From: Pontiellaceae bacterium B1224
GTDB lineage: Bacteria; Verrucomicrobiota; Kiritimatiellia; Kiritimatiellales; Pontiellaceae
NCBI GenBank assembly: GCA_029432815.1
Contig: JAROBA010000003.1
Location: 62,001-126,000 of the forward strand
Direction of reading: 5' to 3'
DNA: 64,000 bases
The position numbers were made by a program, and so were the translations under genes. The notes beneath the pieces are model-generated. The model ran no database searches. It was not told the DNA's origin and saw only the letters and a list, made by a program, of their open reading frames with translations. This document shows, piece by piece, positions 1-64,000 of this stretch; the stretch's first letter is position 1; each line of letters opens with the position of its first letter.

Positions 1-482
1 AATGTGCCCGTGGGCAATGGATTTTCGGTAAATTTCTTTACGACTTCTGCGGCAACATGGGCGGCGGTTTCCCAGAGTGGGTCGCTGTAGGTGCAGAGCG
101 AGATGGCAATGGCTGGCGTGCCGAGTACGACTGCTTCGCTGGCTGCGGAAACGGTCCCGGAATAGAGGACGCTGATCCCGGTGTTGGAGCCGAAATTGAT
201 TCCGCTGACCACCAGATCGGGCGGATTGTCTTTGTGCAGAAAGCTGATCGCCAGTTTAACGCAGTCGGCCGGAGTTCCATCCACGGCGATCCCAAAAGGG
301 CGACCGTCTTTTTCAACGGGCACCGTACGGATCGGATCGAAGATGGTGATGGAATGACCGGTGGCGCTGCGCTCGGTGTCGGGAGCAACAACATGCAGGT
401 CGCCCATTCCGCTTAGAGCTTGATGGAGGACTCCAATGCCGGGGGCATGAATTCCGTCGTCGTTGGAGAGTAGGATTTTCAT
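1..482 (-). CDS. surE: 5'/3'-nucleotidase SurE (partial, C-terminus beyond window)
   Basis: Reading the minus strand from an ATG at 482 gives a start MKILLSNDDGIHAPG, the diagnostic SurE N-terminus with the metal-binding Asp pair (D8, D9). It is followed by VVAPDTERSATGHSIT and, near residue 95, VSGINFGSNTG, both conserved SurE blocks. About 160 codons are present and the frame stays open to the window edge. SurE enzymes are metal-dependent survival phosphatases acting on nucleoside monophosphates in the cytoplasm. The gene diverges from rsmE. Longer frames on either strand here are shadows of this one. Confidence 0.93.
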   Translation of the reverse strand, partial: MKILLSNDDGIHAPGIGVLHQALSGMGDLHVVAPDTERSATGHSITIFDPIRTVPVEKDGRPFGIAVDGTPADCVKLAISFLHKDNPPDLVVSGINFGSNTGISVLYSGTVSAASEAVVLGTPAIAISLCTYSDPLWETAAHVAAEVVKKFTENPLPTGT

Positions 483-562
483 GGATTAAATATGATGGCA
501 TGAAAACCAAACTGCAAGAATGGATGATTGCATCCATCGGTCGCTCTATTCATGCTGTACGG

Positions 563-1336
563 ATGAATTTGATTATTCTCCAACCATTGGAAGTGGATGC
601 GGAAAACTGTGCGGTCTTATCGGACGAGCGGGCACAACATATTCGCAAGGTATTGAAAGCGGAGGTCGGCAAAGAGCTGAAGATCGGGCTGTTGAACGGG
701 CCGCTTGGAATTGGAACCGTCCAAACATTGGAAAACCAAACGGTTGAACTCAGTTGCATTTTTAAAGAAGAAATGCCGCCCAAGCCCCGAATTGATCTGT
801 TGCTTGCCATGCCGCGTCCGAAAGTGCTGAAACGCATGTGGGCCCAGCTGGCGGCGCTCGGAGTGGGACGGATTGTACTTTTGCGTGCAGAAAAGGTGGA
901 ACGCTATTATTTTGACAGTCATGTGGTTGAACCGGGGTTTTATAACAAGCTTTTGATCGAAGGGCTGCAGCAGGCGTGTTGCACGCGCCTGCCGGACGTG
1001 CAGGTAGAGCCGCTCTTTAAACCGTTTGTAGAGGATCGGCTGGAATGTGAGTTTTCCAATCATTGGAAACTGCTGGCGGATCCGTCCGGTGAAAAGCGAC
1101 TCCGCAATTTCCAGCCATTGTCCTCCTTCGCCAAGGCTCCGGCGGATCTTCGAGAAAAAAGCCGTCGTATACTGCTGGCCATTGGGCCGGAGGGCGGCTG
1201 GACATCCTATGAGCGGGAGATGCTCAAAGACCGGGGATTTGAATTGATTGGAATGGGAGATCGTATTCTGCGAACGGATACGGCAACAATGGGGCTTCTT
1301 TCGGTATTAAATGAGTTGTTTGGGAGTGACAGATGA
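563..1336 (+). CDS. rsmE: 16S rRNA (uracil-1498-N3)-methyltransferase RsmE
   Basis: This 257-residue protein has the SPOUT-methyltransferase layout of RsmE: an N-terminal PUA-like part (ERAQHIRKVLKAEVGKEL), a central PRPKVLKRMWAQLAALGVGRIVLL block, and the knot region AIGPEGGWTSYE followed by MGDRILRTDTA, which binds SAM. It methylates U1498 of 16S rRNA in assembled small subunits. The start at 563 (MNLIILQP) matches family length; an in-frame ATG at 500 would add 21 unlikely residues. Just before the AIGPEGG motif lies SFAKAPADLREKS, encoded by a sequence resembling a dispersed short repeat and probably an in-frame insertion. The stop overlaps the pgpA start (ATGA). Confidence 0.9.
   Translation: MNLIILQPLEVDAENCAVLSDERAQHIRKVLKAEVGKELKIGLLNGPLGIGTVQTLENQTVELSCIFKEEMPPKPRIDLLLAMPRPKVLKRMWAQLAALGVGRIVLLRAEKVERYYFDSHVVEPGFYNKLLIEGLQQACCTRLPDVQVEPLFKPFVEDRLECEFSNHWKLLADPSGEKRLRNFQPLSSFAKAPADLREKSRRILLAIGPEGGWTSYEREMLKDRGFELIGMGDRILRTDTATMGLLSVLNELFGSDR
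1121..1164 (+). repeat. Dispersed-repeat-like insertion inside rsmE
   Basis: The segment reads like a short interspersed element (cttcgccaaggctccggcgg core) and is translated in frame as SFAKAPADLREKS immediately upstream of the RsmE AIGPEGG motif, where other RsmE proteins have only a short linker. The frame is preserved. Its identity as a mobile repeat is my recollection of similar sequences in other genomes and is not shown by a second copy in this window. Confidence 0.45.
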
Positions 1337-1782
1337 AAAATTTTATTAAGTGGATCGCGATTGGGTTTGGAACCGGATTGAGCCCTATTATGCCGGGAAC
1401 GGTGGGCACATTGGTTGGACTTCCGCTGACCTGGGGACTGATGCAGGTGCCTTCGGTTGGGGCTCAGGTCATAATCTGTATTGCGCTGACGCTTCTGTCT
1501 ATTCCCATTTGTGAAGTGGCGGAAAAGGTGATTGGCGGAAAAGATCCGGGTTGCATTGTGGCGGATGAATATCTGACGCTGCCGATTACGGTAATTGGCT
1601 TAACCTCACCGTGGGCAATGCTGAGCGGGTTTGTTCTGCACCGTATTTTCGACATCACCAAACCGCCGCCGATTAAACAGCTTCAGCACATTCACGGCGG
1701 GTTCGGGATTACGATCGATGATTTTCTGGCCGCACTGATTGCGCTCGGCCTGAATCATCTTCTTTTCCGGTTTATAGGCTAA
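1333..1782 (+). CDS. pgpA: Phosphatidylglycerophosphatase A
   Basis: The 149-residue membrane protein carries the PgpA signatures GTGLSPIMPGTVGTL near the N-terminus, VADEYLTLP in the middle and RIFDITKPPPIKQLQ followed by GGFGITIDDFLAAL near the C-terminus. It dephosphorylates phosphatidylglycerophosphate to phosphatidylglycerol in the inner membrane. Length is normal for the family and there are three or four hydrophobic segments. The ATG overlaps the rsmE stop by four bases, so the pair is translationally coupled. Its 3' end overlaps the 3' end of the convergent TPR gene by four bases. Confidence 0.93.
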   Translation: MKNFIKWIAIGFGTGLSPIMPGTVGTLVGLPLTWGLMQVPSVGAQVIICIALTLLSIPICEVAEKVIGGKDPGCIVADEYLTLPITVIGLTSPWAMLSGFVLHRIFDITKPPPIKQLQHIHGGFGITIDDFLAALIALGLNHLLFRFIG

Positions 1783-2855
1783 TTTTGTTCAACATACTGT
1801 ATGAGAGCCTGGAAGTCCTCGTTCTGCCGCAACGTGTCGAACTCATCTTCGTTCATATAATTCAGTGCCTGACTCGGATCGGTCAGCTGTGATGCCCGCT
1901 GGAAAGCAAGAATTGCAGCTTTGTCGTTGCCCAGTTTAACTTCAACCCTTGCCAGCACTTGATATAGTGTGGCTTCGTTTTTGATTTCTGCGGTCAGACG
2001 ACGAAGCTGCTCACCGGCCAGTTCCCAATTGCCGATTTTGGTCAGGTAGAGTGCAAAGCTGTGGCGGGTCTCGGTATCGTCCGGGCGCAGGTCAAGATAC
2101 TGTTCATAGGCATTGATGCATTTGTCATCCTGTTTCATTTTCCGATAGAGCATCGCCATGTTTTTCAGTGCCGGTGGATAGGCCGGTTTTAATTCAAGCG
2201 AACGAATCAGGTAGCTTTCTCCTTTTTCATAGGCCTTTGCATCAATACAGGCCGCCCCAAGATTATTCAGAATGTCAAAAGGAAGATCGGTGTCGGTTGC
2301 GCTTTCGAACAGGGAGAGGGCTTTTTCATATTCTTCCTGTTTTAAATAGGCCATACCCAGGGGAATTTTGATGCCCTCAAGATCTGGAAGGATCTCTCTT
2401 ACATTTTCATAGTATTCAGTAGCTTCCTTGAAATTCCCCACCTCAGCAGCCTGTTCTGCCAGAATAATATTGAATGCTGCTTTTTTGAGCCAGGCCGCGT
2501 TGAAGGGACGTTCACCTTCACCATGCCATACCGGATCGGCGTAATTACGTGAAAAGTCCATCACCCACTGGGATTCGGTCGGCAGCGAATAACGGGGGAT
2601 AAATCCCTGGGTAATAGGCGGCGGAGCGGTACTTTGCTTTGTGATGTCGATATATTCCCTAACCACGAGATAAATCAAGGCAACCGCTAAAAACAGGACG
2701 AGCAGACCGAGCGTAAAGCTGGTGAGCTGATGACGCCGCATTTCGCGTCTTCGTTCTTCTACGACTTCATTGGAGACCTGCGGAGTGAAATCATCGCTGC
2801 CGGTATTATCTGTTGAGTAAATATCCTGAAGATGTTGGCGTTTTCCAGTATCCAT
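1779..2855 (-). CDS. Membrane-anchored tetratricopeptide-repeat protein
   Basis: This 358-residue protein has an N-terminal cytoplasmic stretch of about 45 residues rich in Arg/Glu, one transmembrane helix (about residues 46-66, LGLLVLFLAVALIYLVV), and then a long extracytoplasmic part with at least five TPR-like units between residues 130 and 335, for example YENVREILPDLEGIKIPLGM and NNLGAACIDAKAYEKGESYL. TPR arrays act as protein-interaction scaffolds; the partner is not known. An AGGAAACAGG ribosome site precedes the ATG. It stands alone, facing away from aroC. I do not recognise a specific named family. Confidence 0.75.
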   Translation of the reverse strand: MDTGKRQHLQDIYSTDNTGSDDFTPQVSNEVVEERRREMRRHQLTSFTLGLLVLFLAVALIYLVVREYIDITKQSTAPPPITQGFIPRYSLPTESQWVMDFSRNYADPVWHGEGERPFNAAWLKKAAFNIILAEQAAEVGNFKEATEYYENVREILPDLEGIKIPLGMAYLKQEEYEKALSLFESATDTDLPFDILNNLGAACIDAKAYEKGESYLIRSLELKPAYPPALKNMAMLYRKMKQDDKCINAYEQYLDLRPDDTETRHSFALYLTKIGNWELAGEQLRRLTAEIKNEATLYQVLARVEVKLGNDKAAILAFQRASQLTDPSQALNYMNEDEFDTLRQNEDFQALIQYVEQN

Positions 2856-2987
2856 AAAACCTGTTTCCTAGTGGTTGACGTAGAGGTACAGAATTGTCCA
2901 CAAAGCCCCTTATATTGCAAATCAAATATATGGGCAGCTTTCGGGGCGAATTACGTTAAATAAAACAAGGGCACCGTTTCGGTGTTT

Positions 2988-3006
2988 TCTTCCAGAGGTT
3001 GGAAGA
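2988..3006. repeat. 15-bp dyad (TTCCA-N5-TGGAA), intergenic
   Basis: TCTTCCAGAGGTTGGAAGA is a perfect 7-bp-arm palindrome between the divergent TPR and aroC genes. It is one of 19 exact copies of TTCCA-N5-TGGAA in the window. Confidence 0.85.
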
Positions 3007-3082
3007 TTTTATTGGCTTTTTTGTCCAACCCGGCAGGGGTTGGTGGTATAAACACGCGTTTTAAATGAGTAGAAATCAGCGG

Positions 3083-3101
3083 GTTTCCAAGGATTGGAAA
3101 C
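3083..3101. repeat. 15-bp dyad (TTCCA-N5-TGGAA), upstream of aroC
   Basis: GTTTCCAAGGATTGGAAAC has 8-bp perfect arms around GGA and lies 20 bp before the aroC start codon. It is among the most symmetric copies of the dispersed dyad. Confidence 0.88.
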
Positions 3102-3121
3102 TCCGGAACCAAGGAAATCTC

Positions 3122-4207
3122 ATGTCGAGTACGATAGGAACCCTTTATAAAGTATCCACATTTGGTGAATCGCACGGTAAGGCCGTGGGTGCCATTGTAG
3201 ACGGATGTCCGGCCAATCTTCAGCTGAGCGAAGCGGATATTCAACCGCAGCTTACACGGCGCCGACCGGGGCAGAGCGATATGACCACCGCACGCGATGA
3301 AGCCGATCAAGTGATCATTCTTTCGGGAGTGGAAAACGGCAAAACGCTCGGTACGCCGATCGGGCTGATGGTGAATAACAAAGATCAGCGACCCGGCGAT
3401 TATGGCGAAATGAGCAATGTGCCGCGTCCGTCGCACGCCGATTATACCTATCAGATGAAATATGGAAACCGCGCGTCCAGCGGCGGCGGTCGCTCCAGCG
3501 CGCGCGAAACCATCGGTCGGGTAGCGGCAGGAGCGATTGCCGAAAAATGGCTGTTTGAGCAGTTTGGAACAAAGATTATTTCCTGGGTGAGTTCCGTGGG
3601 CAACATTGATGCGCGCGATATGAGTGCTGAAGTGCTGACCCGCGAACAGATCGATTCCAACATAATCCGCTGTCCCGACGAAGTGGCGGCTGAAAAAATG
3701 ATTGATGTGGTTAAAAAAGCCAGCTTTCGTAAGGATTCGGTCGGCGGTGTGCTGACCTGCGTGGTATCAAATATTCCGGTCGGACTCGGTGAGCCGGTCT
3801 TTGAGCGAATGGAAGCCTCTTTGGGACAGGCGATGCTTTCGATTCCGGCTACCAAAGGGTTCGAACTCGGTTCCGGATTTGCCGGCGCACGCATGTATGG
3901 ATCGCAGCATAATGATCCGTTTGAGCTGAAGGCCGATGGTCGTTTGGGTACGTCCACCAATTTCAGTGGTGGTGTGCAGGGGGGCATCTCCAACGGTGAA
4001 CCGATTGTTTTCCGTGTTGCTTTCAAGCCCCCGGCCACCATTGGGATGGCCCAGGAAACGGCGACCTTCGAAGGCGAATCCACCGTGCTGGAAGCCAAAG
4101 GCCGGCACGATCCTTGTGTTGTGCCGCGCGCGATTCCGATTGTGGAAACCATGACGGCTATAACGCTGATGGATTTCGTGTTGCGACAAGCCTACCGGAA
4201 TGCGTGA
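3122..4207 (+). CDS. aroC: Chorismate synthase
   Basis: The 361-residue protein starts [19 protein letters not shown], the standard chorismate synthase N-terminus, and contains the family signatures [32 protein letters not shown] and the [18 protein letters not shown] block, ending with [10 protein letters not shown]-like [18 protein letters not shown]. It converts EPSP to chorismate with reduced FMN in the shikimate pathway. The ATG at 3122 with AAGGAAAT before it gives family length; an upstream ATG at 3065 would place the dispersed dyad in the coding region and is less likely. A heptamer-array repeat begins at its stop codon. Confidence 0.96.
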
Positions 4208-4259
4208 TGAGTGAGCCGTGAGCCGTGATGAAAATCACGTTTCAATTGTCACGTTTCAC
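4204..4259. repeat. Inverted heptamer array (element E1)
   Basis: Between aroC and the maturase gene eight consecutive 7-bp units run without gap: GTGATGA, GTGAGCC, GTGAGCC, GTGATGA, then the opposite orientation AAATCAC, GTTTCAA, TTGTCAC, GTTTCAC. The first four are reverse-complement-like relatives of the last four (NNNTCAC type). The first unit contains the aroC stop codon. The array can fold as an imperfect hairpin in the transcript. Confidence 0.75.
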
Positions 4260-4272
4260 GCAGGTTGTATTT

Positions 4273-5541
4273 ATGAGTACCGTTGAAAATATAAATCAGC
4301 CATTGACTCCGCGCTCATTCCACGTAATGACCAAGCCGATCGGGCCGCTGTGCAATCTCGATTGCAGCTATTGTTTCTACCTTGAGAAAGAAAAACTCTT
4401 TCCGAAGGAAGAAAACTATAAAATGAGCGACGACGTGCTGGAGCGCTATGTCCGGAAATATATCCAGAGCCAGCACGCGCCGGAAATCAGTTTTGCCTGG
4501 CAGGGCGGGGAACCCACCCTGATGGGGCTCGATTTTTTCCGGAAGGTCGTGGCGCTGCAGCGGCGATATGCCGGCGGTCGGACCGTTCATAACTCCTTTC
4601 AGACCAACGGAACAAATCTGGACGACGCGTGGTGCGAGTTTTTTGCCCGCGAAAAATTTCTGATCGGGCTGAGTCTCGATGGCCCGGAGCACATTCACAA
4701 TCGCTATCGCGTGGATAAGGGCGGAGCCGGTTCGTTCGATCGGGTTTTCCAGGCATTGGAAATGCTGAAGAAGTGGCGCGTGGAATTTAATACGCTCACG
4801 TGCGTGACCCGACAAAGCCCGGAAGAGGCGGTGGAGATCTATACCTTCCTGAAAGAGCAGGGCGTCGCGTTTATGCAGTTTATTCCGATTGTCGAGCGGG
4901 TGGGTGATCGGTCGGCGCACGAGATCGGACTGGACCTGGCCGTGCCGCCGGATCTGCGGGCCGGCGATAATCCGGACGCAATGATGCCCTGGGCGGTTTC
5001 ATCGGAAGGATTCGGGCAGTTTCTGACGACCGTTTTTGATGAATGGATTAAAGCGGATGTCGGCCGCATCTTTGTGAATATTTTTGATATGGCGCTGGGT
5101 GCGTGGTGCGGTATGGAGCCGAACCTGTGTACGTTTGCCAAGCGGTGCGGTCAGGCCGTGGCGATGGAGCACGATGGCGGTGTCTATTCCTGCGATCATT
5201 ACGTTTATCCATCCTATTATCTCGGCAACATAATGGATACCTCGCTGGAGGAGATGATTTATTCGAAAGAACAGATCCAGTTCGGCAAGGATAAATCGGA
5301 TGCGCTGCCGACCTATTGCCGGGAGTGCGAATATCTGTTCGTCTGCAATGGCGAGTGCCCGAAGCATCGATTTATCAAGACACCTGATGGAGAAGCAGGA
5401 TTGAACTATCTGTGCGCAGGCTATAAAACGTTCTTCAAACATATCGATCCAGCGATGCGCGAAATGGCGGCCCTTGTCCAAAAAGGGCGTCCGGCGGCAG
5501 ACATTATGGGGAAACAATTTAAGAAGTGCGGTGGAAAGTAA
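4273..5541 (+). CDS. Anaerobic sulfatase-maturating enzyme (radical SAM, SPASM)
   Basis: The 422-residue protein has the radical-SAM cluster motif CNLDCSYC near residue 30, followed by FYLEKEKLF as in anSME proteins, and a C-terminal SPASM region with the cysteines of CGMEPNLC, RCGQ, VYSCDHYVYP and YCRECEYLFVCNGECPKHRF, which bind two auxiliary 4Fe-4S clusters. anSME enzymes oxidise an active-site Cys or Ser of sulfatases to formylglycine before export. No sulfatase gene lies in the window, but the next genes encode a parvulin and the Tat exporter, so maturation and export of folded enzymes are plausibly linked. The start at 4273 (MSTVENINQP) is preferred to 4225, which lies inside the repeat. 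Confidence 0.9.
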   Translation: MSTVENINQPLTPRSFHVMTKPIGPLCNLDCSYCFYLEKEKLFPKEENYKMSDDVLERYVRKYIQSQHAPEISFAWQGGEPTLMGLDFFRKVVALQRRYAGGRTVHNSFQTNGTNLDDAWCEFFAREKFLIGLSLDGPEHIHNRYRVDKGGAGSFDRVFQALEMLKKWRVEFNTLTCVTRQSPEEAVEIYTFLKEQGVAFMQFIPIVERVGDRSAHEIGLDLAVPPDLRAGDNPDAMMPWAVSSEGFGQFLTTVFDEWIKADVGRIFVNIFDMALGAWCGMEPNLCTFAKRCGQAVAMEHDGGVYSCDHYVYPSYYLGNIMDTSLEEMIYSKEQIQFGKDKSDALPTYCRECEYLFVCNGECPKHRFIKTPDGEAGLNYLCAGYKTFFKHIDPAMREMAALVQKGRPAADIMGKQFKKCGGK

Positions 5542-5545
5542 GACG

Positions 5546-6463
5546 ATGAGCAACGAAGCCACAATTGATAGCGAAGCACAGAAAGTACCGATTCTCGTGA
5601 ACGGGGAAGAGGTCTCTGATGGCCTGATCCAGCAGGAACTGCAGATGCTGCGCGAGCGTTATGCCCAGGAAATGTCCCGTCAGGAAATGGACGAAAAGCA
5701 GGCGAAGATCGAATCCGACGCGCGCGAAAATGCGGTGGAGCGGGTATTGCTGATGCAGAAAGCCCGTACGGAAATTGACTCGGTCCGTTCTGCAGAAATC
5801 GAAGCCCGCTTCATGGCGCTGAAAGAACAGCACGGCGGTGAAGAGGAATTCAATAAACGATTCGAACTGTCCGATGAGGATATCGTGAAAATCAAAACGG
5901 ATATTGAAGATGGCATCCGGCTTGAGCGTTATTTCGATGAAGTCTGCGAAGCTGCGGTCCGACCGGGCGAGGCGGATTCCCGCGCATATTATGAAGCCAA
6001 TCCTGCTGAATTCATCATTCCCGAGCTGGTGCATGCTGCGCATATTATGCAGCATCCATCGCCGGATGTGCCGCTGGAGACGGTGTATGCAACGCTGTTG
6101 AATGTTCGGGAGCGCCTGAAAAAAGGGGAAGACTTTGATGCGCTGGCGAAGGAATATTCCCACTGCGAGGATGGCGGGCATGATCTCGGATTCTTTGCAC
6201 GCGGACAGATGGTGCCGGCATTTGAAAAAGTGGCTTTTAAAACAAAGGTGGGCGATTTCAGCGATGTGTTCCAAACCGAGTTTGGTTACCATATATTAAT
6301 GGTTCGCGAGCATAAACCGGAGTCGGTGCGTCCGTATGAAGAGGTGCGCTACGACATTCAAAGCATGATCTATGATGAACGGAAGAATGAAGTGATCGGC
6401 GCCATTGCCGATGAACTGCGCGCTTCGGCCGACATCCGGAACCTGGAAATTGTGGAAGGCTGA
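5546..6463 (+). CDS. Parvulin-type peptidyl-prolyl isomerase
   Basis: This is a 305-residue protein. Residues about 25-140 are charged and helical (chaperone-like arms, as in SurA/PrsA), and residues about 165-265 form a rotamase domain with the parvulin pattern VHAAHIMQ, LKKGEDFDALAKEYSHCEDGGHDLGFFARGQMVPAFEKVAF and TEFGYHILMVREHK. It isomerises prolyl bonds. There is no signal peptide, unlike SurA, so a cytoplasmic chaperone for proteins awaiting Tat export is possible. It follows the maturase stop by four bases and precedes the tat genes by two, which indicates one operon. Confidence 0.87.
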   Translation: MSNEATIDSEAQKVPILVNGEEVSDGLIQQELQMLRERYAQEMSRQEMDEKQAKIESDARENAVERVLLMQKARTEIDSVRSAEIEARFMALKEQHGGEEEFNKRFELSDEDIVKIKTDIEDGIRLERYFDEVCEAAVRPGEADSRAYYEANPAEFIIPELVHAAHIMQHPSPDVPLETVYATLLNVRERLKKGEDFDALAKEYSHCEDGGHDLGFFARGQMVPAFEKVAFKTKVGDFSDVFQTEFGYHILMVREHKPESVRPYEEVRYDIQSMIYDERKNEVIGAIADELRASADIRNLEIVEG

Positions 6464-6465
6464 GT

Positions 6466-6879
6466 ATGCTGAATTGTTGTTCCCAAATTGCATTTATCGG
6501 GCCGGGCGGGCCGGAAATTCTCGTGGTCATGCTGGTGCTGCTGCTGATGTTCGGTGCCAAAGATGCGCCGAAAATTTTTCGTAAAATCAATGAAATGCTG
6601 AATTCCATCCGCAATACAGCCGACGGCTTTAAGCGTGAAATCATGTATGGCGATCTGAACAGCGATTCCTCGTCGGAGGATATGTATTCGGACAACGATG
6701 AAGATGATTACACCGAATATCACGACGATGATTACGACTACACGGATGATGACGAAGAGCGCGACTATTCCGATGAAACCTTCCAGAATCTGGAAAAAGA
6801 TCTCGAAGAGAGTGGCGAAGGTGCTTTAGAGGACCATCAGGAATCCGACGAAGAGGCTGACGATGCTCGAAAAGCTTAA
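6466..6879 (+). CDS. Tat translocase TatA/TatB-like subunit with acidic tail
   Basis: The 137-residue protein has a TatA/B transmembrane helix (GPGGPEILVVMLVLLLMFGA, about residues 13-32), the hinge KDAPKIFRKI and a short amphipathic helix. It then carries an extraordinarily acidic tail (about residues 65-137) with long Asp/Glu/Tyr/Ser runs. TatA-type subunits form the channel and TatB binds signal peptides together with TatC. Position directly before tatC, with a second and canonical tatA after it, suggests this one plays the TatB role. It overlaps tatC by 17 bases. Confidence 0.85.
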   Translation: MLNCCSQIAFIGPGGPEILVVMLVLLLMFGAKDAPKIFRKINEMLNSIRNTADGFKREIMYGDLNSDSSSEDMYSDNDEDDYTEYHDDDYDYTDDDEERDYSDETFQNLEKDLEESGEGALEDHQESDEEADDARKA

Positions 6880-7891
6880 AGCATTTAAAAATAAATTTCG
6901 CTACGACGACAGTGAAATGCCGTTTCTTGAGCACCTCGAGGAATTTCGTAAAACCGTAATCCGTATTGTGATTGCATTGGTGGCGGGCATGGTCATCTGT
7001 CTGCCTTTTGCCGATGAAATGATCGGAGTGCTTCGAGCACCGGCCGAGCAATATATTGAAAAGAGTGCGGAAGATGTGCTCGGCCAATCCTCTGTCCAGC
7101 TGCGCATCGGGGCCGATGCGCTTTCAACCAATGCGCTGATTACAGCCGAAGACGGGCAGCAATATATCATGGTCGATGCCGACGTGATTCTTCCAGACAC
7201 TGGAAAAAATAAAAAGCAGGGGACCATTCGTCTCCAGTTTTCCGAGCCGGCGGCGGCCATCAAAATGTGGCTGACGGTCACTTTTTTCGGTGGGTTGCTC
7301 CTGAGTCTCCCCTTTGTGGTTTTCTTTATCGGGCTGTTTGTGATGCCCGGCGTGCGCGATGTCGAACGAAAGCTGATGTCGCGCATCTCGGCTTTTTCCG
7401 GCGGACTCTTTCTGGCCGGAATCTATATGGGCTATCGCGTAACGCTTCCGCTGGCCTTGGGGTTGATGCTGAAAATCGGCGGTCAGTTGGAAGGGGAGTC
7501 CATCTGGTTCTATAATAAATACATCTCATTCGCCCTGCAGCTGCTGCTCGGTTTCGGGGTGGCCTTCCAATTGCCGGTCGTCATTCTGATCCTTGGAAAA
7601 ATGGGGTTGGTCAGCTCCAGAAGTCTGCGTACGGGGCGGCCCTATGTGATTGTCGGCATTTTTGTGCTCGCGATGATTCTGACTCCGCCGGACGTTATGA
7701 CGCAGGTTCTCATGGCGGCCCCCTTGGTTTTGTTGTATGAATTCTGTATATGGTTCCTTCACTTCAGCGGAAACCGCGACCTGCCGGGGAAGGAAAAGGA
7801 AACGGAATCGACCGATGGACCTGTTGAAGAACCGGTGAACGAGCCGGAAGAAGATGAGAGCGAAAAACCAAAAGATTTAACCGAGGACTAG
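6863..7891 (+). CDS. tatC: Sec-independent protein translocase TatC
   Basis: At 342 residues this is about 90 longer than usual TatC. It keeps the [16 protein letters not shown] start that contacts twin-arginine signals, six hydrophobic segments, [31 protein letters not shown], and [22 protein letters not shown] near the end. The additional length is in the first periplasmic loop (about residues 75-130) and an acidic C-terminal tail (about 305-342, rich in Glu/Asp/Pro). TatC is the signal-peptide receptor of the Tat pathway. It lies between two TatA-family genes in the same operon. Confidence 0.93.
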
Positions 7892-7895
7892 AAAA

Positions 7896-8123
7896 ATGCA
7901 TACATTAGCCATTGGCATGCCGGGTGGTCAGGAACTGTTGATTATTCTCTTTATTGTGCTGCTATTGTTCGGGGCAAAGAAACTGCCTGAACTCTCCCGT
8001 TCGCTGGGCAAAAGCCTTGGCGAATTTAAAAAAGGCCAGAAAGAGGGCGGTGAGCCCGACCAGCTCGAGGATGACGTTGAGAAGAAAGAAATTTCCTCCG
8101 ATCCTGCAGAGAAAAAAGATTAG
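7896..8123 (+). CDS. tatA: Sec-independent protein translocase TatA
   Basis: The 75-residue protein is a canonical TatA: short N-terminus, membrane helix [24 protein letters not shown], amphipathic helix with [12 protein letters not shown], and an acidic-basic tail. TatA oligomers form the conducting part of the twin-arginine translocase. It begins four bases after tatC. Its stop codon abuts a heptamer-array repeat. Confidence 0.94.
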
Positions 8124-8124
8124 G

Positions 8125-8196
8125 GAGTGACGATTGAGGCGCGAAACGTGATTTTCCAAGGATTGGAAATCACGACTCTCGGCTCACGACTCACCG
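8125..8196. repeat. Inverted heptamer array with dyad core (element E2)
   Basis: Four 7-bp units (GAGTGAC, GATTGAG, GCGCGAA, ACGTGAT), then the dyad TTTCCAAGGATTGGAA at 8153-8168, then four units in the opposite sense (ATCACGA, CTCTCGG, CTCACGA, CTCACCG). It fills the gap between tatA and the CAAX protease gene. Here the two repeat systems of this genome are joined in one element. Confidence 0.75.
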
Positions 8197-8203
8197 TATT
8201 TCC

Positions 8204-9040
8204 ATGAGCGAACGACTCAACGAAGAACTCTCCCCGGAAGAGCAGAAAGAAAATACCATCGCGGTCCTCGCCCATGTGCTGCCGTTTGCCATATGGCTGA
8301 CGATGATGGTCTGGTTCGATAACTACAATGCCCGAACCATCGGCGGGCTGATCCTGCTGGCCGTCTTCCGGCCGTGGCGCTGGTATCCGAAAATAAACTG
8401 GAAAAATATACCTGCCGCCTTTGGCGTAGGTATTTTAATTTTTGTCGTCTGGGTCGGGCTTGAGACGCCCTGGATGCAGCAAAAGGCTCCGGCCGTAACG
8501 GAGTGGTATGACCGCCTTCTGGTGGACCCATTCATGAAGCCGTTTAAAACGCGTGAACTCTTTGAAATCCCTTTGGCGGCGGAATCGGAGGAAATTCAGG
8601 AAGCGGTGCTGATGGGCAATTCGGTGGAACGCACCAAGCTTCCCTTCGAAGTGATTGAAGAAGGGGAGTTTGTCGGCCTGCATGAGTATAACCCGAAGGT
8701 GACCGGTTGGCTGGTCTTCTGGGTGCATATGCTTGGAACCACTGTAATGATCGCCATTATTGAAGAGTTCTTTTACCGCGGTTTTCTCTACCGCTGGATG
8801 CAGGGCAGTCCCTTCTTTAAAATTGATGCCGGAAAATTAAACTGGCCCATGCTGACCTTGATTTCCCTCTTTTTCAGTGTTTCCCATTTTGAGGTCGGCG
8901 CAGCCATTATCTGCGGGTTCTGCTATGGGTTGCTCTACATAAAAACCCGCGACATCTGGGCCCCGATCATCGCCCACGGCACCACAAATTTTATCCTCGG
9001 ATTGTATGTCTTAAAGTACAACGCCTATCAATTCTGGTAG
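8204..9040 (+). CDS. CPBP/CAAX-type intramembrane protease, PEP-CTERM-associated type
   Basis: The 278-residue polytopic protein carries the CPBP protease motifs EEFFYRGFLYRW (catalytic Glu pair, about residue 188), FFSVSHFE (His, about 226) and HGTTNFILGLYVL (His, about 258), ending in QFW. That ending and layout match the CAAX-prenyl-protease-related family commonly found in bacteria with exosortase/PEP-CTERM sorting. A PEP-CTERM protein does occur elsewhere in this window. A large soluble loop sits between the second and third hydrophobic blocks (about residues 90-165). The substrate is unknown. Confidence 0.82.
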   Translation: MSERLNEELSPEEQKENTIAVLAHVLPFAIWLTMMVWFDNYNARTIGGLILLAVFRPWRWYPKINWKNIPAAFGVGILIFVVWVGLETPWMQQKAPAVTEWYDRLLVDPFMKPFKTRELFEIPLAAESEEIQEAVLMGNSVERTKLPFEVIEEGEFVGLHEYNPKVTGWLVFWVHMLGTTVMIAIIEEFFYRGFLYRWMQGSPFFKIDAGKLNWPMLTLISLFFSVSHFEVGAAIICGFCYGLLYIKTRDIWAPIIAHGTTNFILGLYVLKYNAYQFW

Positions 9041-9046
9041 GCTGAA

Positions 9047-9062
9047 TTCCAATCCTTGGGAA
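9047..9062. repeat. Imperfect copy of the 15-bp dyad
   Basis: TTCCAATCCTTGGGAA lies just after the CAAX protease stop codon. It differs from the dyad by one additional G in the right arm. Confidence 0.6.
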
Positions 9063-9088
9063 GAATGATTCTTTTGACCAAAAACCGC

Positions 9089-9117
9089 TTGCAAAGGGCG
9101 GGGGGCTCATCTATCTT
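9089..9117 (+). promoter_or_regulatory. Promoter of tRNA-Ser
   Basis: TTGCAA, a 17-bp spacer and TATCTT end 19 bases before the tRNA. The same type of promoter stands before the two other tRNAs in the window. Confidence 0.6.
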
Positions 9118-9136
9118 CCTGCCTCACTTTTAGCGC

Positions 9137-9228
9137 GGAAAGATGACTGAGTGGCTGAAGGTGCTGGACTGCTAATCCGGTGTACTGCTTACGCGGTACC
9201 GAGGGTTCGAATCCCTCTCTTTCCGCCA
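9137..9228 (+). tRNA. tRNA-Ser (anticodon GCT)
   Basis: The 92-base gene folds with acceptor stem GGAAAGA paired to TCTTTCC, discriminator G and encoded CCA. The anticodon arm is CTGGACTGCTAATCCGG, the variable arm is long (TGTACTGCTTACGCGGTACC, as expected for serine), and the T loop is GGTTCGAATCC. It reads AGC/AGU. Its 3' side borders an accessory block, which fits use as an integration site, but I found no second copy of its 3' end. Confidence 0.96.
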
Positions 9229-9243
9229 GTTTGTAACACCCTA

Positions 9244-9280
9244 ACGGGCAGTGATTAACCATAATCACTGCCCGTTTTTT
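9244..9280 (+). terminator. Rho-independent terminator of tRNA-Ser
   Basis: A perfect 14-bp stem (ACGGGCAGTGATTA with its complement) around a four-base loop is followed by six T residues. Confidence 0.92.
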
Positions 9281-9505
9281 GTGCTTGAGTTACAATGAGG
9301 GTTACAATAAGTGCGACCGTGTCCGGAGTGTTTGCGAATGACGTGGAGTGTATTGTTCGCCCCAATATTCCGGCGTTTGGGATTGGAACTAACGCATATA
9401 ATCCTCAATCGCGTCTACCTTTCCTTTAAAATCTCCAGTGCATATTGCTTTGGCCCCAAGCAATTGGCATAGTGGAGTGCAATTGATTTGCCCAAGGAGT
9501 GCAGT
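9281..9505. other. Gene-free stretch between tRNA-Ser terminator and restriction gene
   Basis: There is no convincing gene. A minus-strand frame open from 9511 to 9389, ending LLGAKAICTGDFKGKVDAIEDYMR, has no start codon and overlaps the restriction gene start; it may be the tail of an older gene. The stretch ends with AAGGAG, the ribosome site of the restriction gene. Confidence 0.4.
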
Positions 9506-12238
9506 ATGGCGTTAAGCTGGAACGAGATTAAGAACCGGGCGTTACGGTTTTCCAAGGAATGGGCGGAAGAGAGCCGCGAACACGCCGAGGCGAAAACCTT
9601 TTGGGATGAGTTTTTCAATGTGTTCGGCATTTCCCGCCGCCGCGTTGCCACCTTTGAGGAACCCGTCAAAAAGCTTAACGACCAATATGGATTCATCGAT
9701 CTGTTTTGGAAGGGAACGCTTCTTGTTGAGCACAAATCCAAGGGCAAGAGTCTGGACAAGGCCTATTCCCAAGCCTTGGACTATTTTGCCGGGCTGAAAG
9801 AGCACGAGCTCCCCAAATACGTTCTTGTTTCCGATTTCGCGAAAATCCGCCTTTACGATCTGGAAGAGGGTTCCGAAACCGAATTCGCCATTAAGGATTT
9901 TTACAAAAAGGTCAAGCTGTTCGGTTTTATTGCAGGCTACCAGAAACGCGCATACAAGGCGGAAGACCCCGTGAACATCAAAGCCGCCGAATTGATGGGC
10001 AAGCTGCACGATGCCCTAAAGGACGGCGGATATGACGGCCATGTGCTGGAAGTCTACCTTGTCCGCCTGCTGTTCTGCCTCTTTGCCGATGATACGGGGA
10101 TTTTCGAGAAAGACACGTTCCGTGAATACCTCGAAATCAAGACGGCGGAAGACGGCAGCAATTTGGGCGCACTTTTGGCCGAGTTTTTCCAGACCTTGGA
10201 TACGCCGAGGGAACGCCGGAATAAAATGCTGGATGAGCAGTTGAACCAATTCCAGTATGTAAACGGCAAGCTGTTTGAGGAACCGCTGCCGATTGCCGCC
10301 TTCAATTCGGAAATGCGCGAAATATTGCTGGAATGCTGCGCGTTGGATTGGGGCAAGATTTCGCCCGCCATATTCGGCTCCATGTTCCAAGCGGTGATGA
10401 GTCCAGAGGAACGCCGAAATCTTGGTGCGCACTACACCACGGAAAAGAACATCCTGAAACTGGTCAAGCCGCTCTTTCTGGATGAGCTGCACACCGAGTT
10501 TGAGAAATGCCGGGGCAGTAAAAAGAAGCTGGTGGATTTCCATACCAAGCTGTCCAGGCTCAAATTCCTTGACCCGGCCTGCGGGTGCGGAAACTTTTTG
10601 GTTATCACCTACCGTGAATTGCGCCTGCTCGAAATGCAAATCCTGCGCGAACTCTACAAGGACGGGCAAACCGTTTTGGATGTTTCGGAAATCATGTGGA
10701 TCGACGTAGACCAGTTTTGCGGCATTGAATACGACGAATGGCCAGCCCGCATTGCCGAGGTCGCCATGTGGTTGATGGATCACCAAATGAACATGCTGGT
10801 TTCAGAAGAGTTAGGGCAATACTTCGTGCGTCTTCCGCTCAAAAAGGCGGCGTCCATCGTCCACGGCAATGCCCTGCGCATTGACTGGCAGGACGTGGTA
10901 CCTAAAAACGAATTGTCCTACATTCTGGGGAACCCGCCATTCATTGGACACCACTACCAAAACGCCGAGCAGAAAGAAGACATGAAGTGTGTTTTCGCCA
11001 AAGTTAAGGGTTCCGGGGTATTGGACTATGTTTCCGCATGGTACATGAAAGCTGGTGAGTACATTCAAGGCACTTCAATCTCGGTCGCTTTCGTGTCAAC
11101 GAATTCAATTTCACAAGGCGAACAGGTCGGGCTACTTTGGAATGCGCTCTTTACCCAATTCAAACTAAAGATTCATTTTGCACACCGCACTTTTTCGTGG
11201 ACAAGTGAAGCGAGGGGCAAAGCTACGGTGCATGTCGTTATTATTGGATTTGCCGCTTTCGACAAAAAGGGGAAGCGGATATTTGACTATGAAGATATTA
11301 AGGGAGAGCCGCAGGAAAAGAGCGCGCGTAACATTAATCCTTATCTGGTCGATGCAGATGATGTGGTTATAACAAACCGAAGCCAACCGCTTGCCAATGT
11401 TCCCCGAATGATCTGGGGCAACAAGCCGACCGATGGCGGAAATTTCCTATTTGCGGATGCTGCGGAAAAGGATGCGTTTTTAGAACAGGAACCAAACGCA
11501 GAGAAATGGATTAGACCATATTTGAGCGGGCGGGATTTTTTGCACGATGCCATGCGTTATTGCCTCTGGTTGAAAGATGTTTCTCCGGCAGAGCTGAAGG
11601 CGTTGCCCAAGGTGATGGAGCGTGTTGCCGGGGTGCGTAAAATGCGCTTGGCAAGCAAGGCCGAAGCAACCCGAAATAAAGCGGCGACGCCAACTCTGTT
11701 TGCCCAGATAGCCCAGCCTGAAAGCAATTTCCTTGTTGTCCCGGAGGTGTCATCGGAACGGCGAACCTATATTCCGATTGCCTACCTTCCACCCGAAAGG
11801 ATTGTCAGCAATACGATTCAGATTGTCCCGAATGCGAGCGTGTTCGAATTCGGCGTCTTGACCTCTGCCATGCATATGGCATGGATGAAATGTGTTTGTG
11901 GCCGTTTAAAGAGTGATTACCGCTATTCAAATACCATTGTTTACAACAACTACCCATGGCCGCTTGCTCCGAGTGAAAAGAACCGCAAGGCGGTGGAGGC
12001 GGCGGCGCAAGGGGTGCTGGATGCCCGCGCAGAATTCCCGGACAGTTCCCTTGCCGATTTGTATGACCCATTGACGATGCCGCCCTCTTTGGTGAAGGCG
12101 CATCAAGCTTTGGATCGAGCAGTAGACCTCTGCTACCGCCCGCAACCCTTCCCGAACGAAACCGCCCGCATCGAATTCCTTTTCAACCTCTACGCGCAAT
12201 ACACCGAAGTCCTATTGAATCAAGGGAAGAAAAAATGA
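9506..12238 (+). CDS. MmeI-like single-chain restriction endonuclease/DNA methyltransferase (Type IIL)
   Basis: The 910-residue protein follows the MmeI order. An N-terminal nuclease domain has a PD-(D/E)xK-like site (FIDLFWKGTLLVEHKSKG, about residues 57-75). A helical linker follows, then an adenine-methyltransferase domain with SAM motif LDPACGCGNFL (about 356) and catalytic NPPF (about 480), a target-recognition region (about 620-780), and a conserved C-terminal part. Such enzymes methylate one strand of an asymmetric site and cut at a fixed distance. AAGGAG sits seven bases before the ATG at 9506. The last codons overlap the HipA-like gene, so the three genes form one unit. Confidence 0.88.
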   Translation: MALSWNEIKNRALRFSKEWAEESREHAEAKTFWDEFFNVFGISRRRVATFEEPVKKLNDQYGFIDLFWKGTLLVEHKSKGKSLDKAYSQALDYFAGLKEHELPKYVLVSDFAKIRLYDLEEGSETEFAIKDFYKKVKLFGFIAGYQKRAYKAEDPVNIKAAELMGKLHDALKDGGYDGHVLEVYLVRLLFCLFADDTGIFEKDTFREYLEIKTAEDGSNLGALLAEFFQTLDTPRERRNKMLDEQLNQFQYVNGKLFEEPLPIAAFNSEMREILLECCALDWGKISPAIFGSMFQAVMSPEERRNLGAHYTTEKNILKLVKPLFLDELHTEFEKCRGSKKKLVDFHTKLSRLKFLDPACGCGNFLVITYRELRLLEMQILRELYKDGQTVLDVSEIMWIDVDQFCGIEYDEWPARIAEVAMWLMDHQMNMLVSEELGQYFVRLPLKKAASIVHGNALRIDWQDVVPKNELSYILGNPPFIGHHYQNAEQKEDMKCVFAKVKGSGVLDYVSAWYMKAGEYIQGTSISVAFVSTNSISQGEQVGLLWNALFTQFKLKIHFAHRTFSWTSEARGKATVHVVIIGFAAFDKKGKRIFDYEDIKGEPQEKSARNINPYLVDADDVVITNRSQPLANVPRMIWGNKPTDGGNFLFADAAEKDAFLEQEPNAEKWIRPYLSGRDFLHDAMRYCLWLKDVSPAELKALPKVMERVAGVRKMRLASKAEATRNKAATPTLFAQIAQPESNFLVVPEVSSERRTYIPIAYLPPERIVSNTIQIVPNASVFEFGVLTSAMHMAWMKCVCGRLKSDYRYSNTIVYNNYPWPLAPSEKNRKAVEAAAQGVLDARAEFPDSSLADLYDPLTMPPSLVKAHQALDRAVDLCYRPQPFPNETARIEFLFNLYAQYTEVLLNQGKKK

Positions 12239-12972
12239 AACAGGTAATCGAAATCATAGCGCGGTGCGCGGAAGGAACGTGTGTCAGCCGTCCGTTCCGG
12301 GTGCGGGTGGATGACGGCAACCTGTATTGGATAAAAGGGCTTGGTTCGGGGTGGAATCGTTATGAACTATGCTATGAGCTGCTTTGCGCAAAGCTGGCCG
12401 TTGAATTGGGCTTGCCCGTGGCGGGGTTCGACGTGTTGGAGGTTCCGGAGGCGTTGCTGGAATTTTGCGCGGTTCCGGGCATTCGGGATTTGAGCGAGGG
12501 GGCGGCGTTCGGTTCGCTGCATGTGGATGGGGCGGCATCGCTGCCACCTGTTGAGGTTTCTTGCGTGCCGGAGGATTTGCGCCGGAAAATCCTTCTGTTC
12601 GACTGGTGGGTTCAGAACGAAGACCGAACTTTGGGGGAACGCGGCGGCAATGTTAATCTTTTGTGGAGTCCGGCGGAACAGGAATTGACGGTTATCGACC
12701 ACAATAATGCGTTTGATAGGGAATTTGATGAAACGGCGTTTTTTCAAAACCATGCTTTCCGGGATGAGCGCGGAAAGATTCCGGCCTCGTTTTTGCTTGA
12801 ACAACGGGCGGCGTTCGAGAATATGGCGGGCCGTTTTGAATCCTTGATTCGGGATTTCCCCGAAAGCTGGACGGATCGGGATGGTTTTCCCGGCGATTTT
12901 GTGCCGGAAACAGTATGTGAAATTTTGGGCCGTTATGATAAAATCCTCGATGTATTCGGAGGGCAGGCATAA
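12235..12972 (+). CDS. HipA-like Ser/Thr kinase
   Basis: The 245-residue protein has features of the HipA/PI3K-like kinase fold: a Lys in LYWIKGLGSG near residue 25 that could bind ATP, a catalytic-loop pattern DWWVQNEDRTLGERGGNVNLLW (about residues 122-143, Asp and Asn placed as in HipA NxDRH loops), and the metal-binding VIDHNNAFD (about 155). It is about half the length of classical HipA and lacks the HipA N-terminal domain. No HipB-type DNA-binding antitoxin is adjacent. It is coupled to the restriction gene by an ATGA overlap and to the DUF3037 gene by a one-base overlap. Confidence 0.8.
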   Translation: MKQVIEIIARCAEGTCVSRPFRVRVDDGNLYWIKGLGSGWNRYELCYELLCAKLAVELGLPVAGFDVLEVPEALLEFCAVPGIRDLSEGAAFGSLHVDGAASLPPVEVSCVPEDLRRKILLFDWWVQNEDRTLGERGGNVNLLWSPAEQELTVIDHNNAFDREFDETAFFQNHAFRDERGKIPASFLLEQRAAFENMAGRFESLIRDFPESWTDRDGFPGDFVPETVCEILGRYDKILDVFGGQA

Positions 12973-13823
12973 TGAAAAAGAAACTGGCATGTAATTATAC
13001 CGTACTTCGTTTCCTTCCATACCCGGAAACGGAAGAGTTCGTGAATCTGGGCATTGCGATGGCTTGCCCCGATCTGCATTGGTTTGATTTCCGCTTGGAA
13101 ACGCGCCGGGTAGATCGGATCACGGGCTTTTTCCCGGAACTGAAACAGAACAAGGATTCCTTCATTGAAGGCCGCAAGCTGTTCAAACACGAATTGGAGC
13201 GAGTGCGGGAGGTCCTGCACGACGGGAACGACAAGACCCAGCCCCAGTTCAAGGAACTTGCCCGGCAGTTCAACAATACGTTTTTGACGTTGGTTCGCCC
13301 ACGTGAAGAAGTTTTTTGTTTCAGTAATCCGCGCACCTGTCTGGTCGATGATCCCGCCGAAGCATTGCACAACCTGTTTGAACATTATGTTGATCGGTGC
13401 TTTGCCCAGCGCCCGGAATATCAGGAAAAACAGATGGAAACGCGGTTGCGGAAGGTCTTTTCCGCCCGCCAAATCCTTCGTCATTACCATGAGCATACCT
13501 TTACAGGGGAGCTTTGCACCGCGCATTTCCCGTTTGTGCGGCAGCATGAAGCGCGTTATACACGGGCAATCCGGGCGCTTGATCTGGACAAGGACGAAAC
13601 CTATAAGATCGTCAGCCATGCCGATGCGTGGAAAAGCAAGCTGGAGCGACTGAAAACCGTGCAGGAACACCCGGAACATACGCTGTTTGTTGTGCGCCGC
13701 CCGCAAGCCGGAAAGCGGTTAGATGTCTGCCAGCAAATGTGCAAAGAGCTGGAACAGGTTGGGGCGGAAATCATTCCAACGGACGATCAAACCGCCATCT
13801 TAGATTTTGCGGAGCGGGAATGA
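12972..13823 (+). CDS. DUF3037 family protein
   Basis: The 283-residue protein begins ACNYTVLRFLPYPETEEFVNLGIAMACPD, the typical DUF3037 opening. The C-terminal half has no motif I can name. The family has no established biochemistry known to me; its recurring partner is a small HipA-like kinase, as here. The stop/start overlap TAATG with the kinase implies equal expression. A role as kinase substrate, adaptor or antitoxin is inference only. Confidence 0.78.
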   Translation: MKKKLACNYTVLRFLPYPETEEFVNLGIAMACPDLHWFDFRLETRRVDRITGFFPELKQNKDSFIEGRKLFKHELERVREVLHDGNDKTQPQFKELARQFNNTFLTLVRPREEVFCFSNPRTCLVDDPAEALHNLFEHYVDRCFAQRPEYQEKQMETRLRKVFSARQILRHYHEHTFTGELCTAHFPFVRQHEARYTRAIRALDLDKDETYKIVSHADAWKSKLERLKTVQEHPEHTLFVVRRPQAGKRLDVCQQMCKELEQVGAEIIPTDDQTAILDFAERE

Positions 13824-13861
13824 TGCAGATGCGGATGGAACGGCTTCAATAGAATGAAGCA

Positions 13862-14017
13862 ATGAAAGAAGAATACGATTTTTCCAAAGGGCGAAGAAAC
13901 GCTGATAGAGCTGCAAGGCTTCGGAATCAGAAGACCGTCAAGACGATCATTCATCATGAAGATGATTCAAAAAGGGTTACGGTTCATAAGACGGATGAAT
14001 TTCTGAATGGGAAATAG
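13862..14017 (+). CDS. Small basic protein of unknown function (51 aa)
   Basis: An open frame of 51 codons starts MKEEYDFSKGRRNADRAARL and is rich in Lys/Arg/His, ending DEFLNGK. The YDFSKGRR opening resembles the N-terminus of BrnA-like and other small antitoxins, but no DNA-binding domain follows. It lies 38 bases after the DUF3037 gene on the same strand, so it may be the fourth member of that unit. No strong ribosome site is visible. Function unknown. Confidence 0.45.
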   Translation: MKEEYDFSKGRRNADRAARLRNQKTVKTIIHHEDDSKRVTVHKTDEFLNGK

Positions 14018-14160
14018 GTTCATTCCTTGTTTCCTGCGTGAGTGCTTCAGAGTTGAAGGTAGCTGAAGGTTCAATCCTTCTCATTCGTGCTGAATGAATC
14101 ACTGAATGATTGTGTGAAGCTGTATGGGTCATTTGTCGTTTGACACCCTTAAAGGGTGTG
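14018..14160. other. Gene-free stretch with hairpin start
   Basis: No gene is recognised. The sequence has short direct echoes (ctgaatgaatcactgaatga) and leads into the two hairpins described next. Confidence 0.5.
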
Positions 14161-14217
14161 TCAAACGTCAAGTAAATGAGTTGACGCTCGACACGTTTGA
14201 CAGCGTCGAGTCGTCAA
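14137..14217. repeat. Two adjacent long hairpins
   Basis: Hairpin one (14137-14167) pairs CGTTTGACACCCTT with AAGGGTGTGTCAAACG with a two-base bulge. Hairpin two (14181-14217) pairs TTGACGCTCGAC with GTCGAGTCGTCAA with a one-base bulge. They share the word TTGAC/GTCAA in alternating orientation. There is no T-run, so they are not ordinary terminators. They mark the downstream edge of the restriction/kinase block. Confidence 0.65.
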
Positions 14218-14448
14218 GTGTCGAGTCAGTTCCTCCAAATCCAGTTTCATTTGCTCAATTTGTCCGGGAGTGGCAATCCATGTTTCCCGGGAACCGGGGC
14301 GTTTATACTTTTTCAGTTTTTCCGACTGAACGAACTCATCAACTGTACTTCTCATCTGCCGTTCTGTCATACCGCATTTTTCCCTTAATCGGATGCAAAT
14401 ATAATCCCCGTTTCTGACAGCACCCCGTATCGGTATGTTCGCATGCAC
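14161..14448 (-). CDS. Possible small helical, DNA-binding-like protein (uncertain)
   Basis: A GTG-started frame of 95 codons includes a segment RLREKCGMTERQMRSTVDEFVQSEKLKKYKRPGSRETWI that reads like a winged-helix unit (helix, helix, basic wing). The C-terminal 20 residues are encoded by the hairpin region and look non-genic, so the gene may be decayed or fused to the repeat. I do not recognise a family. It could be a remnant regulator of the accessory block. Confidence 0.35.
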   Translation of the reverse strand: MHANIPIRGAVRNGDYICIRLREKCGMTERQMRSTVDEFVQSEKLKKYKRPGSRETWIATPGQIEQMKLDLEELTRHLTTRRCQTCRASTHLLDV

Positions 14449-14496
14449 TCGAATGCAAGTCGGCCATTTGGGCTGCCCCCTGTAAATTATAACATT

Positions 14497-15978
14497 TCAA
14501 TCGTGAAATGGTTTAGCCTCTTCAAACAGGTCGGCCACATCGCTGCCGGGTTCTTTATCGATGAGGCTGAATAGGACGATGAGCAGGGTGGAGACGAGGA
14601 AGCCCGGGACGATTTCGTAGAGATCGAAAGCGCCGCCTTCGAGCTGTTTCCAGATGAGGACGGTGATTCCTCCGCCAATGATTCCGGCTATGGCCCCATT
14701 GCGGGTCATTCGTTTCCAGTAGAGGGATAGAATGACCAGCGGACCGAAGGTGGCACCGAAGCCGGCCCAGGCATACGATACAAGGCCGAGCACACTGCTG
14801 TCGGGTTTCAGGGCAATGGCGCAGGCCACCGCCGCCACACCGATGACGGTGCCGCGGCTGACCCATACCAATTCTTTTTCCGAGGCTTGCGGGCGGATGA
14901 TGACGCGATAGAGATCTTCGGTCAGGGCGGAGGAGGTAACCAGCAGCTGTGAGTCGGCCGTGCTCATGATGGCGGCCAGCACGGCGGCGAGCAGAATGCC
15001 GCCAACGATGGGATGCGTCAGTTGGTCGACCATGATCATAAAGATTTTTTCCGAGTCGGAATCCGGCAGCTGTTCGGGCAGATAAATCCGGCCGACCATA
15101 CCGACGAGCACGGCGCAGGTCAGGCTGACGATGACCCAGGTCATGGCAATACGCCGCGCCGGTTTGATTTCATCGGGTGAGCGGATCGCCATGAAACGCG
15201 TGAGAATATGCGGTTGGCCGAAGTAGCCGATCCCCCAGGCCATCAGTGAGATAATGGAGAGCGCTTTCAGCGGTTCACCATTGCCATGCGAAAAGACATC
15301 CATAAAACCGGGGCTGACTGCTTTCCAGGCATTGGAAGTTTCTGCAAAGCCGCCGGAGGCATAGATTCCAAGCATTGGAACCGTGATGATGGCAAAAAAC
15401 ATGATGATGCCCTGAAAGAAGTCGGTCCAGCTGACGGCCATAAAGCCGCCGAGGGCGGTGTAGGAAATGATGACTACCACGCCGATAATCAACGCACTGT
15501 GATAGGGCAGGCCGAACACCGATTCGAACAGCTTGGCACCGGCCACAAAGCCGGAGGCAGTGTAGATGAGGAAAAAGACCAGAATGAAAAGGGCGGACAA
15601 AACCCGCAGCGATTTGTTGTGGTCGGAAAAGCGGTTGGCAAAATAGTCGGGCAACGTGATGGCATTCCCCGCGGCTTCGGTGAGGAGGCGGAGTTTTCGG
15701 GCGACCAGCTTCCAGTTTAGATAGGTGCCGATCCCGAGGCCGAGCGCAATCCAGACGGCTTCCAATCCCTGGAGATAGGCATAGCCGGGCAGTCCAAGCA
15801 GGAGCCATCCGCTCATGTCGGACGCCTGTGCGCTCATGGAGGTGACCCATTTATTGAGCTGGCGATCGCCAATTAGATAGTCGGAGAGCGATTCGTTCTT
15901 TTTGTAAAAATGCGTACCTACGGCGAGCATGAAGAGCAGGTAGGCAATGAATGTTATGATGATGCTGTATTTTTCCAT
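14497..15978 (-). CDS. putP: Sodium/proline symporter (SSS family, PutP-like)
   Basis: The 493-residue protein has about 13 hydrophobic segments and PutP hallmarks: DYLIGDRQLNKWVTSMSAQASDMSGWLLLGLPG near the N-terminus (sodium-site Ser/Asp region), LPDYFANRF, and WTDFFQGIIMFFA in the middle. Later parts GGILLAAVLAAIMSTADSQLLVTSSALTEDL are also typical. It imports proline with sodium, consistent with a saline habitat. Two exact copies of the 15-bp dyad lie inside the gene. It diverges from the M42 peptidase gene across a heptamer-array repeat. Confidence 0.92.
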   Translation of the reverse strand: MEKYSIIITFIAYLLFMLAVGTHFYKKNESLSDYLIGDRQLNKWVTSMSAQASDMSGWLLLGLPGYAYLQGLEAVWIALGLGIGTYLNWKLVARKLRLLTEAAGNAITLPDYFANRFSDHNKSLRVLSALFILVFFLIYTASGFVAGAKLFESVFGLPYHSALIIGVVVIISYTALGGFMAVSWTDFFQGIIMFFAIITVPMLGIYASGGFAETSNAWKAVSPGFMDVFSHGNGEPLKALSIISLMAWGIGYFGQPHILTRFMAIRSPDEIKPARRIAMTWVIVSLTCAVLVGMVGRIYLPEQLPDSDSEKIFMIMVDQLTHPIVGGILLAAVLAAIMSTADSQLLVTSSALTEDLYRVIIRPQASEKELVWVSRGTVIGVAAVACAIALKPDSSVLGLVSYAWAGFGATFGPLVILSLYWKRMTRNGAIAGIIGGGITVLIWKQLEGGAFDLYEIVPGFLVSTLLIVLFSLIDKEPGSDVADLFEEAKPFHD

Positions 15979-15980
15979 AG

Positions 15981-16082
15981 CTCTAATGAGTAATGCGTAA
16001 TTCGTAACATGGCCAGCGAAATGGATCGAGATTGGTTGCTTTCGGAGCTAAGGGGAATTACGAATTACGCATTACAAATTAA
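15981..16082. repeat. Inverted heptamer array (element E3)
   Basis: Four 7-bp units (CTCTAAT, GAGTAAT, GCGTAAT, TCGTAAC) and, after a 46-bp spacer, four units of opposite sense (GAATTAC, GAATTAC, GCATTAC, AAATTAA). A 17-bp stretch at 15991-16007 is the exact reverse complement of 16058-16074. The element fills the divergent putP/M42 gap, so both promoters must overlap it. Confidence 0.82.
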
Positions 16083-16093
16083 GGAATCTAATT

Positions 16094-17161
16094 ATGACCG
16101 ATCCATCCAAAAAGTTTCTCGCCGATTTAATTAATAATATGAGCCCGTCGGGCTATGAGGCCCCGGTGGCTAAAGTCTGGAAAGCGGAAGCAGAAAAGTT
16201 TGCTTCCAAGGTCTGGACGGATACGCACGGGAATTCGCATGCGATTGTGAATCCGGGCGGTTCACCGGTCGTGATGCTGGCGGGGCATTACGATGAAATC
16301 AGTTTTATTATTTCGCACATCGATGACGACGGGTTTCTCTGGTTCCAGCCGATGGGCGGATGGGACCCGCAGATTGCACAGGGCCAGCGCGTGCAGATTC
16401 TGACGAAGAAAGGGGTGCTGCGCGGGGTGATTGGTAAGATGGCGATCCATATGCAGTCGCCCGAGCAGCGAAAGCAGCTGGTGGAGCTTAAGGATCTTTT
16501 TATTGATATCGGGGCGAAAGACAAGGCCGATGCCGAAACGATGGTGGAGATCGGCGATCCGGCGGTTATTGCTTATGGTTTTGAAGAGATGGCCAACGGG
16601 ATTGCGGTGGGCCGGGCATTTGATGACCGCGCCGGAGCGTATGTGGTTTTGGAAGCCGGGCGGCTTTTGACTGAACAAAATCCGAATGCCGAGATTCATG
16701 TGGTGGCCACGGTGCAGGAAGAGATTGGTTTGCGCGGTGCGCGGACGGCGGCTTTCGGTATTAATCCAGACATTGGAATTGCGGTGGATGTAACCTTTGC
16801 CACGGATCACCCGAACATGGCGGAAGGGACGAAGCGCAAAAGCCTGATTGAACTGGGGAAGGGGCCGGTGCTGACGCGCGGACCGAATATTAATGCCAAG
16901 CTGTTCGAACTGATGGTGGAGACTGCGAAAGAAGAAAATATTCCGATTCAGATTAATGCCACGCCCGGAGGAACAGGAACGGATGCCAATGCCATTCAGA
17001 TTAATCGGTCGGGGGTTTCGACGGCACTGATCGGAATTCCGCTGCGCTACATGCACAGCCCCTGCGAGCTGATCAGTCTCCAGGATCTGGAAGCCTGTGC
17101 GCTGTTGATTGCAAAAACGGTGGAAAAAATTACGCCGGAAACCAACTTTGTTCCGTTTTGA
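16094..17161 (+). CDS. M42 family metalloaminopeptidase
   Basis: The 355-residue protein has the M42 metal ligands in order: His/Asp in LAGHYDEISF (about residue 60), Asp in AFDDRAGAYV (about 178), the Glu pair in VQEEIGLRGA (about 212), Asp in AVDVTFATDHP (about 233) and His in RYMHSPCELI (about 322). M42 enzymes form large dodecameric cytosolic aminopeptidases with two divalent metals. A ribosome site AAGGAAT precedes the ATG. It is transcribed away from the proline symporter, a pairing that fits peptide and amino-acid use. Confidence 0.92.
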   Translation: MTDPSKKFLADLINNMSPSGYEAPVAKVWKAEAEKFASKVWTDTHGNSHAIVNPGGSPVVMLAGHYDEISFIISHIDDDGFLWFQPMGGWDPQIAQGQRVQILTKKGVLRGVIGKMAIHMQSPEQRKQLVELKDLFIDIGAKDKADAETMVEIGDPAVIAYGFEEMANGIAVGRAFDDRAGAYVVLEAGRLLTEQNPNAEIHVVATVQEEIGLRGARTAAFGINPDIGIAVDVTFATDHPNMAEGTKRKSLIELGKGPVLTRGPNINAKLFELMVETAKEENIPIQINATPGGTGTDANAIQINRSGVSTALIGIPLRYMHSPCELISLQDLEACALLIAKTVEKITPETNFVPF

Positions 17162-17170
17162 AATGATTCG

Positions 17171-17257
17171 CGTGAAAAGTGACGGTTGAGCCGTGATTTC
17201 TTTTGACGCGCTTCCAGCGTCGGGAAAGATTTCACGTTTCACGTTTCACGTTTCACG
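17171..17257. repeat. Inverted heptamer array (element E4)
   Basis: Four units (CGTGAAA, AGTGACG, GTTGAGC, CGTGATT), a 31-bp core containing TTCCAGCGTCGGGAA (one mismatch from the 15-bp dyad), then four exact copies of TTTCACG. It lies between the convergent M42 and LamG genes. Confidence 0.78.
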
Positions 17258-17259
17258 CC

Positions 17260-17928
17260 TCACTGCCGATGGATTTTCAGCGAGCCGATGGCGCCGGTGA
17301 AACCGGTGGTGTCCTGGTATCCGAAGTTTTTGAGTACGACTGGCAGCTGGGTGTGATTGCCCAGACGAATCCGGAGATCATCTCCGGAGAGAGCCGGTTC
17401 ATCCAGAACCATAGCCGCCCGTTTGCGGTTCAAGCTCAACAGGGCCCGGCCGTTCCGGATACTCAGCTCAATGGTTACCCAGCGCTTTTTCAGCTTGCTG
17501 ATCCCCTGACGTGAAGTTTCCTCCAGCGTAAATGTTGAATGACCGGTACGGACGCGTGCAGAAACCTGCCCGTCTATCATGTAGATGGCAAACCCCTGCT
17601 TCTCATTTCCCTGTGAAAGAATTAATCCATCGGTGAGAGCAAAGATACGCACAGAAATGATCCACTCGTCGCCATTGGGATCCAGCAAAGAACTATGCGG
17701 AATATCGAGCCCCTGTCCGTATTGAAATTCGAGCAGGTTACGGTAATTAATTCGAGATACGGTCAACCCGTTCTGGGGAACAAAAAGCGGAAAGAGCGAT
17801 TTGCTGGGAATCAGTCCTTCCTGAGCTTTTTCAAAGTCGAGGTTCAGCATAAGTCCATGGGGGATGGAGAACTCCTGAGCCAGGACCAGTGTTGCGGAAC
17901 ATAGGAAAAGTGAGATGAGCTTTTTCAC
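17260..17928 (-). CDS. Secreted LamG/concanavalin-like protein
   Basis: The 222-residue protein starts (GTG) with a signal peptide (MKKLISLFLCSATLVLAQE). The rest reads like a single jelly-roll of the LamG/concanavalin-like type: LMLNLDFEKA, DEWIISVRIFALTDGLILSQGN, FAIYMIDGQVSARVRTG and a final FTGAIGSLKIHRQ. Such domains bind carbohydrate or form adhesive modules outside the cell. The GTG overlaps the glycosyltransferase stop by four bases, so the two genes are coupled. The target is unknown. Confidence 0.7.
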   Translation of the reverse strand: MKKLISLFLCSATLVLAQEFSIPHGLMLNLDFEKAQEGLIPSKSLFPLFVPQNGLTVSRINYRNLLEFQYGQGLDIPHSSLLDPNGDEWIISVRIFALTDGLILSQGNEKQGFAIYMIDGQVSARVRTGHSTFTLEETSRQGISKLKKRWVTIELSIRNGRALLSLNRKRAAMVLDEPALSGDDLRIRLGNHTQLPVVLKNFGYQDTTGFTGAIGSLKIHRQ

Positions 17929-18983
17929 GTGTACTCCTTTAACGCATTCAGGGCTTCATCGACCGTTATTTCTTTGATACATGGCCAATCTTTATCGCAG
18001 TGACGGGGATCCTTGCATGAGCACAGCTCTTTTTTGCTGAGCATTGTCAGATTTTCTTTTCGCATGGGACTCCAGGATTCGGGGTCGGTGGGCCCGAAGA
18101 TCGTAACGATCGGAATTTGAGTGGTTGCCGCAAGATGCGTCGGACCGCTTTCATTTGAGAATAGCAGGTCTGCCCGTTGAAAAAGAGCCAGCAGAACGGT
18201 CAGGGGTTCTGCAAAAAAGAATGATTCCTCCGGATTCCGCATAAAACCTCTGATTTCATCAATCAGTGCTTTTTCTCCCGGCGCTCCGATCATACAGACT
18301 TTCATGCCTTGATCGATCAGTGCGTCGGCCACTTCTGAAAAACGCTCTTTGGGCCAGCATCGGTGCGCTAAACCGGCACTGGGATGAATGACGGCGAGCT
18401 TCTGGTTTTCGTCGATGCAGTGAGCTTTCAGGATTACGTTCAGCTGGTTTACCGCTTGGGCGGAAGCTGTGAGTCTGATTGGCTCGATGGGAGGTGTTTT
18501 TCCAATACACTCCAGAATCGACGCCAGTGATTGCATGACATGCGATGAGTTGGGTGCTAACTCAATCAGCTGTGTATAAGCTTTCGGACGACGTGCCCAG
18601 CTCAGCGCAATTCTGCGAGGCGCTAAGGTCAGAATGGACAGCGTGGACTCGGTTATACGCCCACTGATAAAAATAACCGCTTGGTAGCGCTTGAAGGGGA
18701 GGGAAAAGAACAGCTTCAGATAGCCCAACAGCTGTGAAAATGACTTTCGTTTTTTTGTCTGGTGGCGGTAAGGAATGATTTGCCTGAAAGAGGGAAGTTG
18801 TTGAGCAAGCGACACGTGTTGACTGGCAACATACAGGTCCGCCCGTCCGGAAAAAAAGGTCGACAGGTGTTCAAGCGTTGGCATGGACAAAATAAAATCG
18901 CCCATGCGATCATCCAGCATAAAAATGCCGATGCGCTTGAGTGTCGGGGATAGTGGTTTCTGTTTTTTCTGTTTTTTCACCAT
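17925..18983 (-). CDS. Glycosyltransferase family 9 (heptosyltransferase-like)
   Basis: This protein has a GT9 layout. The N-terminal Rossmann half opens RIGIFMLDDRMGDFILSMPTLEHL. The C-terminal half has VIHPSAGLAHRCWPKERFSEVADALI, MIGAPGEK, and the ADP-sugar site FSNESGPTHLAATTQIPIVTIFGPTDPE. It likely adds heptose or a related sugar to the lipopolysaccharide core on the cytoplasmic face. I place the start at MVKKQKK (18983); a start at 19019 is in frame but leaves almost no room for the divergent GT4 gene. It opens the glycan cluster. Confidence 0.85.
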   Translation of the reverse strand: MVKKQKKQKPLSPTLKRIGIFMLDDRMGDFILSMPTLEHLSTFFSGRADLYVASQHVSLAQQLPSFRQIIPYRHQTKKRKSFSQLLGYLKLFFSLPFKRYQAVIFISGRITESTLSILTLAPRRIALSWARRPKAYTQLIELAPNSSHVMQSLASILECIGKTPPIEPIRLTASAQAVNQLNVILKAHCIDENQKLAVIHPSAGLAHRCWPKERFSEVADALIDQGMKVCMIGAPGEKALIDEIRGFMRNPEESFFFAEPLTVLLALFQRADLLFSNESGPTHLAATTQIPIVTIFGPTDPESWSPMRKENLTMLSKKELCSCKDPRHCDKDWPCIKEITVDEALNALKEYT

Positions 18984-19032
18984 AGTCCGTCTAATATCCG
19001 GCAAAATTTCTGAGAACATACCTTTTCACAGG

Positions 19033-20226
19033 ATGCAGGGCTATATGAATTTTTTGGATATAGATGGGCGACCACAGCGTGTGGCGGTAATTACGCCCCG
19101 ATTTACATCGATAGGCGGCGGAGAGCGCTATTGCGTGGAGACCTGCAAGTTTGCAGCCCGTCATCCGGGAATCGATCTGACTGTCATTTGTGAGGAATGT
19201 CTGGAACCGGACGAACATATTACATTTATTGAAGTTGGACGCAGCGAATTCCCCCGTTCGCTCAAAAAGAGGCGGTTTGCCGCAAAAGTTTCCCGAATTT
19301 TGCAGGATTCAAATTTTGACCTGATTCATTCCCATCAGCAGGTTCCGGGCGCTCACATTTGTTCGCTGCACGGAACGCCGCATCAGATCTGGGTGGAGTC
19401 CGTAAAAAAACGGACACGACCTTCGGCATTTGATCGCAGCATTATCCGGCTTGAGCAGCAAATGCTGCAGCATGCTGACTGCTCGGCTGTGATTCCCGTT
19501 TCCACTCTGGTGCGAGAATCCTATGAGCAGGTCTATGACTTTTCGAATAAAATCGAGGCGTTAGCCGCTCCGGGAGTTGATCCAGGATGGCTCGCCACGG
19601 CGCAATCGGAAACAAACACCCGGGAAGAGGTCCGTAACCGGCTGAACATTCAAGCCACTGATTTTGTGATTGGTTTTGTTTCGATGAACTGGCCGCACAA
19701 GGGGTTGGACTTGCTTATTGATGCGCTGCATGGTCTGCCCGTTGATGCCCGAAAAGAAACTGTACTTATGGTCGTAGGAAAAGGCGATGAGACCGCCTAC
19801 GCAAAAAAGGCGGATAAGGCAGGTGTACGTATTCGTTTTACCGGTATTGTCGGGAAAGAAATTCCAGACTTCTACGCAGCAATGGACCTGTTTGCATTGC
19901 CGTCAAACTGGGATGCTTTTGCAATGGTTGTGACAGAGGCGATGGCCGCAGGAAAATCCGTGCTGATCAGTGATCAAACCGGAGCGCGCGATATCGTGAC
20001 ACCGGCAGAGAATGGATATGTTTTACCCCTGAAGGATGCCAAAATCTGGTCGGATCATATTCAGATGCTTAAGTCGGATCGGCAGCGTTGCAGGCTTTTA
20101 GGGGCTGCTGCGAGAGAAACGGCCATGCAATGCAGTTGGGTTGCATGCGGAGAATCGATTGTGGGAGTTTACCAAAAGGTGCTGTTAAAAAAGAGCGAGC
20201 AGAAACGCCTGCAGGAGAATGCATGA
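19033..20226 (+). CDS. Glycosyltransferase family 4 (WaaG-like)
   Basis: This GT-B protein opens RVAVITPRFTSIGGGERYCVETCKFAA, has a middle HSHQQVPGAHICSLHGTPH, and a C-terminal nucleotide-sugar half with FVSMNWPHKGLDLLIDAL and the GT4 E-x7-E region LPSNWDAFAMVVTEAMAAGKSVLIS. It resembles WaaG-type core glucosyltransferases. Start at 19033 (MQGYMNF); a longer frame from 18883 overlaps the opposite gene. Its stop overlaps the next start by four bases. Confidence 0.87.
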   Translation: MQGYMNFLDIDGRPQRVAVITPRFTSIGGGERYCVETCKFAARHPGIDLTVICEECLEPDEHITFIEVGRSEFPRSLKKRRFAAKVSRILQDSNFDLIHSHQQVPGAHICSLHGTPHQIWVESVKKRTRPSAFDRSIIRLEQQMLQHADCSAVIPVSTLVRESYEQVYDFSNKIEALAAPGVDPGWLATAQSETNTREEVRNRLNIQATDFVIGFVSMNWPHKGLDLLIDALHGLPVDARKETVLMVVGKGDETAYAKKADKAGVRIRFTGIVGKEIPDFYAAMDLFALPSNWDAFAMVVTEAMAAGKSVLISDQTGARDIVTPAENGYVLPLKDAKIWSDHIQMLKSDRQRCRLLGAAARETAMQCSWVACGESIVGVYQKVLLKKSEQKRLQENA

Positions 20227-20993
20227 GGGAAAAATTATCAGTCTGTATCATCGCCTTTAATGAGGAAGATAAAATCGGGCGGTGTTTGGAAAGTCTGACA
20301 TGGTGTGATGAAATTATTGTTGTTGATTCGAACAGTACGGATCGGACCCGGGAAATTTCGAGACAGTTTACTGACAAAGTCATTGTTCATGAATGGATGG
20401 GGTTTTCCCGCCAAAAAGAATTTGCATGGGAACAGGCGGAAAATCCCTGGATTTTATGGTTGGATGCGGATGAGGCTGTTTCCCCTGAGTTGAAAGATGA
20501 AATTTGCGCCAAACTGGACGGCAATTCGAATGAGGCGGGATATCGGCTGCCACGAATGGTGTATTTCATGAACCGGTGGATAAAGCATGGAGATTGGTAT
20601 CCCGATTTAAACATCCGTTTATTTAAAAAAAGTGAAACAAAAATTGTGCATTCAGATGTTCACGAGCGGGTGGATGTAAAGGGAGCCATCGGGACATTGC
20701 ACCATCCGATTCTGCACTGGCCGTTTGATTCCATCTCCGACCTGCTTTTGAAGGCCGATCAATATTCCTCTTTGGCTGCCGAAGGGACTTTTAAAACGGC
20801 GGGATTTTTCGATCTGTTTTTTCGCCCCGGATTTAATTTTTTCCGCGGATATTTCATCAAACGCGGATTTCTGGATGGACTTGCAGGGTTGGTCATTGCG
20901 TGGATGAACGCTGCGAGCGTGAGTTTTAAATATGCCAAACGCCTGGAAAAACAGATAAATAAAGACCCGGTTAAACCTGAATCAAGCTTTTGA
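20223..20993 (+). CDS. Glycosyltransferase family 2 (WaaE/KdtX-like)
   Basis: The 256-residue GT-A protein begins LSVCIIAFNEEDKIGRCLESL and has the metal-site region ILWLDADEAVSPEL, then WYPDLNIRLFKK and HSDVHERVDVKG, features of the lipopolysaccharide core beta-1,4-glucosyltransferase subgroup. A C-terminal amphipathic region (KRGFLDGLAGLVIAWMNAASV) may associate with the membrane. Start at 20223 overlaps the preceding stop (ATGA); an upstream in-frame start would lie deep in the GT4 gene. Confidence 0.88.
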   Translation: MREKLSVCIIAFNEEDKIGRCLESLTWCDEIIVVDSNSTDRTREISRQFTDKVIVHEWMGFSRQKEFAWEQAENPWILWLDADEAVSPELKDEICAKLDGNSNEAGYRLPRMVYFMNRWIKHGDWYPDLNIRLFKKSETKIVHSDVHERVDVKGAIGTLHHPILHWPFDSISDLLLKADQYSSLAAEGTFKTAGFFDLFFRPGFNFFRGYFIKRGFLDGLAGLVIAWMNAASVSFKYAKRLEKQINKDPVKPESSF

Positions 20994-21029
20994 CCTATCC
21001 CTTTGGATCTCCTATCCTTTTCTTTCTTT

Positions 21030-22007
21030 ATGAAACGAGTTCGACTAGTCAGTAACGATGATGCTTCAGAATGGATCCGCAAGGCCACGCCGGGCGGGCG
21101 GGGCATTTGGAGAGATATCCAGTTTTTCAGTGAAGACATTCCGGAATGTGATTACTGCATCTTCCACAACAATTCGATTCGGCGGGATATTGTTCTGAAC
21201 TGTCCGCCGGAAAACATCTGGGTTTTGATGCAGGAACCATACTTTCCCGGACTGACTGATTGGGTTGTAGAAAAACACGAGCCCTTTGGTCGTGTCTACA
21301 CGCACCGGCGGGACTCATCGTCTGCAAAATATCGGAATACGCAGACCGCGTTGCCCTGGCATGTCGGCAAAACCTACGACCAGCTTAAAGCGATGACCGA
21401 ACCGCCGGAGAAGAGTCGTGATCTTTCGGCGATCATCGGCGGCGCACGCGATCTGCCGGGACACCGGGTGCGGTTCGGTTTTATCCAGGCGTTTAAAAAA
21501 TCCGGACTCCCGCTGGATCTGTTTGGAAAGGAAGTCAATCCTATCGAGGATAAAGCCGATGCGCTGGAACCTTACTTTTATTCACTGGCGATTGAGAATA
21601 ACTGTAATCCCGACATGTGGACCGAAAAGCTGGCAGACTGTTTTCTGTCGTGGACGGTCCCGTTTTATTTCGGCTGTACCAACCTGGATAAATATTTCCC
21701 CGCCGGTTCATATATCCCGATCGATATCAACCGTCCGGAGCAGGCGATGGCGGTGATTCGTGAGCAGCTGGCTGCCCATGACTGGAGCTCCCGCGTTGAT
21801 GCCTTGCGCGAAGCCCGGGAGCGGGTGCTGGAGCACTATCAGCTCATCCCGTTTTTGGCAAACGAGATTGCTGAAGCTCCGCCCACCGGAGCCTCGGTGC
21901 GCCAAACCATTCCGGCTTACTCGCGAAGCCTGAAGGCGAAAATCGCCCACATGAAATACAAGTGGGAGCGTTCCATCAGAAAAAGGACAACAGACAAACC
22001 ATGGTAA
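21030..22007 (+). CDS. GT10-like (fucosyltransferase-type) glycosyltransferase
   Basis: The 325-residue protein has the GT10 C-terminal signature: YFYSLAIENNCNPDMWTEKLADCFLSWTVPFYFGCTNL, with the ENxxxxxxxTEKl motif that binds GDP-fucose in alpha-1,3-fucosyltransferases. The N-terminal acceptor half contains CDYCIFHNN and MQEPYFPGLTDW. Fucose as donor is inferred from the family only. Start at 21030 (MKRVRLVSND). It ends with a seven-base overlap with the next GT2 gene. Confidence 0.82.
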   Translation: MKRVRLVSNDDASEWIRKATPGGRGIWRDIQFFSEDIPECDYCIFHNNSIRRDIVLNCPPENIWVLMQEPYFPGLTDWVVEKHEPFGRVYTHRRDSSSAKYRNTQTALPWHVGKTYDQLKAMTEPPEKSRDLSAIIGGARDLPGHRVRFGFIQAFKKSGLPLDLFGKEVNPIEDKADALEPYFYSLAIENNCNPDMWTEKLADCFLSWTVPFYFGCTNLDKYFPAGSYIPIDINRPEQAMAVIREQLAAHDWSSRVDALREARERVLEHYQLIPFLANEIAEAPPTGASVRQTIPAYSRSLKAKIAHMKYKWERSIRKRTTDKPW

Positions 22008-22822
22008 GCGTAATTGTCAGTTTTTATGAGCGGTCGCGGCATCTCTTGAGGTGTCTGGATGCGTTGGAGTTGAACCGCAGCGACTTTGATGAGGTCGTCA
22101 TTGCCGATGACGGATCCAGGCCGGAAACGGTAGCCCGGGTGAAGGCCGAACTGGGAAAGTACTCATTCCCCATTGAATATGTGTGGCGGGAGTCGGACCA
22201 GTTCGAGCTGGCGGCGACCCGGAATGAGGGCATCAAACGGGCAAAAGGGGAGTATTTGATTATATTGGACTGCGACTTTCTGGTGATGCCGGGCATGATC
22301 GCTGAACACATAAGGAAACGAAAAAAAAGCCGGTTTGTCGTTGGTCGGTTCAAGGAAATGACCGAATCCCTCACAGAGGAACTGTTTGCCCGGGAAGCCT
22401 TAAATGAAGGATTCCTGGAAGAACTATACCGCCGAACCGACGGTGACCGCATGCTGCGGAAATTGCAAACGCGCTATCACCGGCGCAATTGGTTGACCCG
22501 CCTCCGGTTGGCGGGGCCGACAAAGCACCACATTGGCTCCCAGATTTCCATCTATAGGGAAGATCTTGAAAAGGTGAACGGCTATGATGAAAATTATGTC
22601 GGTTGGGGCGGTGAGGACGAAGATTTGGGCCATCGGCTGATTGGCGCCGGCATGCTGTGTATTCCTGCCATAATCACCGCGCGCCACCTGCACATGTGGC
22701 ATCCCCGGCAGATGGGGGATCAGCATTGGAGCAAGGGGAGTAATATGGAGTATTTCCTGAGGAAGGATCGGCCGCATCGCTGCGCCAATGGTCTGGTGGA
22801 TGAAACCGGAAAGGGCGTGTAG
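22001..22822 (+). CDS. Glycosyltransferase family 2 (chondroitin-polymerase-like type)
   Basis: The 273-residue protein begins MVSVIVSFYERSRHLLRCLDAL and has EVVIADDGSRPE, a DCDFLVMPGMIAEH metal site, and the late GYDENYVGWGGEDEDLGHRLIGAG block, characteristic of GT2 enzymes of the GT7-C/chondroitin-synthase-like group. It likely extends a surface glycan. The start at 22001 lies inside the last codons of the GT10-like gene. Confidence 0.85.
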   Translation: MVSVIVSFYERSRHLLRCLDALELNRSDFDEVVIADDGSRPETVARVKAELGKYSFPIEYVWRESDQFELAATRNEGIKRAKGEYLIILDCDFLVMPGMIAEHIRKRKKSRFVVGRFKEMTESLTEELFAREALNEGFLEELYRRTDGDRMLRKLQTRYHRRNWLTRLRLAGPTKHHIGSQISIYREDLEKVNGYDENYVGWGGEDEDLGHRLIGAGMLCIPAIITARHLHMWHPRQMGDQHWSKGSNMEYFLRKDRPHRCANGLVDETGKGV

Positions 22823-23604
22823 TGCACCGTTCTGTCACGATCCTCACCGCCCATTTCGGCGATTTTGACTGGACGGATTTCCTGATCAGAAGGCTCTTCG
22901 AGACCGTGGGAAACAGTGCTTCGGAGCTGGAGATTCTGGTGATCAATCAGGATCGTACGGCGGAATCGCGAGCGCGGCTCGAAAAGATGGGTGCTGTGCG
23001 CGTGCTCGAATATCCGCGTAACGAAAAGTACTTTAAGGTAATGGGACACGACCATCCCTGGGTGCTGGATCAGGCATTGAAGGAGGTCGGCGGCGATATA
23101 CTGGTCGTATTCGATTGTGATGCGCATCCGGTTCGGGATGACTGGTTCCAAGAGTTGGAGATGCGCCTGAAAGCGTCGGACGCGGTTTTGGCCGAAGACC
23201 ATGTCCGTCCCGGCTTTCCTCACCCCTGCTTTATGGCCTTTACGCGAAACGCCTATGAGTCGGGTATCAGTTTCAGCGAAGGTGTTCTTGAGGAAGAGGT
23301 TGATACCGGGCGGTTGATTCATAAACAGCTGGAGGCGAACGGTATCGCCTATGAGCTGCTACCGCCGCAGTTGCTGTTCAATAAAATCTGCGGCGTTTTA
23401 TACGCCGGGATGGTCTACCACCACGGAAGCGGCACGTTCCACGCATCGGAAGAAGCCCGCCTGCAGGAGCAGGTACATGCGCTGAGCCATCAAATCAAAC
23501 GGTTGGTACTTGACGAAACCAGGTATGCATTCCCGGCAGGAATGAAAACCACGCTTTTCATGCAAAAGCTGAAACGCGAACTGACAAAACCATTTCGGAG
23601 ATAA
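22822..23604 (+). CDS. GT2-like glycosyltransferase
   Basis: The 260-residue protein starts at a GTG that overlaps the preceding stop by one base. It opens RSVTILTAHFGDFDWTDFLIRRLFETV and has ILVVFDCDAHPVRDDWFQELE, a DxD-type metal site around residue 95, followed by HPCFMAFTRNAYES and YHHGSGTFHASEE. This is the pattern of GT-A enzymes annotated as glycosyltransferase family 2 relatives. Donor and acceptor are unknown. Confidence 0.72.
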   Translation: MHRSVTILTAHFGDFDWTDFLIRRLFETVGNSASELEILVINQDRTAESRARLEKMGAVRVLEYPRNEKYFKVMGHDHPWVLDQALKEVGGDILVVFDCDAHPVRDDWFQELEMRLKASDAVLAEDHVRPGFPHPCFMAFTRNAYESGISFSEGVLEEEVDTGRLIHKQLEANGIAYELLPPQLLFNKICGVLYAGMVYHHGSGTFHASEEARLQEQVHALSHQIKRLVLDETRYAFPAGMKTTLFMQKLKRELTKPFRR

Positions 23605-23606
23605 GT

Positions 23607-24497
23607 ATGCAGGAGTGCAGGTGGATGGTTTATATGATGTGCCACAACATCATTTGGGATGAAATGTTTGAGGGTGATGCCGAGTTTTCTTCGGAGCACT
23701 ATACCTTCCTCAAGCTCGGCACCCACGAGCTGGAATACAATCCGGAAAAAGGCTATCGGGTTATTGAAGAGTCTGATTTTCCGGTTCAGTGGCCCGATGC
23801 GCACTATGCGGAATTTACCGGTATGTACAGCCTCTACAAGAGTGGCGAACACAGGAAGTACGACTATATCGGGTTCTCCCAGTACGACAAGGAGCAGCGG
23901 CTCATTGGAACCGGGCCGGATATGGATATCCATGAGCTGGAACGCGCGCGCCATCAGATAGAGACGGAGCGCGCCGGCGGCGGCCCGACCAATATCACCG
24001 AGTTGACCGAGCAGGTATTGGCCGACGCCGCCGAACCGCTTCACATCAGCTATGAAAGCCATGAGTTCAACAAAATCTACGACCAGAGAGTCATGATGGA
24101 TAACGAGCATCCCGATCGTTTTCTTGGCGATGGGGTGAACTGTATGGATCGGATTCTGGAAGATTACAATGCATTCTTCGGCACCTCGTTCTGCATGGAT
24201 GATGTGGCCAAAACCGGGTGGCTTAATATGTGCGACAGCTTTCTGACGCCATCGGAGACGTTCGATAAACTCATGTCGTTTATTGTTCCGATCATGGAGA
24301 GCCGCAAGCTGGATAAATACGACACTAAACGAAAGCATCGTCTACAGGGCGGGTTGCTCGAGCGCTATGTCGCCGTCTTTTTTGCGCTCGAGGACATTCG
24401 CAAGGTGGATCTCTCAACGATTCATCAATATTGGAAGAAGAAGGGACCGGAAAAGAAGACGGTGTTCTCTCGCCTGAAGGCAGTGTTTGTGCGTTAA
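23607..24497 (+). CDS. Glycan-cluster protein, distantly DUF4422-like
   Basis: The 296-residue soluble protein begins MVYMMCHNIIWDEMFEG and has HYAEFTGMYSLYKSGEHRKYDYIGFSQYDKEQR, reminiscent of the DUF4422 pattern (Y-W/L-Y-N-x-D-Y-hydrophobic-G-x-x-x-Y) found in capsule and LPS loci. A later Cys-containing part MCDSFLTPSETFDKLMSFIV is unassigned. It is last in the plus-strand run of glycosyltransferases. I do not assign a reaction. Confidence 0.5.
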   Translation: MQECRWMVYMMCHNIIWDEMFEGDAEFSSEHYTFLKLGTHELEYNPEKGYRVIEESDFPVQWPDAHYAEFTGMYSLYKSGEHRKYDYIGFSQYDKEQRLIGTGPDMDIHELERARHQIETERAGGGPTNITELTEQVLADAAEPLHISYESHEFNKIYDQRVMMDNEHPDRFLGDGVNCMDRILEDYNAFFGTSFCMDDVAKTGWLNMCDSFLTPSETFDKLMSFIVPIMESRKLDKYDTKRKHRLQGGLLERYVAVFFALEDIRKVDLSTIHQYWKKKGPEKKTVFSRLKAVFVR

Positions 24498-24512
24498 AGT
24501 AATACCATGGGC

Positions 24513-25163
24513 TTACTTCGGGGGTTCAATCCGGATGCTGTCGTTATCAATCTCGATCGTAGAGCCGGGCTGATGTTTTTCGACAAACTCGGTTAGAGCC
24601 TCGATGGTTGGATAGTCTGCATCTGTGCCGAACAGACGGGCATCATCGATCACAATCACATGGCCCATACGCTTGGCGTTAAAAATGTGTTCCAACTCTT
24701 CGTAGATAGGAGTGTCTTTTTCTCCCTGAGCGGTTTCTCCACAGGAATAGTGGCCGTCCAGCCAGAAGAGCGTAGGCTGGTCAATCCGGGGTAGCAGTTT
24801 TCCCAGCTCCTTGCCGCTGTCACCATTGATCAGTTCAACGTTCGAGATCCCTTTGAACCGGCGTTGCGCGCGTTTCCAAAGCATTTCACTCAGTTCAATG
24901 GAATAGACCTTGTCAAACCGGTGGCGCATGGCCTCGATCATTTCGCCCAGATAGGTTCCGGTTTCAACGAGGACCTTCAGCCTATGTTTGTCAGCATAAT
25001 GGGCAATCGCTTCCTGCTTGATCAGGTGCGGCGGAACGGTGAACTGACCGCTGGTCCAGCCCTTCAGTTCTTCCTGCTGGCGTTTCTTTTCAACGCCGGT
25101 CTGATATTTCCCGTAGTATGGCGTGTGCTGAATCAGCTTCCGTATATTGCCCCTTAAACCCAT
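24513..25163 (-). CDS. Class I SAM-dependent methyltransferase-like protein
   Basis: The 216-residue protein has a SAM-binding loop VLVETGTYLGEMIEAM (about residues 64-79), an acidic strand end VYSIELSEML, and later FWLDGHYSCGET and VIVIDDARLFG. This matches Rossmann methyltransferases of the type found in surface-glycan loci. The target could be a sugar of the product. It is convergent with the preceding gene and precedes the GT4 gene on its strand. Confidence 0.7.
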   Translation of the reverse strand: MGLRGNIRKLIQHTPYYGKYQTGVEKKRQQEELKGWTSGQFTVPPHLIKQEAIAHYADKHRLKVLVETGTYLGEMIEAMRHRFDKVYSIELSEMLWKRAQRRFKGISNVELINGDSGKELGKLLPRIDQPTLFWLDGHYSCGETAQGEKDTPIYEELEHIFNAKRMGHVIVIDDARLFGTDADYPTIEALTEFVEKHQPGSTIEIDNDSIRIEPPK

Positions 25164-25226
25164 TCCTGAACCTCGCTTGTTTTTTTAAGGGTGTGCAGTG
25201 TATGAGCCGGAAGTCAAACACGCCAG

Positions 25227-26372
25227 TCAATAATGATACGGACTCAAAACGACCGATTTAAACCGCTCGCGTTTGAACTGTTCGCCGTATTTCAGCAGTC
25301 CGGCATCGAAAAATGATGAGGGAGTAGCTGTTGATTGATTCAAAATATCGGCAAGATTCCTTGAGTCGTTATTGTGAAATGCGAGTCCTGTTCGGTATTT
25401 CTCCACTCTGCGGCCGAGCAGGTGATAATCGCTGGCGATGACGGGGCGGTTGGCGAGGGCGGCGCGGGCGAGGACGTTGGAGGCGCCGTAATGATCGATG
25501 TAGGGCAGCAGGATCCAGTCGGCCGCAGCGAAGCAGGTATCGGTTTCCTCCTCGCTGACAAAGCGGTTGAGCAAGGTGGCTCGACCCGCTGAGACCATTT
25601 CCGAGAGTGCCGCTGTATTTTCTTCCTGTTTGCCGGCCACAATCAGATGAAAGCGATCCGGCTCGTCAACACGTTCCAATGCTTCAAGCACCAGCGGCAG
25701 TCCTTTGCGTTTTGTACCCGTCCCGAAATGCAGCAGTACGGTTTTATCGGCCGGAATTCCCAGTTCAACGCGCGCGTCTTCTTTGCTGATCATCCGTGTC
25801 GGCGCGTCGGCCACATCGGGCAGAAAATGAAACTGTGCGTTTAGGTTCCTTTTTTGGAGAACAGCGCAAAGAAATTCGTCGAGCAGGAAAATGTTTCTGA
25901 ACCAACCTTCTTTCAGTAGGCGGTTCATTCCGGCGCGTTTGAGCCGCAGGTTAAAGGAATCCGGTTCGGATGGGTCGAGCGGGCGTGGACGGATGAAGAT
26001 GCCGGAAATTTTTCCCTTCAGTCCTTTAGGCGGTCGGTGGCCGAAGATCGCTTTTCGGAAGAGCGATGACGTTATTTCATCAAGGCAGCACATAAACAGT
26101 TCGTCTGCTCCGGATTGTTCCAGGCATTGGAAAGCCATTTTCAGGGGATCGTTATAGGTTCCGTAGGCATTCAATTGAGTGGTTTGTGCAAGCAGGCCGG
26201 GGTGTGCAGTTTCCAAACGTTGGAAAGCCTGATCGTTCCTGCGGTCATAAGCCACGGATACCGAATGACCGCCATCAAGAAAATCTTCGGTAAGATACTG
26301 AAGATACTGAAGGTGATGCCCCTTGTTTTCTGGCTCAAATAAGAGAATTGACGAGGTGTGTTTATCGCTCAT
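25227..26372 (-). CDS. Glycosyltransferase family 4
   Basis: This 381-residue GT-B protein starts ILLFEPENKGHHLQYLQYLTEDFL and has the C-terminal donor half KTVLLHFGTGTKRKGLPLVLEALE, HLIVAGKQEEN and DWILLPYIDHYGASNVLARAALANRPVIASDYHLLG. Two exact copies of the 15-bp dyad occur within the gene and encode FQCLE and FQRLE. Acceptor unknown; context is envelope glycan synthesis. Confidence 0.8.
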   Translation of the reverse strand: MSDKHTSSILLFEPENKGHHLQYLQYLTEDFLDGGHSVSVAYDRRNDQAFQRLETAHPGLLAQTTQLNAYGTYNDPLKMAFQCLEQSGADELFMCCLDEITSSLFRKAIFGHRPPKGLKGKISGIFIRPRPLDPSEPDSFNLRLKRAGMNRLLKEGWFRNIFLLDEFLCAVLQKRNLNAQFHFLPDVADAPTRMISKEDARVELGIPADKTVLLHFGTGTKRKGLPLVLEALERVDEPDRFHLIVAGKQEENTAALSEMVSAGRATLLNRFVSEEETDTCFAAADWILLPYIDHYGASNVLARAALANRPVIASDYHLLGRRVEKYRTGLAFHNNDSRNLADILNQSTATPSSFFDAGLLKYGEQFKRERFKSVVLSPYHY

Positions 26373-26471
26373 ATGAGCAAAAAGTAGAGTAATTATGCGT
26401 ACAAAGTACAGGATGAAGTGTTTGAGTCGTGTTGAAAAGGGTTCTTTAGAGTTGGAAGCGCTGATTCTCCA

Positions 26472-28253
26472 ATGGTAAAAAATGTGCCTATGAAATTAAT
26501 CTCAAATTTACTTCCTCAGGGACTTAAACAGTTCGCTCCGTATTTTACCTTGCTGAAGCCGGTCAAAATGAAGTTTACGATCGGTATCATGGCCGGAGTG
26601 ATCTATGGCGCAGCCAGTGGATTCGGAATGCCTTTTCTCATATATAAGGCATTGCCCGTTCTCTTTGCTGATCCCCCTCCAAAGCTTTTGGTGCTGATTG
26701 CCTATATTTCTGTATTTCCTATTGCGATGACGATTCGTGCCGTTTCCGGTTTTGTAAATACCTACTTGATTTCATACTGCGGAATGCGGGTTCTTCAGCA
26801 GATTCAGCAGAAAGTTCACAGCAAATTACAGGATCTTCCGCTGGCCTTTTTTCATAAGAATACGGTTGGCGACTTAATGGCGCGAACCCTGGGCGATGCC
26901 GGTGCGTTGCAGTCTGTCCTGACGAGTGTGGCTAACGATCTGATTAAACAGCCGGTTACGCTGATCAGTGCGATTGGTGCTTTGGTCTATTTATCATTTC
27001 AGGCGAAGGAAGCGCTCTTTCTTATCCTGTTTATGGGTACGGTCGTATTGATCATTTTCCCGATTCAATATATCGGACGCAATGTGCTGAAGCGTGCAAG
27101 ACAGGTGCAGGATCAAAGTGGAGACATATCCAAGGCGGTCAGTGAAAACCTGAATGCCGTTCGTGAGGTTCGCGCATTCAACCTTCAGGAAGTGGAAATT
27201 TCACGATTCAGTGCGGCCGTGGATAACTTTGTCTTTTTATCGATGAAGGTGGTCAAGTATACGCAGATTCTACGACCCACCATTGAGCTGATCAGTGCAT
27301 ATTGTGTTGCCGGAGCTCTGGTGTATATGTTGGTCAATAATATCGAAACCATTGCTGTGGCCATGCTGGGAGCCCTGTATATGGCGTATGATCCCATTAA
27401 AAAATTCGGGGAAATTCATCTCTCTCTTAAGCGAGGGGAAGCGGCACTTAAACGTATTGAATATATATTGAACGAAGAGGACTGTGTGCCTGATGCCGCC
27501 GCACCGGTTTCTCTGGGATCGGTACGCGGACAGGTTCAACTGGACGGTGTTTCATTTAAGTATCTGGATGAATGGGTTTTGAATGAAGTTGATCTCAACG
27601 TTGAACCGGGTTCAGTCATTGCATTGGTGGGGCCGAGCGGGGCAGGGAAGTCCACCATCGCCGATTTGATTCCGCGTTTTTACGATGTGCAGAAAGGGGC
27701 GGTTAAGATTGATGGGAAGGACGTGAAATCCGTTTGTAAAAAGGAGCTGCGGGCTGCGATTTCAGTGGTTTCTCAAGATACCTTTCTCTTCAATGATACG
27801 GTATTCAATAATATTCGCGTGGGCCGTCCGGATGCAACAAATGAAGAAGTCTACGCTGCGGCAAAACACGCCTTTGCTCATGACTTTGTGCTGGAACTGG
27901 ACGATGGCTATGAAACGGCGGTTGGTGAACGTGGCACACGGCTTTCCGGCGGACAGAAACAACGACTGGCCATCGCCCGTGCATTCCTGAAAAATGCACC
28001 GATTCTTATTCTCGACGAAGCGACGTCTGCACTGGATACCGAAAGCGAAGAAAAAATTCAAATTGCGCTCAAACAATTAGTGGAGGGCAAGACCGTCTTT
28101 GTGATTGCTCACCGCTTCAGCACCATCCGCGACGCAGACCGTATTGTGGTCATGAATGAAGGCCGTTTGGTTGGTCAGGGATCGCACGAGGAGCTGTATC
28201 CGGAAAATGATGTATATAAGCGACTTTACGATCGACAGTTTTCTGAAGACTAA
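26472..28253 (+). CDS. MsbA-like ABC transporter (membrane and ATPase fused)
   Basis: The 593-residue protein has six membrane helices in the first 320 residues and an ATPase domain with Walker A VGPSGAGKST (about residue 391), Q-loop region SVVSQDTFLFND, signature LSGGQKQRLAIARAF and Walker B ILILDEATSALD. It belongs to the MsbA/lipid-exporter type half-transporters that flip lipid A-core across the inner membrane. Translation may begin at 26472 or at the second Met, 26490. Location between glycan synthesis and the LptF/G permease supports a lipopolysaccharide role. Confidence 0.88.
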   Translation: MVKNVPMKLISNLLPQGLKQFAPYFTLLKPVKMKFTIGIMAGVIYGAASGFGMPFLIYKALPVLFADPPPKLLVLIAYISVFPIAMTIRAVSGFVNTYLISYCGMRVLQQIQQKVHSKLQDLPLAFFHKNTVGDLMARTLGDAGALQSVLTSVANDLIKQPVTLISAIGALVYLSFQAKEALFLILFMGTVVLIIFPIQYIGRNVLKRARQVQDQSGDISKAVSENLNAVREVRAFNLQEVEISRFSAAVDNFVFLSMKVVKYTQILRPTIELISAYCVAGALVYMLVNNIETIAVAMLGALYMAYDPIKKFGEIHLSLKRGEAALKRIEYILNEEDCVPDAAAPVSLGSVRGQVQLDGVSFKYLDEWVLNEVDLNVEPGSVIALVGPSGAGKSTIADLIPRFYDVQKGAVKIDGKDVKSVCKKELRAAISVVSQDTFLFNDTVFNNIRVGRPDATNEEVYAAAKHAFAHDFVLELDDGYETAVGERGTRLSGGQKQRLAIARAFLKNAPILILDEATSALDTESEEKIQIALKQLVEGKTVFVIAHRFSTIRDADRIVVMNEGRLVGQGSHEELYPENDVYKRLYDRQFSED

Positions 28254-28402
28254 CTGGCTTCCGGATTGAAGCGGGTGCTTCCCCAAAACGATTTATTCAG
28301 AGAGCACCTTGGTCGTTTCTTCGATGTCAAATTGTAGAGCAAAGTAGAAAAGTGCTTCCGTTCTCGTATGACATTCCAGTTTTCATTGACGGTGCTCTGC
28401 GC

Positions 28403-28430
28403 TTGAGATGAAGATTCAAGTCGATATACT
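28403..28430 (+). promoter_or_regulatory. Promoter of the LptF/LptG gene
   Basis: TTGAGA, a 16-bp spacer and TATACT end 24 bases before the start codon of the permease gene. Confidence 0.5.
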
Positions 28431-28454
28431 AAATTCCTTTGTTGGAGAAACCTT

Positions 28455-29582
28455 TTGCGCAAGTTGACTAAATATTTGCTGTTCGATTTCATGGGAGTTT
28501 TTGGGGTCGCCATTTTTCTGATTACGTTTTCGTTCAGTATTGGAGCCATCTACAAAGCCATTGATGTAATGGCTAAAGGGATTCCCGTTGGGATTATCGG
28601 GAAATTTCTGGTGTACAATCTCCCGTATTCTCTCGCGTACACCATCCCGATCAGTTGCCTGTTCTCGGCGTTGCTGCTTTTTGGGCGTCTTTCTTCCGAT
28701 AGCGAAATCAGCGCCATGCGCAGCGGCGGGCTGAGCCTCTGGCAGATTGCCTCTCCGGTATTGCTGGTCTCGGTGGTGTTGTCGGGTGTTTGTCTCTATA
28801 ATAACTGCGTGCTCTATCCTGAAACCACCTATGCGAACCGGAAGCTGCTCCAGAACCTCGGGGTGGAAGATCCCATCAAACTGCTGGAAGAGGGGCGCTT
28901 TATCCGCGAGTTTCCCGGATATATGATCTATGTCGGGAAGAAAAACCGGAACAAAGTCAAAGATCTGATCGTCTACGAGGTGGATAAAACCTCTGGAAAA
29001 ATAACCAGTACGGTCCGGGCCGAAAGTGGCATGATGTCGGTGGACAAGGAAGACGGGGTGCTGAAGATTGATCTTTATGATGTGCGGATTGAAGTGGCTG
29101 ACTCCGCCGATTCGGATGATGAATCCAAAACAACCTATGTAAATGCCCGGAAATACCCGATTCGCCTGGATATTGATGCCATGATGCGAAAGGGGACCCT
29201 CGACAAAAAACCCAAGAATATGACGCTGTCTGAAGTCATCGGGGTCACCCGTAAACTCAAAACGGATCCCGGTATGCTGCAACCCCGCGATGCGGCAAAT
29301 TTGCGGTGCAAGTATCTGATCGAGATTCATCAGCGCATCTGCCTGAGTCTTTCCCCGTTCATGTTCACGATCATAGCCATTCCATTGGGCATCCGTTCTC
29401 ACCGTAAAGAATCTTCGATCGGAATGCTGATGAGCCTGGCCATTATGTTCCTGTACTATCTCTTCATCATTGCGTCCGATACCTTCGATAAGAATCCCGA
29501 GTTTTATCCCTGGCTGCTCCCCTGGGTTCCCATCATATTGGGGCAGATCGGGGGAGTGATCATGATTCGCCGGGCAAACTAG
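28455..29582 (+). CDS. LptF/LptG family permease
   Basis: The 375-residue protein begins at a TTG preceded by GGAGAAA. It has YjgP/YjgQ architecture: two N-terminal helix blocks with LVYNLPYSLAYTIPISCLFSALLLFGRLSSDSEISAMRSGG (the conserved coupling-helix region), a periplasmic jelly-roll (about residues 130-275), and two C-terminal helix blocks. LptF and LptG with LptB2 extract lipopolysaccharide from the inner membrane. Only one such gene is visible here; the partner is elsewhere. Confidence 0.9.
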   Translation: MRKLTKYLLFDFMGVFGVAIFLITFSFSIGAIYKAIDVMAKGIPVGIIGKFLVYNLPYSLAYTIPISCLFSALLLFGRLSSDSEISAMRSGGLSLWQIASPVLLVSVVLSGVCLYNNCVLYPETTYANRKLLQNLGVEDPIKLLEEGRFIREFPGYMIYVGKKNRNKVKDLIVYEVDKTSGKITSTVRAESGMMSVDKEDGVLKIDLYDVRIEVADSADSDDESKTTYVNARKYPIRLDIDAMMRKGTLDKKPKNMTLSEVIGVTRKLKTDPGMLQPRDAANLRCKYLIEIHQRICLSLSPFMFTIIAIPLGIRSHRKESSIGMLMSLAIMFLYYLFIIASDTFDKNPEFYPWLLPWVPIILGQIGGVIMIRRAN

Positions 29583-29622
29583 CCTTCCCGACCCTGGAAA
29601 ATCAGTTTCCAAGTGCTCGGGC

Positions 29623-29651
29623 TTGCCATGAACCGAAGGCCCTAGTATCTT
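29623..29651 (+). promoter_or_regulatory. Promoter of SRP RNA
   Basis: TTGCCA, a 17-bp spacer and TATCTT lie upstream of the SRP RNA gene, of the same style as the tRNA promoters. Just upstream an outward dyad TGGAAA-ATCAG-TTTCCA can form a small hairpin. Confidence 0.5.
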
Positions 29652-29676
29652 CCCCGTTCTTCCCTTATTAACGGGA

Positions 29677-29838
29677 AGGGAACGAGACGGTTCCCGGCAC
29701 GCGTGTTGAACGTTGGTATCCGGATGACGAGATCGGGTTAACCCCGCCAGGGTCGGAAGGCAGCAACGGTACACCATGTTTCTCGGGTGTTCGGACTCGC
29801 CGGCGGGAGCGCTGGCCGGGAGCCCTTTCGTTCCCTTT
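29677..29838 (+). ncRNA. ffs: Signal recognition particle RNA (small bacterial type)
   Basis: The core AACCCCGCCAGG-GTCGGAAGGCAGCAACGGTA is the universally conserved helix-8 domain with a GGAA tetraloop that binds Ffh. Outer sequences pair: AAGGGAACG at the 5' side with CGTTCCCTT at the 3' side, and GTTCCCGGC with GCCGGGAGC further in. The length of about 160 bases lies between the 4.5S and 6S classes. A T-run follows. It stands directly before dnaX, a gene order seen in many bacteria. Confidence 0.95.
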
Positions 29839-29852
29839 TCTGAGGGATTGAA

Positions 29853-29951
29853 TTATTGGATCACTGGAAGGATGGAATATTGGAAAAAGGGAAAACTGGA
29901 ATAGGCATCATTTGCAACCATCTAGGGATCCAAAAATCCAATTATCCACTC
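29853..29951. repeat. Inverted octamer array (element E5)
   Basis: Six 8-bp units ending TGGA or GGGA (TTATTGGA, TCACTGGA, AGGATGGA, ATATTGGA, AAAAGGGA, AAACTGGA), a 27-bp spacer, then three units beginning ATCCA (ATCCAAAA, ATCCAATT, ATCCACTC). It fills the gap between SRP RNA and the dnaX start codon. Confidence 0.8.
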
Positions 29952-29956
29952 AAACT

Positions 29957-31600
29957 ATGGCATACGAAGTTCTAGCTCGAAAATGGCGCCCGCAGCAGTT
30001 TACCGATGTGGTGGGTCAGGATCACGTCACCAAGACGCTGACCAATGCAATTGAAAGCGATCGTGTGGCGCATGCCTATATGTTCGTCGGCTCCCGGGGA
30101 ACCGGCAAAACCACCTCTGCCCGTATTCTGGCAAAAGCCTTGAACTGCGAAAAAGGCCCGACGCCCACCCCGTGCGATGTCTGCGACTCCTGTAAAGAAG
30201 TCATGGCCGGCAACAGCCTGGATGTCATCGAAATCGATGGTGCCTCCAACAACGGCGTTGATCAGGTACGCGACCTGCGCGACAACGCCCGCTATTCCCC
30301 GGCCCGTGGTCCATACAAGATTTACATTATTGACGAAGTTCACATGCTCTCCACTCAGGCATTCAATGCCCTGCTGAAAACGCTCGAAGAGCCGCCGGAC
30401 CACGTTAAATTTATTTTCGCCACCACCGATGTGCACAAAGTCCTACCCACCATTCTGTCGCGGTGCCAGCGCTTCGACCTCCGCCGAATTTCGGTGCAGG
30501 ACATTGTCGACCGCCTTCGCAAGGGGTGTGGCGATGAAGGAATCAGTATTACGGAAGATGCCCTGCTTGCCATTGCCCGCGGTGCGGAAGGCGGCCTGCG
30601 CGATGCCGAATCGGCACTCGATCAGATTATCTCATTCCGCGGCAAGGAAATCGATGAAGCCGATGTGCTCGCCGTGTTCGGGCTCGTCTCCCGTCATGTG
30701 CTCGAAGACCTCACCATCGCCATTCTGAAATCCGACGTGCCGAAAATCATCAATATTATTTCCGATATGGATCAGGCCGGGAAGGATCTGCAGCGCGTCA
30801 TCATGGAGCTGATGGAAAGTTTCCGCAATCTGCTGGTCGTACTCTACGCCGGTGAAGGCGCCAGCGCGCTGGAGCTGCCGGAATCGCAGCTGGAATTTTA
30901 TACCGCTCAGGCTCTGAATACCGAAGCCGGTCGTGTGCTTCGTATAATTGATGCGCTGGTGGAAACCGATGGTCGAATGCGCCATGCGCTTTCCAAGAAA
31001 ACGCTGCTCGAAACCGGGCTCATTCGGTGCTCCCGCGCAGCGGAAACGGCCACCATTAACGAGCTGCTTAAACAGGTAGCCGCCCTAAAAAAAAACTTTA
31101 AATCCGGCGGAGCCCTGGAAAACCGCGTAACTGAATCCCCCGTTTCCTACGGCGGAGAACCTCAAAAAAAAAAGATAAGCACGGAGTCTGAGATCAAACT
31201 GCTGCTTGCGAAGTGGCACGATATCATTGATCGCGTGGGCAAAGCCGATTCGCTGGCAAAGAGTTATCTCCTCAACACCGCACCCCTTCGTACCGATGAA
31301 GTGCATCTGGTGGTTGGCTACGATCCGGAATTTTCCAATGATCGGAACCGTCTGGAAAACGGGCGTGCAAAGCTGGCGCTCAGCCGCGAGGTTGAAAAAC
31401 ATCTGGGCCGTCAGCTCTCCATCGCCTATGAGCCGCTCAAGGCCGATGATCCCCGGCCGCTTCCAACGGACAGTCCGGTCAATGATTTAGGCCCCGACAA
31501 CACGGTCATACTCACCAAAGAGCAGAAATGGTATGCAAACCCCGTTGTCAAATTAGTCGTAGATGCGTTTAATGGGGAAATTACGGATATTAGAGAATAG
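29957..31600 (+). CDS. dnaX: DNA polymerase III subunit tau/gamma
   Basis: The 547-residue protein begins MAYEVLARKWRPQQFTDVVGQDHV and has Walker A GSRGTGKTT (about residue 43), zinc-binding cysteines (CEKGPTPTPCDVCDSC), Walker B IIDEVHML, and LSRCQRFDLR (SRC sensor motif). It is the clamp-loader ATPase. Two long A-runs lie in its linker region: nine A at 31087-31095 and ten A at 31164-31173, with a GGAG-containing segment seven bases before the second. Slippage there would give a shortened gamma-like product of about 400 residues. Start at 29957; a longer frame from 29912 lies in the repeat. Confidence 0.96.
   Translation: MAYEVLARKWRPQQFTDVVGQDHVTKTLTNAIESDRVAHAYMFVGSRGTGKTTSARILAKALNCEKGPTPTPCDVCDSCKEVMAGNSLDVIEIDGASNNGVDQVRDLRDNARYSPARGPYKIYIIDEVHMLSTQAFNALLKTLEEPPDHVKFIFATTDVHKVLPTILSRCQRFDLRRISVQDIVDRLRKGCGDEGISITEDALLAIARGAEGGLRDAESALDQIISFRGKEIDEADVLAVFGLVSRHVLEDLTIAILKSDVPKIINIISDMDQAGKDLQRVIMELMESFRNLLVVLYAGEGASALELPESQLEFYTAQALNTEAGRVLRIIDALVETDGRMRHALSKKTLLETGLIRCSRAAETATINELLKQVAALKKNFKSGGALENRVTESPVSYGGEPQKKKISTESEIKLLLAKWHDIIDRVGKADSLAKSYLLNTAPLRTDEVHLVVGYDPEFSNDRNRLENGRAKLALSREVEKHLGRQLSIAYEPLKADDPRPLPTDSPVNDLGPDNTVILTKEQKWYANPVVKLVVDAFNGEITDIRE
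31087..31190 (+). promoter_or_regulatory. Candidate slippage/frameshift region within dnaX
   Basis: The run CTCAAAAAAAAAAGATAAG (ten A) is read CAA AAA AAA AAG ATA. A -1 shift reaches TGA after five further codons, and a +1 shift meets TAA at once. A GGCGGAG segment at 31151-31157 sits where the E. coli dnaX stimulatory Shine-Dalgarno-like sequence lies. The upstream nine-A run would also lead to a stop after a -1 shift. Confidence 0.55.
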
Positions 31601-31680
31601 ATTGATAGTCGAATGTCTGAAAGTCGGAAGGTCAAAAGTCTGGACCTTCGACTCATAGACTTTAGACCCAAAGAGACTGA
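31601..31680. repeat. Inverted 7/8-bp array (element E6)
   Basis: Units ending in GTC (GATAGTC, GAATGTC, TGAAAGTC, GGAAGGTC, AAAAGTC) are followed by units beginning in GAC (GACCTTC, GACTCATA, GACTTTA and further). It fills the gap between dnaX and ebfC; unit length alternates between 7 and 8. Confidence 0.68.
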
Positions 31681-31693
31681 AAGGAACGATACT

Positions 31694-32008
31694 ATGAACA
31701 TGATGAAAATGATGAAGCAGGCGCAGGATCTGCAGAAAAACATGAAGAAGAAGCAGGATGAATTGGCCAAAACTGAAGTGCAGTTCACGGCCGGTGGCGG
31801 AATGGTTACGGCCGTTGCAACCTGCGATATGAAAATCAAGAGCATCAAAATCAATCCCGATGCGGTTGATCCGGAAGATGTGGAAATGCTCGAAGACCTG
31901 GTTTTTGCCGCAGTCGACGGCGTACTGACCTCCGCGCAGGACACCATGTCCAAAGAAATGGGTAAACTGACCGGCGGCATGGGCCTCCCCGGCGGACTGC
32001 CGTTTTAA
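31694..32008 (+). CDS. Nucleoid-associated protein YbaB/EbfC family
   Basis: The 104-residue protein begins MNMMKMMKQAQDLQKNMKKKQDELAKTEV and continues TAGGGMVTAVATCDMKIKSIKINPDAVDPEDVEMLEDLV with GGMGLPGGLPF at the end, a textbook YbaB/EbfC sequence. These dimeric proteins bind DNA with loose specificity and help organise the nucleoid. It stands between dnaX and recR as in most bacteria. Start at 31694 with AAGGAACG before it. Confidence 0.93.
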   Translation: MNMMKMMKQAQDLQKNMKKKQDELAKTEVQFTAGGGMVTAVATCDMKIKSIKINPDAVDPEDVEMLEDLVFAAVDGVLTSAQDTMSKEMGKLTGGMGLPGGLPF

Positions 32009-32013
32009 AAGGC

Positions 32014-32156
32014 ATGGAATGGTGGATTAAATGGATTGCTGGAAGAATGCCACGTGCAAAAATCCAGTAATCCAGTAATCCAGTAATCCAGTAATCCAGT
32101 AATCCAGTAATCCAATATTCCAACAATCCCACATTCCAACAATCCCACATTCCAAT
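32014..32156. repeat. Inverted octamer array (element E7)
   Basis: About four units of reverse sense (GGAATGGT, GGATTAAA, TGGATTGC, TGGAAGAA) are followed by twelve contiguous 8-bp units at 32061-32156: AATCCAGT six times, then AATCCAAT, ATTCCAAC, AATCCCAC, ATTCCAAC, AATCCCAC, ATTCCAAT. The array stops exactly eight bases before the recR start codon. There are no spacers of CRISPR type. Confidence 0.88.
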
Positions 32157-32164
32157 CTGTTCTC

Positions 32165-32767
32165 ATGAACCACCTCATCCCATTAGATAATCTTGTGGCG
32201 GCACTCAGCCGGCTTCCAGGCATTGGAAGGCGCACGGCCGAGCGCATGGCTATGGCGCTGGTGCAGGACAGCAAGGGGCTGATGCGTATTCTGGCGAATG
32301 CCTTGCTGGAAGCCGACGACGGAATTGCCACCTGCGACCGGTGCGGTAATCTTACGCTTTCCGCCATCAATCCCTGTGAACTGTGCACCCGGCACCGTAA
32401 AGATGCGCATATACTCTGCGTGGTTGAAACCCCCTCCGATATCATGAAGATTGAAGAGTCCGGCGGGTTCCAGGGGCGCTATCACGCCCTGATGGGGCGC
32501 CTTTCGCCCATGCACGGGACCGGTGCAGCCGATCTGCGTGTCGACAAGCTGCTGAGCCGTATTGCCGAAGAAAATATTTCTGAAGTGCTCATTGCGCTCG
32601 GTACCGATGTCGAGAGCGATGCCACCGCCAGCTACCTCAAAGAGGTGCTTTCAACCCGCGCGGTCAGCGTGTCCCGCATTGCCTTTGGACTTCCGTCCGG
32701 CAGCGCCATCGAATATTCCGATGCCGCCACGCTCGCGAAAGCAATTCAGGGCCGACAGAAACTATAG
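32165..32767 (+). CDS. recR: Recombination mediator RecR
   Basis: The 200-residue protein has the helix-hairpin-helix LSRLPGIGRRTAERMA near residue 17, a four-Cys zinc finger (CDRCGNLTLSAINPCELC), and the Toprim domain LCVVETPSDIMKIEESGGFQGRYHALMG with GLPSGSAIEYSDAATL at the C-terminus. With RecF/RecO it loads RecA onto SSB-covered DNA. Length is standard. The HHH segment FQALE-like codons GRLPGIG overlap one copy of the 15-bp dyad (32214-32228). Confidence 0.95.
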   Translation: MNHLIPLDNLVAALSRLPGIGRRTAERMAMALVQDSKGLMRILANALLEADDGIATCDRCGNLTLSAINPCELCTRHRKDAHILCVVETPSDIMKIEESGGFQGRYHALMGRLSPMHGTGAADLRVDKLLSRIAEENISEVLIALGTDVESDATASYLKEVLSTRAVSVSRIAFGLPSGSAIEYSDAATLAKAIQGRQKL

Positions 32768-32858
32768 GTTTGCAGGCCCGTCTTCAGGCGGTTAAGTCGG
32801 ATGATCAAGCCGTCCAAAGGCGGAACAGTAGACTTCATTTTTCATCGCAAGGTATTGG

Positions 32859-32875
32859 TTTCCAGGCATTGGAAA
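32859..32875. repeat. 15-bp dyad, between recR and tRNA-Asn
   Basis: TTTCCAGGCATTGGAAA has perfect 6-bp arms around a five-base centre, upstream of the tRNA-Asn promoter. Confidence 0.85.
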
Positions 32876-32906
32876 GAATCGGAGAAAAAAAGTTAATTCC
32901 AAGGTG

Positions 32907-32934
32907 TTGACTTCCCTCATGATTATTGTACCTT
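32907..32934 (+). promoter_or_regulatory. Promoter of tRNA-Asn
   Basis: TTGACT, a 16-bp spacer and TACCTT lie 19 bases before the tRNA. Confidence 0.6.
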
Positions 32935-32953
32935 GTTCGCCTCTTACGAGATT

Positions 32954-33028
32954 TCCGGCGTAGCTCAATGGTAGAGTAGGTGACTGTTAATCACTTGGTT
33001 GTTGGTTCGAGCCCAACCGCCGGAGCCA
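32954..33028 (+). tRNA. tRNA-Asn (anticodon GTT)
   Basis: The 75-base gene has acceptor stem TCCGGCG/CGCCGGA, discriminator G, encoded CCA, D-loop TAGCTCAATGGTAGAGTA, anticodon arm GTGACTGTTAATCAC and T-arm TTGGTTCGAGCCCAA. It reads AAC/AAU. An accessory block with truncated and duplicated genes begins downstream. Confidence 0.96.
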
Positions 33029-33033
33029 CTTTA

Positions 33034-33067
33034 AAACCCCGTTATCAGCAATGATGACGGGGTTTTT
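33034..33067 (+). terminator. Rho-independent terminator of tRNA-Asn
   Basis: AAACCCCGT-ATCA pairs with TGAT-ACGGGGTTT around a short loop, followed by T residues. Confidence 0.88.
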
Positions 33068-33358
33068 ATTTGTTTTAATGATCTCTCTCATTCCCTGATT
33101 CAGCATGAAACAAGGTGGCAAAATAGGGCATCCACTCCGGACGATCCCGCAGAAAAACTCAATTTCCAAAAAACGTTTCCGAAAAAAATCCCAAAAAATT
33201 TTGAGTGATTACGCTCTCGGTCTTTTTTTTGCGGCTGAATTGTTTAGTGGTAAAAAGTACTAAATGCTTTTTAGAAGTGTATTGCGCGCGGTTGTTCTTG
33301 CTGAAATGACTGCTCGAAACTAGTATTTGATGCTTATTCGTATCGAGTGGGTGTGGGC
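33068..33358. other. Gene-free AT-rich stretch
   Basis: No gene is recognised. The sequence is A/T-rich with runs such as GAAAAAAATCCCAAAAAATTTTGAG and presumably holds the promoter of the next gene; I cannot fix its -35 and -10. Confidence 0.4.
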
Positions 33359-33781
33359 ATGGGTGTGCAGGGTGATAAAGGAAAACGCGGCAACTTCCAG
33401 TTCTTGGAAGAACACGATGCTGTATTCCTGCAGTTAGCCTCCACGGCCGAACAGGTATTTGCCTCCGATCCGAATACCACACTGATCAAACTTCGCCAGC
33501 TTGGCGAGGCGCTGGCTCAGAATATTGCGGCCCGTTGTGGTATTGAGTTCGACGAGCAAACCTCGCAATCCGATCTGCTGTATAAGATCAACCGCGAAAT
33601 CGGCCTCGATCCTGAGGTGAAGAATCTCTTCCACACCCTGCGGATTGAAGGAAATCGGGCCACGCATCAATTTCAGACGCGCCATGGCGAAGCCATGAAC
33701 GGGCTGAAGCTGGCACGGACCTTATCCATCTGGTTTCACCAATCATTCGGAAACGGAAACGGGTCAGCCGAGGAATTTTAG
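33359..33781 (+). CDS. DUF4145-like stand-alone domain (restriction/helicase N-terminal type)
   Basis: The 140-residue protein consists of one all-helical domain: GNFQFLEEHDAVFLQLASTAEQVFASDPNTTLIKLRQLGEALAQNI, then FHTLRIEGNRATHQ and LKLARTLSIWFHQSFG. This is the domain that normally opens HsdR-type restriction subunits and DEAD/DEAH helicases. Here it ends with a stop right after the domain, so it is either a stand-alone version or the surviving N-terminus of a lost larger gene. ATG at 33359; a GTG at 33347 is in frame. Confidence 0.7.
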   Translation: MGVQGDKGKRGNFQFLEEHDAVFLQLASTAEQVFASDPNTTLIKLRQLGEALAQNIAARCGIEFDEQTSQSDLLYKINREIGLDPEVKNLFHTLRIEGNRATHQFQTRHGEAMNGLKLARTLSIWFHQSFGNGNGSAEEF

Positions 33782-33808
33782 AAAATGATGTTTTGATGGA
33801 GGCGTTAA

Positions 33809-34639
33809 ATGCAGGCAGCAACGATTAAACTTTTTCTTCCGACGGGCGATGCCACGGCTATCCGCACGGCGGAAATCTCAAACTGGACGGGCAAGGCGAT
33901 TGCCGGGCCGCGCACGGAGATTGATACGTTGGTGCAGCGCCCGGAACTCGACAGCCCCGGCGTGTATCTGCTGCTGGGTCATGATGATGTCGGTGATCCG
34001 CTGATCTACATCGGCGAAGCGGAATGCGTAAAAACCCGTTTGAAACAGCATAAGGATAAAGAGTTCTGGGTGCAGGTGATCGCATTTACCAGCAAGGATG
34101 AAAATCTGACCAAGGGCCACATCAAATATCTGGAAGCGGAACTGATCAGGCAGGCGAAGGCGGTGGGGAAGGGCACGCTTGATAACAGTCAGGGCGGCAA
34201 CGCCGTCCTGCCCGAATCCGATATCGCCGACATGCAGGTGTTCCTCTCCAAGATGTTCCAATTGCTGCCGGTGCTCGGAACCGATGTCTTTGCCGCGACC
34301 TCTACGAAAAAACCGAAACCGGCGAACCTGTTGTACTGTAAAAAAGGTGCTGCAGTCGCACAGGGACAGCGCTCGCCGAAAGGCTTCGTCATTTTCAAGG
34401 GATCACAGGCTGTTCGGAATGAAACCGCCTCGATTCCGCCGAGTATCCGCGCGGCCCGCTCCAAGCTCATCGAGAAGGGCATTCTGCTCCTCGATGGCGA
34501 TGTGTACGTCTTCACCGCAGACCATGAATGCACCAGTCCCAGCTTAGCGGCGGCCATCGTGCGCGGAGGTTCCGCCAATGGCATGACGGAATGGAAAAAC
34601 AAGGCGGGAAAAACACTGAAAACGATCGAGTCTGAATAA
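33809..34639 (+). CDS. GIY-YIG nuclease-fold protein with C-terminal DUF4357
   Basis: The 276-residue protein has a GIY-YIG-like domain at about residues 45-130 (GVYLLLGHDDVGDPLIYIGEAECVKTRLKQH, with GVY and YIG motifs and the Arg of the active site) and a DUF4357 domain at about 190-270 (GFVIFKGSQAVRNETASIPPSIRAARSKLIEKGIL, SPSLAAAIVRGGSANGMTEWKNKAGKTL). Fusions of this kind are frequent in accessory and defence-rich regions; cutting activity is inferred. A damaged second copy of its first 180 bases lies at 36321-36505. Confidence 0.82.
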   Translation: MQAATIKLFLPTGDATAIRTAEISNWTGKAIAGPRTEIDTLVQRPELDSPGVYLLLGHDDVGDPLIYIGEAECVKTRLKQHKDKEFWVQVIAFTSKDENLTKGHIKYLEAELIRQAKAVGKGTLDNSQGGNAVLPESDIADMQVFLSKMFQLLPVLGTDVFAATSTKKPKPANLLYCKKGAAVAQGQRSPKGFVIFKGSQAVRNETASIPPSIRAARSKLIEKGILLLDGDVYVFTADHECTSPSLAAAIVRGGSANGMTEWKNKAGKTLKTIESE

Positions 34640-34943
34640 AGGACAACCAACATAAGTGAACAACGGTGGAATTGCATAAAAACTGCCCGCGCCAACCTGA
34701 AGCCGAAAAAGAAAACGAGGAAGAAGAAAGCATGATAATGCCAAAGGGTTGGAAGGCAGTCCCAGCCATTCCTGCGTGCGGCGCTCTGAGGACAGAGCGC
34801 CCTACCGGTTTCAGAGGAGTGTACAGCCTGAACTTAGCGAGCATAGAGCTGGCTTCTGCGGTGCACTGTTCCGCTTGAAAACAAGCCCTCTCCACGGCGC
34901 TCCGCACCTGAGTGCAGGCTTTACCGAAGGATCAAATGATTCT
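34640..34943. other. Gene-free stretch with decayed sequence and a palindrome
   Basis: No gene is convincing. Short frames exist on the plus strand but are low-complexity at first (Glu/Lys-rich) and then run across the palindrome at 34780-34801. It may be remnant sequence between two accessory genes. Confidence 0.5.
34780..34801. repeat. Interspersed palindrome GGCGCTCTG-AGGA-CAGAGCGCC
   Basis: A perfect 9-bp-arm hairpin with an AGGA loop. I recall similar 'gcgctctgtcctcagagcgcc' elements from other genomes of the PVC group; no second copy is present in this window. Confidence 0.6.
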
Positions 34944-36293
34944 ATGAAAGATGAACGCATACAACAATTGGCAGAACTCGGCGCAGACGTACTGGCCGAA
35001 ACATTGGTCGAATTGACCGCGTCGAATGAAGCCGTAGAAGATATTGTCGAACGTCTTCTCGCGCCTCCCGCCGCCAATGCGATCCGCTTCCATAAAAAAC
35101 TGGCGGCTCTAAAGAGCCGTCGGTATTTTTACAACTGGCGGGAGTCCTCCGCATTTGTCATGAAGCTGGAATCGATCTTGGCCGATATTCAATCGGCCAA
35201 TCCCTCGCCAAAAAAAGGCGTCGAAATGGTACTGAAGTTGTTCGATGCCGATAGTGACTGCTTTGAGCAGTGCGATGATTCCGGCGGAGATGTTGGCGGC
35301 TTTTTCAGCTATTCAGCCGCCCCGCTATTGGTTGAATATGCCAAAAAATGCTCAGAGAAGACCTGGGTGTGTGAACGAATTCTTCAATCCGTTCTAAACG
35401 ATGCCTATGGCGTGCGCGAGGTGTTGTTCGATCGCTTGGGCGACTGCGTGCCTGCAGACGAAATTCGCTCAATCCTAAACCAATTGCTTGCCTCTCCAGC
35501 TTCCGATGAATATACACAGCGCCAGCAATTCCGGTATGCCGAAACGCTGGCCCGCCAATTGAACGATGCTCCCCTTTTTGAAAAACTGCGTGAAAAAGGG
35601 TGGAGCAATCTGAACGCCGCCGCCTCGGTTGATATAGCTCGGGTTTACTTTGAAAGCGGAGATTCGGAAACCGCACTGGAGCGTTTGAACCGGATTGCAC
35701 CAGACGACACCTTTCATGCGTACGAACGAGATCGTCTTTTCGCTGAAATTTATAAAAAAACCGGAGACAAAGAACATCTTGCAGAACTCCTGAAAAACAA
35801 CCTCAGAAAACATCATACAGTCGGGGTTCTGAATGAGCTGTTGGAGGTCAACGGTCATGACCAGCGCGACGAAATTGTGCGAGAAGAGATTTCTCACATC
35901 CTGCAGCAATCCGACCTGAATCCTACAGACCTTGAATTCCTCCTTGAAACCGGCCACATTTCCGCCGCCGAAGAATACGTGCTGTCGCGGAGTGATCAGC
36001 TGGATGGAAACTGTTATACAACGTTGCCTCCGCTTGCAAAGCAGTTCGAAACGGCAAAGCGCCCGTTCGCGGCAGCTCTGATCTATCGAGCCCTATTGAC
36101 TTCAATTCTGGATCGCGGATACAGCAAGGCCTACTACCACGCGGCCCGCTACCTGAAAAAGCTGGATAAGCTATCCTTGAAAACAGAAGACTGGCAAGGG
36201 TATTCATCTCACGATAATTTCAAATCATCTTTATCAGAAAAACATAAAAGAAAGCATTCCTTTTGGGCCAAATATAATGACGAAAATTCATGA
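34944..36293 (+). CDS. DUF6880-like helical repeat protein
   Basis: The 449-residue protein opens IQQLAELGADVLAETLVELTASNEAVEDIVERLL and has FHKKLAALKSRRYFYNWRESSAFVMKLESIL, a DDSGGDVGGFFSYSAAPLLVEYA segment and NDAYGVREVLFDRLGDC, matching the DUF6880 pattern (DDSdG... YGv). The rest is alpha-solenoid-like repeats to the end. Function is unknown. Start at 34944 (MKDERIQQL). It is bracketed by the intact GIY-YIG gene and its damaged copy. Confidence 0.72.
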   Translation: MKDERIQQLAELGADVLAETLVELTASNEAVEDIVERLLAPPAANAIRFHKKLAALKSRRYFYNWRESSAFVMKLESILADIQSANPSPKKGVEMVLKLFDADSDCFEQCDDSGGDVGGFFSYSAAPLLVEYAKKCSEKTWVCERILQSVLNDAYGVREVLFDRLGDCVPADEIRSILNQLLASPASDEYTQRQQFRYAETLARQLNDAPLFEKLREKGWSNLNAAASVDIARVYFESGDSETALERLNRIAPDDTFHAYERDRLFAEIYKKTGDKEHLAELLKNNLRKHHTVGVLNELLEVNGHDQRDEIVREEISHILQQSDLNPTDLEFLLETGHISAAEEYVLSRSDQLDGNCYTTLPPLAKQFETAKRPFAAALIYRALLTSILDRGYSKAYYHAARYLKKLDKLSLKTEDWQGYSSHDNFKSSLSEKHKRKHSFWAKYNDENS

Positions 36294-36320
36294 AGGTTTT
36301 CAGGGCACGGGCAGTCCTAT

Positions 36321-36518
36321 GAGATGATGTTTCGATGGAGGCGTTAAATGCAGGCTACGACGATTAAACCTTTTCTTCCGACGGGCGATGCCACGGGTAT
36401 TCGCAAGGCGGAAATCCCAAACTGGACGTGCGTACGGAAATCGATACGTTGGTGCAGCGCCCGGAACTCGACAGCCCCGGTGCTGGGTCATGATGATGTC
36501 GGTGAGTCTTCCTTCTAA
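36321..36518 (+). pseudogene. Damaged second copy of the GIY-YIG gene start
   Basis: From 36321 the sequence matches 33783-33994 (upstream region, start codon at 36348 and first about 60 codons). Relative to the intact gene it lacks 19 bases after codon NWT and 11 bases before LGHDDVG; the first causes a frameshift and the second restores frame. Homology ends at about 36505 and a stop follows at 36518. It shows that this locus arose by duplication or by insertion of the DUF6880 segment next to a repeat-prone gene. Confidence 0.85.
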
Positions 36519-36722
36519 TAAGGGCTGCTTAAATCGGAAGCTTTGTAATCGGTTTAAACCTAAAAAGTAATTTTTCCGAATAAAGGTACTGATGAATAAG
36601 ATCTTTACAATGTAAGCGCATACAACTATAAGTTGACGTACTTTTTTGATGAGTTTGGTTGTCGATAACAGGCAGGGAAGCCGTTTTTGTTTTACGGCTC
36701 AAAAGCTGCAGTTGGAGTGGTT
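36519..36722. other. Upstream region of the first GH16 gene
   Basis: There is no gene. It holds the operator-promoter at 36604-36632 and the ribosome site TTGGAGTGG before the ATG at 36723. Confidence 0.6.
36604..36632 (+). promoter_or_regulatory. LacI-type operator inside promoter (laminarin regulon site 1)
   Basis: TTTACA, 17 bp containing TGTAAGCGCATACA (36611-36624), then TATAAG. The operator occupies the spacer between -35 and -10, so a bound LacI protein would exclude RNA polymerase. It precedes the first GH16 gene. Confidence 0.82.
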
Positions 36723-37544
36723 ATGAAAGGCATGACGAAGGATATTTTAGAGAGCCCTAAATACATCGTGAGTAAGACCCCGGTTTGGAGCGAGGAATTC
36801 AAGTCAGGCACAGTCCCTGACATCCGTGTGTGGTCATATGATCTGGGTGACGGCGGCTGGGGAAATGACGAGTTAGAGACGTATACCCATGTTGCAGCAA
36901 ATATCAGAGTTGCAGACGGAAATCTTATTATTACAGCGCTGAATGAGGGGGACCGGTTTACGTCGGCGCGGATTAAGACGGAGGACAAGTTTGCGTTCAG
37001 GTACGGAACGCTGGAGGCGCGGATTCAGGTTCCTGATTTGGGCAACGGTTTGTGGCCGGCGTTATGGGCCTTGGGGCACGATTTTTCCAGTATCGGCTGG
37101 CCGGCCTGCAGTGAGATTATTGTGATGGAAATGGGGGTTGAAGGCGCCATTGAAGAGGAGAGGGCTAATCGGCGGATCACATCCGCGGCTCACTGGGAAG
37201 AGAAGGGAGCGCACCAAACCTATGGGGCTAACCTGGACCATCCTTCTGATGTGAACGGATCGTTTCATGTTTATCGTATGGAGTGGACACCGACCGCGAT
37301 TACGACCTATGTGGATGATGTGCAGATTTGGGCGATGAATATATCCGATATTCCGGCCCTGCACGAACCGCACTTTCTGCTCCTTAATATGGCGGTTGGA
37401 GGAAAACATACGGGCGTATGCGACGTGGCCGGAATCACGGCTCCTTTGCCGGCGGAATATCGGGTTGATTACATCCGGCTTTTCGATAATGGATTTACAG
37501 CGTTGTACGGTTCCTCCGTGGATCATTTGACTATGGCCGACTAG
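36723..37544 (+). CDS. GH16-family protein without signal peptide and with altered catalytic motif
   Basis: The 273-residue protein is a single GH16 beta-jelly-roll (VWSEEFKSG, YDLGDGGWGNDELETYT, FRYGTLEARIQVPDLGNGLWPALWALG, MEWTPTAITTYVDD, FLLLNMAVGG). The catalytic line is S-E131-I-I133-V-M-E136; laminarinases have E-x-D-x-x-E, so the central Asp is replaced by Ile. No signal peptide precedes the fold: the start at 36723 has a GGAG ribosome site and an in-frame upstream start adds no hydrophobic core. It may be an intracellular enzyme of weak activity or a binding protein. It carries its own operator-promoter. Confidence 0.85.
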   Translation: MKGMTKDILESPKYIVSKTPVWSEEFKSGTVPDIRVWSYDLGDGGWGNDELETYTHVAANIRVADGNLIITALNEGDRFTSARIKTEDKFAFRYGTLEARIQVPDLGNGLWPALWALGHDFSSIGWPACSEIIVMEMGVEGAIEEERANRRITSAAHWEEKGAHQTYGANLDHPSDVNGSFHVYRMEWTPTAITTYVDDVQIWAMNISDIPALHEPHFLLLNMAVGGKHTGVCDVAGITAPLPAEYRVDYIRLFDNGFTALYGSSVDHLTMAD

Positions 37545-37587
37545 GCAATGGGGTACATTTGCGCATTTCGATTAATGAACCATCTGT

Positions 37588-37601
37588 TATAAGCGCTGTC
37601 G
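37588..37601 (+). promoter_or_regulatory. Weaker LacI-type operator (laminarin regulon)
   Basis: TATAAGCGCTGTCG matches the operator core AAGCGCT with degenerate flanks, 66 bp before the second GH16 gene. I cannot place a good -35/-10 around it. Confidence 0.5.
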
Positions 37602-37666
37602 CATAAACCCTATGCATGCTATTCAATATTACATTGCCATCGGCAGCCCAATAAACTGGATATATT

Positions 37667-39256
37667 ATGTATAGCACTAATCAACTTGGCCGACACGCTG
37701 CGCAATGTTTAACGCGAGGCCTTATAGTGTTTCTGGCTGCCACCTGCATACTGGCCTCAGCGCAGGAAATACCGGGCTGGACGCTGGTCTGGCAGGATGA
37801 GTTTACACAGGCGAACGGCACGCCACCGAATTCTGCGAACTGGGGCTATGATACTGGAGGTGGGGGATGGGGGAACAGTGAATTACAAGTGTATACGACC
37901 AGCACGAATAATGCGCGGATTGAGAACAATCAGCTGGTGATTGAAGCACGGGAGACCAGTTCCGGTAACTACACCTCGGCCCGCCTTCTGACGAAGAATA
38001 AGTGGGCTTGGACGTATGGCCGCATGGAGGCTCGAATCAAGGTTCCCTACGGGCAAGGTATATGGCCTGCATTTTGGATGCTTGGAGCTGACTACGATTC
38101 AGTGGGTTGGCCCAACTGCGGGGAGATCGATATCATGGAACACATCGGCAGCAAACCGCAGACGGTTTTCGGTACCATCCATGGTCCCGGCTACTCGGGC
38201 GATGACTCCTTTGGTGCCTCAATCAAGATTGTTCCGGATATCACCGATGATTTTCACGTGTTCACGGTCGAATGGGAGGCGGACAGTATCAGGTGGTATA
38301 TGGATGGAATACTCTACAATATTGCCACCCCGTCCAATGTGGCCCCGGACGACTGGGTGTTTGATCACCCGTTTTTCTTCCTCCTCAATCTTGCAGTGGG
38401 AGGCCAATGGCCTGGGTACCCGGATAGTACCACGGTGTTTCCCCAGCAGATGCTGGTGGACTATGTTCGGGTCTACTCCTTGGGAGATCCTCCGGCCCCA
38501 GGCACAAATTTATTTGAAAACCCCGGGTTTGAGTCCGGTACGTCCGACTGGGCCCTGAACCTCAGCGGGGGTACGGCGTCGGCCTCTGCTGCTTATGCTC
38601 ACGGTGGTACCGATTCGCTGGTCATCGATAGTACGGGTGCGGGGGATTGGTCATCCCCAAACGCGTCGCAAAGCTTTCCGGCCAGCCCCGGGGATGTATT
38701 CAATATTCAGGGATATATGCTGAATTCGGCGGGGCTCCCCATTACAGACGATTCTTTCGGACTGTTTAAGATCGAGTTCAGAGACAGTGTGGGTATGGTG
38801 CTTGAACCGGCCTCAATCGACATAGGAACTTCGGCGGACGGTCCCTACTACGGTGCGGAATCCACGCCATTCCTCAACGCTGATCGTGCGACGAACTTGT
38901 GGATTTTCAGTGAGGCGCAAGGGGAGGCTCCTGAGGGTACCGTCGAGGTTAGCTTCTACTTGTTAAACGTGAACCCGCCCGGGAACTCCGGCCCCTCCAT
39001 GTACTTCGATGATATTCAGGCGATGTTGCTCGGAGAACCCGTCTTGCCTGTCACATTGAGCTCGGCTGTTTCGGGCGGGGACATTCAGATCAGTTTTCTA
39101 ACGGAGAGCGGCGTTAGCTATCAGATGGCTTATAAGAGCAGTCTGACCAATGCAGACTGGACTCCCATTGAAACTGTACTGGGGGATGGAGACACGAACT
39201 CAACCATCTATCCGGCAAGCTCTCCTGCTGGCTTCTATAAAGTTTTGATTCCCTGA
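37667..39256 (+). CDS. Secreted GH16 beta-1,3-glucanase (laminarinase) with CBM-like domain
   Basis: The 529-residue protein has a signal peptide (GLIVFLAATCILASAQE), a GH16 domain (about residues 38-270) with intact catalytic G-E153-I-D155-I-M-E158, a galactose-binding-like/CBM4-like module (about 280-455, NLFENPGFESGTSDWALNLSGG), and the C-terminal module shared with neighbouring proteins (about 465-529, ending FYKVLIP). It should cut beta-1,3-glucan chains outside the cytoplasm. A weak operator lies upstream. Confidence 0.92.
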   Translation: MYSTNQLGRHAAQCLTRGLIVFLAATCILASAQEIPGWTLVWQDEFTQANGTPPNSANWGYDTGGGGWGNSELQVYTTSTNNARIENNQLVIEARETSSGNYTSARLLTKNKWAWTYGRMEARIKVPYGQGIWPAFWMLGADYDSVGWPNCGEIDIMEHIGSKPQTVFGTIHGPGYSGDDSFGASIKIVPDITDDFHVFTVEWEADSIRWYMDGILYNIATPSNVAPDDWVFDHPFFFLLNLAVGGQWPGYPDSTTVFPQQMLVDYVRVYSLGDPPAPGTNLFENPGFESGTSDWALNLSGGTASASAAYAHGGTDSLVIDSTGAGDWSSPNASQSFPASPGDVFNIQGYMLNSAGLPITDDSFGLFKIEFRDSVGMVLEPASIDIGTSADGPYYGAESTPFLNADRATNLWIFSEAQGEAPEGTVEVSFYLLNVNPPGNSGPSMYFDDIQAMLLGEPVLPVTLSSAVSGGDIQISFLTESGVSYQMAYKSSLTNADWTPIETVLGDGDTNSTIYPASSPAGFYKVLIP

Positions 39257-39280
39257 CTTACTCCTGGGAATGCGCCGTTC

Positions 39281-39295
39281 TTCCAGACTTTGGAA
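39281..39295. repeat. 15-bp dyad between convergent GH16 and lacI genes
   Basis: TTCCAGACTTTGGAA lies 25 bp after the GH16 stop and 10 bp before the lacI stop. Confidence 0.85.
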
Positions 39296-39304
39296 ACGGA
39301 TCTG

Positions 39305-40294
39305 CTAGCGGGTGGTCTTTCGGGGAATGAGTGAAGTTTCCATGGAAATGCTGGAAGGCTTCAGGTCTTTATTCTTAATGCGTTCCGCGACCAGTCGCGT
39401 GGCGGTTTCTCCGATCTGCTCCATGGGGAAGCTTACAGTGCTCAGTCCGATATATTGGCCGATTTCGTTGTTGTCGAAGCCGATAAGTTGAATGTCCTCG
39501 GGAATCCGCTTTTCGGTTTCTGCGAGAACGTCGAGGACGCCGAGCGCCATGGCATCGTTGAACGCGAAGATCGCCTCGGGCAGGGCGTTTTGCCGGCCGA
39601 CATACTCCTCAAAAGCCTTGCGCCCGCCCTCATGGTAAAAATCGCCGGTCACAATCTTGACATCAATTTCAAGCGAAGCGTCCTGAATGGCTTGCTGCGC
39701 GCCTTCGAGTCGTTTATTGCTGTCATGATTGTCCTTGGGCCCTGTCAGCAGGAGTAGCGACTGCGGTTTATTTTCAAGAAGGTGGGTCACTGCTCGGTAG
39801 GCACCCTGGAAATTATCGATCAGGACAGAGTCCATGCCCTCGTTGATTCCATTTTGTCCGATAAGCGCGATCGGGATATCATCTCCGGCCAGTTCCCGGA
39901 CTTTATCCGGTCCGAAAAATGTGTTGTTCATTAGGATGATGGCATCGGTTCGCCCTTCCCGGCAGAGGGATTGCAGGTAGTCCAGAAGATCCGTTTCGGA
40001 GTGATAAAAGGAAATCAGCAGTTTTAATTTTTCTTTTGTGGATACGTTATCAATTCCGCGCAAAACTTTTACATAGTAGCCATTATCAAGCAGCGGCAGG
40101 ATAATCCCGATCGTGTCGGTTTTTCCGCCGGCCAGCTTGCGTGCCGCCTGATTGGGGCGGTAGTTGAGCTCTTTCATGGCCTGATGAACCCGCTCCCGAG
40201 TAGCCTCTTTGACGAGCCCGCTTCCGTTGATTACCCGGGAAACGGTGGCGGTAGAAAGCCCGGTTTTTTCACAAACATCGTAGAGGGTGGCCAT
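39305..40294 (-). CDS. LacI-family transcriptional regulator of the laminarin locus
   Basis: The 329-residue protein has the LacI DNA-binding N-terminus TLYDVCEKTGLSTATVSRVINGSGLVKEATRERV with hinge helix NYRPNQAARKLAGGKTDTIGIILP, and a periplasmic-binding-type effector domain to residue 329. The hinge type fits operators with a central CG such as the AAGCGCTT found at seven places here. The effector is probably a glucan breakdown product. An operator copy overlaps its own promoter region, which suggests autoregulation. AAAAGGAAAAT precedes the ATG. Confidence 0.93.
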   Translation of the reverse strand: MATLYDVCEKTGLSTATVSRVINGSGLVKEATRERVHQAMKELNYRPNQAARKLAGGKTDTIGIILPLLDNGYYVKVLRGIDNVSTKEKLKLLISFYHSETDLLDYLQSLCREGRTDAIILMNNTFFGPDKVRELAGDDIPIALIGQNGINEGMDSVLIDNFQGAYRAVTHLLENKPQSLLLLTGPKDNHDSNKRLEGAQQAIQDASLEIDVKIVTGDFYHEGGRKAFEEYVGRQNALPEAIFAFNDAMALGVLDVLAETEKRIPEDIQLIGFDNNEIGQYIGLSTVSFPMEQIGETATRLVAERIKNKDLKPSSISMETSLIPRKTTR

Positions 40295-40313
40295 ATTTTC
40301 CTTTTAGTTATAA

Positions 40314-40329
40314 ATTGTAAGCGCTTCCT
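40314..40329 (-). promoter_or_regulatory. LacI-type operator at the lacI promoter
   Basis: ATTGTAAGCGCTTCCT lies 20 bp upstream of the lacI start codon, adjacent to a TTATAA that could be its -10. Confidence 0.7.
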
Positions 40330-40430
40330 TTATGATCAGGACAAGATTTATTAGCAAGGTTAATCAGGATGTTCAATGGTAATGAAGCAGATGCTAAAAG
40401 GGCATATTAACCAGGAAACGGAGATGAATC

Positions 40431-40590
40431 ATGAAATGCACTAAATACACGAAACTAAAAAAGCTCATTCCGGTTAGTTATATCGTTCAGAAAGATCCTG
40501 TTCTGAATCACTTTCGGTACATCACCAACTTGTCGGTTGGTCTTTGTTTTCGTACGTTTTGTGTATTTTGTGGGGCTCACTTTGCCGAAT
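40431..40590. repeat. Inverted octamer-like array (element E8)
   Basis: Left arm CACTAAATACACGAAAC (40439-40455) pairs with right arm GTTTTGTGTATTTTGTG (about 40556-40572) as an imperfect inverted repeat; both continue in 8-bp steps. The spacer contains CCAACTTGTCGGTTGG, a further hairpin. A 61-codon frame running across it is not considered a gene. Confidence 0.6.
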
Positions 40591-40626
40591 ACAGGATTAG
40601 GGGGAAGATGATGTAATAAAGCGCAT

Positions 40627-40643
40627 TTTCCAGTGTTTGGAAA
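40627..40643. repeat. 15-bp dyad upstream of the laminarin operon
   Basis: TTTCCAGTGTTTGGAAA, about 90 bp before the operator-promoter at 40734. Confidence 0.85.
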
Positions 40644-40733
40644 TAGCTGGTGATATGCCATAAGATGAAGGAAATGAGCGGTCCTGTTCGCTCGAATAAA
40701 TTTACTCTTCCGTCAGATTTCCCGAAATAAATA

Positions 40734-40762
40734 TTTACAATGTAAGCGCTTTCATATAAAAC
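40734..40762 (+). promoter_or_regulatory. LacI-type operator inside promoter (laminarin regulon site 2)
   Basis: TTTACA, 17 bp with TGTAAGCGCTTTCA (40741-40754), then TAAAAC. Flanking sequence (ATTTACAATGTAAGCGCT, then GCATTTTGCAACATGAGAG) is nearly the same as at site 3, so whole promoters were copied. It drives the large operon beginning at 40927. Confidence 0.85.
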
Positions 40763-40828
40763 GCATTTTGCAACATGAGAGAACCGGATAAGAGTTATGG
40801 TTTCGAGAGTGAGTGCCGGGCATAAAAT

Positions 40829-40842
40829 TGTAAGCGCTGTCA
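40829..40842 (+). promoter_or_regulatory. Second LacI-type operator upstream of the operon
   Basis: TGTAAGCGCTGTCA lies 88 bp downstream of the operator at 40741, centre to centre, and 85 bp before the start codon. Two operators at this spacing would allow looping or a roadblock. Confidence 0.75.
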
Positions 40843-40926
40843 GAATGTTGCTTAGTTTGATTCATAGACGAGATAGCAGGGTGCTTCGAGGATGACGCTT
40901 TGCTTCAAAACAATAGGAGAGGTAAA

Positions 40927-43104
40927 ATGAAGATTATAACATTAACGACTACTCTGTTGGCAGGTTGCTTCAGCATGAGCGTACATGCGGGGTTCGAACA
41001 GTTTGCCCCCGTTACTGGGGAAGCCAATGTCTTTTACGCCACTTCCAGCGGAAATCCTGGTGATTACTGGTTTTTTTCAACGTGGGGCTTGGCAGATCTG
41101 CAGAGTATCACTACCGATGACCGGACGTTTGAATTAGCGCCTAATATTAACGCGTACAATGCATCCGACCCCGATTGGTCAAATGGATCCGGAGATGGCA
41201 ATGCATGGATGGACATGACGACGTTGTTCCGGGCAAATCCTATTCTCCCCAACAGTACGAACGCTACATTTAACGTTACCGTGGATGCTAACGATCTCGA
41301 TGAACGCTATTCGGTGGTAGCCTTTGTCAGGGTGCGTGATAATTCGGGTGAATGGCCGGTTGTCAGGGAAGATACGGTGACCCTAACCACACCGGGAACA
41401 TACTCTCTTTCTGTAGACATTTATCCTGGCAATACCAGCGGCTTCCACACATGTGATGCCGGATTCACCATGTCTGGTCTGAATGCCAATCCCACCAGCG
41501 ATTGGGGCTCGATGACCGTTACCGCAACGGAGTTGTCCATTGGTATTAATGATGTTATTCCTCCCAACCCATCTCCGATGACGTTTGAGACCGCTCCGTA
41601 TGCCATCAGCGATCAGGCGATCAGCATGACCGCCACCACCGCGATTGATGATTTTGCGGACGTTGAGTATTACTTCACCTGCACCGCAGGCGGTGGCAAT
41701 GACAGCGGCTGGCAAAGCAGCACAAATTATGTAGACACCGGTTTGGCGGCCAACACATTATACAGCTATACGGTGACAGCGCGCGACACGAGTAATCAGA
41801 ACGAAGGGTTGGCATCATCTGCCGCTTCGGCCACGACGCCTGCCACAGATACCACAGCCCCTTCGCCGAACCCGATGACCTTTTCAGTTGCTCCCGAAGC
41901 AGGAATGACTCTGGTCAGTATGACAGCGACAACTGCAACCGATGTTTCCGGAGTTGAGTATTACTTTGCCTGTACCTTCGGTGGCGTTGGCGCGAATGAC
42001 AGCGGCTGGCAGAGCAGTCCTGTTTATGTAGACACGGGGTTGGAGCCTTCTTCGAGCTACACCTATACGGTGACTGCGCGGGATTTGAGCGCTGCTACGA
42101 ATGTAACAGCAGCTTCGGCCGCTGTTTCGGTAACAACATCGGCTTTGGAACCGTGGATGGTCAATTCGCTTACAAACTACACCGGCGACACTTGGCAGGC
42201 GATGACTGCTTTTGATCTGAATGTTGACGGACTGGAGTATGGTTCTGAATTAGACGATCCGGATTCGGCGATCACGTTTGACGGCTCCGGGGCGACTTTC
42301 GGCGGATTAAATACGGCTACGTATTATACCCGCAATGTGTTACGTACGCTCGCGCAGGATTATGATGACGGCAGCTTTGAGGCCTACGCGACCATCGTCT
42401 TTAACGGAAATTCAGATCAGGCAGCCTTTATCGGGATGGGACAGGGTATTGTTGCTCCTTCTGTTAACGGTAACTGGGGTGTGCCTGATTTGGCTCTGGG
42501 TGGGGTGCAGTCCGTTTTAGGTGAAATTAAAACCAGTTTGTCGTCAAACCCGGATCATCAGGGCTGTGCCATGTTGAAGATTGTAGATGGGGGGGAAGAC
42601 ACTAAATACGAAACCGATCCCGTACCTACTGTTGGCACGTTCAGAGTAAAACTGACCTATGATGCGGATCTCAATGAGGCAACCATCAAGGTAGATACAG
42701 ATTATGCCGGCGGTGCTTTTGTTGCCGATCTCGATCTGGGTACGATTGATACCAGCGGTTCAGGTGGAACCAATATGTTCTATGGTGCTCCCGTTCGCGT
42801 TTATGTCGGCGGTGGCGAGGGCGCGGTTGTCCGCGATCTCGTGATTAAATCTTCTCTGAATGAAGTAGTCATTGGTGATGTTTCACTTGGGGGTTCAGGT
42901 TTGGTTTCAGGTGGCGGGATGGAGCTCTCGTGGGATGGCTGGGCAGGCCAGACCTATGACGTACAATATAAATCCGATCTGATGAATAGCGCATGGACGA
43001 CGGATACATCCGCTTCAGACATTTACGTTACCGAAAGTGGAACAACATCGGCAACATCCACGGTGAGTGGGGCTCAGGTGTACTATCGGGTGATTGCTAA
43101 ATAA
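40927..43104 (+). CDS. Secreted Fn3-like repeat protein of the laminarin operon
   Basis: The 725-residue protein has a signal peptide (MKIITLTTTLLAGCFSMSVHAG). An N-terminal beta-rich domain of about 200 residues has no family I can name. Two similar Fn3-like units follow (about 215-315 and 318-415: MTATTAxDxxxVEYYFxC, SGWQSS, YTYTVTARD), then a jelly-roll-like domain (about 420-640) and the shared C-terminal module (AGQTYDVQYKSDLMNSAWTT to YYRVIAK). Placed first in the operon, it is probably a glucan-binding surface or extracellular protein. Start at 40927 has AGGTAA before it. Confidence 0.8.
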   Translation: MKIITLTTTLLAGCFSMSVHAGFEQFAPVTGEANVFYATSSGNPGDYWFFSTWGLADLQSITTDDRTFELAPNINAYNASDPDWSNGSGDGNAWMDMTTLFRANPILPNSTNATFNVTVDANDLDERYSVVAFVRVRDNSGEWPVVREDTVTLTTPGTYSLSVDIYPGNTSGFHTCDAGFTMSGLNANPTSDWGSMTVTATELSIGINDVIPPNPSPMTFETAPYAISDQAISMTATTAIDDFADVEYYFTCTAGGGNDSGWQSSTNYVDTGLAANTLYSYTVTARDTSNQNEGLASSAASATTPATDTTAPSPNPMTFSVAPEAGMTLVSMTATTATDVSGVEYYFACTFGGVGANDSGWQSSPVYVDTGLEPSSSYTYTVTARDLSAATNVTAASAAVSVTTSALEPWMVNSLTNYTGDTWQAMTAFDLNVDGLEYGSELDDPDSAITFDGSGATFGGLNTATYYTRNVLRTLAQDYDDGSFEAYATIVFNGNSDQAAFIGMGQGIVAPSVNGNWGVPDLALGGVQSVLGEIKTSLSSNPDHQGCAMLKIVDGGEDTKYETDPVPTVGTFRVKLTYDADLNEATIKVDTDYAGGAFVADLDLGTIDTSGSGGTNMFYGAPVRVYVGGGEGAVVRDLVIKSSLNEVVIGDVSLGGSGLVSGGGMELSWDGWAGQTYDVQYKSDLMNSAWTTDTSASDIYVTESGTTSATSTVSGAQVYYRVIAK

Positions 43105-43248
43105 AGTTGATCACATCGACCCGGCGGACTGGACTACGGTTTGGTTCGCCGGTTACCTCACCGCAATTAATTCACCACTCGATAGGATTGAATATAACCA
43201 ATCTATACTGTCGTTTGCACGATTCATAATGAAGTCAGGGAGTTATAC

Positions 43249-45399
43249 ATGATCTATAATAAAGCAACGGCGCTCGGCCTCGCGGTCATACTCAGTGCGG
43301 GTATATCGGCCCATTCAGCCGTGATATGGTCGGATGAATTTGATGATACGGTGATAAACAAAGACAACTGGACGTATGACGTGGGCGGGCACGGATTTGG
43401 CAACGGTCAAATGGAATACAACACCGCGCGGTCGGAAAATTCCTACATCGATAATGGCAGTCTGGTCATTAAAGCCATCCGGGAAAGTTATTCCGGCAAT
43501 GAGTTTACTTCGGCCCGTATGATTACACAGGGACGCTTCGCATTTAAGTACGGCAGTCTGGAAGCCCGGATCAAAATGCCTGACACGGAAAACGGGTTGT
43601 GGCCCGCATTCTGGCTGCTGGGCAACAACTTTCCCGGTGTTGAATGGCCGCATTGCGGAGAAATGGATATCGTTGAGATGGGATCCGAGGCGGGTATTGC
43701 AGAAGGGAAGCAGCAGGAAAGATTCAACTGCGCGTTGCACTTTTCGAATGCCGCCGAAGAAAAACAAAGCAATGTGGCGTGGGAAGATGCTCCAGTGGAT
43801 CTGAGTCTGGACTATCACCTCTACAAAGTGTCATGGACCCCGACTGATATCACCTTCTATCTGGATGGAGCCGTCGTTGCAACCTGGGATATTACGGCAG
43901 ATTATATGGCGGAGTTTCATCAGCCTCACTTCATGATTCTGAACCTCGCCATCGGCGGATGGCCGGACACATACACAGGTGTTACCGATCCGGCCGGGGT
44001 AACGGCTTTGCCTGGCGCGGGATCCAGTGCCATCATGCAGATCGACTGGGTGCGACTTTCCGACAATCCATACACGGAACTTTACCTGGGCGAAGACGCA
44101 GAAGAGTCCGGAAATTTCGGCATTTTTACAGAAACAACTCCGGTCGATAGTTCACTCGTTTTCGGCGACGATACGGCAACGAACTGGCCATATAGCGACG
44201 AGGCGGCCTTGTACCTCTGGGCGGATACGATGACTGTTTCCGACACACCGGCGACACCTTCCGAAGGGACTGAGTGTGTGACGTTCAATGTCCAAAGCGT
44301 TGGCTGGCTGGGCATGGGGGTCTTTATGCCGAACTTCCGCAATATGGAAAACTATTCGGACGGAACCCTGCACTTTGATATTCAGACCACTTCGAGCGAC
44401 ATCTTGAAAGTTGGCGTTCAAAGTTCCAGAGCCGGTCAGTTCTGGCTTCCCATGGGCGATGAAACAACCGAGTTCGGGTTTGCCCGCGACGGCGATTGGC
44501 ACTCAATCAGCGTTCCGCTGAACCGGTTCGCCAATACCGACTTTAAGACGATCCAACAGATGTTTATGTTGCTGGCTGATTCGGCGACACCTGGCACGGC
44601 GATTTCACTGGACAATATCTGGTGGGAACCGAGTGTGGTACGGGCAAGACCCTCAGCCGGTAGTTTCGGGGTCTACACCGAGACCGGCACCAACAAGAGT
44701 GCGGGGGAATTTGGTCTGGGCGTGGACGGCGACTTTTTCGTTTGGGCCGACACGTTGGACCCTGCTGTGCAGGACCCATATGAAGGCAGCGAAAGCCTTA
44801 GTTTCACATCGGCACCTGGTCTGTCCTGGTTTGGCGCGGCCTTTACGCCGAACGTGAAATATGATCTTTCGGCGTTCGACAATCCGAATGGTACCTTGAA
44901 TTTTGCCATGAAGACGAGTTCCTCGGTTCCGTTTCAGGTCGGTATGAAGAGCGGCAACATGGATGGTGTGGGGCAGAAATGGATTTCCTTCGAGGCCGGC
45001 AGCGATCCCTACGGATTTGTTCGTGATGGAAACTGGCACATGATCCAGATTCCGACTTCAAACTTTGTCGCGGATGTGGATCTCTCTCAGATGAGCCAGC
45101 TCTTCCAGATTCTGGGTACAGAGGAGGCGATTTCTGATATTGAGTTGGACGATATTTACTATGCGGGCGGCAGGGCGTTTAAAACCAATGTGGTGTCAGC
45201 CTTGATTCAGGACGGGGTTGGCATCAGCTGGCCGTCGACCGACGGTTCGAGCTACACCGTGCAATGGGCGGAAGCGATCAACACCAATACGGTTTGGAAT
45301 AGTGTGAGTCCTGCTGTTGAGGGCGATTGGACCACTAAAACCGTATTCGATCCGACCATCGACCCGAGCAGATTCTATCAGGTCGTTGAATTACCGTAA
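43249..45399 (+). CDS. Secreted multidomain GH16 beta-1,3-glucanase
   Basis: The 716-residue protein has a signal peptide (ALGLAVILSAGISAHSA), a GH16 domain (about residues 25-275) with intact C-G-E138-M-D140-I-V-E143, and two tandem accessory domains of similar sequence (about 285-465 and 470-645: GIFTET/GVYTET, LYLWADT/FFVWADT, WLGMGVFMPN/WFGAAFTPN, SGDGTLHFDI-like). These resemble the ExoP-type sugar-binding module. The shared C-terminal module ends it (FYQVVELP). Role: depolymerising laminarin while held to the substrate. GGGAG precedes the ATG. Confidence 0.92.
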   Translation: MIYNKATALGLAVILSAGISAHSAVIWSDEFDDTVINKDNWTYDVGGHGFGNGQMEYNTARSENSYIDNGSLVIKAIRESYSGNEFTSARMITQGRFAFKYGSLEARIKMPDTENGLWPAFWLLGNNFPGVEWPHCGEMDIVEMGSEAGIAEGKQQERFNCALHFSNAAEEKQSNVAWEDAPVDLSLDYHLYKVSWTPTDITFYLDGAVVATWDITADYMAEFHQPHFMILNLAIGGWPDTYTGVTDPAGVTALPGAGSSAIMQIDWVRLSDNPYTELYLGEDAEESGNFGIFTETTPVDSSLVFGDDTATNWPYSDEAALYLWADTMTVSDTPATPSEGTECVTFNVQSVGWLGMGVFMPNFRNMENYSDGTLHFDIQTTSSDILKVGVQSSRAGQFWLPMGDETTEFGFARDGDWHSISVPLNRFANTDFKTIQQMFMLLADSATPGTAISLDNIWWEPSVVRARPSAGSFGVYTETGTNKSAGEFGLGVDGDFFVWADTLDPAVQDPYEGSESLSFTSAPGLSWFGAAFTPNVKYDLSAFDNPNGTLNFAMKTSSSVPFQVGMKSGNMDGVGQKWISFEAGSDPYGFVRDGNWHMIQIPTSNFVADVDLSQMSQLFQILGTEEAISDIELDDIYYAGGRAFKTNVVSALIQDGVGISWPSTDGSSYTVQWAEAINTNTVWNSVSPAVEGDWTTKTVFDPTIDPSRFYQVVELP

Positions 45400-45422
45400 G
45401 CGTGAAGAGTCGTAAACCTATT

Positions 45423-48020
45423 ATGAAAACTATGAGCGTAGATATTATGAATATACTGAATAGAATAGCTGAAAACCTGTCGGCATCCTCCTTCGCGGCC
45501 AGCGTGACCGCCGGCCTGGTGTTGCTGGCGACGGCAGGCATTTCGCATGCATCAACTCCATTTACCGGAACCCCGATCTCCATCCCCGGCACCATAGAGA
45601 TGGAAGATTACGATCTCGGCGGCGAGGGCGATGCCTATCACGATGTCGACGCAGGCAATAATGGACCCGCCTCCTATCGAACGGATGATGTCGATCACGA
45701 GGCGTGCAGCGAAGGTGGATTTAATGTCGGGTGGACCGCGACCGGCGAGTGGCTGAAATACACGGTGAATGTGGCTTCAAACGGCAGCTACACGATTACC
45801 GCGCATGTGGCCAGTGCGGTTACAACGGGCGCTTTCCATGTTGAGGTCGATGATGTTGATGTATCCGGCTCAATTTCGGTTGGCACGACCGGCGGCTGGC
45901 AGACCTGGGAAGATAGGACGGCGATCGTTACGCTCTCCGCGGGCCAGCAGGTGGTTAAACTCGTTATTGAGGGTAACGATCTTAACATAGATCGTTTAGA
46001 TATTACGTATAATGGTCCTCCGCCAGTGGAACCAACCGCTCTGCAGGTTGATTCGACCGGAGCCAACTCCGTCAGCCTGAGCTGGAAGGCCCCGGTCACC
46101 GGAAGTCCGACCGGCTACAACGTGAAGCGCGCAACCTCCAGCGGCGGAACGTACGCGACCGTTGGCAGTCCGGCAACTACCGCCTTTACGGATTCCGTGA
46201 CCGGTGGTTCAACCTACTATTATGTGGTATCGGCATTGACCGCGAGCGGCGAGAGCGCCGACAGTGCGTTTGTGTCTGCCACGCCCGCCCTGGGAGTGCC
46301 GGGGCCCCCCACAGGCCTCGCGGCCAACTCCGGTGACAATCAGGTCGTATTGAGCTGGACCGCCTCGGCGGTCGGCAGCCCGACCAGCTATAATGTGCTG
46401 CGTTCCACCACGAGTGGCTCTGATTATGCTGCCATCACCACGCCCGGAGCCCAGACAACCACAAGCTTTGTGGATAACACGGCCGTTAACGGCACGACAT
46501 ATTATTACGTGGTGTCGGCTGTGAACGCGACCGGGGAAGGCGCCCGCTCCACGGAAGCGAGCGCCACACCTGCTGTTTTCTCCGGTATTTACGAACCCTT
46601 TGACTATCCCGTTGGAAATCTCCCCAACAGTACGGCTGCCACCGCCGACGGTTTCGGCACCTGGACCTGCGGGATCGACGGCACGGTCTATGACGGTCTG
46701 AGCTACACCGGGTTGCCCGTGGAAAACAACGCGCTTCAATCAGCCGGAACTCGGCAGTTTGTGAGCCTTGATGACCCAATCTCCAGTGGAACCAAGTGGA
46801 TAAGTTTTCTGTATTATGTTCCCGGGAATATGGGGGCAAACCACAACGGAGTATACTTCCCGAACAGCAGTGCCTCCTGTTTATTCTTTGGCTTTGGACT
46901 GTCTCCGCTCTCCGGTACACAAGGTGAGCTGGCTCTGGGGTCAATGACCACCGCTGGCACCACCGCTCTGGGCGCAACCCAACTCGCACTGTTGGGTGCG
47001 GGTACCTACGGAACGACCTATTTGGTCGCGATGGAAATTCAGTTCGATACCTCCGGTAACAACGATACGGTAACGGTTTATTTGAATCCGGTGGCCAACC
47101 AGGCTGCGCCGGGGGTGCCTGCTGCCGGGACGGTTAGTTCCTTTGATGTCGGAACCATTTCCGGAGTAGGTCTGAATGTTCAGGCGGGCGGCTGGGTCGG
47201 CCTCGATGAGATTCGTATTGCCGATACGTATGCCGATGCAGTGGATGCGGTCACCACGGCACCGGATACGCCCTCCGGACTGAATGCCACAACTGGAAAT
47301 AATCTGGTTTCCCTAAGCTGGACTGCTGCCGGAGGCGGCCTTTCGACCGGGTATAATGTGAAGCGCTCATCCAGTTCCGGCGGACCTTACACGACCATCG
47401 GTACCACCTCAGTACCGACCGTGACGTATGACGATGCGATCGTGGGCGGACAGACCTATTACTATGTGGTTTCGGCTGTGAACGGAGTAGGGGAGAGCGC
47501 GGACAGTTCATACGTTTCTGCAATGCCTGTTCTTGCGGCTCCGGATACCCCCGGAGGTTTATCGGCCGTCGCCGGCGATTCTCAGGTATCGTTAAGTTGG
47601 TCGGCCAGTGACTTTACGACGGTTTACGACGTGAAGAGATCTGCAGATTTTGCGGGGCCTTATAGCTCCGTCGGAACCACGGGTGCTCTCACGTATAACG
47701 ATTCTGATCTAAACAACTCCGTAACCTACTACTATGTGATTGCGGCGATCGGTGTTGGTGGTTCAAGTGCCGACAGTTCGCCGGTGAGTGCGACCCCGTT
47801 CGGTCCTTTACCGCTCGTGCTGGATATTGATCCGGGCGTGGGCATCACCTGGTTCGCCAGTAACAGCGCCACCTATCAGGTCCAGTGGGCTGTCGAGGAT
47901 ATGGGTACGAATACCGTCTGGAACAATCTGGGCCAATCGATCTATGGGGATGGTACAACCAACACGGTGTTTGATCCTGTCGGTGCGCCGCACAATGTCT
48001 ATCAGGTGATCTCGTATTAG
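45423..48020 (+). CDS. Secreted CBM6 and fibronectin-III repeat protein
   Basis: The protein of about 865 residues has a signal peptide (FAASVTAGLVLLATAGISHAS), a CBM6 domain (about 45-195: IEMEDYDLGGEGDAYHDVD, GWTATGEWLKYTVNVA, LNIDRLDITYNG), and two Fn3 units. A LamG-like domain (about 390-605) and two more Fn3 units (TYYYVVSAVN repeats) follow, then the shared C-terminal module. No catalytic domain is seen. It is a likely substrate-binding scaffold for beta-glucan. Several starts are possible (45402, 45423, 45447); 45423 is a compromise. Confidence 0.82.
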   Translation: MKTMSVDIMNILNRIAENLSASSFAASVTAGLVLLATAGISHASTPFTGTPISIPGTIEMEDYDLGGEGDAYHDVDAGNNGPASYRTDDVDHEACSEGGFNVGWTATGEWLKYTVNVASNGSYTITAHVASAVTTGAFHVEVDDVDVSGSISVGTTGGWQTWEDRTAIVTLSAGQQVVKLVIEGNDLNIDRLDITYNGPPPVEPTALQVDSTGANSVSLSWKAPVTGSPTGYNVKRATSSGGTYATVGSPATTAFTDSVTGGSTYYYVVSALTASGESADSAFVSATPALGVPGPPTGLAANSGDNQVVLSWTASAVGSPTSYNVLRSTTSGSDYAAITTPGAQTTTSFVDNTAVNGTTYYYVVSAVNATGEGARSTEASATPAVFSGIYEPFDYPVGNLPNSTAATADGFGTWTCGIDGTVYDGLSYTGLPVENNALQSAGTRQFVSLDDPISSGTKWISFLYYVPGNMGANHNGVYFPNSSASCLFFGFGLSPLSGTQGELALGSMTTAGTTALGATQLALLGAGTYGTTYLVAMEIQFDTSGNNDTVTVYLNPVANQAAPGVPAAGTVSSFDVGTISGVGLNVQAGGWVGLDEIRIADTYADAVDAVTTAPDTPSGLNATTGNNLVSLSWTAAGGGLSTGYNVKRSSSSGGPYTTIGTTSVPTVTYDDAIVGGQTYYYVVSAVNGVGESADSSYVSAMPVLAAPDTPGGLSAVAGDSQVSLSWSASDFTTVYDVKRSADFAGPYSSVGTTGALTYNDSDLNNSVTYYYVIAAIGVGGSSADSSPVSATPFGPLPLVLDIDPGVGITWFASNSATYQVQWAVEDMGTNTVWNNLGQSIYGDGTTNTVFDPVGAPHNVYQVISY

Positions 48021-48114
48021 TCTGGTATTGGAATGTGTGGTGAAAAAGGTCATCCGCAATTGGGTCTTATGTTATTTTCTGAAGCCGGTACTGCGAATTG
48101 CGAAAAGGAATGTG

Positions 48115-49131
48115 ATGATGAAATGTTTTATATACCTGCTGACAATCGGGATGATGTGCTCTTGCGGTTCCGCCTCTGGTCCCGGGAGCGTGAAGGTTTC
48201 CGAACGCCGGATTCTGGTAAACGATGCGCCTTATCTGATTACAGGAATCTGCTACCACCCCGTGCCCAAAGGAAGCTCTGACCGGAATTTCCAAGGTCTG
48301 GAAAAAGATCTGGCATTGATGGAAGAGGCGGGGGTGAACACGATTCGGGTTTATGGTCCCATCGATGACAAAACGGTGTTGGATAAAATCCACGCGGCGG
48401 GAATGAAAGTCATCATCGGCTTCGGTTATAATCAGGGTGAACACTTCGACATTCTGTCAGGTACATTTATCGATTACGTTAACACGTATAAAAGCCATCC
48501 TGCTATTTTGATGTGGGAGCTCGGTAACGAATATAACTATCACCCGCAATGGTTCGAGGATGATATTAAGAACTGGTACACGGCGCTGAATAATGCCGCC
48601 GAGCTGATCCACCAAAATGACCCATCTCATCCGGTCACAACCGCGCATGGTGAACTGCCGGATGAATTGGCGCTTTCCTTATGTCCTGACGTGGATGTGT
48701 GGGGAATGAATGTCTACCGCTGGGATGATCCCGAAGAGATATTCAAAGAATGGGCGCGGGTTAGCGACAAGCCGATGTATCTATCCGAAGCCGGTGCCGA
48801 CAGTTTCATGACGGCAGCGATGCATGGCTACAAGAAGGGCGAAAATGAAAAGGCACAGGCCAGAGCGACCGAACGCATTCTCAAGGGCATTTTCCGGCAT
48901 TCGGACATCTGCTCGGGCGTTGCAATCTTCTCTTTCACAGACGGGTGGTGGAAAGCGGGAAGCCCGGACACGCAGGATCCCGGCGGTTCCGCACCGAACA
49001 GCGGTGGTGTACCGTATGATGGCGCGGCCAATGAGGAATACTGGGGTATCGTGGATATCGACCGGAATAAGAAAAAGGTCTTCGACGTTGTGAAGGAACA
49101 GTACGAGGAACAGCAGGAGTCTCGTAAATGA
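48115..49131 (+). CDS. TIM-barrel glycoside hydrolase lipoprotein (clan A, GH2/GH5-like)
   Basis: The 338-residue protein starts MMKCFIYLLTIGMMCSCGS, a lipoprotein signal whose lipobox Cys is at about residue 15-17. The barrel has GVNTIRVYGPIDDKTVL, the acid/base motif WELGNEYNYHP (about residue 145) and the nucleophile motif LSEAGADSF (about 228). This fits clan GH-A enzymes related to GH2 TIM barrels or bacterial glucanosyltransferase-like proteins; I cannot fix the family. It probably trims or transfers short glucans at the cell surface. AAAAGGAATGTG precedes the ATG, and its end overlaps the transporter start by four bases. Confidence 0.8.
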   Translation: MMKCFIYLLTIGMMCSCGSASGPGSVKVSERRILVNDAPYLITGICYHPVPKGSSDRNFQGLEKDLALMEEAGVNTIRVYGPIDDKTVLDKIHAAGMKVIIGFGYNQGEHFDILSGTFIDYVNTYKSHPAILMWELGNEYNYHPQWFEDDIKNWYTALNNAAELIHQNDPSHPVTTAHGELPDELALSLCPDVDVWGMNVYRWDDPEEIFKEWARVSDKPMYLSEAGADSFMTAAMHGYKKGENEKAQARATERILKGIFRHSDICSGVAIFSFTDGWWKAGSPDTQDPGGSAPNSGGVPYDGAANEEYWGIVDIDRNKKKVFDVVKEQYEEQQESRK

Positions 49132-50552
49132 GCAAAGCGACGCACTATAAAACCGCACCGGAAGATCGAATTTCCATAAAGCAGAAATTTGCGTATGCCA
49201 TTGGGATGCTGGTCAACAATCTTCAGGCTGCGGCCTTGCCGGCTATGGTGGTTATTCTTAATCTCGGATTGGGAATGGATCCGGTGCTTGTCGGTCTGCT
49301 GGGAGCGATCCCCCGAGTATTTGATGCGGTCTCCGATCCAATGCTTGGATATATTTCCGACAACACGCGTACCCGATGGGGCCGGCGCAGGCCGTTTATT
49401 TTTGTGGGAGCCCTCTCAGCCGGGCTTATCTTCGCCCTGATGTGGCAGCTTCCTGCCGGCCACAGCCAGATGTTTTATTTCTGGACCTTTTTGGTGGCGT
49501 CTATTTTATTTTTTCTGGCCTATACGGTCTATGCAACTCCCTTCGTCGCGTTCGGCTATGAAATGACACCTGACTACAATGAACGAACGCGGTTACACGC
49601 CTTTGCCAATACGGTCGGTCAACTTGCCTGGCTCGGGGTTCCCTGGTTCTATGCCCTGATGGCCAGCAGCCTGTTTAAGGATACCGTGCATGGCGCACGG
49701 GTGCTGGCCGTATGGGTGGGTATTGTTGTCGCGTTGCTGGGTATCATCCCGGCAATCTTCTGTAGGGAAAAACAGACCACAGCTCCCAAGGCCGCCGAAG
49801 GCTTCCTGAAAAACATGAAGCAATTCCTGAAGGGTATTGGAACAACTTTCAAGTGCAGTCCGTTCGTTAAACTTTGCGGAGCAACCTTTCTCGTTTTCAA
49901 CGGTTTTCAACTCGGCATGTCGTTTTCGCTGTATGTCATGATCTACTTTTTGTTTAACGGCGATGACTCAGACGCGGGAAAGCTGATGGGTTCTTACGGG
50001 ACACTGACCGCGATTTTCACCCTGTGTGTCATCCCGCTGACCGGCTGGATCGCAACGCATATCGGTAAACGTAAAACCTTCATCATTACGATCAGCCTAT
50101 CGATCGTAGGATATGCAATTAAATGGGTGGGCTACAATCCTGAGCATCCATACTGGCTGCTGTTCGCCGCTCCTTTAGTGGCCTTCGGAACGGGATCGTT
50201 GTTTACACTGATGGGTTCGATGATCTCGGATGTCTGCGACTATGATGAACTGCAGACCCACCAGCGTCGTGAGGGTGTTTTCGGTGCGATCTATTGGTGG
50301 ATGGTCAAGGTCGGCATGGCGCTGGCCGGATTATTAACCGGTGTGTTGCTTAAAGTATCCGGATTTGATGTGGCCTTGAAAGCGGAGCAGGCGGACCAAA
50401 CGTTGTTGCTTTTAAGGGTGTTTGACGTCGGTATCCCGATCATCACCTCGATCATTGCGCTCTGGATTATCGCGAGCTATCCAATCACTGAACAAAAGGC
50501 TCATGAAATTCGAGGTGAACTGGAACGCCGCAGGGGAAAAAGCAATGCCTAG
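49128..50552 (+). CDS. GPH-family sugar:cation symporter (MelB-like)
   Basis: The 474-residue protein has 12 predicted membrane helices and GPH signatures: RVFDAVSDPMLGYISDNTRTRWGRRRPFIFVGAL in the first half and MISDVCDYDELQTHQRREGVFGAIYWWMVKVGMALAG in the second. GPH transporters take up glycosides with sodium or protons. In this operon it is the likely importer of laminari-oligosaccharides released by the neighbouring hydrolases. Confidence 0.92.
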   Translation: MSKATHYKTAPEDRISIKQKFAYAIGMLVNNLQAAALPAMVVILNLGLGMDPVLVGLLGAIPRVFDAVSDPMLGYISDNTRTRWGRRRPFIFVGALSAGLIFALMWQLPAGHSQMFYFWTFLVASILFFLAYTVYATPFVAFGYEMTPDYNERTRLHAFANTVGQLAWLGVPWFYALMASSLFKDTVHGARVLAVWVGIVVALLGIIPAIFCREKQTTAPKAAEGFLKNMKQFLKGIGTTFKCSPFVKLCGATFLVFNGFQLGMSFSLYVMIYFLFNGDDSDAGKLMGSYGTLTAIFTLCVIPLTGWIATHIGKRKTFIITISLSIVGYAIKWVGYNPEHPYWLLFAAPLVAFGTGSLFTLMGSMISDVCDYDELQTHQRREGVFGAIYWWMVKVGMALAGLLTGVLLKVSGFDVALKAEQADQTLLLLRVFDVGIPIITSIIALWIIASYPITEQKAHEIRGELERRRGKSNA

Positions 50553-51822
50553 AAAAACCATTCCGATGGCTTTCGCGGCCTTGTTGAGTCTGATCGTTTG
50601 CCAGAACTCAGGATGTGCAGCCACAACGGATTACAGTGGAAATTATATGCTCGATAACGGCGAGAAACTGCTCGGCAATAACAACTATCCGGCGATCAGT
50701 TATTCCGGACATCGGAAAACCACCCGAACGGTTGAGAACACGCCGAGTCTGGAAGAAACCAAAGAGGATATGCTGATTCTCTCGGCAATGGGTATCCGGC
50801 TGCTGCGGACCTATAATGCGCGGGAGTTTCCGCATGCCGAACGAACGCTTCAGGCAATCCGGGAACTCAGGCAGGCGGATCCGGATTTTGAGATGTGCGT
50901 GATGCTGGGTGCCTGGATCCAATGCAAAAACTCCAACAGGGAGGGAACCGATCACAGTCTGGAAGATGCGGATTGGAACCGGAAGGAAATCGATACGGTA
51001 ATCCGTTTGGCGAAAGAATATCCCGACATCGTGAAGATCATCGCCGTCGGCAACGAGGCCATGGTTCGTTGGCAGACACATTATGTTCCCGCCGCTACCA
51101 TCCTCAAATGGGTCAACGTACTTAAAGAGGCCCGAAGTGATGGACGAATTCCGGCGAATACCTTGATCACCTCTTCGGACAACTGGGCCGCTCTGGGAGG
51201 AACGGAAGAGTACCGCAACGATGATCTCGCCGAGCTGATGCGGCAGATGGATTTTATTTCGCTGCACACCTATGCCTTTCATGACACCTTCTACAATCCA
51301 GCGCTGCAGTGGGGGCCGCTTCCGGAAGAGGCGGATCTGTCGGCCGCTGAGCAGGCTGCCAAATCGGTGGAGCGATCTGTCGATCTACAGAAGGCGCAGT
51401 ACAAAGCTGTTGAGGATTACCTGCAATCCATCGGCGTGGACAAAGAGATTCACATCGGCGAAACCGGCTGGGCCAGTCAGGATAATGCACACTACGGCGC
51501 TGAAGGAACCTGTGCGGCTTACGAATACACATCGAAACTGTTTTACGACGCCGTCATGAAATGGACCCGGGAAAACGACCTCACCTGTTTTTATTTTGAA
51601 GCGTTTGATGAACCCTGGAAAAGCAAGGACTTCCAGGGGTCGGAAAGTTATTTTGGCCTGCTGACCGTCGATGGGAAAGCCAGGTATGCCCTCTGGGATC
51701 TGGTGGATACCGGTGCCTTTAAGGGCCTCCAGCGTGGCGGTAATCCCATCACCAAAACCCACGGCGGGGATAAAGAGATCCTTCTGGAAAAACTGAAGGC
51801 ACCGGCACATAAGAAACATTAA
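50545..51822 (+). CDS. GH17-like beta-1,3-glucanase, probable lipoprotein
   Basis: The 425-residue protein starts MPRKTIPMAFAALLSLIVCQNSGCAAT, a signal with a lipobox-like Cys at about 24. The barrel has LLRTYNAREFPHAERTL, the acid/base motif KIIAVGNEAMVRW (about residue 170) and the nucleophile motif EIHIGETGWASQDN (about 308), the GH17 pattern. GH17 enzymes cut or transglycosylate beta-1,3-glucans. The start at 50545 overlaps the transporter stop by eight bases; the longer frame from 50422 is an overlap artefact. Confidence 0.88.
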   Translation: MPRKTIPMAFAALLSLIVCQNSGCAATTDYSGNYMLDNGEKLLGNNNYPAISYSGHRKTTRTVENTPSLEETKEDMLILSAMGIRLLRTYNAREFPHAERTLQAIRELRQADPDFEMCVMLGAWIQCKNSNREGTDHSLEDADWNRKEIDTVIRLAKEYPDIVKIIAVGNEAMVRWQTHYVPAATILKWVNVLKEARSDGRIPANTLITSSDNWAALGGTEEYRNDDLAELMRQMDFISLHTYAFHDTFYNPALQWGPLPEEADLSAAEQAAKSVERSVDLQKAQYKAVEDYLQSIGVDKEIHIGETGWASQDNAHYGAEGTCAAYEYTSKLFYDAVMKWTRENDLTCFYFEAFDEPWKSKDFQGSESYFGLLTVDGKARYALWDLVDTGAFKGLQRGGNPITKTHGGDKEILLEKLKAPAHKKH

Positions 51823-51852
51823 TTAGAACACCAGTAGAGAGAAGGGGCTGAG

Positions 51853-53367
51853 ATGAGTTTATTTAAAGGCAGTATTTTAATGATGATAATTCCAACAATC
51901 TGTATGTCGGACAAACCGATAGCACTGCCGGTTCCTGAGGTAGTGATTTTTCAGACCAGCCGACAGGGCGATCGCCTGACGCTTGTAGAGACTGTGGACG
52001 TCCCGGAGTCAGCGATTACCCGAACGTTAAAACTGGATCCATCCAAGACCTACCAAACGCTGGTCGGAGTCGGCAGTTCCTTTACCGAATCGAGTGCCTA
52101 CGTATTATCCGAATTGTCGGAGGAGGCCAGAGACGAAGTCATGCAGGCATATTTTTCTCCCGAAGGGGCCCATATTTCGCTGACCCGCACGCATATTGCC
52201 AGCTGTGACTTTTCCGTAAGAAACTACACCTACGCACCTGTACCCGATGATGTGGACCTGAAGCACTTTTCGATTGAACCGGACCGGACGTACCTCCTGC
52301 CGATGATCAAGGCCGCTCAGAAAATCGATGGGGCCGATTTTAAAATTCTGTCTTCTCCCTGGACGGCGCCTCCCTGGATGAAAACCAACGGAACATGGAA
52401 TGGGGGAGAGTTGAAACCCGAGTTTTATACGGCCTTCGCCGATTATATCGTCAAATATATCGAGACCTATGGAGAAGAGGGCATTCCGATCTGGGGCCTA
52501 ACCCCAGTGAATGAGCCTCTGGGCAACAGCTCCAACTGGGAAAGCCTGCACTTTAATCCGGAACAGATGCGGGGCTTCATTGCCGACCATCTGGGACCGG
52601 CACTCGCTGAGGCGGGACTTGATGTTCCGCTTTGGATCTACGACCAGAACCGTGAAGAGATTATGATGGACTGGGCGAACACCATTTACGGAGATAAAAA
52701 AGCGTCGGCCTTTGTCCGGGGAATGGCGGTGCATTGGTATCAAAGCACGGTGGATGTCGGGGGAGAAATGCTCGACACACTTCACGATACGTATCCCGCA
52801 AAAGAAATCCTTCATTCGGAAGGGTGCATCGATGCGCTTGGTGATGATGAACCGATTGGCTCCTGGCTGGAAGATGACTGGTACTGGCGCGCTGAGGCCA
52901 CCGACTGGGGCAAGTTCTGGGCCTCGGAAGAGAACAAAAAACATCATCCCCCATACCGCCCATTCTACAGATATACGCGGGATCTGATCGGCGGCCTGAA
53001 CCACAATCTGGTGGGGTGGATCGACTGGAACATGGCGTTGAACACGCGTGGCGGGCCCAATCATGCACGCAACTTCTGTCTGGCCCCCGTCATGGTTGAT
53101 TCGGGGCGCAATCACGCATATTTGACGCCGCTCTATTATTCCATCGCTCATGTCAGCAAGTTTATCCGTCCCGGCGCGCAGCGCATCGGTTTGTCCGGCC
53201 ACGACGACACCTTCATGGCAACGGCCTTCCGCAATCCCGATGGATCGTTTGCCGTGGTGGTATTCAATCTGACCGAGAAGGGCATCGCATACTCCGTAAA
53301 ATGGGGCGATCAAACCATTCCGGTCGTGATCAAAGGGCAGGCACTCCAGACCATCGTGATTAAGTAA
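51853..53367 (+). CDS. GH30-family beta-glycosidase
   Basis: The 504-residue protein has the GH30 layout: an N-terminal beta strand region, KTYQTLVGVGSSFTESSAYVLSELSEE, RTHIASCDFSVRNYTYA, LSSPWTAPPWMKTNG, acid/base in GLTPVNEPLGNSSNWESL (about residue 218), nucleophile in KEILHSEGCID (about 324), and a C-terminal beta-sandwich ending VVIKGQALQTIVIK. Marine GH30 members remove beta-1,6-linked glucose branches from laminarin. The N-terminus is only weakly hydrophobic (SILMMIIPTICMS), so export is likely but uncertain. It ends the long operon. Confidence 0.9.
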   Translation: MSLFKGSILMMIIPTICMSDKPIALPVPEVVIFQTSRQGDRLTLVETVDVPESAITRTLKLDPSKTYQTLVGVGSSFTESSAYVLSELSEEARDEVMQAYFSPEGAHISLTRTHIASCDFSVRNYTYAPVPDDVDLKHFSIEPDRTYLLPMIKAAQKIDGADFKILSSPWTAPPWMKTNGTWNGGELKPEFYTAFADYIVKYIETYGEEGIPIWGLTPVNEPLGNSSNWESLHFNPEQMRGFIADHLGPALAEAGLDVPLWIYDQNREEIMMDWANTIYGDKKASAFVRGMAVHWYQSTVDVGGEMLDTLHDTYPAKEILHSEGCIDALGDDEPIGSWLEDDWYWRAEATDWGKFWASEENKKHHPPYRPFYRYTRDLIGGLNHNLVGWIDWNMALNTRGGPNHARNFCLAPVMVDSGRNHAYLTPLYYSIAHVSKFIRPGAQRIGLSGHDDTFMATAFRNPDGSFAVVVFNLTEKGIAYSVKWGDQTIPVVIKGQALQTIVIK

Positions 53368-53375
53368 TTGCGATG

Positions 53376-53390
53376 TTCCAGACATTGGAA
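53376..53390. repeat. 15-bp dyad after the GH30 gene
   Basis: TTCCAGACATTGGAA nine bases after the GH30 stop codon. It has no T-run, so it is not an intrinsic terminator. Confidence 0.85.
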
Positions 53391-53474
53391 AATGAGAATG
53401 TACCTTTCTCGGGGTAACAGTCTTGCCTGATAGGTGATCGAAGTAATTCGTGCAATTTTAAGGAGAAAAAATCA

Positions 53475-53503
53475 TTTACAATGTAAGCGCTATCATTTAA
53501 AAC
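53475..53503 (+). promoter_or_regulatory. LacI-type operator inside promoter (laminarin regulon site 3)
   Basis: TTTACA, 17 bp with TGTAAGCGCTATCA (53482-53495), then TAAAAC. It precedes the PEP-CTERM gene. Confidence 0.85.
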
Positions 53504-53577
53504 GTGTTTTGCACCATGAGGAATAGTCCGAATGGAGTACATTGAATAGGTCAGACCTAGGAAAAGGAGTGAATAAG

Positions 53578-54222
53578 ATGAAAATTAAGATACTTGCAGC
53601 TTTTGCTGTGGCAACTGTAGTCGGTGTGGCTAATGCTGATGTTCTGGTACCGAACGGCAACTTCTCAGCCGGTGATGATGGAAGCTGGACTGTTGATGGC
53701 GGTGTTTGGGGATCTTCCGGAAGTTTTACACCCACTTTCGAGGCTACTGGCGGAAGCGGTGATAATGGTGGATATGGTCAAATGGAGGCAAATGGAGAGG
53801 TTTGGGCTATCTTTGTTAATCCTGCCGAGTCTCCTTCTGTTGGCGGCGGAATTCCGGTTGCTTCCCTTGGCATTGTCCCGGATGGAACGACATCCTACGA
53901 CTTCATGATCGACCTGAAGACCTTTGCCGGAACTGCTGGCGGTGGTATGAAAGTCGAAGGCTATAATGATGTTAACGGTTCGACATTCAACACGGGTGAT
54001 ATAAATTTCGGAGCTCATGCAGATTGGACTCAGGAATTAATTCCGGTGGTCGTTCCCGCTGATACCACAAAAATTGTATTTGTACCGCTTTGGGGTGCTG
54101 ATTCGACAATCGGGTATGACAATGTTGGCGTTGCCGGGGTTGTTCCGGAACCGGCTACACTGGGTCTGTTTGGTCTCGCGGGCGGGGCGATGCTTTTCCT
54201 GCGTCGACGTTTTCGCATATAA
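53578..54222 (+). CDS. PEP-CTERM sorted surface protein, carbohydrate-binding-like
   Basis: The 214-residue protein has a signal peptide (MKIKILAAFAVATVVGVANA) and a beta-sandwich-like body beginning VLVPNGNFSAGDDGSWTVDGG, an opening shared with CBM4/galactose-binding domains. The C-terminus is a PEP-CTERM signal: VPEPATLGLFGLAGGAMLFLRRRF (Pro-Glu-Pro, hydrophobic span, Arg cluster), to be cut by an exosortase. Its operator-promoter places it in the laminarin regulon, suggesting a glucan-binding surface layer protein. AAAAGGAGT is an excellent ribosome site. The exosortase is not in the window. Confidence 0.9.
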   Translation: MKIKILAAFAVATVVGVANADVLVPNGNFSAGDDGSWTVDGGVWGSSGSFTPTFEATGGSGDNGGYGQMEANGEVWAIFVNPAESPSVGGGIPVASLGIVPDGTTSYDFMIDLKTFAGTAGGGMKVEGYNDVNGSTFNTGDINFGAHADWTQELIPVVVPADTTKIVFVPLWGADSTIGYDNVGVAGVVPEPATLGLFGLAGGAMLFLRRRFRI

Positions 54223-54249
54223 TTGATCTTATAATTAAGAGACCTATCT

Positions 54250-54279
54250 AGGCCGTCCTTTTCGGGCGGCCTTTTTTTC
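54250..54279 (+). terminator. Rho-independent terminator of the PEP-CTERM gene
   Basis: AGGCCGTCC pairs with GGGCGGCCT (one G-T pair) around TTTTC and is followed by seven T residues. Confidence 0.9.
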
Positions 54280-54386
54280 TGTTATTTCGTTCGATCAAGT
54301 TGGGGTGTGAGTCCTTATAGATCATTTTAACGAATACGGCCAGCCCGTATTTATCGGCCTGAATCGGTGTAAGACAGAAAAAATCA

Positions 54387-54415
54387 TTTACAATGTAAGC
54401 GCTTTCATATATACA
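54387..54415 (+). promoter_or_regulatory. LacI-type operator inside promoter (laminarin regulon site 4)
   Basis: TTTACA, 17 bp with TGTAAGCGCTTTCA (54394-54407), then TATACA. It drives the sugar porter and phosphorylase genes, so uptake and phosphorolysis are co-controlled with the exo-enzymes. Confidence 0.86.
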
Positions 54416-54517
54416 GGTTTTTTAACCAGTGGGTCAGGTGTGAGTGTGTTTCGCGGTGCTTTGATATTTTGTGAAGTGAAAAGTTAATCGCCAGAGAGTT
54501 GATTGATTAAAAGAAAA

Positions 54518-56056
54518 ATGAAGAAAAGCAAGTTGCTGTATACAGGTCTGGTATCGTTGGTTGTCGCGCTTGGCGGCTTCCTGATGGGATTTGATGCCGG
54601 TGTAGTTTCAGGAGCAAATCCATTTTATAAGGACTACTTCGGTCTCAACGACTGGGCACTGGGCTGGTCGGTTGGCTGTCTGACCTTCGGGGCCATGTTC
54701 GGCAATGCGATTGCAGGACCGCTGGCCGATCGAATGGGGCGCAAACCGGTGCTCAGCATAGCCGCGCTGTTCTATTCCCTTTCGGCGATCAGCTCCGCTC
54801 TTGCAACGAACTTCAGTTTTTTCATTATTGCCCGAATGCTCGGCGGTGTCGCTGTGGGATTAGCCCTCCTGATTGCTCCGGTATACATTGCCGAGATTGC
54901 GCCATCGAAGCTCCGCGGTCGATTTGTCTCGTTCAATCAGCTCAATATTGTAATCGGGTTCTCTGCCGTCTTTTTCGTGAATTATTACATTCTCAAGCTG
55001 GCAGAATCGGGCGCACTCGAAATCCTTAACAAGCCCAACTGCTGGCGCTGGATGCTCGGCGCTGAAATCGTGCCGGCCTTGCTCTATTTTATTTTTCTGT
55101 TTTTTGTGCCGCGCAGTCCGCGTTGGCTGGCGCAGCATGGTCGCGAAGAAGAAGCGCTGCTTGTATTAAACAAGGTGGTCAGTGCAGAAGAAGCAACAGC
55201 ATCGCTTGATTCCATAAAGGAACACATTGCGAAGGATAATCAGGCCAAGCCGAAATTCAGTGAACTGTTTCAACGAAATATGCGCTTTATTATCTTCATT
55301 GCTCTCGGCCTCGGTTTCTTTCAACAGATCACCGGAATTAACGCGATCTTTTTCTATGCGCCAACGATTTTCGAAAAGACCGGCATCACGCAGGAAAGCG
55401 CTTTTTTGCAGACCATCATCATTGGGCTGGTGAACCTTGGGTTCACGTTGCTGGCAATCTACATCATCGACCGCTTCGGTCGTAAGCCGCTTCTTCTGAT
55501 AGGTACTGCCGCGATGTCGGTTTGTCTTTTCACCAACGCATGGGCGTTCCACTCCGCCACCTATGTATTGACGGAGGAAGCCGTTCAGGAGCTTCCTGCA
55601 AACGTGAAAGAATCGCTGGTTCCAATGATTGGAAAAACGTTTAAATCGCAATCGGAATTTACCGATACGTTGGATCAGTCCGGAGCTGCCGAACACAGTG
55701 CAGACCTGGTAAATCCCTCCATGAATATCAGCGCCCGTTTGGTACTCATTGCCATCATGGGTTATATCGCCGCATTTGCGATCTCACTGGGTCCCGTGAT
55801 GTGGGCCATGTTCTCCGAAATTTTTCCCAATCGGTTGCGCGGTCTTGCGATTTCATTGGCCGGCCTGTTCAACTCGTTAATCAGTTACGCCGTGCAGCAG
55901 ATTTTTCCCTGGGAGCTGGCGACGCTGAGCCCGGCTGGAACCTTTCTCATTTTCGGCGTTTTCGCGACGCTCGCTTTTATTTTCACTATCAGGTTCATTC
56001 CGGAAACCAAGGGAAAATCCCTCGAAGAACTTGAAGAAATTCTCATTAAGGATTGA
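54518..56056 (+). CDS. Major facilitator sugar porter (XylE/GLUT-like)
   Basis: This protein of about 512 residues has 12 membrane helices and sugar-porter signatures: GGFLMGFDAGVVSGA, GPLADRMGRKPVL (loop 2-3), ARMLGGVAVGLALLIAPVYIAEIAPSKLRG, FFVPRSPRWLAQHG, GFFQQITGINAIFFYAP and IPETKGKSLEELEEIL. An insertion of about 65 residues between helices 9 and 10 is unusual (EEAVQELPANVKESLVPMIGK...). It imports glucose or small glucosides. Ribosome site is weak; a TTG at 54503 is in frame. One dyad copy lies inside at 55620. Confidence 0.9.
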   Translation: MKKSKLLYTGLVSLVVALGGFLMGFDAGVVSGANPFYKDYFGLNDWALGWSVGCLTFGAMFGNAIAGPLADRMGRKPVLSIAALFYSLSAISSALATNFSFFIIARMLGGVAVGLALLIAPVYIAEIAPSKLRGRFVSFNQLNIVIGFSAVFFVNYYILKLAESGALEILNKPNCWRWMLGAEIVPALLYFIFLFFVPRSPRWLAQHGREEEALLVLNKVVSAEEATASLDSIKEHIAKDNQAKPKFSELFQRNMRFIIFIALGLGFFQQITGINAIFFYAPTIFEKTGITQESAFLQTIIIGLVNLGFTLLAIYIIDRFGRKPLLLIGTAAMSVCLFTNAWAFHSATYVLTEEAVQELPANVKESLVPMIGKTFKSQSEFTDTLDQSGAAEHSADLVNPSMNISARLVLIAIMGYIAAFAISLGPVMWAMFSEIFPNRLRGLAISLAGLFNSLISYAVQQIFPWELATLSPAGTFLIFGVFATLAFIFTIRFIPETKGKSLEELEEILIKD

Positions 56057-56067
56057 AGGAGTTAGTT

Positions 56068-59000
56068 ATGACACAGAAAAAAGTATGGGTAGGCAACTGC
56101 GAGCTGAACACGTCCAATGAAGCGGTGAAGGGCGACTATGTCGAACGTGACGGAGAACAGTTTTACCGCATCCAGAACCACGACTTGATGGCTCCGTTTT
56201 TTATGAGCATCGTCAGCGATTCCAACCATTGGATGTTTATCTCCAGCAACGGGGCACTCACCTGCGGGCGACGCAATCCCGAAAGCGCGCTGTTCCCGTA
56301 CTACACCGAAGACAAGATTCAGGACGCGCAGGATCAGACCGGACCCAAAACAATTATTCTGGTGGAAGGCAAAGAAGCGGATTCTCTGTGGGAACCCTTC
56401 TCCAGCCGCTATGCCGGTGTTTATAAAACGGAGCGGAATCTCTACAAAAATATTCCCGGCAACAAGCTGGTGTTCGAAGAAATCAACCACACCTTGAAGC
56501 TTTCGTTCAGCTATACATGGATGTCCAGCGACCGCTTTGGTTTTGTGCGTGAAGCAGTGCTCTCTAATCTGGGAAGCGAGCCGTCGTCTCGCTGTCGGTT
56601 TATCGATGGACTGCAAAACCTGTTGCCTTCAAACGTCGATCGCGACCTGCAGACCGGTTTCAGCACATTGGTCGATGCCTATAAGAAGAGCGAGCTGCTG
56701 CCTGAAAGCAGCATCGGTATCTATGCACTCAGTTCGGTGCCGGTCGACCGTGCAGAGCCCAGTGAATCGCTAACCGCAAATACGGTCTGGTCGATGGGAC
56801 TGGATAAGCCGGTCTATTTACTGAGCGTCCAACAATTGGAAAAATTCCGACGAGGGGAATCCGTCGAGCAGGAAGATCATAAGCACGGGGTGCGCGGTGC
56901 CTACTTCGTGCAGTCGGAAGCCTTGCTCGCCGGCGGTGAAAGCAAAGAGTGGTTTATGGTGGCCGAAGTGGATCAAAATGCCTGTGACATTGCCGAGCTG
57001 AATAAACAACAGGCTTCGTCATCCGAGTTGCTGGCCGACGTTAAGCTGGGGACTGAAAATCTTAAAGCGATTGTGGCTGAGGCCGACGGAATTCAGACCG
57101 GTGGCGACACGCTCCAGACAGCGCGGCATTTTGCCAATACCCTTTTCAATGTGATGCGTGGCGGCATGTTTGATGATGGCTATCGGGTCACCAAGGCCGA
57201 CCTGTTGGATTTTATTACTACGGCCAACCGGCCCGTTGCCGCCAAACTGGTGGTCGATGCGTTGCCGGACACGTTCCAATATTCGGAAGGGCTGGCCTTT
57301 TTCCAGGCATTGGAAGACCCGGAGCTGGAGCGGCTCTATCTGGAATATATGCCGCTGACCTTCAGCCGTCGTCACGGCGATCCGAGCCGCCCGTGGAACA
57401 AGTTCTCTATTGAGACGCGCAATCCCGACGGATCGAAGAAGCTGTCGTACGAAGGGAACTGGCGCGACATCTTCCAGAACTGGGAAGCGCTGGGTATCTC
57501 CTATCCCGGTTTTTTCGAAAGCATGATTACTAAGTTTGTCAATGCGACAACGGCCGATGGCTACAATCCCTATCGCATCACGCGTTCCGGCATCGACTGG
57601 GAGGTGGATGATCCCAACGATCCGTGGTCGTATATCGGCTACTGGGGCGATCACCAGATTATCTATCTGCTCAAGCTGCTGGAACAGTCCGAGTCGTTCC
57701 ACCCCGGCAAATTACAGGAGCTTTTATCGAAAGAAATCTTCGTCTACGCGAACGTCCCGTACCGCATCAAATCCTACGAAGCTTTGCTGGCCGATCCCTG
57801 TGAAAGTATTGAATTCGATGATGCGGCCCATGCCGCGATCATGGAGCTGAGTAAAACCGTCGGCTCCGATGGAAAGTTGCTGTACTTGCGCGATGAAGGA
57901 ATCTATCGCGTCAACCTGACCGAAAAACTGCTCGTCCCGCTGTTGGCCAAGTTGTCGAATTTTATTCCCGAAGCAGGTATCTGGATGACCACTCAGCGGC
58001 CGGAATGGAACGATGCGAACAACGCACTCGTAGGATCCGGCGTCTCAATGGTGACGCTTTATTATATACGTCGATATCTGAATTTCTGCATCCAGTTGTT
58101 CGGCAGCACTGAGATGGACGAGGCTACGGTATCGACCGAAGTGGAACAGCAGCTTTGCGAAATGTTTGATGCTTTAAAGGCTCATTTGGAGCAGCTGCAA
58201 ACCGGCTTTACCACTCAGCAGCGGCGTGGGCTGCTCGATGCGTTGGGCAAAGCGGGCGAGCATTACCGTGAAGCGATATACCAACACGGTTTCTCAGGCA
58301 ATAAAACCGGGTTGTCGATTGCCGAACTCATTGCATTTCTGCAGCTGGCTCTGAAGTATGTGGATCAGACGATTGCTGCCAACCGGCGCGAGGACGGGCT
58401 TTACCATGCCTATAACCTGATGAAGGTTGATGAGGATGGCGGCATCTCCATTCGCTATCTCTACGAAATGCTGGAAGGCCAGGTGGCCGTTCTTTCATCC
58501 GGTAAGCTGGATGCGGCCGAAAGCCTGGAGGTGCTCAGAGCACTTCGGACCAGCTCGCTCTATCGACCCGACCAGCATAGCTATATTCTCTATCCGAACC
58601 GGAAACTAGCGGATTTCATGGACAAGAACTGCATTTCTGTTGCTGATGAGGTGGATGCGCGCATCGCATCCCGCGACTGTAACGGCGTGCTGCATTTCAA
58701 ACCGGAATTCCGTAATGCAGGCATGCTGGATGAGGCATTGCAGACACTAAACTGCTCTGAGAGCGACCGCAAAAAATGGCTGAGTGTTTATGAGCAGACT
58801 TTCGATCATCAATCCTTCACCGGCCGATCCGGTACATTCTACAAATACGAGGGATTAGGCTCCATCTATTGGCACATGGTTTCCAAGCTGTTGCTGGCGG
58901 TGCAGGAAATCTGCATCGCAGCAAAAGGAACCGAGCTGCAGAAGCCTTTGCAGGAATGTTACTACGATATCCGTAAGGGCATCGGCGCGCATAAGAGCGT

Positions 59001-59373
59001 GCTGGAGCAGGGCGCATTCCCGACCGATCCGTATTCACATACCCCGTCCATGATGGGTGCGCAGCAGCCCGGCCTGACCGGGCAGGTGAAGGAGGACTTT
59101 ATCGTCCGTCTGTTCGAACTGGGTGTCCGCGTTAAAAACGGTTGTCTGAGCTTCGATCCCTTCCTTTCGGACGAAAGTAACGTCACCTTCACCCTGTGCA
59201 CCGTGCCGGTGGAAATTCGAGAAGCCGACGCGGATGCCATCCGCTTGGTACTCGCCGATGGCGAAATAGTAGAGATCGAGGGACGCGTAATTCCACCTGA
59301 TTTAAGTGCGGAAATATTCGGCCGGACCGGAGCCATTGAGCGGATCAGCGTCGCCTTTTGCTCCGCAATTTGA
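56068..59373 (+). CDS. Beta-1,3-glucan phosphorylase, GH149/GH161 type
   Basis: The 1,101-residue cytoplasmic protein has no signal peptide. A central block WNKFSIETRNPDG, NWRDIFQNWEALGISYPGFFESMITKFVNATTADGYNPYRI and GIDWEVDDPNDPWSYIGYWGDHQIIYLLKLLE (about residues 470-540) resembles the (alpha/alpha)6 catalytic barrel of inverting glycan phosphorylases related to GH94. Length of about 1,100 favours GH149, whose members split beta-1,3-oligoglucans with phosphate to glucose-1-phosphate. I cannot exclude GH161 from sequence alone. It follows the sugar porter (AAGGAG seven bases before the ATG) in one regulated unit. A dyad copy encodes FQALE at 57301. Confidence 0.82.
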   Translation: MTQKKVWVGNCELNTSNEAVKGDYVERDGEQFYRIQNHDLMAPFFMSIVSDSNHWMFISSNGALTCGRRNPESALFPYYTEDKIQDAQDQTGPKTIILVEGKEADSLWEPFSSRYAGVYKTERNLYKNIPGNKLVFEEINHTLKLSFSYTWMSSDRFGFVREAVLSNLGSEPSSRCRFIDGLQNLLPSNVDRDLQTGFSTLVDAYKKSELLPESSIGIYALSSVPVDRAEPSESLTANTVWSMGLDKPVYLLSVQQLEKFRRGESVEQEDHKHGVRGAYFVQSEALLAGGESKEWFMVAEVDQNACDIAELNKQQASSSELLADVKLGTENLKAIVAEADGIQTGGDTLQTARHFANTLFNVMRGGMFDDGYRVTKADLLDFITTANRPVAAKLVVDALPDTFQYSEGLAFFQALEDPELERLYLEYMPLTFSRRHGDPSRPWNKFSIETRNPDGSKKLSYEGNWRDIFQNWEALGISYPGFFESMITKFVNATTADGYNPYRITRSGIDWEVDDPNDPWSYIGYWGDHQIIYLLKLLEQSESFHPGKLQELLSKEIFVYANVPYRIKSYEALLADPCESIEFDDAAHAAIMELSKTVGSDGKLLYLRDEGIYRVNLTEKLLVPLLAKLSNFIPEAGIWMTTQRPEWNDANNALVGSGVSMVTLYYIRRYLNFCIQLFGSTEMDEATVSTEVEQQLCEMFDALKAHLEQLQTGFTTQQRRGLLDALGKAGEHYREAIYQHGFSGNKTGLSIAELIAFLQLALKYVDQTIAANRREDGLYHAYNLMKVDEDGGISIRYLYEMLEGQVAVLSSGKLDAAESLEVLRALRTSSLYRPDQHSYILYPNRKLADFMDKNCISVADEVDARIASRDCNGVLHFKPEFRNAGMLDEALQTLNCSESDRKKWLSVYEQTFDHQSFTGRSGTFYKYEGLGSIYWHMVSKLLLAVQEICIAAKGTELQKPLQECYYDIRKGIGAHKSVLEQGAFPTDPYSHTPSMMGAQQPGLTGQVKEDFIVRLFELGVRVKNGCLSFDPFLSDESNVTFTLCTVPVEIREADADAIRLVLADGEIVEIEGRVIPPDLSAEIFGRTGAIERISVAFCSAI

Positions 59374-59385
59374 GGGAACTCCATA

Positions 59386-59417
59386 AAAAAAGGCTTAAAC
59401 CGAAGTTTAAGCCCTTT
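59386..59417. terminator. Bidirectional terminator between phosphorylase and tRNA-Gly
   Basis: GGCTTAAAC-CGAA-GTTTAAGCC is a perfect 9-bp stem with a CGAA loop, with A-run on the left and T-run on the right, so it can stop transcripts from both sides. Confidence 0.88.
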
Positions 59418-59422
59418 TAGAG

Positions 59423-59496
59423 TGGAGCGGGCGAACAGATTCGAACTGTCGTAACCAGCTTGGAAGGCTGGGGTTCTACCATTGAACTACGCCCGC
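59423..59496 (-). tRNA. tRNA-Gly (anticodon TCC)
   Basis: On the minus strand the gene has acceptor stem GCGGGCG/CGCCCGC, discriminator T, encoded CCA, D-loop TAGTTCAATGGTAGAA, anticodon arm CCAGCCTTCCAAGCTGG and T-arm ACAGTTCGAATCTGT. It reads GGA/GGG. Confidence 0.95.
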
Positions 59497-59520
59497 ATCG
59501 TTTCTTACAAACGAGCGCAT

Positions 59521-59549
59521 AAAGTAGCGGGAGGAGGGGGTGGCGTCAA
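59521..59549 (-). promoter_or_regulatory. Promoter of tRNA-Gly
   Basis: On the minus strand TTGACG, a 17-bp C-rich spacer and TACTTT lie upstream of the tRNA. Confidence 0.65.
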
Positions 59550-59639
59550 GGCCCGTTCATTAACTTTTTTCTAATGGAAAAGGGTTGGGAAAGTGGTGAC
59601 TCTATTACTCCTTCCAATCAGGAGGGATAGGGGCACGGC

Positions 59640-59786
59640 TTATTTGTTTTTAAGGTTCCAGAACCAGAATTTTAACCGTTTGATCAATGAAGGTTTGTTG
59701 TCGGCTTTTTCAATCCGGGCATGCGGTTTCTTCAACCGAGGTTCCTCGGAGGGTTTGTGCATATAGTCTCTATCGTAGATTCCCAT
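59640..59786 (-). CDS. Small basic protein (48 aa)
   Basis: A 48-codon frame on the minus strand reads MGIYDRDYMHKPSEEPRLKK, continues with a basic stretch, and ends LIKRLKFWFWNLKNK. The MGIYDRDYM opening is seen in small proteins and rhomboid-family N-termini of planctomycete/verrucomicrobial relatives, which argues that it is real. It has no transmembrane segment but an aromatic, basic C-terminus that could touch membranes. Ribosome site is weak. Function unknown. Confidence 0.6.
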   Translation of the reverse strand: MGIYDRDYMHKPSEEPRLKKPHARIEKADNKPSLIKRLKFWFWNLKNK

Positions 59787-59835
59787 TTGGATTTACTTGC
59801 CCTTCGTTCATCAATTCGTAAACAGTACGCGCCCT

Positions 59836-60438
59836 ATGAGCAAGAAAAAGAAGACAGCATTACGTATTACGACGGATAACTGGCTGGACCCGTTCGATTT
59901 TAAATCGGAGTTTCCCAATCCGGAGCATCCCCTTGAAATTGACATTGGTTCGGGAAAGGGGCGTTTTCTGGTGGCGCGATCCGGCAAGTTTCCTGAAGTG
60001 AATTATCTTGGGATCGAGCGGCAGCTGGGCCGGATTAACAGTAGCGGTCGGCGTTGCGAACGGGCTGGCCGGCAAAACTGCCGGGTGTTCCGCATGGAGG
60101 GCTATTATGCGATCAGCAAAATGATGCCGGCGGATTATGTGGCCAACTATTATTTCTTTTTCCCGGATCCCTGGCCGAAAGAGCGGCATAACGACAATCG
60201 CCTGTTCAACCCGGCTTTTATGAATGCTCTTTTCCGAACTCTGGAAAAGGACGGCTGTCTGCATGTGGCGACGGATCATCTTCCTTATTTCGAAGATATT
60301 TATGCGCTGCTTCAAAAAGATGAACGGTTTGAAGAAATAGAAGCCTTTGAGCCCGATGATGAAGAGCGAACCGATTTTGAGATAATTTTTTCCCATAAAG
60401 AGATCGGGCGCTGTTCGTTTAAAAAACGAATGGAGTAA
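59836..60438 (+). CDS. trmB: tRNA (guanine-N7)-methyltransferase TrmB
   Basis: The 200-residue protein has the SAM loop LEIDIGSGKGRFLVARS (about residue 35), YLGIERQLGRI, and the TrmB signature NYYFFFPDPWPKERHNDNRLFNPAFM (about residues 105-130), ending with the C-terminal TDFE motif ERTDFEIIF. It makes m7G46 in tRNA. Start at 59836 (MSKKKKTALR). The stop codon lies in the first unit of repeat E9. Confidence 0.93.
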   Translation: MSKKKKTALRITTDNWLDPFDFKSEFPNPEHPLEIDIGSGKGRFLVARSGKFPEVNYLGIERQLGRINSSGRRCERAGRQNCRVFRMEGYYAISKMMPADYVANYYFFFPDPWPKERHNDNRLFNPAFMNALFRTLEKDGCLHVATDHLPYFEDIYALLQKDERFEEIEAFEPDDEERTDFEIIFSHKEIGRCSFKKRME

Positions 60439-60642
60439 TGGAGTTTTGGTGGAGGAGTTTGAAGAATTAGATGCGACAGCGTTTAAGTTGGAAAATGGTT
60501 TATTGAAACTCGTGTCAAAACTGGAAGAAAAGCGAGATGCTGGAGATTGGGAGGATCAGTTGATCATCAAAGAAAGCAACACTATATATGAATGCAATGA
60601 ATAATCCATTTATCAAAGCTCCATTACTCCAATACTTCCTGA
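60431..60642. repeat. Inverted octamer array (element E9), arms flanking a possible tiny gene
   Basis: Left arm TGGAGTAA, TGGAGTTT, TGGTGGAG (60431-60454); right arm CTCCATTA, CTCCAATA, CTTCCTGA (60619-60642). The arms are 164 bp apart, the longest spacer of the nine elements. The left arm begins in the last codons of trmB. Confidence 0.62.
60449..60604 (+). CDS. Possible 51-aa acidic protein inside repeat E9
   Basis: A GTG-started frame with GGAG six bases upstream reads VEEFEELDATAFKLENGLLK, continues as a charged helix (LVSKLEEKRDAGDWEDQL) and ends YECNE. Codon pattern and helix periodicity look protein-like, but it lies wholly between the arms of E9 and its start overlaps the left arm, so it may be repeat spacer rather than a gene. 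Confidence 0.3.
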   Translation: MEEFEELDATAFKLENGLLKLVSKLEEKRDAGDWEDQLIIKESNTIYECNE

Positions 60643-60657
60643 CAACCGGAGGTTGTC

Positions 60658-61041
60658 ATGGCTAAAAAGAAGACAGATGTCACGATGCATAGCCATGGGA
60701 TTTATGATGGGTGGGATCGGGAGAGTAAGGATCTTCCAAATCTTGTAAAAATCACCACCGAGATCGAGGCAGTACTCGATGTTGAGTTTGGCTATATCCT
60801 TCGCATTCGCGGCGCCCGCAACAGCAAGATCCGTTTCCGAATTGAACATCCGCCTTTCAAGGGAAGCGACGGCACCATTGCTCCGCCTTTCGATGGTGAG
60901 CTTTATGTGAAGACCAACGACTTTCGTTTTTTCCTGGGTGATACCATCTGGGCACCGGTGGACGACAAGCGGGGGGCGTGGCGGTTGATCACCTGGCTGG
61001 ATGATGAAAAGGTCGCGGATAAAACGCTAACAATGGTTTAG
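60658..61041 (+). CDS. DUF3859-like protein
   Basis: The 127-residue protein begins with a Lys-rich stretch, then SHGIYDGWDRESKDLPNLVKITTEIEAVLDVEFGYILRIRGARNSKIRFRIEHPPF, which resembles the DUF3859 pattern (GIY..., then v-FGy-l-rirGa-n-kl-f-i-HPp), and ends GAWRLITWLDDEKVADKTLTM. No active-site motif is visible. It is a small cytoplasmic beta-rich protein of unknown role. GGAGG precedes the ATG. Confidence 0.65.
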   Translation: MAKKKTDVTMHSHGIYDGWDRESKDLPNLVKITTEIEAVLDVEFGYILRIRGARNSKIRFRIEHPPFKGSDGTIAPPFDGELYVKTNDFRFFLGDTIWAPVDDKRGAWRLITWLDDEKVADKTLTMV

Positions 61042-61074
61042 TTATTCAGATGTTATCTTAATTGATTGAAGATC

Positions 61075-61102
61075 TTGTCGATTTCAAAAACGGCACTATA
61101 AT
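61075..61102 (+). promoter_or_regulatory. Promoter of the CBS-domain gene
   Basis: TTGTCG, a 16-bp spacer and a consensus TATAAT lie 48 bases before the start codon. Confidence 0.7.
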
Positions 61103-61149
61103 GCTTCTGTTCGAGAGGACATTAATCTAACCACGTATAGGAGGCTGTT

Positions 61150-61584
61150 ATGGGTGCTGTATCAAATCTGCTCGATTCTAAAGGGTATGATGTATTGACC
61201 GTAAAACCGGATCAACCAATTGTGGAAGCTGTTCAGCGCATGGAGGATATTTCTGCGGGCACTGCGCTGGTGATGGATGAGGGGGATGTAGTCGGCATTA
61301 TTTCTGAACGCGATGTTTTCCGTAAAGTGGTTCTCGAAGGAAAGAGTCTTGATACAGTCAAAGTGAGCGACATTATGTCCAAAACATTGACAACCGTATC
61401 TCCGGATACTCCGCTGGATGAATGTATGCAGCTGATGACTGAAAAGCGGATACGTCATCTGCCGGTTCTGCGGGATAAGCAGCTCTGCGGCATCGTATCG
61501 ATTGGTGATGTTGTGAAATATCTTGTCGTTGAAAAAGATTTTAAAATTAAGAATCTCGAAACGTACATCAGCGGTGTCATGTAA
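61150..61584 (+). CDS. Tandem CBS-domain protein
   Basis: The 144-residue protein consists of two CBS motifs: KPDQPIVEAVQRMEDISAGTALVMDEGDVVGIISERDVFRKVV (about 20-62) and the second at about 72-130 (MSKTLTTVSPDTPLDECMQLMTEKRIRHLPVLRDKQLCGIVSIGDVVKYLV). Stand-alone CBS pairs bind adenine nucleotides or SAM and act as energy sensors; the target is not visible. It has a full AGGAGG ribosome site and a strong promoter, so it is probably well expressed. Confidence 0.92.
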   Translation: MGAVSNLLDSKGYDVLTVKPDQPIVEAVQRMEDISAGTALVMDEGDVVGIISERDVFRKVVLEGKSLDTVKVSDIMSKTLTTVSPDTPLDECMQLMTEKRIRHLPVLRDKQLCGIVSIGDVVKYLVVEKDFKIKNLETYISGVM

Positions 61585-61590
61585 TCACCG

Positions 61591-61607
61591 TTTCCAATCT
61601 CTGGAAA
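61591..61607. repeat. 15-bp dyad between convergent CBS and HAD genes
   Basis: TTTCCAATCTCTGGAAA lies just after the CBS stop codon and before the shared terminator. Confidence 0.85.
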
Positions 61608-61612
61608 AAATA

Positions 61613-61641
61613 AAGCTCCCGGCGAAGGGAGCTTTTTTTAT
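61613..61641. terminator. Terminator between CBS and HAD genes
   Basis: AAGCTCCC-GGCGAA-GGGAGCTT is an 8-bp perfect stem followed by a T-run on the plus strand; it also has A residues on its left side and may work both ways. Confidence 0.9.
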
Positions 61642-62306
61642 TAGACAATCAGGTTTTCGAGGATAGGCCGGTTGATATTTTTGAGCGAGTCAGTCACCGC
61701 ATCGGCTTCCATCAGATAAGCGCGGTCATAACTGTTGGTTACCGCCAGCACCTTGAGTCCGGCACCTTTAGCAGACAGTATTCCTGCCGGAGTATCTTCA
61801 ATAGCAACCGCCGTGGCAGGGTCTTCAATTCCCAGTTTTTTGATGGCGAGCAGATAAGGGGCCGGGTGGGGTTTGCTTTTCGGAGTGTCTTCTGCAGTGA
61901 CAAGTTGAGAAAAGGCATTGGCAATACCAAGGTTTTCAATGATTGGAAGAATATCTTCCCGCAACGCACCACTGCACAGGGCAACCGGAAGGCGGACCGG
62001 AATGCTTTTGATCAACTCAACAGCTCCGGGCAACGGGGTGGCCTCTCCATTCTTTATATATTTCTGAAAGATTTCAGCTTTTTGCTCAATCAATCTCTTC
62101 AGATCGCGGGAACTGACTTTCTGGTTGTTCAGCTTATACGCCTCACGAAACGCATCGCGGTCATCAAATCCGATATAAATTTCGCAGTAGTCTTCCCAGG
62201 AAATTTCAATCCCGAGCGGGTTGAGTACTTCGTTAAAGGCCCGGAAATGCATCGGTTCACTGTCAACGATGATTCCATCAAAATCAAAAATTACGGCACT
62301 CAGCAT
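61641..62306 (-). CDS. HAD-superfamily phosphatase (beta-phosphoglucomutase-like)
   Basis: The 221-residue protein has HAD motif I VIFDFDGIIVDSEPMH (nucleophile Asp8 and Asp10), motif II VALCSGALRED, motif III Lys in KSKPHPAPYLLA and motif IV IEDTPAGILSAKGAG. The cap domain lies at about residues 18-85. It is in the subgroup of beta-phosphoglucomutases and sugar-phosphate phosphatases; substrate not determined. It is followed downstream on its strand by the convergent terminator. Confidence 0.88.
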   Translation of the reverse strand: MLSAVIFDFDGIIVDSEPMHFRAFNEVLNPLGIEISWEDYCEIYIGFDDRDAFREAYKLNNQKVSSRDLKRLIEQKAEIFQKYIKNGEATPLPGAVELIKSIPVRLPVALCSGALREDILPIIENLGIANAFSQLVTAEDTPKSKPHPAPYLLAIKKLGIEDPATAVAIEDTPAGILSAKGAGLKVLAVTNSYDRAYLMEADAVTDSLKNINRPILENLIV

Positions 62307-62334
62307 GGTTCATCCTCTTATTCGTTACAGAGAG

Positions 62335-64000
62335 TTATAGCAGGTTCTTCCACGCTTCCTCAAGCCGTTGCGCAGAAACCTTTACAGGTATTTTAATTTC
62401 AGGAGCAAAGCGGTTCACGCGGAATTCCTCCAATTGCATGGATAATTCTATTAAGCCGAATGCGTTGGCAATGTTATCGCTTTCCAGCAGCTTTTCATTC
62501 AGGCGATTCTGGAAGGGTTCAACTTCAAGAAGTTTCCGGGTATCCGCATCGGAATTATTTTTTGCCCGTTGAATGCGCACTTGCATAGCTTTCAGATAAC
62601 GTGGATAGCGGCTGAAAACATCCAATGTTTGGAGAAATCCAGGCCGGAACAGGAACTCGAGCTGCATTTCAAGATCGTGCAGTGTATCAAAATCGGCCGT
62701 CAGGTTTGGGAGCTCGGTAAGAATCGCTTCACGCTGTTCCAGCAAGGCTGAAAGGATTCGGGCATTTTCTTCCACCATTTCATACAAGGAAGCACGCGCT
62801 GACTTTGAACGTTCCGCAAAGATGTCGCCGTTTCGGATGGTATATTTTGAATCGTCGGTCAGCGCGTCAACGATGGCGCCGTTCATCAGATCCGTCAGAA
62901 AATCGCTGTCGATGGAGGAAAGGGTCAGTTGCAGCATCGGGTTCAGCGGCGGGCGCTTCTCGACATATTTCACCTGATCCTTCTGCTGAATCCGGAACAG
63001 CTTTGCCAGCCCGGCCCGATGCGAATAGGCGGCCTCGACCTGGCTCATAAAGACCGCGCGGCCGACACCGGTCTCCGCCGCTGTGAGAGCCGGATAGCCT
63101 CGTGTTTTCTTATGATCTTCGCTGGTGATGAACTCAGGAAGCTCTGTGCCCGGCCAGATCTTGCCCGGTGGAAGGGTCCATTTGGCAAACGAGGTTTCCG
63201 CGCCACTCAAGTGGATATTCAGGCGGTGTTCCTCAGAAATCGAGGTGTGAACTTTAACGATCTCATCATTCCGTGTTTCGATTACTTTCATCTTAAGAAA
63301 GTTAGGCAGGGATTTTTCATCGAAATCCGAGGCGTCGACCGGGAGCTTGAACTCTGACTGGAGCCAGCGGGAAAGGGCTGTGAGGAGGGGCATTTCAAAT
63401 ACGGGCAGGCGGGACGCCTGCCGTACATCTTCCGTATCGCAGGCGTCTCGCCTGCTCGCTGCACAGAACTGCTCAGAAGTCTGGTCAATGGGAGAAAGGG
63501 TCGACCGCAGGTTTTTGGGGAGTGTACGCAGCAGCCGGTTTACCTTTTCATTCAGCCAGCCCGGCACCAGCCAGTCAGGTCCCCAGTCCGGTAGAAAGGC
63601 GAGCTTGTCCGTCGGGCAGACCAGCGCAATGCCATCCAGTTCATCGCCCGGTTCAAACGTATAGATCAGGTGAAAATCCTCTTCATGGAAGGTGAGGTAT
63701 TCCGGGTAATCGGCCGGTCGAATAGGGGAGCTCTGGTGATACATGGCATCCTTCAGGCGCATAGCAATACGTGCCTTGGACTTCCGAATCCACTGTTCCA
63801 GAGTCTGGACCGAATAGACATCATCAGGCAGGAGTCGGTCAAAATGGTCAAACACGGCATCGGTATCAAGCAGGGCGCCGGGGCGCCGGATTTTTTCTTC
63901 CAACGATTGGATATCGTCTAGCATTTTATGATGCAGCTTCAACCAGCCGCCGCGTGTCGATAGATTGGCCGGAACCATGCCTTCTTTAATGAAGATCTTG
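62335..64000 (-). CDS. hrpA: ATP-dependent RNA helicase HrpA, C-terminal part (partial)
   Basis: The frame is open to the right window edge and corresponds to the C-terminal DUF3418 region of HrpA: KIFIKEGMVPANL, TFHEEDFHLIYTFEPGDELDGIALVCPTDKLAFLPDWGPDWLVPGWLNEKVNRLLRTLPKNLRSTL and onwards to the stop at 62335. The helicase core itself lies outside the window. An in-frame run SRRDACDTEDVRQASRLPVFE is encoded by a 51-bp palindromic repeat (63405-63455), an insertion at a position where relatives have a variable linker. HrpA helicases act in ribosome rescue and mRNA processing. Confidence 0.9.
   Translation of the reverse strand, partial: KIFIKEGMVPANLSTRGGWLKLHHKMLDDIQSLEEKIRRPGALLDTDAVFDHFDRLLPDDVYSVQTLEQWIRKSKARIAMRLKDAMYHQSSPIRPADYPEYLTFHEEDFHLIYTFEPGDELDGIALVCPTDKLAFLPDWGPDWLVPGWLNEKVNRLLRTLPKNLRSTLSPIDQTSEQFCAASRRDACDTEDVRQASRLPVFEMPLLTALSRWLQSEFKLPVDASDFDEKSLPNFLKMKVIETRNDEIVKVHTSISEEHRLNIHLSGAETSFAKWTLPPGKIWPGTELPEFITSEDHKKTRGYPALTAAETGVGRAVFMSQVEAAYSHRAGLAKLFRIQQKDQVKYVEKRPPLNPMLQLTLSSIDSDFLTDLMNGAIVDALTDDSKYTIRNGDIFAERSKSARASLYEMVEENARILSALLEQREAILTELPNLTADFDTLHDLEMQLEFLFRPGFLQTLDVFSRYPRYLKAMQVRIQRAKNNSDADTRKLLEVEPFQNRLNEKLLESDNIANAFGLIELSMQLEEFRVNRFAPEIKIPVKVSAQRLEEAWKNLL
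63405..63455. repeat. In-frame palindromic repeat inside hrpA
   Basis: GCAGGCGGGACGCCTGC, 17 bases, then GCAGGCGTCTCGCCTGC: two 17-bp palindromes that are also near reverse complements of each other. The 51 bp equal 17 codons and keep the hrpA frame. The pattern 'gcaggc...gcctgc' is typical of interspersed elements I recall from genomes of the same superphylum. Confidence 0.78.

What the first reader, a model, noticed from the sequence alone, without database searches (positions are those of the whole stretch)
36723..37544. GH16 protein lacking both the signal peptide and the central catalytic Asp
The GH16 active-site line E-x-D-x-x-E reads E131-I-I133-V-M-E136 here, while both GH16 neighbours keep the Asp. 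No signal peptide precedes it. It still has its own operator-promoter, so it is an expressed regulon member. A cytoplasmic glucan sensor, a binding protein or an enzyme with changed chemistry (transglycosylase) are possible.
Basis: partly seen in the sequence, partly recalled or inferred. Interest (0 to 1): 0.6.

Follow-up and report, generated by a model that had tools for sequence, protein, structure and literature searches.

The report
Cytoplasmic laminarinase lacking its helper aspartate
In a glucan-digestion gene cluster of a Pontiella-like bacterium, one laminarinase copy has lost both its export signal and one active-site residue; a sister species keeps the same changes, so it looks like a repurposed, probably still active, internal enzyme rather than an error or a dead gene.

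Summary
Window 36723-37544 encodes a complete GH16 domain whose ExDxxE line reads E131-I-I133-V-M-E136, and no signal peptide is possible in frame (stop at 36666-36668, no hydrophobic leader). It is neither an error nor an obvious relic. The orthologue in a sister Pontiellaceae species (63% identity, separate MAG) also has Ile there with a different codon, also lacks a leader, and sits behind the same LacI-type operator directly before a secreted GH16. The two form a clade (93/96) and are nearly as constrained as their secreted relatives; only three columns conserved in all nine secreted homologues changed in both, one being the Asp. About 70 other GH16 domains keep the Asp, and no other GH16 in 346 class genomes has a hydrophobic residue there. 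Both catalytic Glu, the His and the Trp platform remain. Published mutants show this Asp is a helper: Asp-to-Ala in a GH16_3 enzyme cost 1.7-fold in kcat. Most likely this is a cytoplasmic, still competent GH16, perhaps slow or transferase-biased, acting on imported laminari-oligosaccharides beside a GH149 phosphorylase. A non-hydrolytic glucan binder is the main rival. Expression, location and activity are inferred, not shown.

The parts
36723..37544 (+). GH16-I: cytoplasmic GH16 domain protein, 273 aa, ExIxxE instead of ExDxxE
37113..37130 (+). active-site strand codons E131-I132-I133-V134-M135-E136
36666..36668 (+). in-frame stop codon closing the upstream frame (no in-frame signal peptide)
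36611..36624 (+). LacI-type operator TGTAAGCGCATACA upstream of GH16-I
   Evidence: equivalent in G017 at L036:13006-13019
37667..39256 (+). secreted GH16 with C-terminal module, directly downstream (EIDIME, signal peptide)
39305..40294 (-). LacI-family regulator; same position in G017
40316..40329 (.). operator-like site 22 nt before the lacI start
40741..40842 (.). two operator-like sites (40741-40754, 40829-40842) before the secreted protein gene 40900-43104
43249..45399 (+). second secreted GH16 (EMDIVE) of the cluster
54394..54407 (.). operator TGTAAGCGCTTTCA before the sugar transporter and phosphorylase genes
54503..56056 (+). MFS sugar transporter
56053..59373 (+). GH149-type beta-1,3-oligoglucan phosphorylase, no signal peptide seen (cytoplasmic by inference)
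   Evidence: 1156 bits to 6hq6

Best explanation
GH16-I is a cytoplasmic GH16 enzyme that arose by duplication of a secreted GH16 laminarinase of the cluster, followed by loss of the signal peptide and replacement of the helper Asp by Ile. It is controlled with the laminarin regulon through the LacI-type operator. It keeps nucleophile Glu131, acid/base Glu136, His157 and the Trp111/Trp115 platform, so it most likely still binds and cleaves (or transfers), perhaps slowly, beta-1,3-gluco-oligosaccharides brought in by the regulon's transporters, shortening them for the GH149 phosphorylase. Shown: sequence, conservation, operator, gene order, fold model, regulon content. Inferred: expression, cytoplasmic location, activity, substrate, and that Asp-to-Ile slows deglycosylation.
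For: Orthologue with the same Ile and no leader; clade 93/96; dN 0.28 with saturated dS, comparable to the secreted pair G017/G004 with dN 0.24. The target keeps 90-92% of columns invariant among secreted relatives, against 88-96% for those relatives left out one at a time. All 32 invariant columns of a 24-row alignment are kept, among them E131, E136, H157, W111, W115. Confident GH16 model, pLDDT 90.9; PtLam laminarinase Z 38. Operators in both species, none expected; ATGA overlap with the secreted GH16 in G017. GH149 phosphorylase in the regulon and in the G017 genome. The Asp is a helper: D381A only 1.7-fold lower kcat in a GH16_3 enzyme (PMC10318527); D143N active overnight (PMC9771727). 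A leaderless, presumably cytoplasmic endo-enzyme is described in a Muricauda laminarin study (MlGH17B, PMC13188888).
Against: Published mutants are Ala or Asn, not the bulkier Ile, and D143N showed no activity in the short assay, so loss of most activity is possible. Retained Glu could also serve binding. Only two orthologues are known. Other genomes with the GH149 gene (G004, G032, G003) show no such GH16, so it is not required for phosphorolysis.
Confidence: 0.5

Rival explanations
1. GH16-I is a cytoplasmic non-hydrolytic beta-1,3-glucan binding protein: the Ile disables turnover and the retained cleft binds imported oligosaccharides, buffering or presenting the inducer to the LacI-family regulator next door.
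For: Specific loss of one active-site acid with the rest of the cleft kept; first gene behind the operator and in the same cluster as lacI in both species; non-catalytic GH16_4 binding proteins are a precedent (PMC6827312).
Against: Both catalytic Glu are kept in both species over saturated synonymous divergence, whereas known GH16 binding proteins lose one or both; loss of the helper Asp is a weak way to remove activity.
Confidence: 0.27
2. The gene is decaying: export was lost, constraint relaxed, and the Asp was lost in a copy on its way out.
For: The target also has Gly130 to Ser; only 2 of 29 family genomes have the gene; partly duplicated DNA lies just upstream; the orthologue keeps slightly fewer invariant columns (85-89%).
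Against: Intact ORFs in two species, dN 0.28 with saturated dS, conserved operator and gene order, most invariant columns kept.
Confidence: 0.1
3. It is exported after all, by an unrecognised leader, an upstream frameshift in the assembly, or a non-classical route, and acts outside the cell.
For: Nearly all collected GH16 proteins carry a leader; no dedicated signal-peptide predictor was available.
Against: Two separate MAGs agree; only 98 and 74 nt lie between operator and ATG, and the gene's own frame there encodes no hydrophobic leader in either species.
Confidence: 0.08

Closest known systems
PtLam, marine planctomycete GH16 laminarinase (PDB 8xph, 8xpk)
   Same: Best structural and sequence match: Z 38, rmsd 1.2 A over 245 residues, 40% identity
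   Different: Its motif aligns as CGEADILE in phmmer, i.e. it keeps the Asp; solved as an active laminarinase
Secreted GH16 of Pontiellaceae G017 (L036:13876-15468)
   Same: 59-60% identical catalytic domain; overlapping next gene downstream of the orthologue
   Different: Signal peptide, C-terminal module, EIDVME
BpGH16MLG of Blautia producta (GH16_3), D381A mutant
   Same: Man-made equivalent of losing the motif Asp; still active (PMC10318527)
   Different: Ala not Ile; mixed-linkage glucanase with four CBM4 domains
GH16_4 non-catalytic glucan-binding proteins of animals and fungi
   Same: GH16 fold with altered active site
   Different: They lose one or both catalytic residues; here both Glu stay (PMC6827312)
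Rv0315 of Mycobacterium tuberculosis
   Same: GH16 protein shown to lack glucanase activity
   Different: Keeps Glu-171, Asp-173 and Glu-176; inactivity is ascribed to the groove shape (PMC4606783)

Membership tests
GH16 (sequence family) | Match above the Pfam PF00722 cut-off | tested here: met
   49.6 bits, cut-off 22
GH16 (sequence family) | beta-jelly-roll laminarinase fold | tested here: met
   AlphaFold model pLDDT 90.9, PtLam Z 38.2
GH16 (sequence family) | Nucleophile Glu and acid/base Glu | tested here: met
   E131 and E136 invariant in the 24-row alignment
GH16 active-site signature ExDxxE | Asp at the third position | tested here: not met
   ExIxxE here and in the orthologue; the residue is not essential for catalysis in a tested GH16_3 enzyme (PMC10318527)
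GH16_3 laminarinases | Subfamily placement by CAZy criteria | not tested
   nearest solved relatives are laminarinases such as PtLam and ZgLamC; CAZy subfamily models were not available
GH16_3 laminarinases | Endo-beta-1,3-glucanase activity | not testable with these tools
   needs an assay
Non-catalytic glucan-binding GH16 (GH16_4 type) | Loss of one or both catalytic Glu | tested here: not met
   both Glu kept in both orthologues
Xyloglucan endotransglycosylases (GH16_20) | ExDxE without bulge plus XET_C domain | tested here: not met
   bulged ExIxxE, no XET_C hit in Pfam

The most novel reading that the evidence does not exclude
Ile in place of the deglycosylation-assisting Asp makes the glycosyl-enzyme intermediate long-lived, turning an export-type laminarinase into a cytoplasmic beta-1,3-glucan transglycosylase or a covalent-capture sensor of imported glucan that feeds the LacI switch.
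Probability: 0.15. Interest if true: 0.7.

Novelty: new variant of a known kind. Interest (0 to 1): 0.42.

Why it matters
GH16 glucanases are mostly exported and nearly always keep the motif Asp. A conserved branch that has lost both, yet is otherwise almost as constrained as its active paralogues and is wired into the same regulon, is a natural experiment on what that Asp does, and a possible cytoplasmic step or sensor in laminarin use. It also cautions against calling GH16 proteins dead when only this Asp is missing.

Tried and rejected
Sequencing or assembly error: rejected, a separate sister-species MAG shares the change and two base changes are needed. Upstream leader in the G017 ORF (LVFVSAFIYTFFICDARA): rejected, that stretch overlaps the operator and no ATG/GTG/TTG precedes it in frame. 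Wider clade with a hydrophobic residue at the Asp position: none in 346 class genomes; three other pattern hits lie in unrelated ORFs that look like transposase proteins by eye. Viral contigs: nothing. XET-like transglycosylase by family: no XET_C, wrong motif. Sigma-70 promoter near the operator: not found. MAFFT alignment of the two upstream regions did not bring the operators into register and was not used. A dedicated signal-peptide predictor and CAZy subfamily models were not available.

Full report
What is there. Window 36723-37544 (+) encodes a 273-residue GH16 protein (PF00722, 49.6 bits). Its active-site strand reads E131-I132-I133-V134-M135-E136, so Ile replaces the Asp of ExDxxE. 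The frame is closed by TAA at 36666-36668; the first ATG gives MKGMTKDILESPKYIVSKTPVWSEEF, straight into the catalytic domain, and the only other start (TTG 36687) adds no leader. A simple hydrophobic-core scan of the collected GH16 proteins found leaders in nearly all; apart from ORFs cut by locus ends, the exceptions were this protein, its orthologue and one in G306 (L078). The two GH16 neighbours keep the Asp and have leaders.

It is conserved. In sister species G017 (Pontiellaceae MAG contig JAFGVP010000146.1) the orthologue is 63% identical, reads GELIAMEMG with Ile at the same position, and also starts without a leader, MGDETLEKPETAVITPPVW. The two form a clade with support 93/96 among the closest secreted homologues. 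The Ile codons differ (ATT, ATC) while secreted relatives use GAC/GAT, so the residue is kept through a synonymous change and two base changes separate it from Asp. dN is 0.28 with dS near saturation (2.8), similar to secreted pairs. Of 85 columns invariant in six secreted relatives, the target keeps 78 and the orthologue 75; against columns invariant in five of the six, the target keeps 90-92% and the orthologue 85-89%, where a left-out secreted protein keeps 88-96%. Four such columns differ in both: 114 (F to L), 116 (T to A/M), 133 (D to I) and 212 (E to A/Q); column 116 is Leu in the other GH16 type, so three are conserved in all nine secreted proteins. All 32 columns invariant in a 24-sequence alignment are kept, including both Glu, His157, Trp111 and Trp115.

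It is rare. About 70 other GH16 domains fetched from related and unrelated phyla keep the Asp. A DNA pattern for a hydrophobic residue at that position matched only these two GH16 genes in 346 genomes of the class; three further matches lie in unrelated ORFs. Viborg and co-workers report loss of one or both catalytic residues in 0.7% of GH16_3 (PMC6827312).

Regulon. TGTAAGCGC-type operators with at most one mismatch occur at 36611, 40741 and 54394, none expected in shuffles, with weaker sites at 40316, 40829 and 53482. In G017 an operator lies 74 bases before the orthologue's ATG, the secreted GH16 follows with an ATGA overlap, and lacI is convergent after it, as in the window. No sigma-70-like promoter was found beside the operator, so expression is inferred. 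The site at 54394 precedes a sugar transporter and a 1106-residue protein matching the beta-1,3-oligosaccharide phosphorylase 6hq6 at 1156 bits (6hq6 is a GH149 enzyme from my own knowledge), which shows no leader. G017 has it too. Other genes are a GPH symporter, GH30, GH17-like and GH2/GH158-like proteins: a beta-1,3-glucan cluster in which oligosaccharides are expected to reach the cytoplasm.

Mechanism. The AlphaFold model (pLDDT 90.9) matches laminarinase PtLam with Z 38. In a GH16_3 enzyme, Ala in place of this Asp lowered kcat only 1.7-fold, while either Glu, a Trp, a Leu and the His were essential (PMC10318527). In a red algal GH16 porphyranase the Asn mutant was active overnight but not in a 5-minute assay, and the authors assign the Asp to the deglycosylation step (PMC9771727). 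So the missing Asp does not mean a dead enzyme, and the two retained Glu argue for catalysis. I favour a cytoplasmic, retuned GH16 that trims or transfers imported laminari-oligosaccharides (0.5) over a non-hydrolytic binder or inducer buffer (0.27), a decaying gene (0.1) or hidden export (0.08). A leaderless endo-enzyme with transferase activity, placed in the cytoplasm by its authors, is described in Muricauda (MlGH17B, PMC13188888).

Limits. Two orthologues only, both from MAGs; no expression or activity data; the leader test was heuristic; the published mutants are Ala and Asn rather than Ile.

Noticed in passing
window 36324-36505: Partial copy (blocks 91-100% identical, about 180 nt with small deletions) of 33785-33996, the start of the DUF4357 protein gene 33809-34639, lying directly upstream of GH16-I.
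   Followed up: partly
L078 1474-2244 (G306:C1:1697536-1698270): Another GH16 without a leader, Asp intact, about 50 nt after a leader-bearing GH16 in a different family of the phylum: a possible second cytoplasmic GH16.
   Followed up: no
window 37587-37602: Weak operator-like core (TTATAAGCGCTGTCGC) before the secreted GH16 gene at 37667, beyond the 3-mismatch limit of the scan.
   Followed up: no
window 37667-39256 versus L036:13876-15468: The C-terminal modules of the two downstream secreted GH16 proteins look homologous, but the window's GH16 domain is only about 40% identical to GH16-I while G017's is 60%, suggesting domain replacement or a different paralogue.
   Followed up: no
window 53542-54222: PEP-CTERM-type secreted protein gene with an operator-like site at 53482-53495 inside the glucan regulon.
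   Followed up: no
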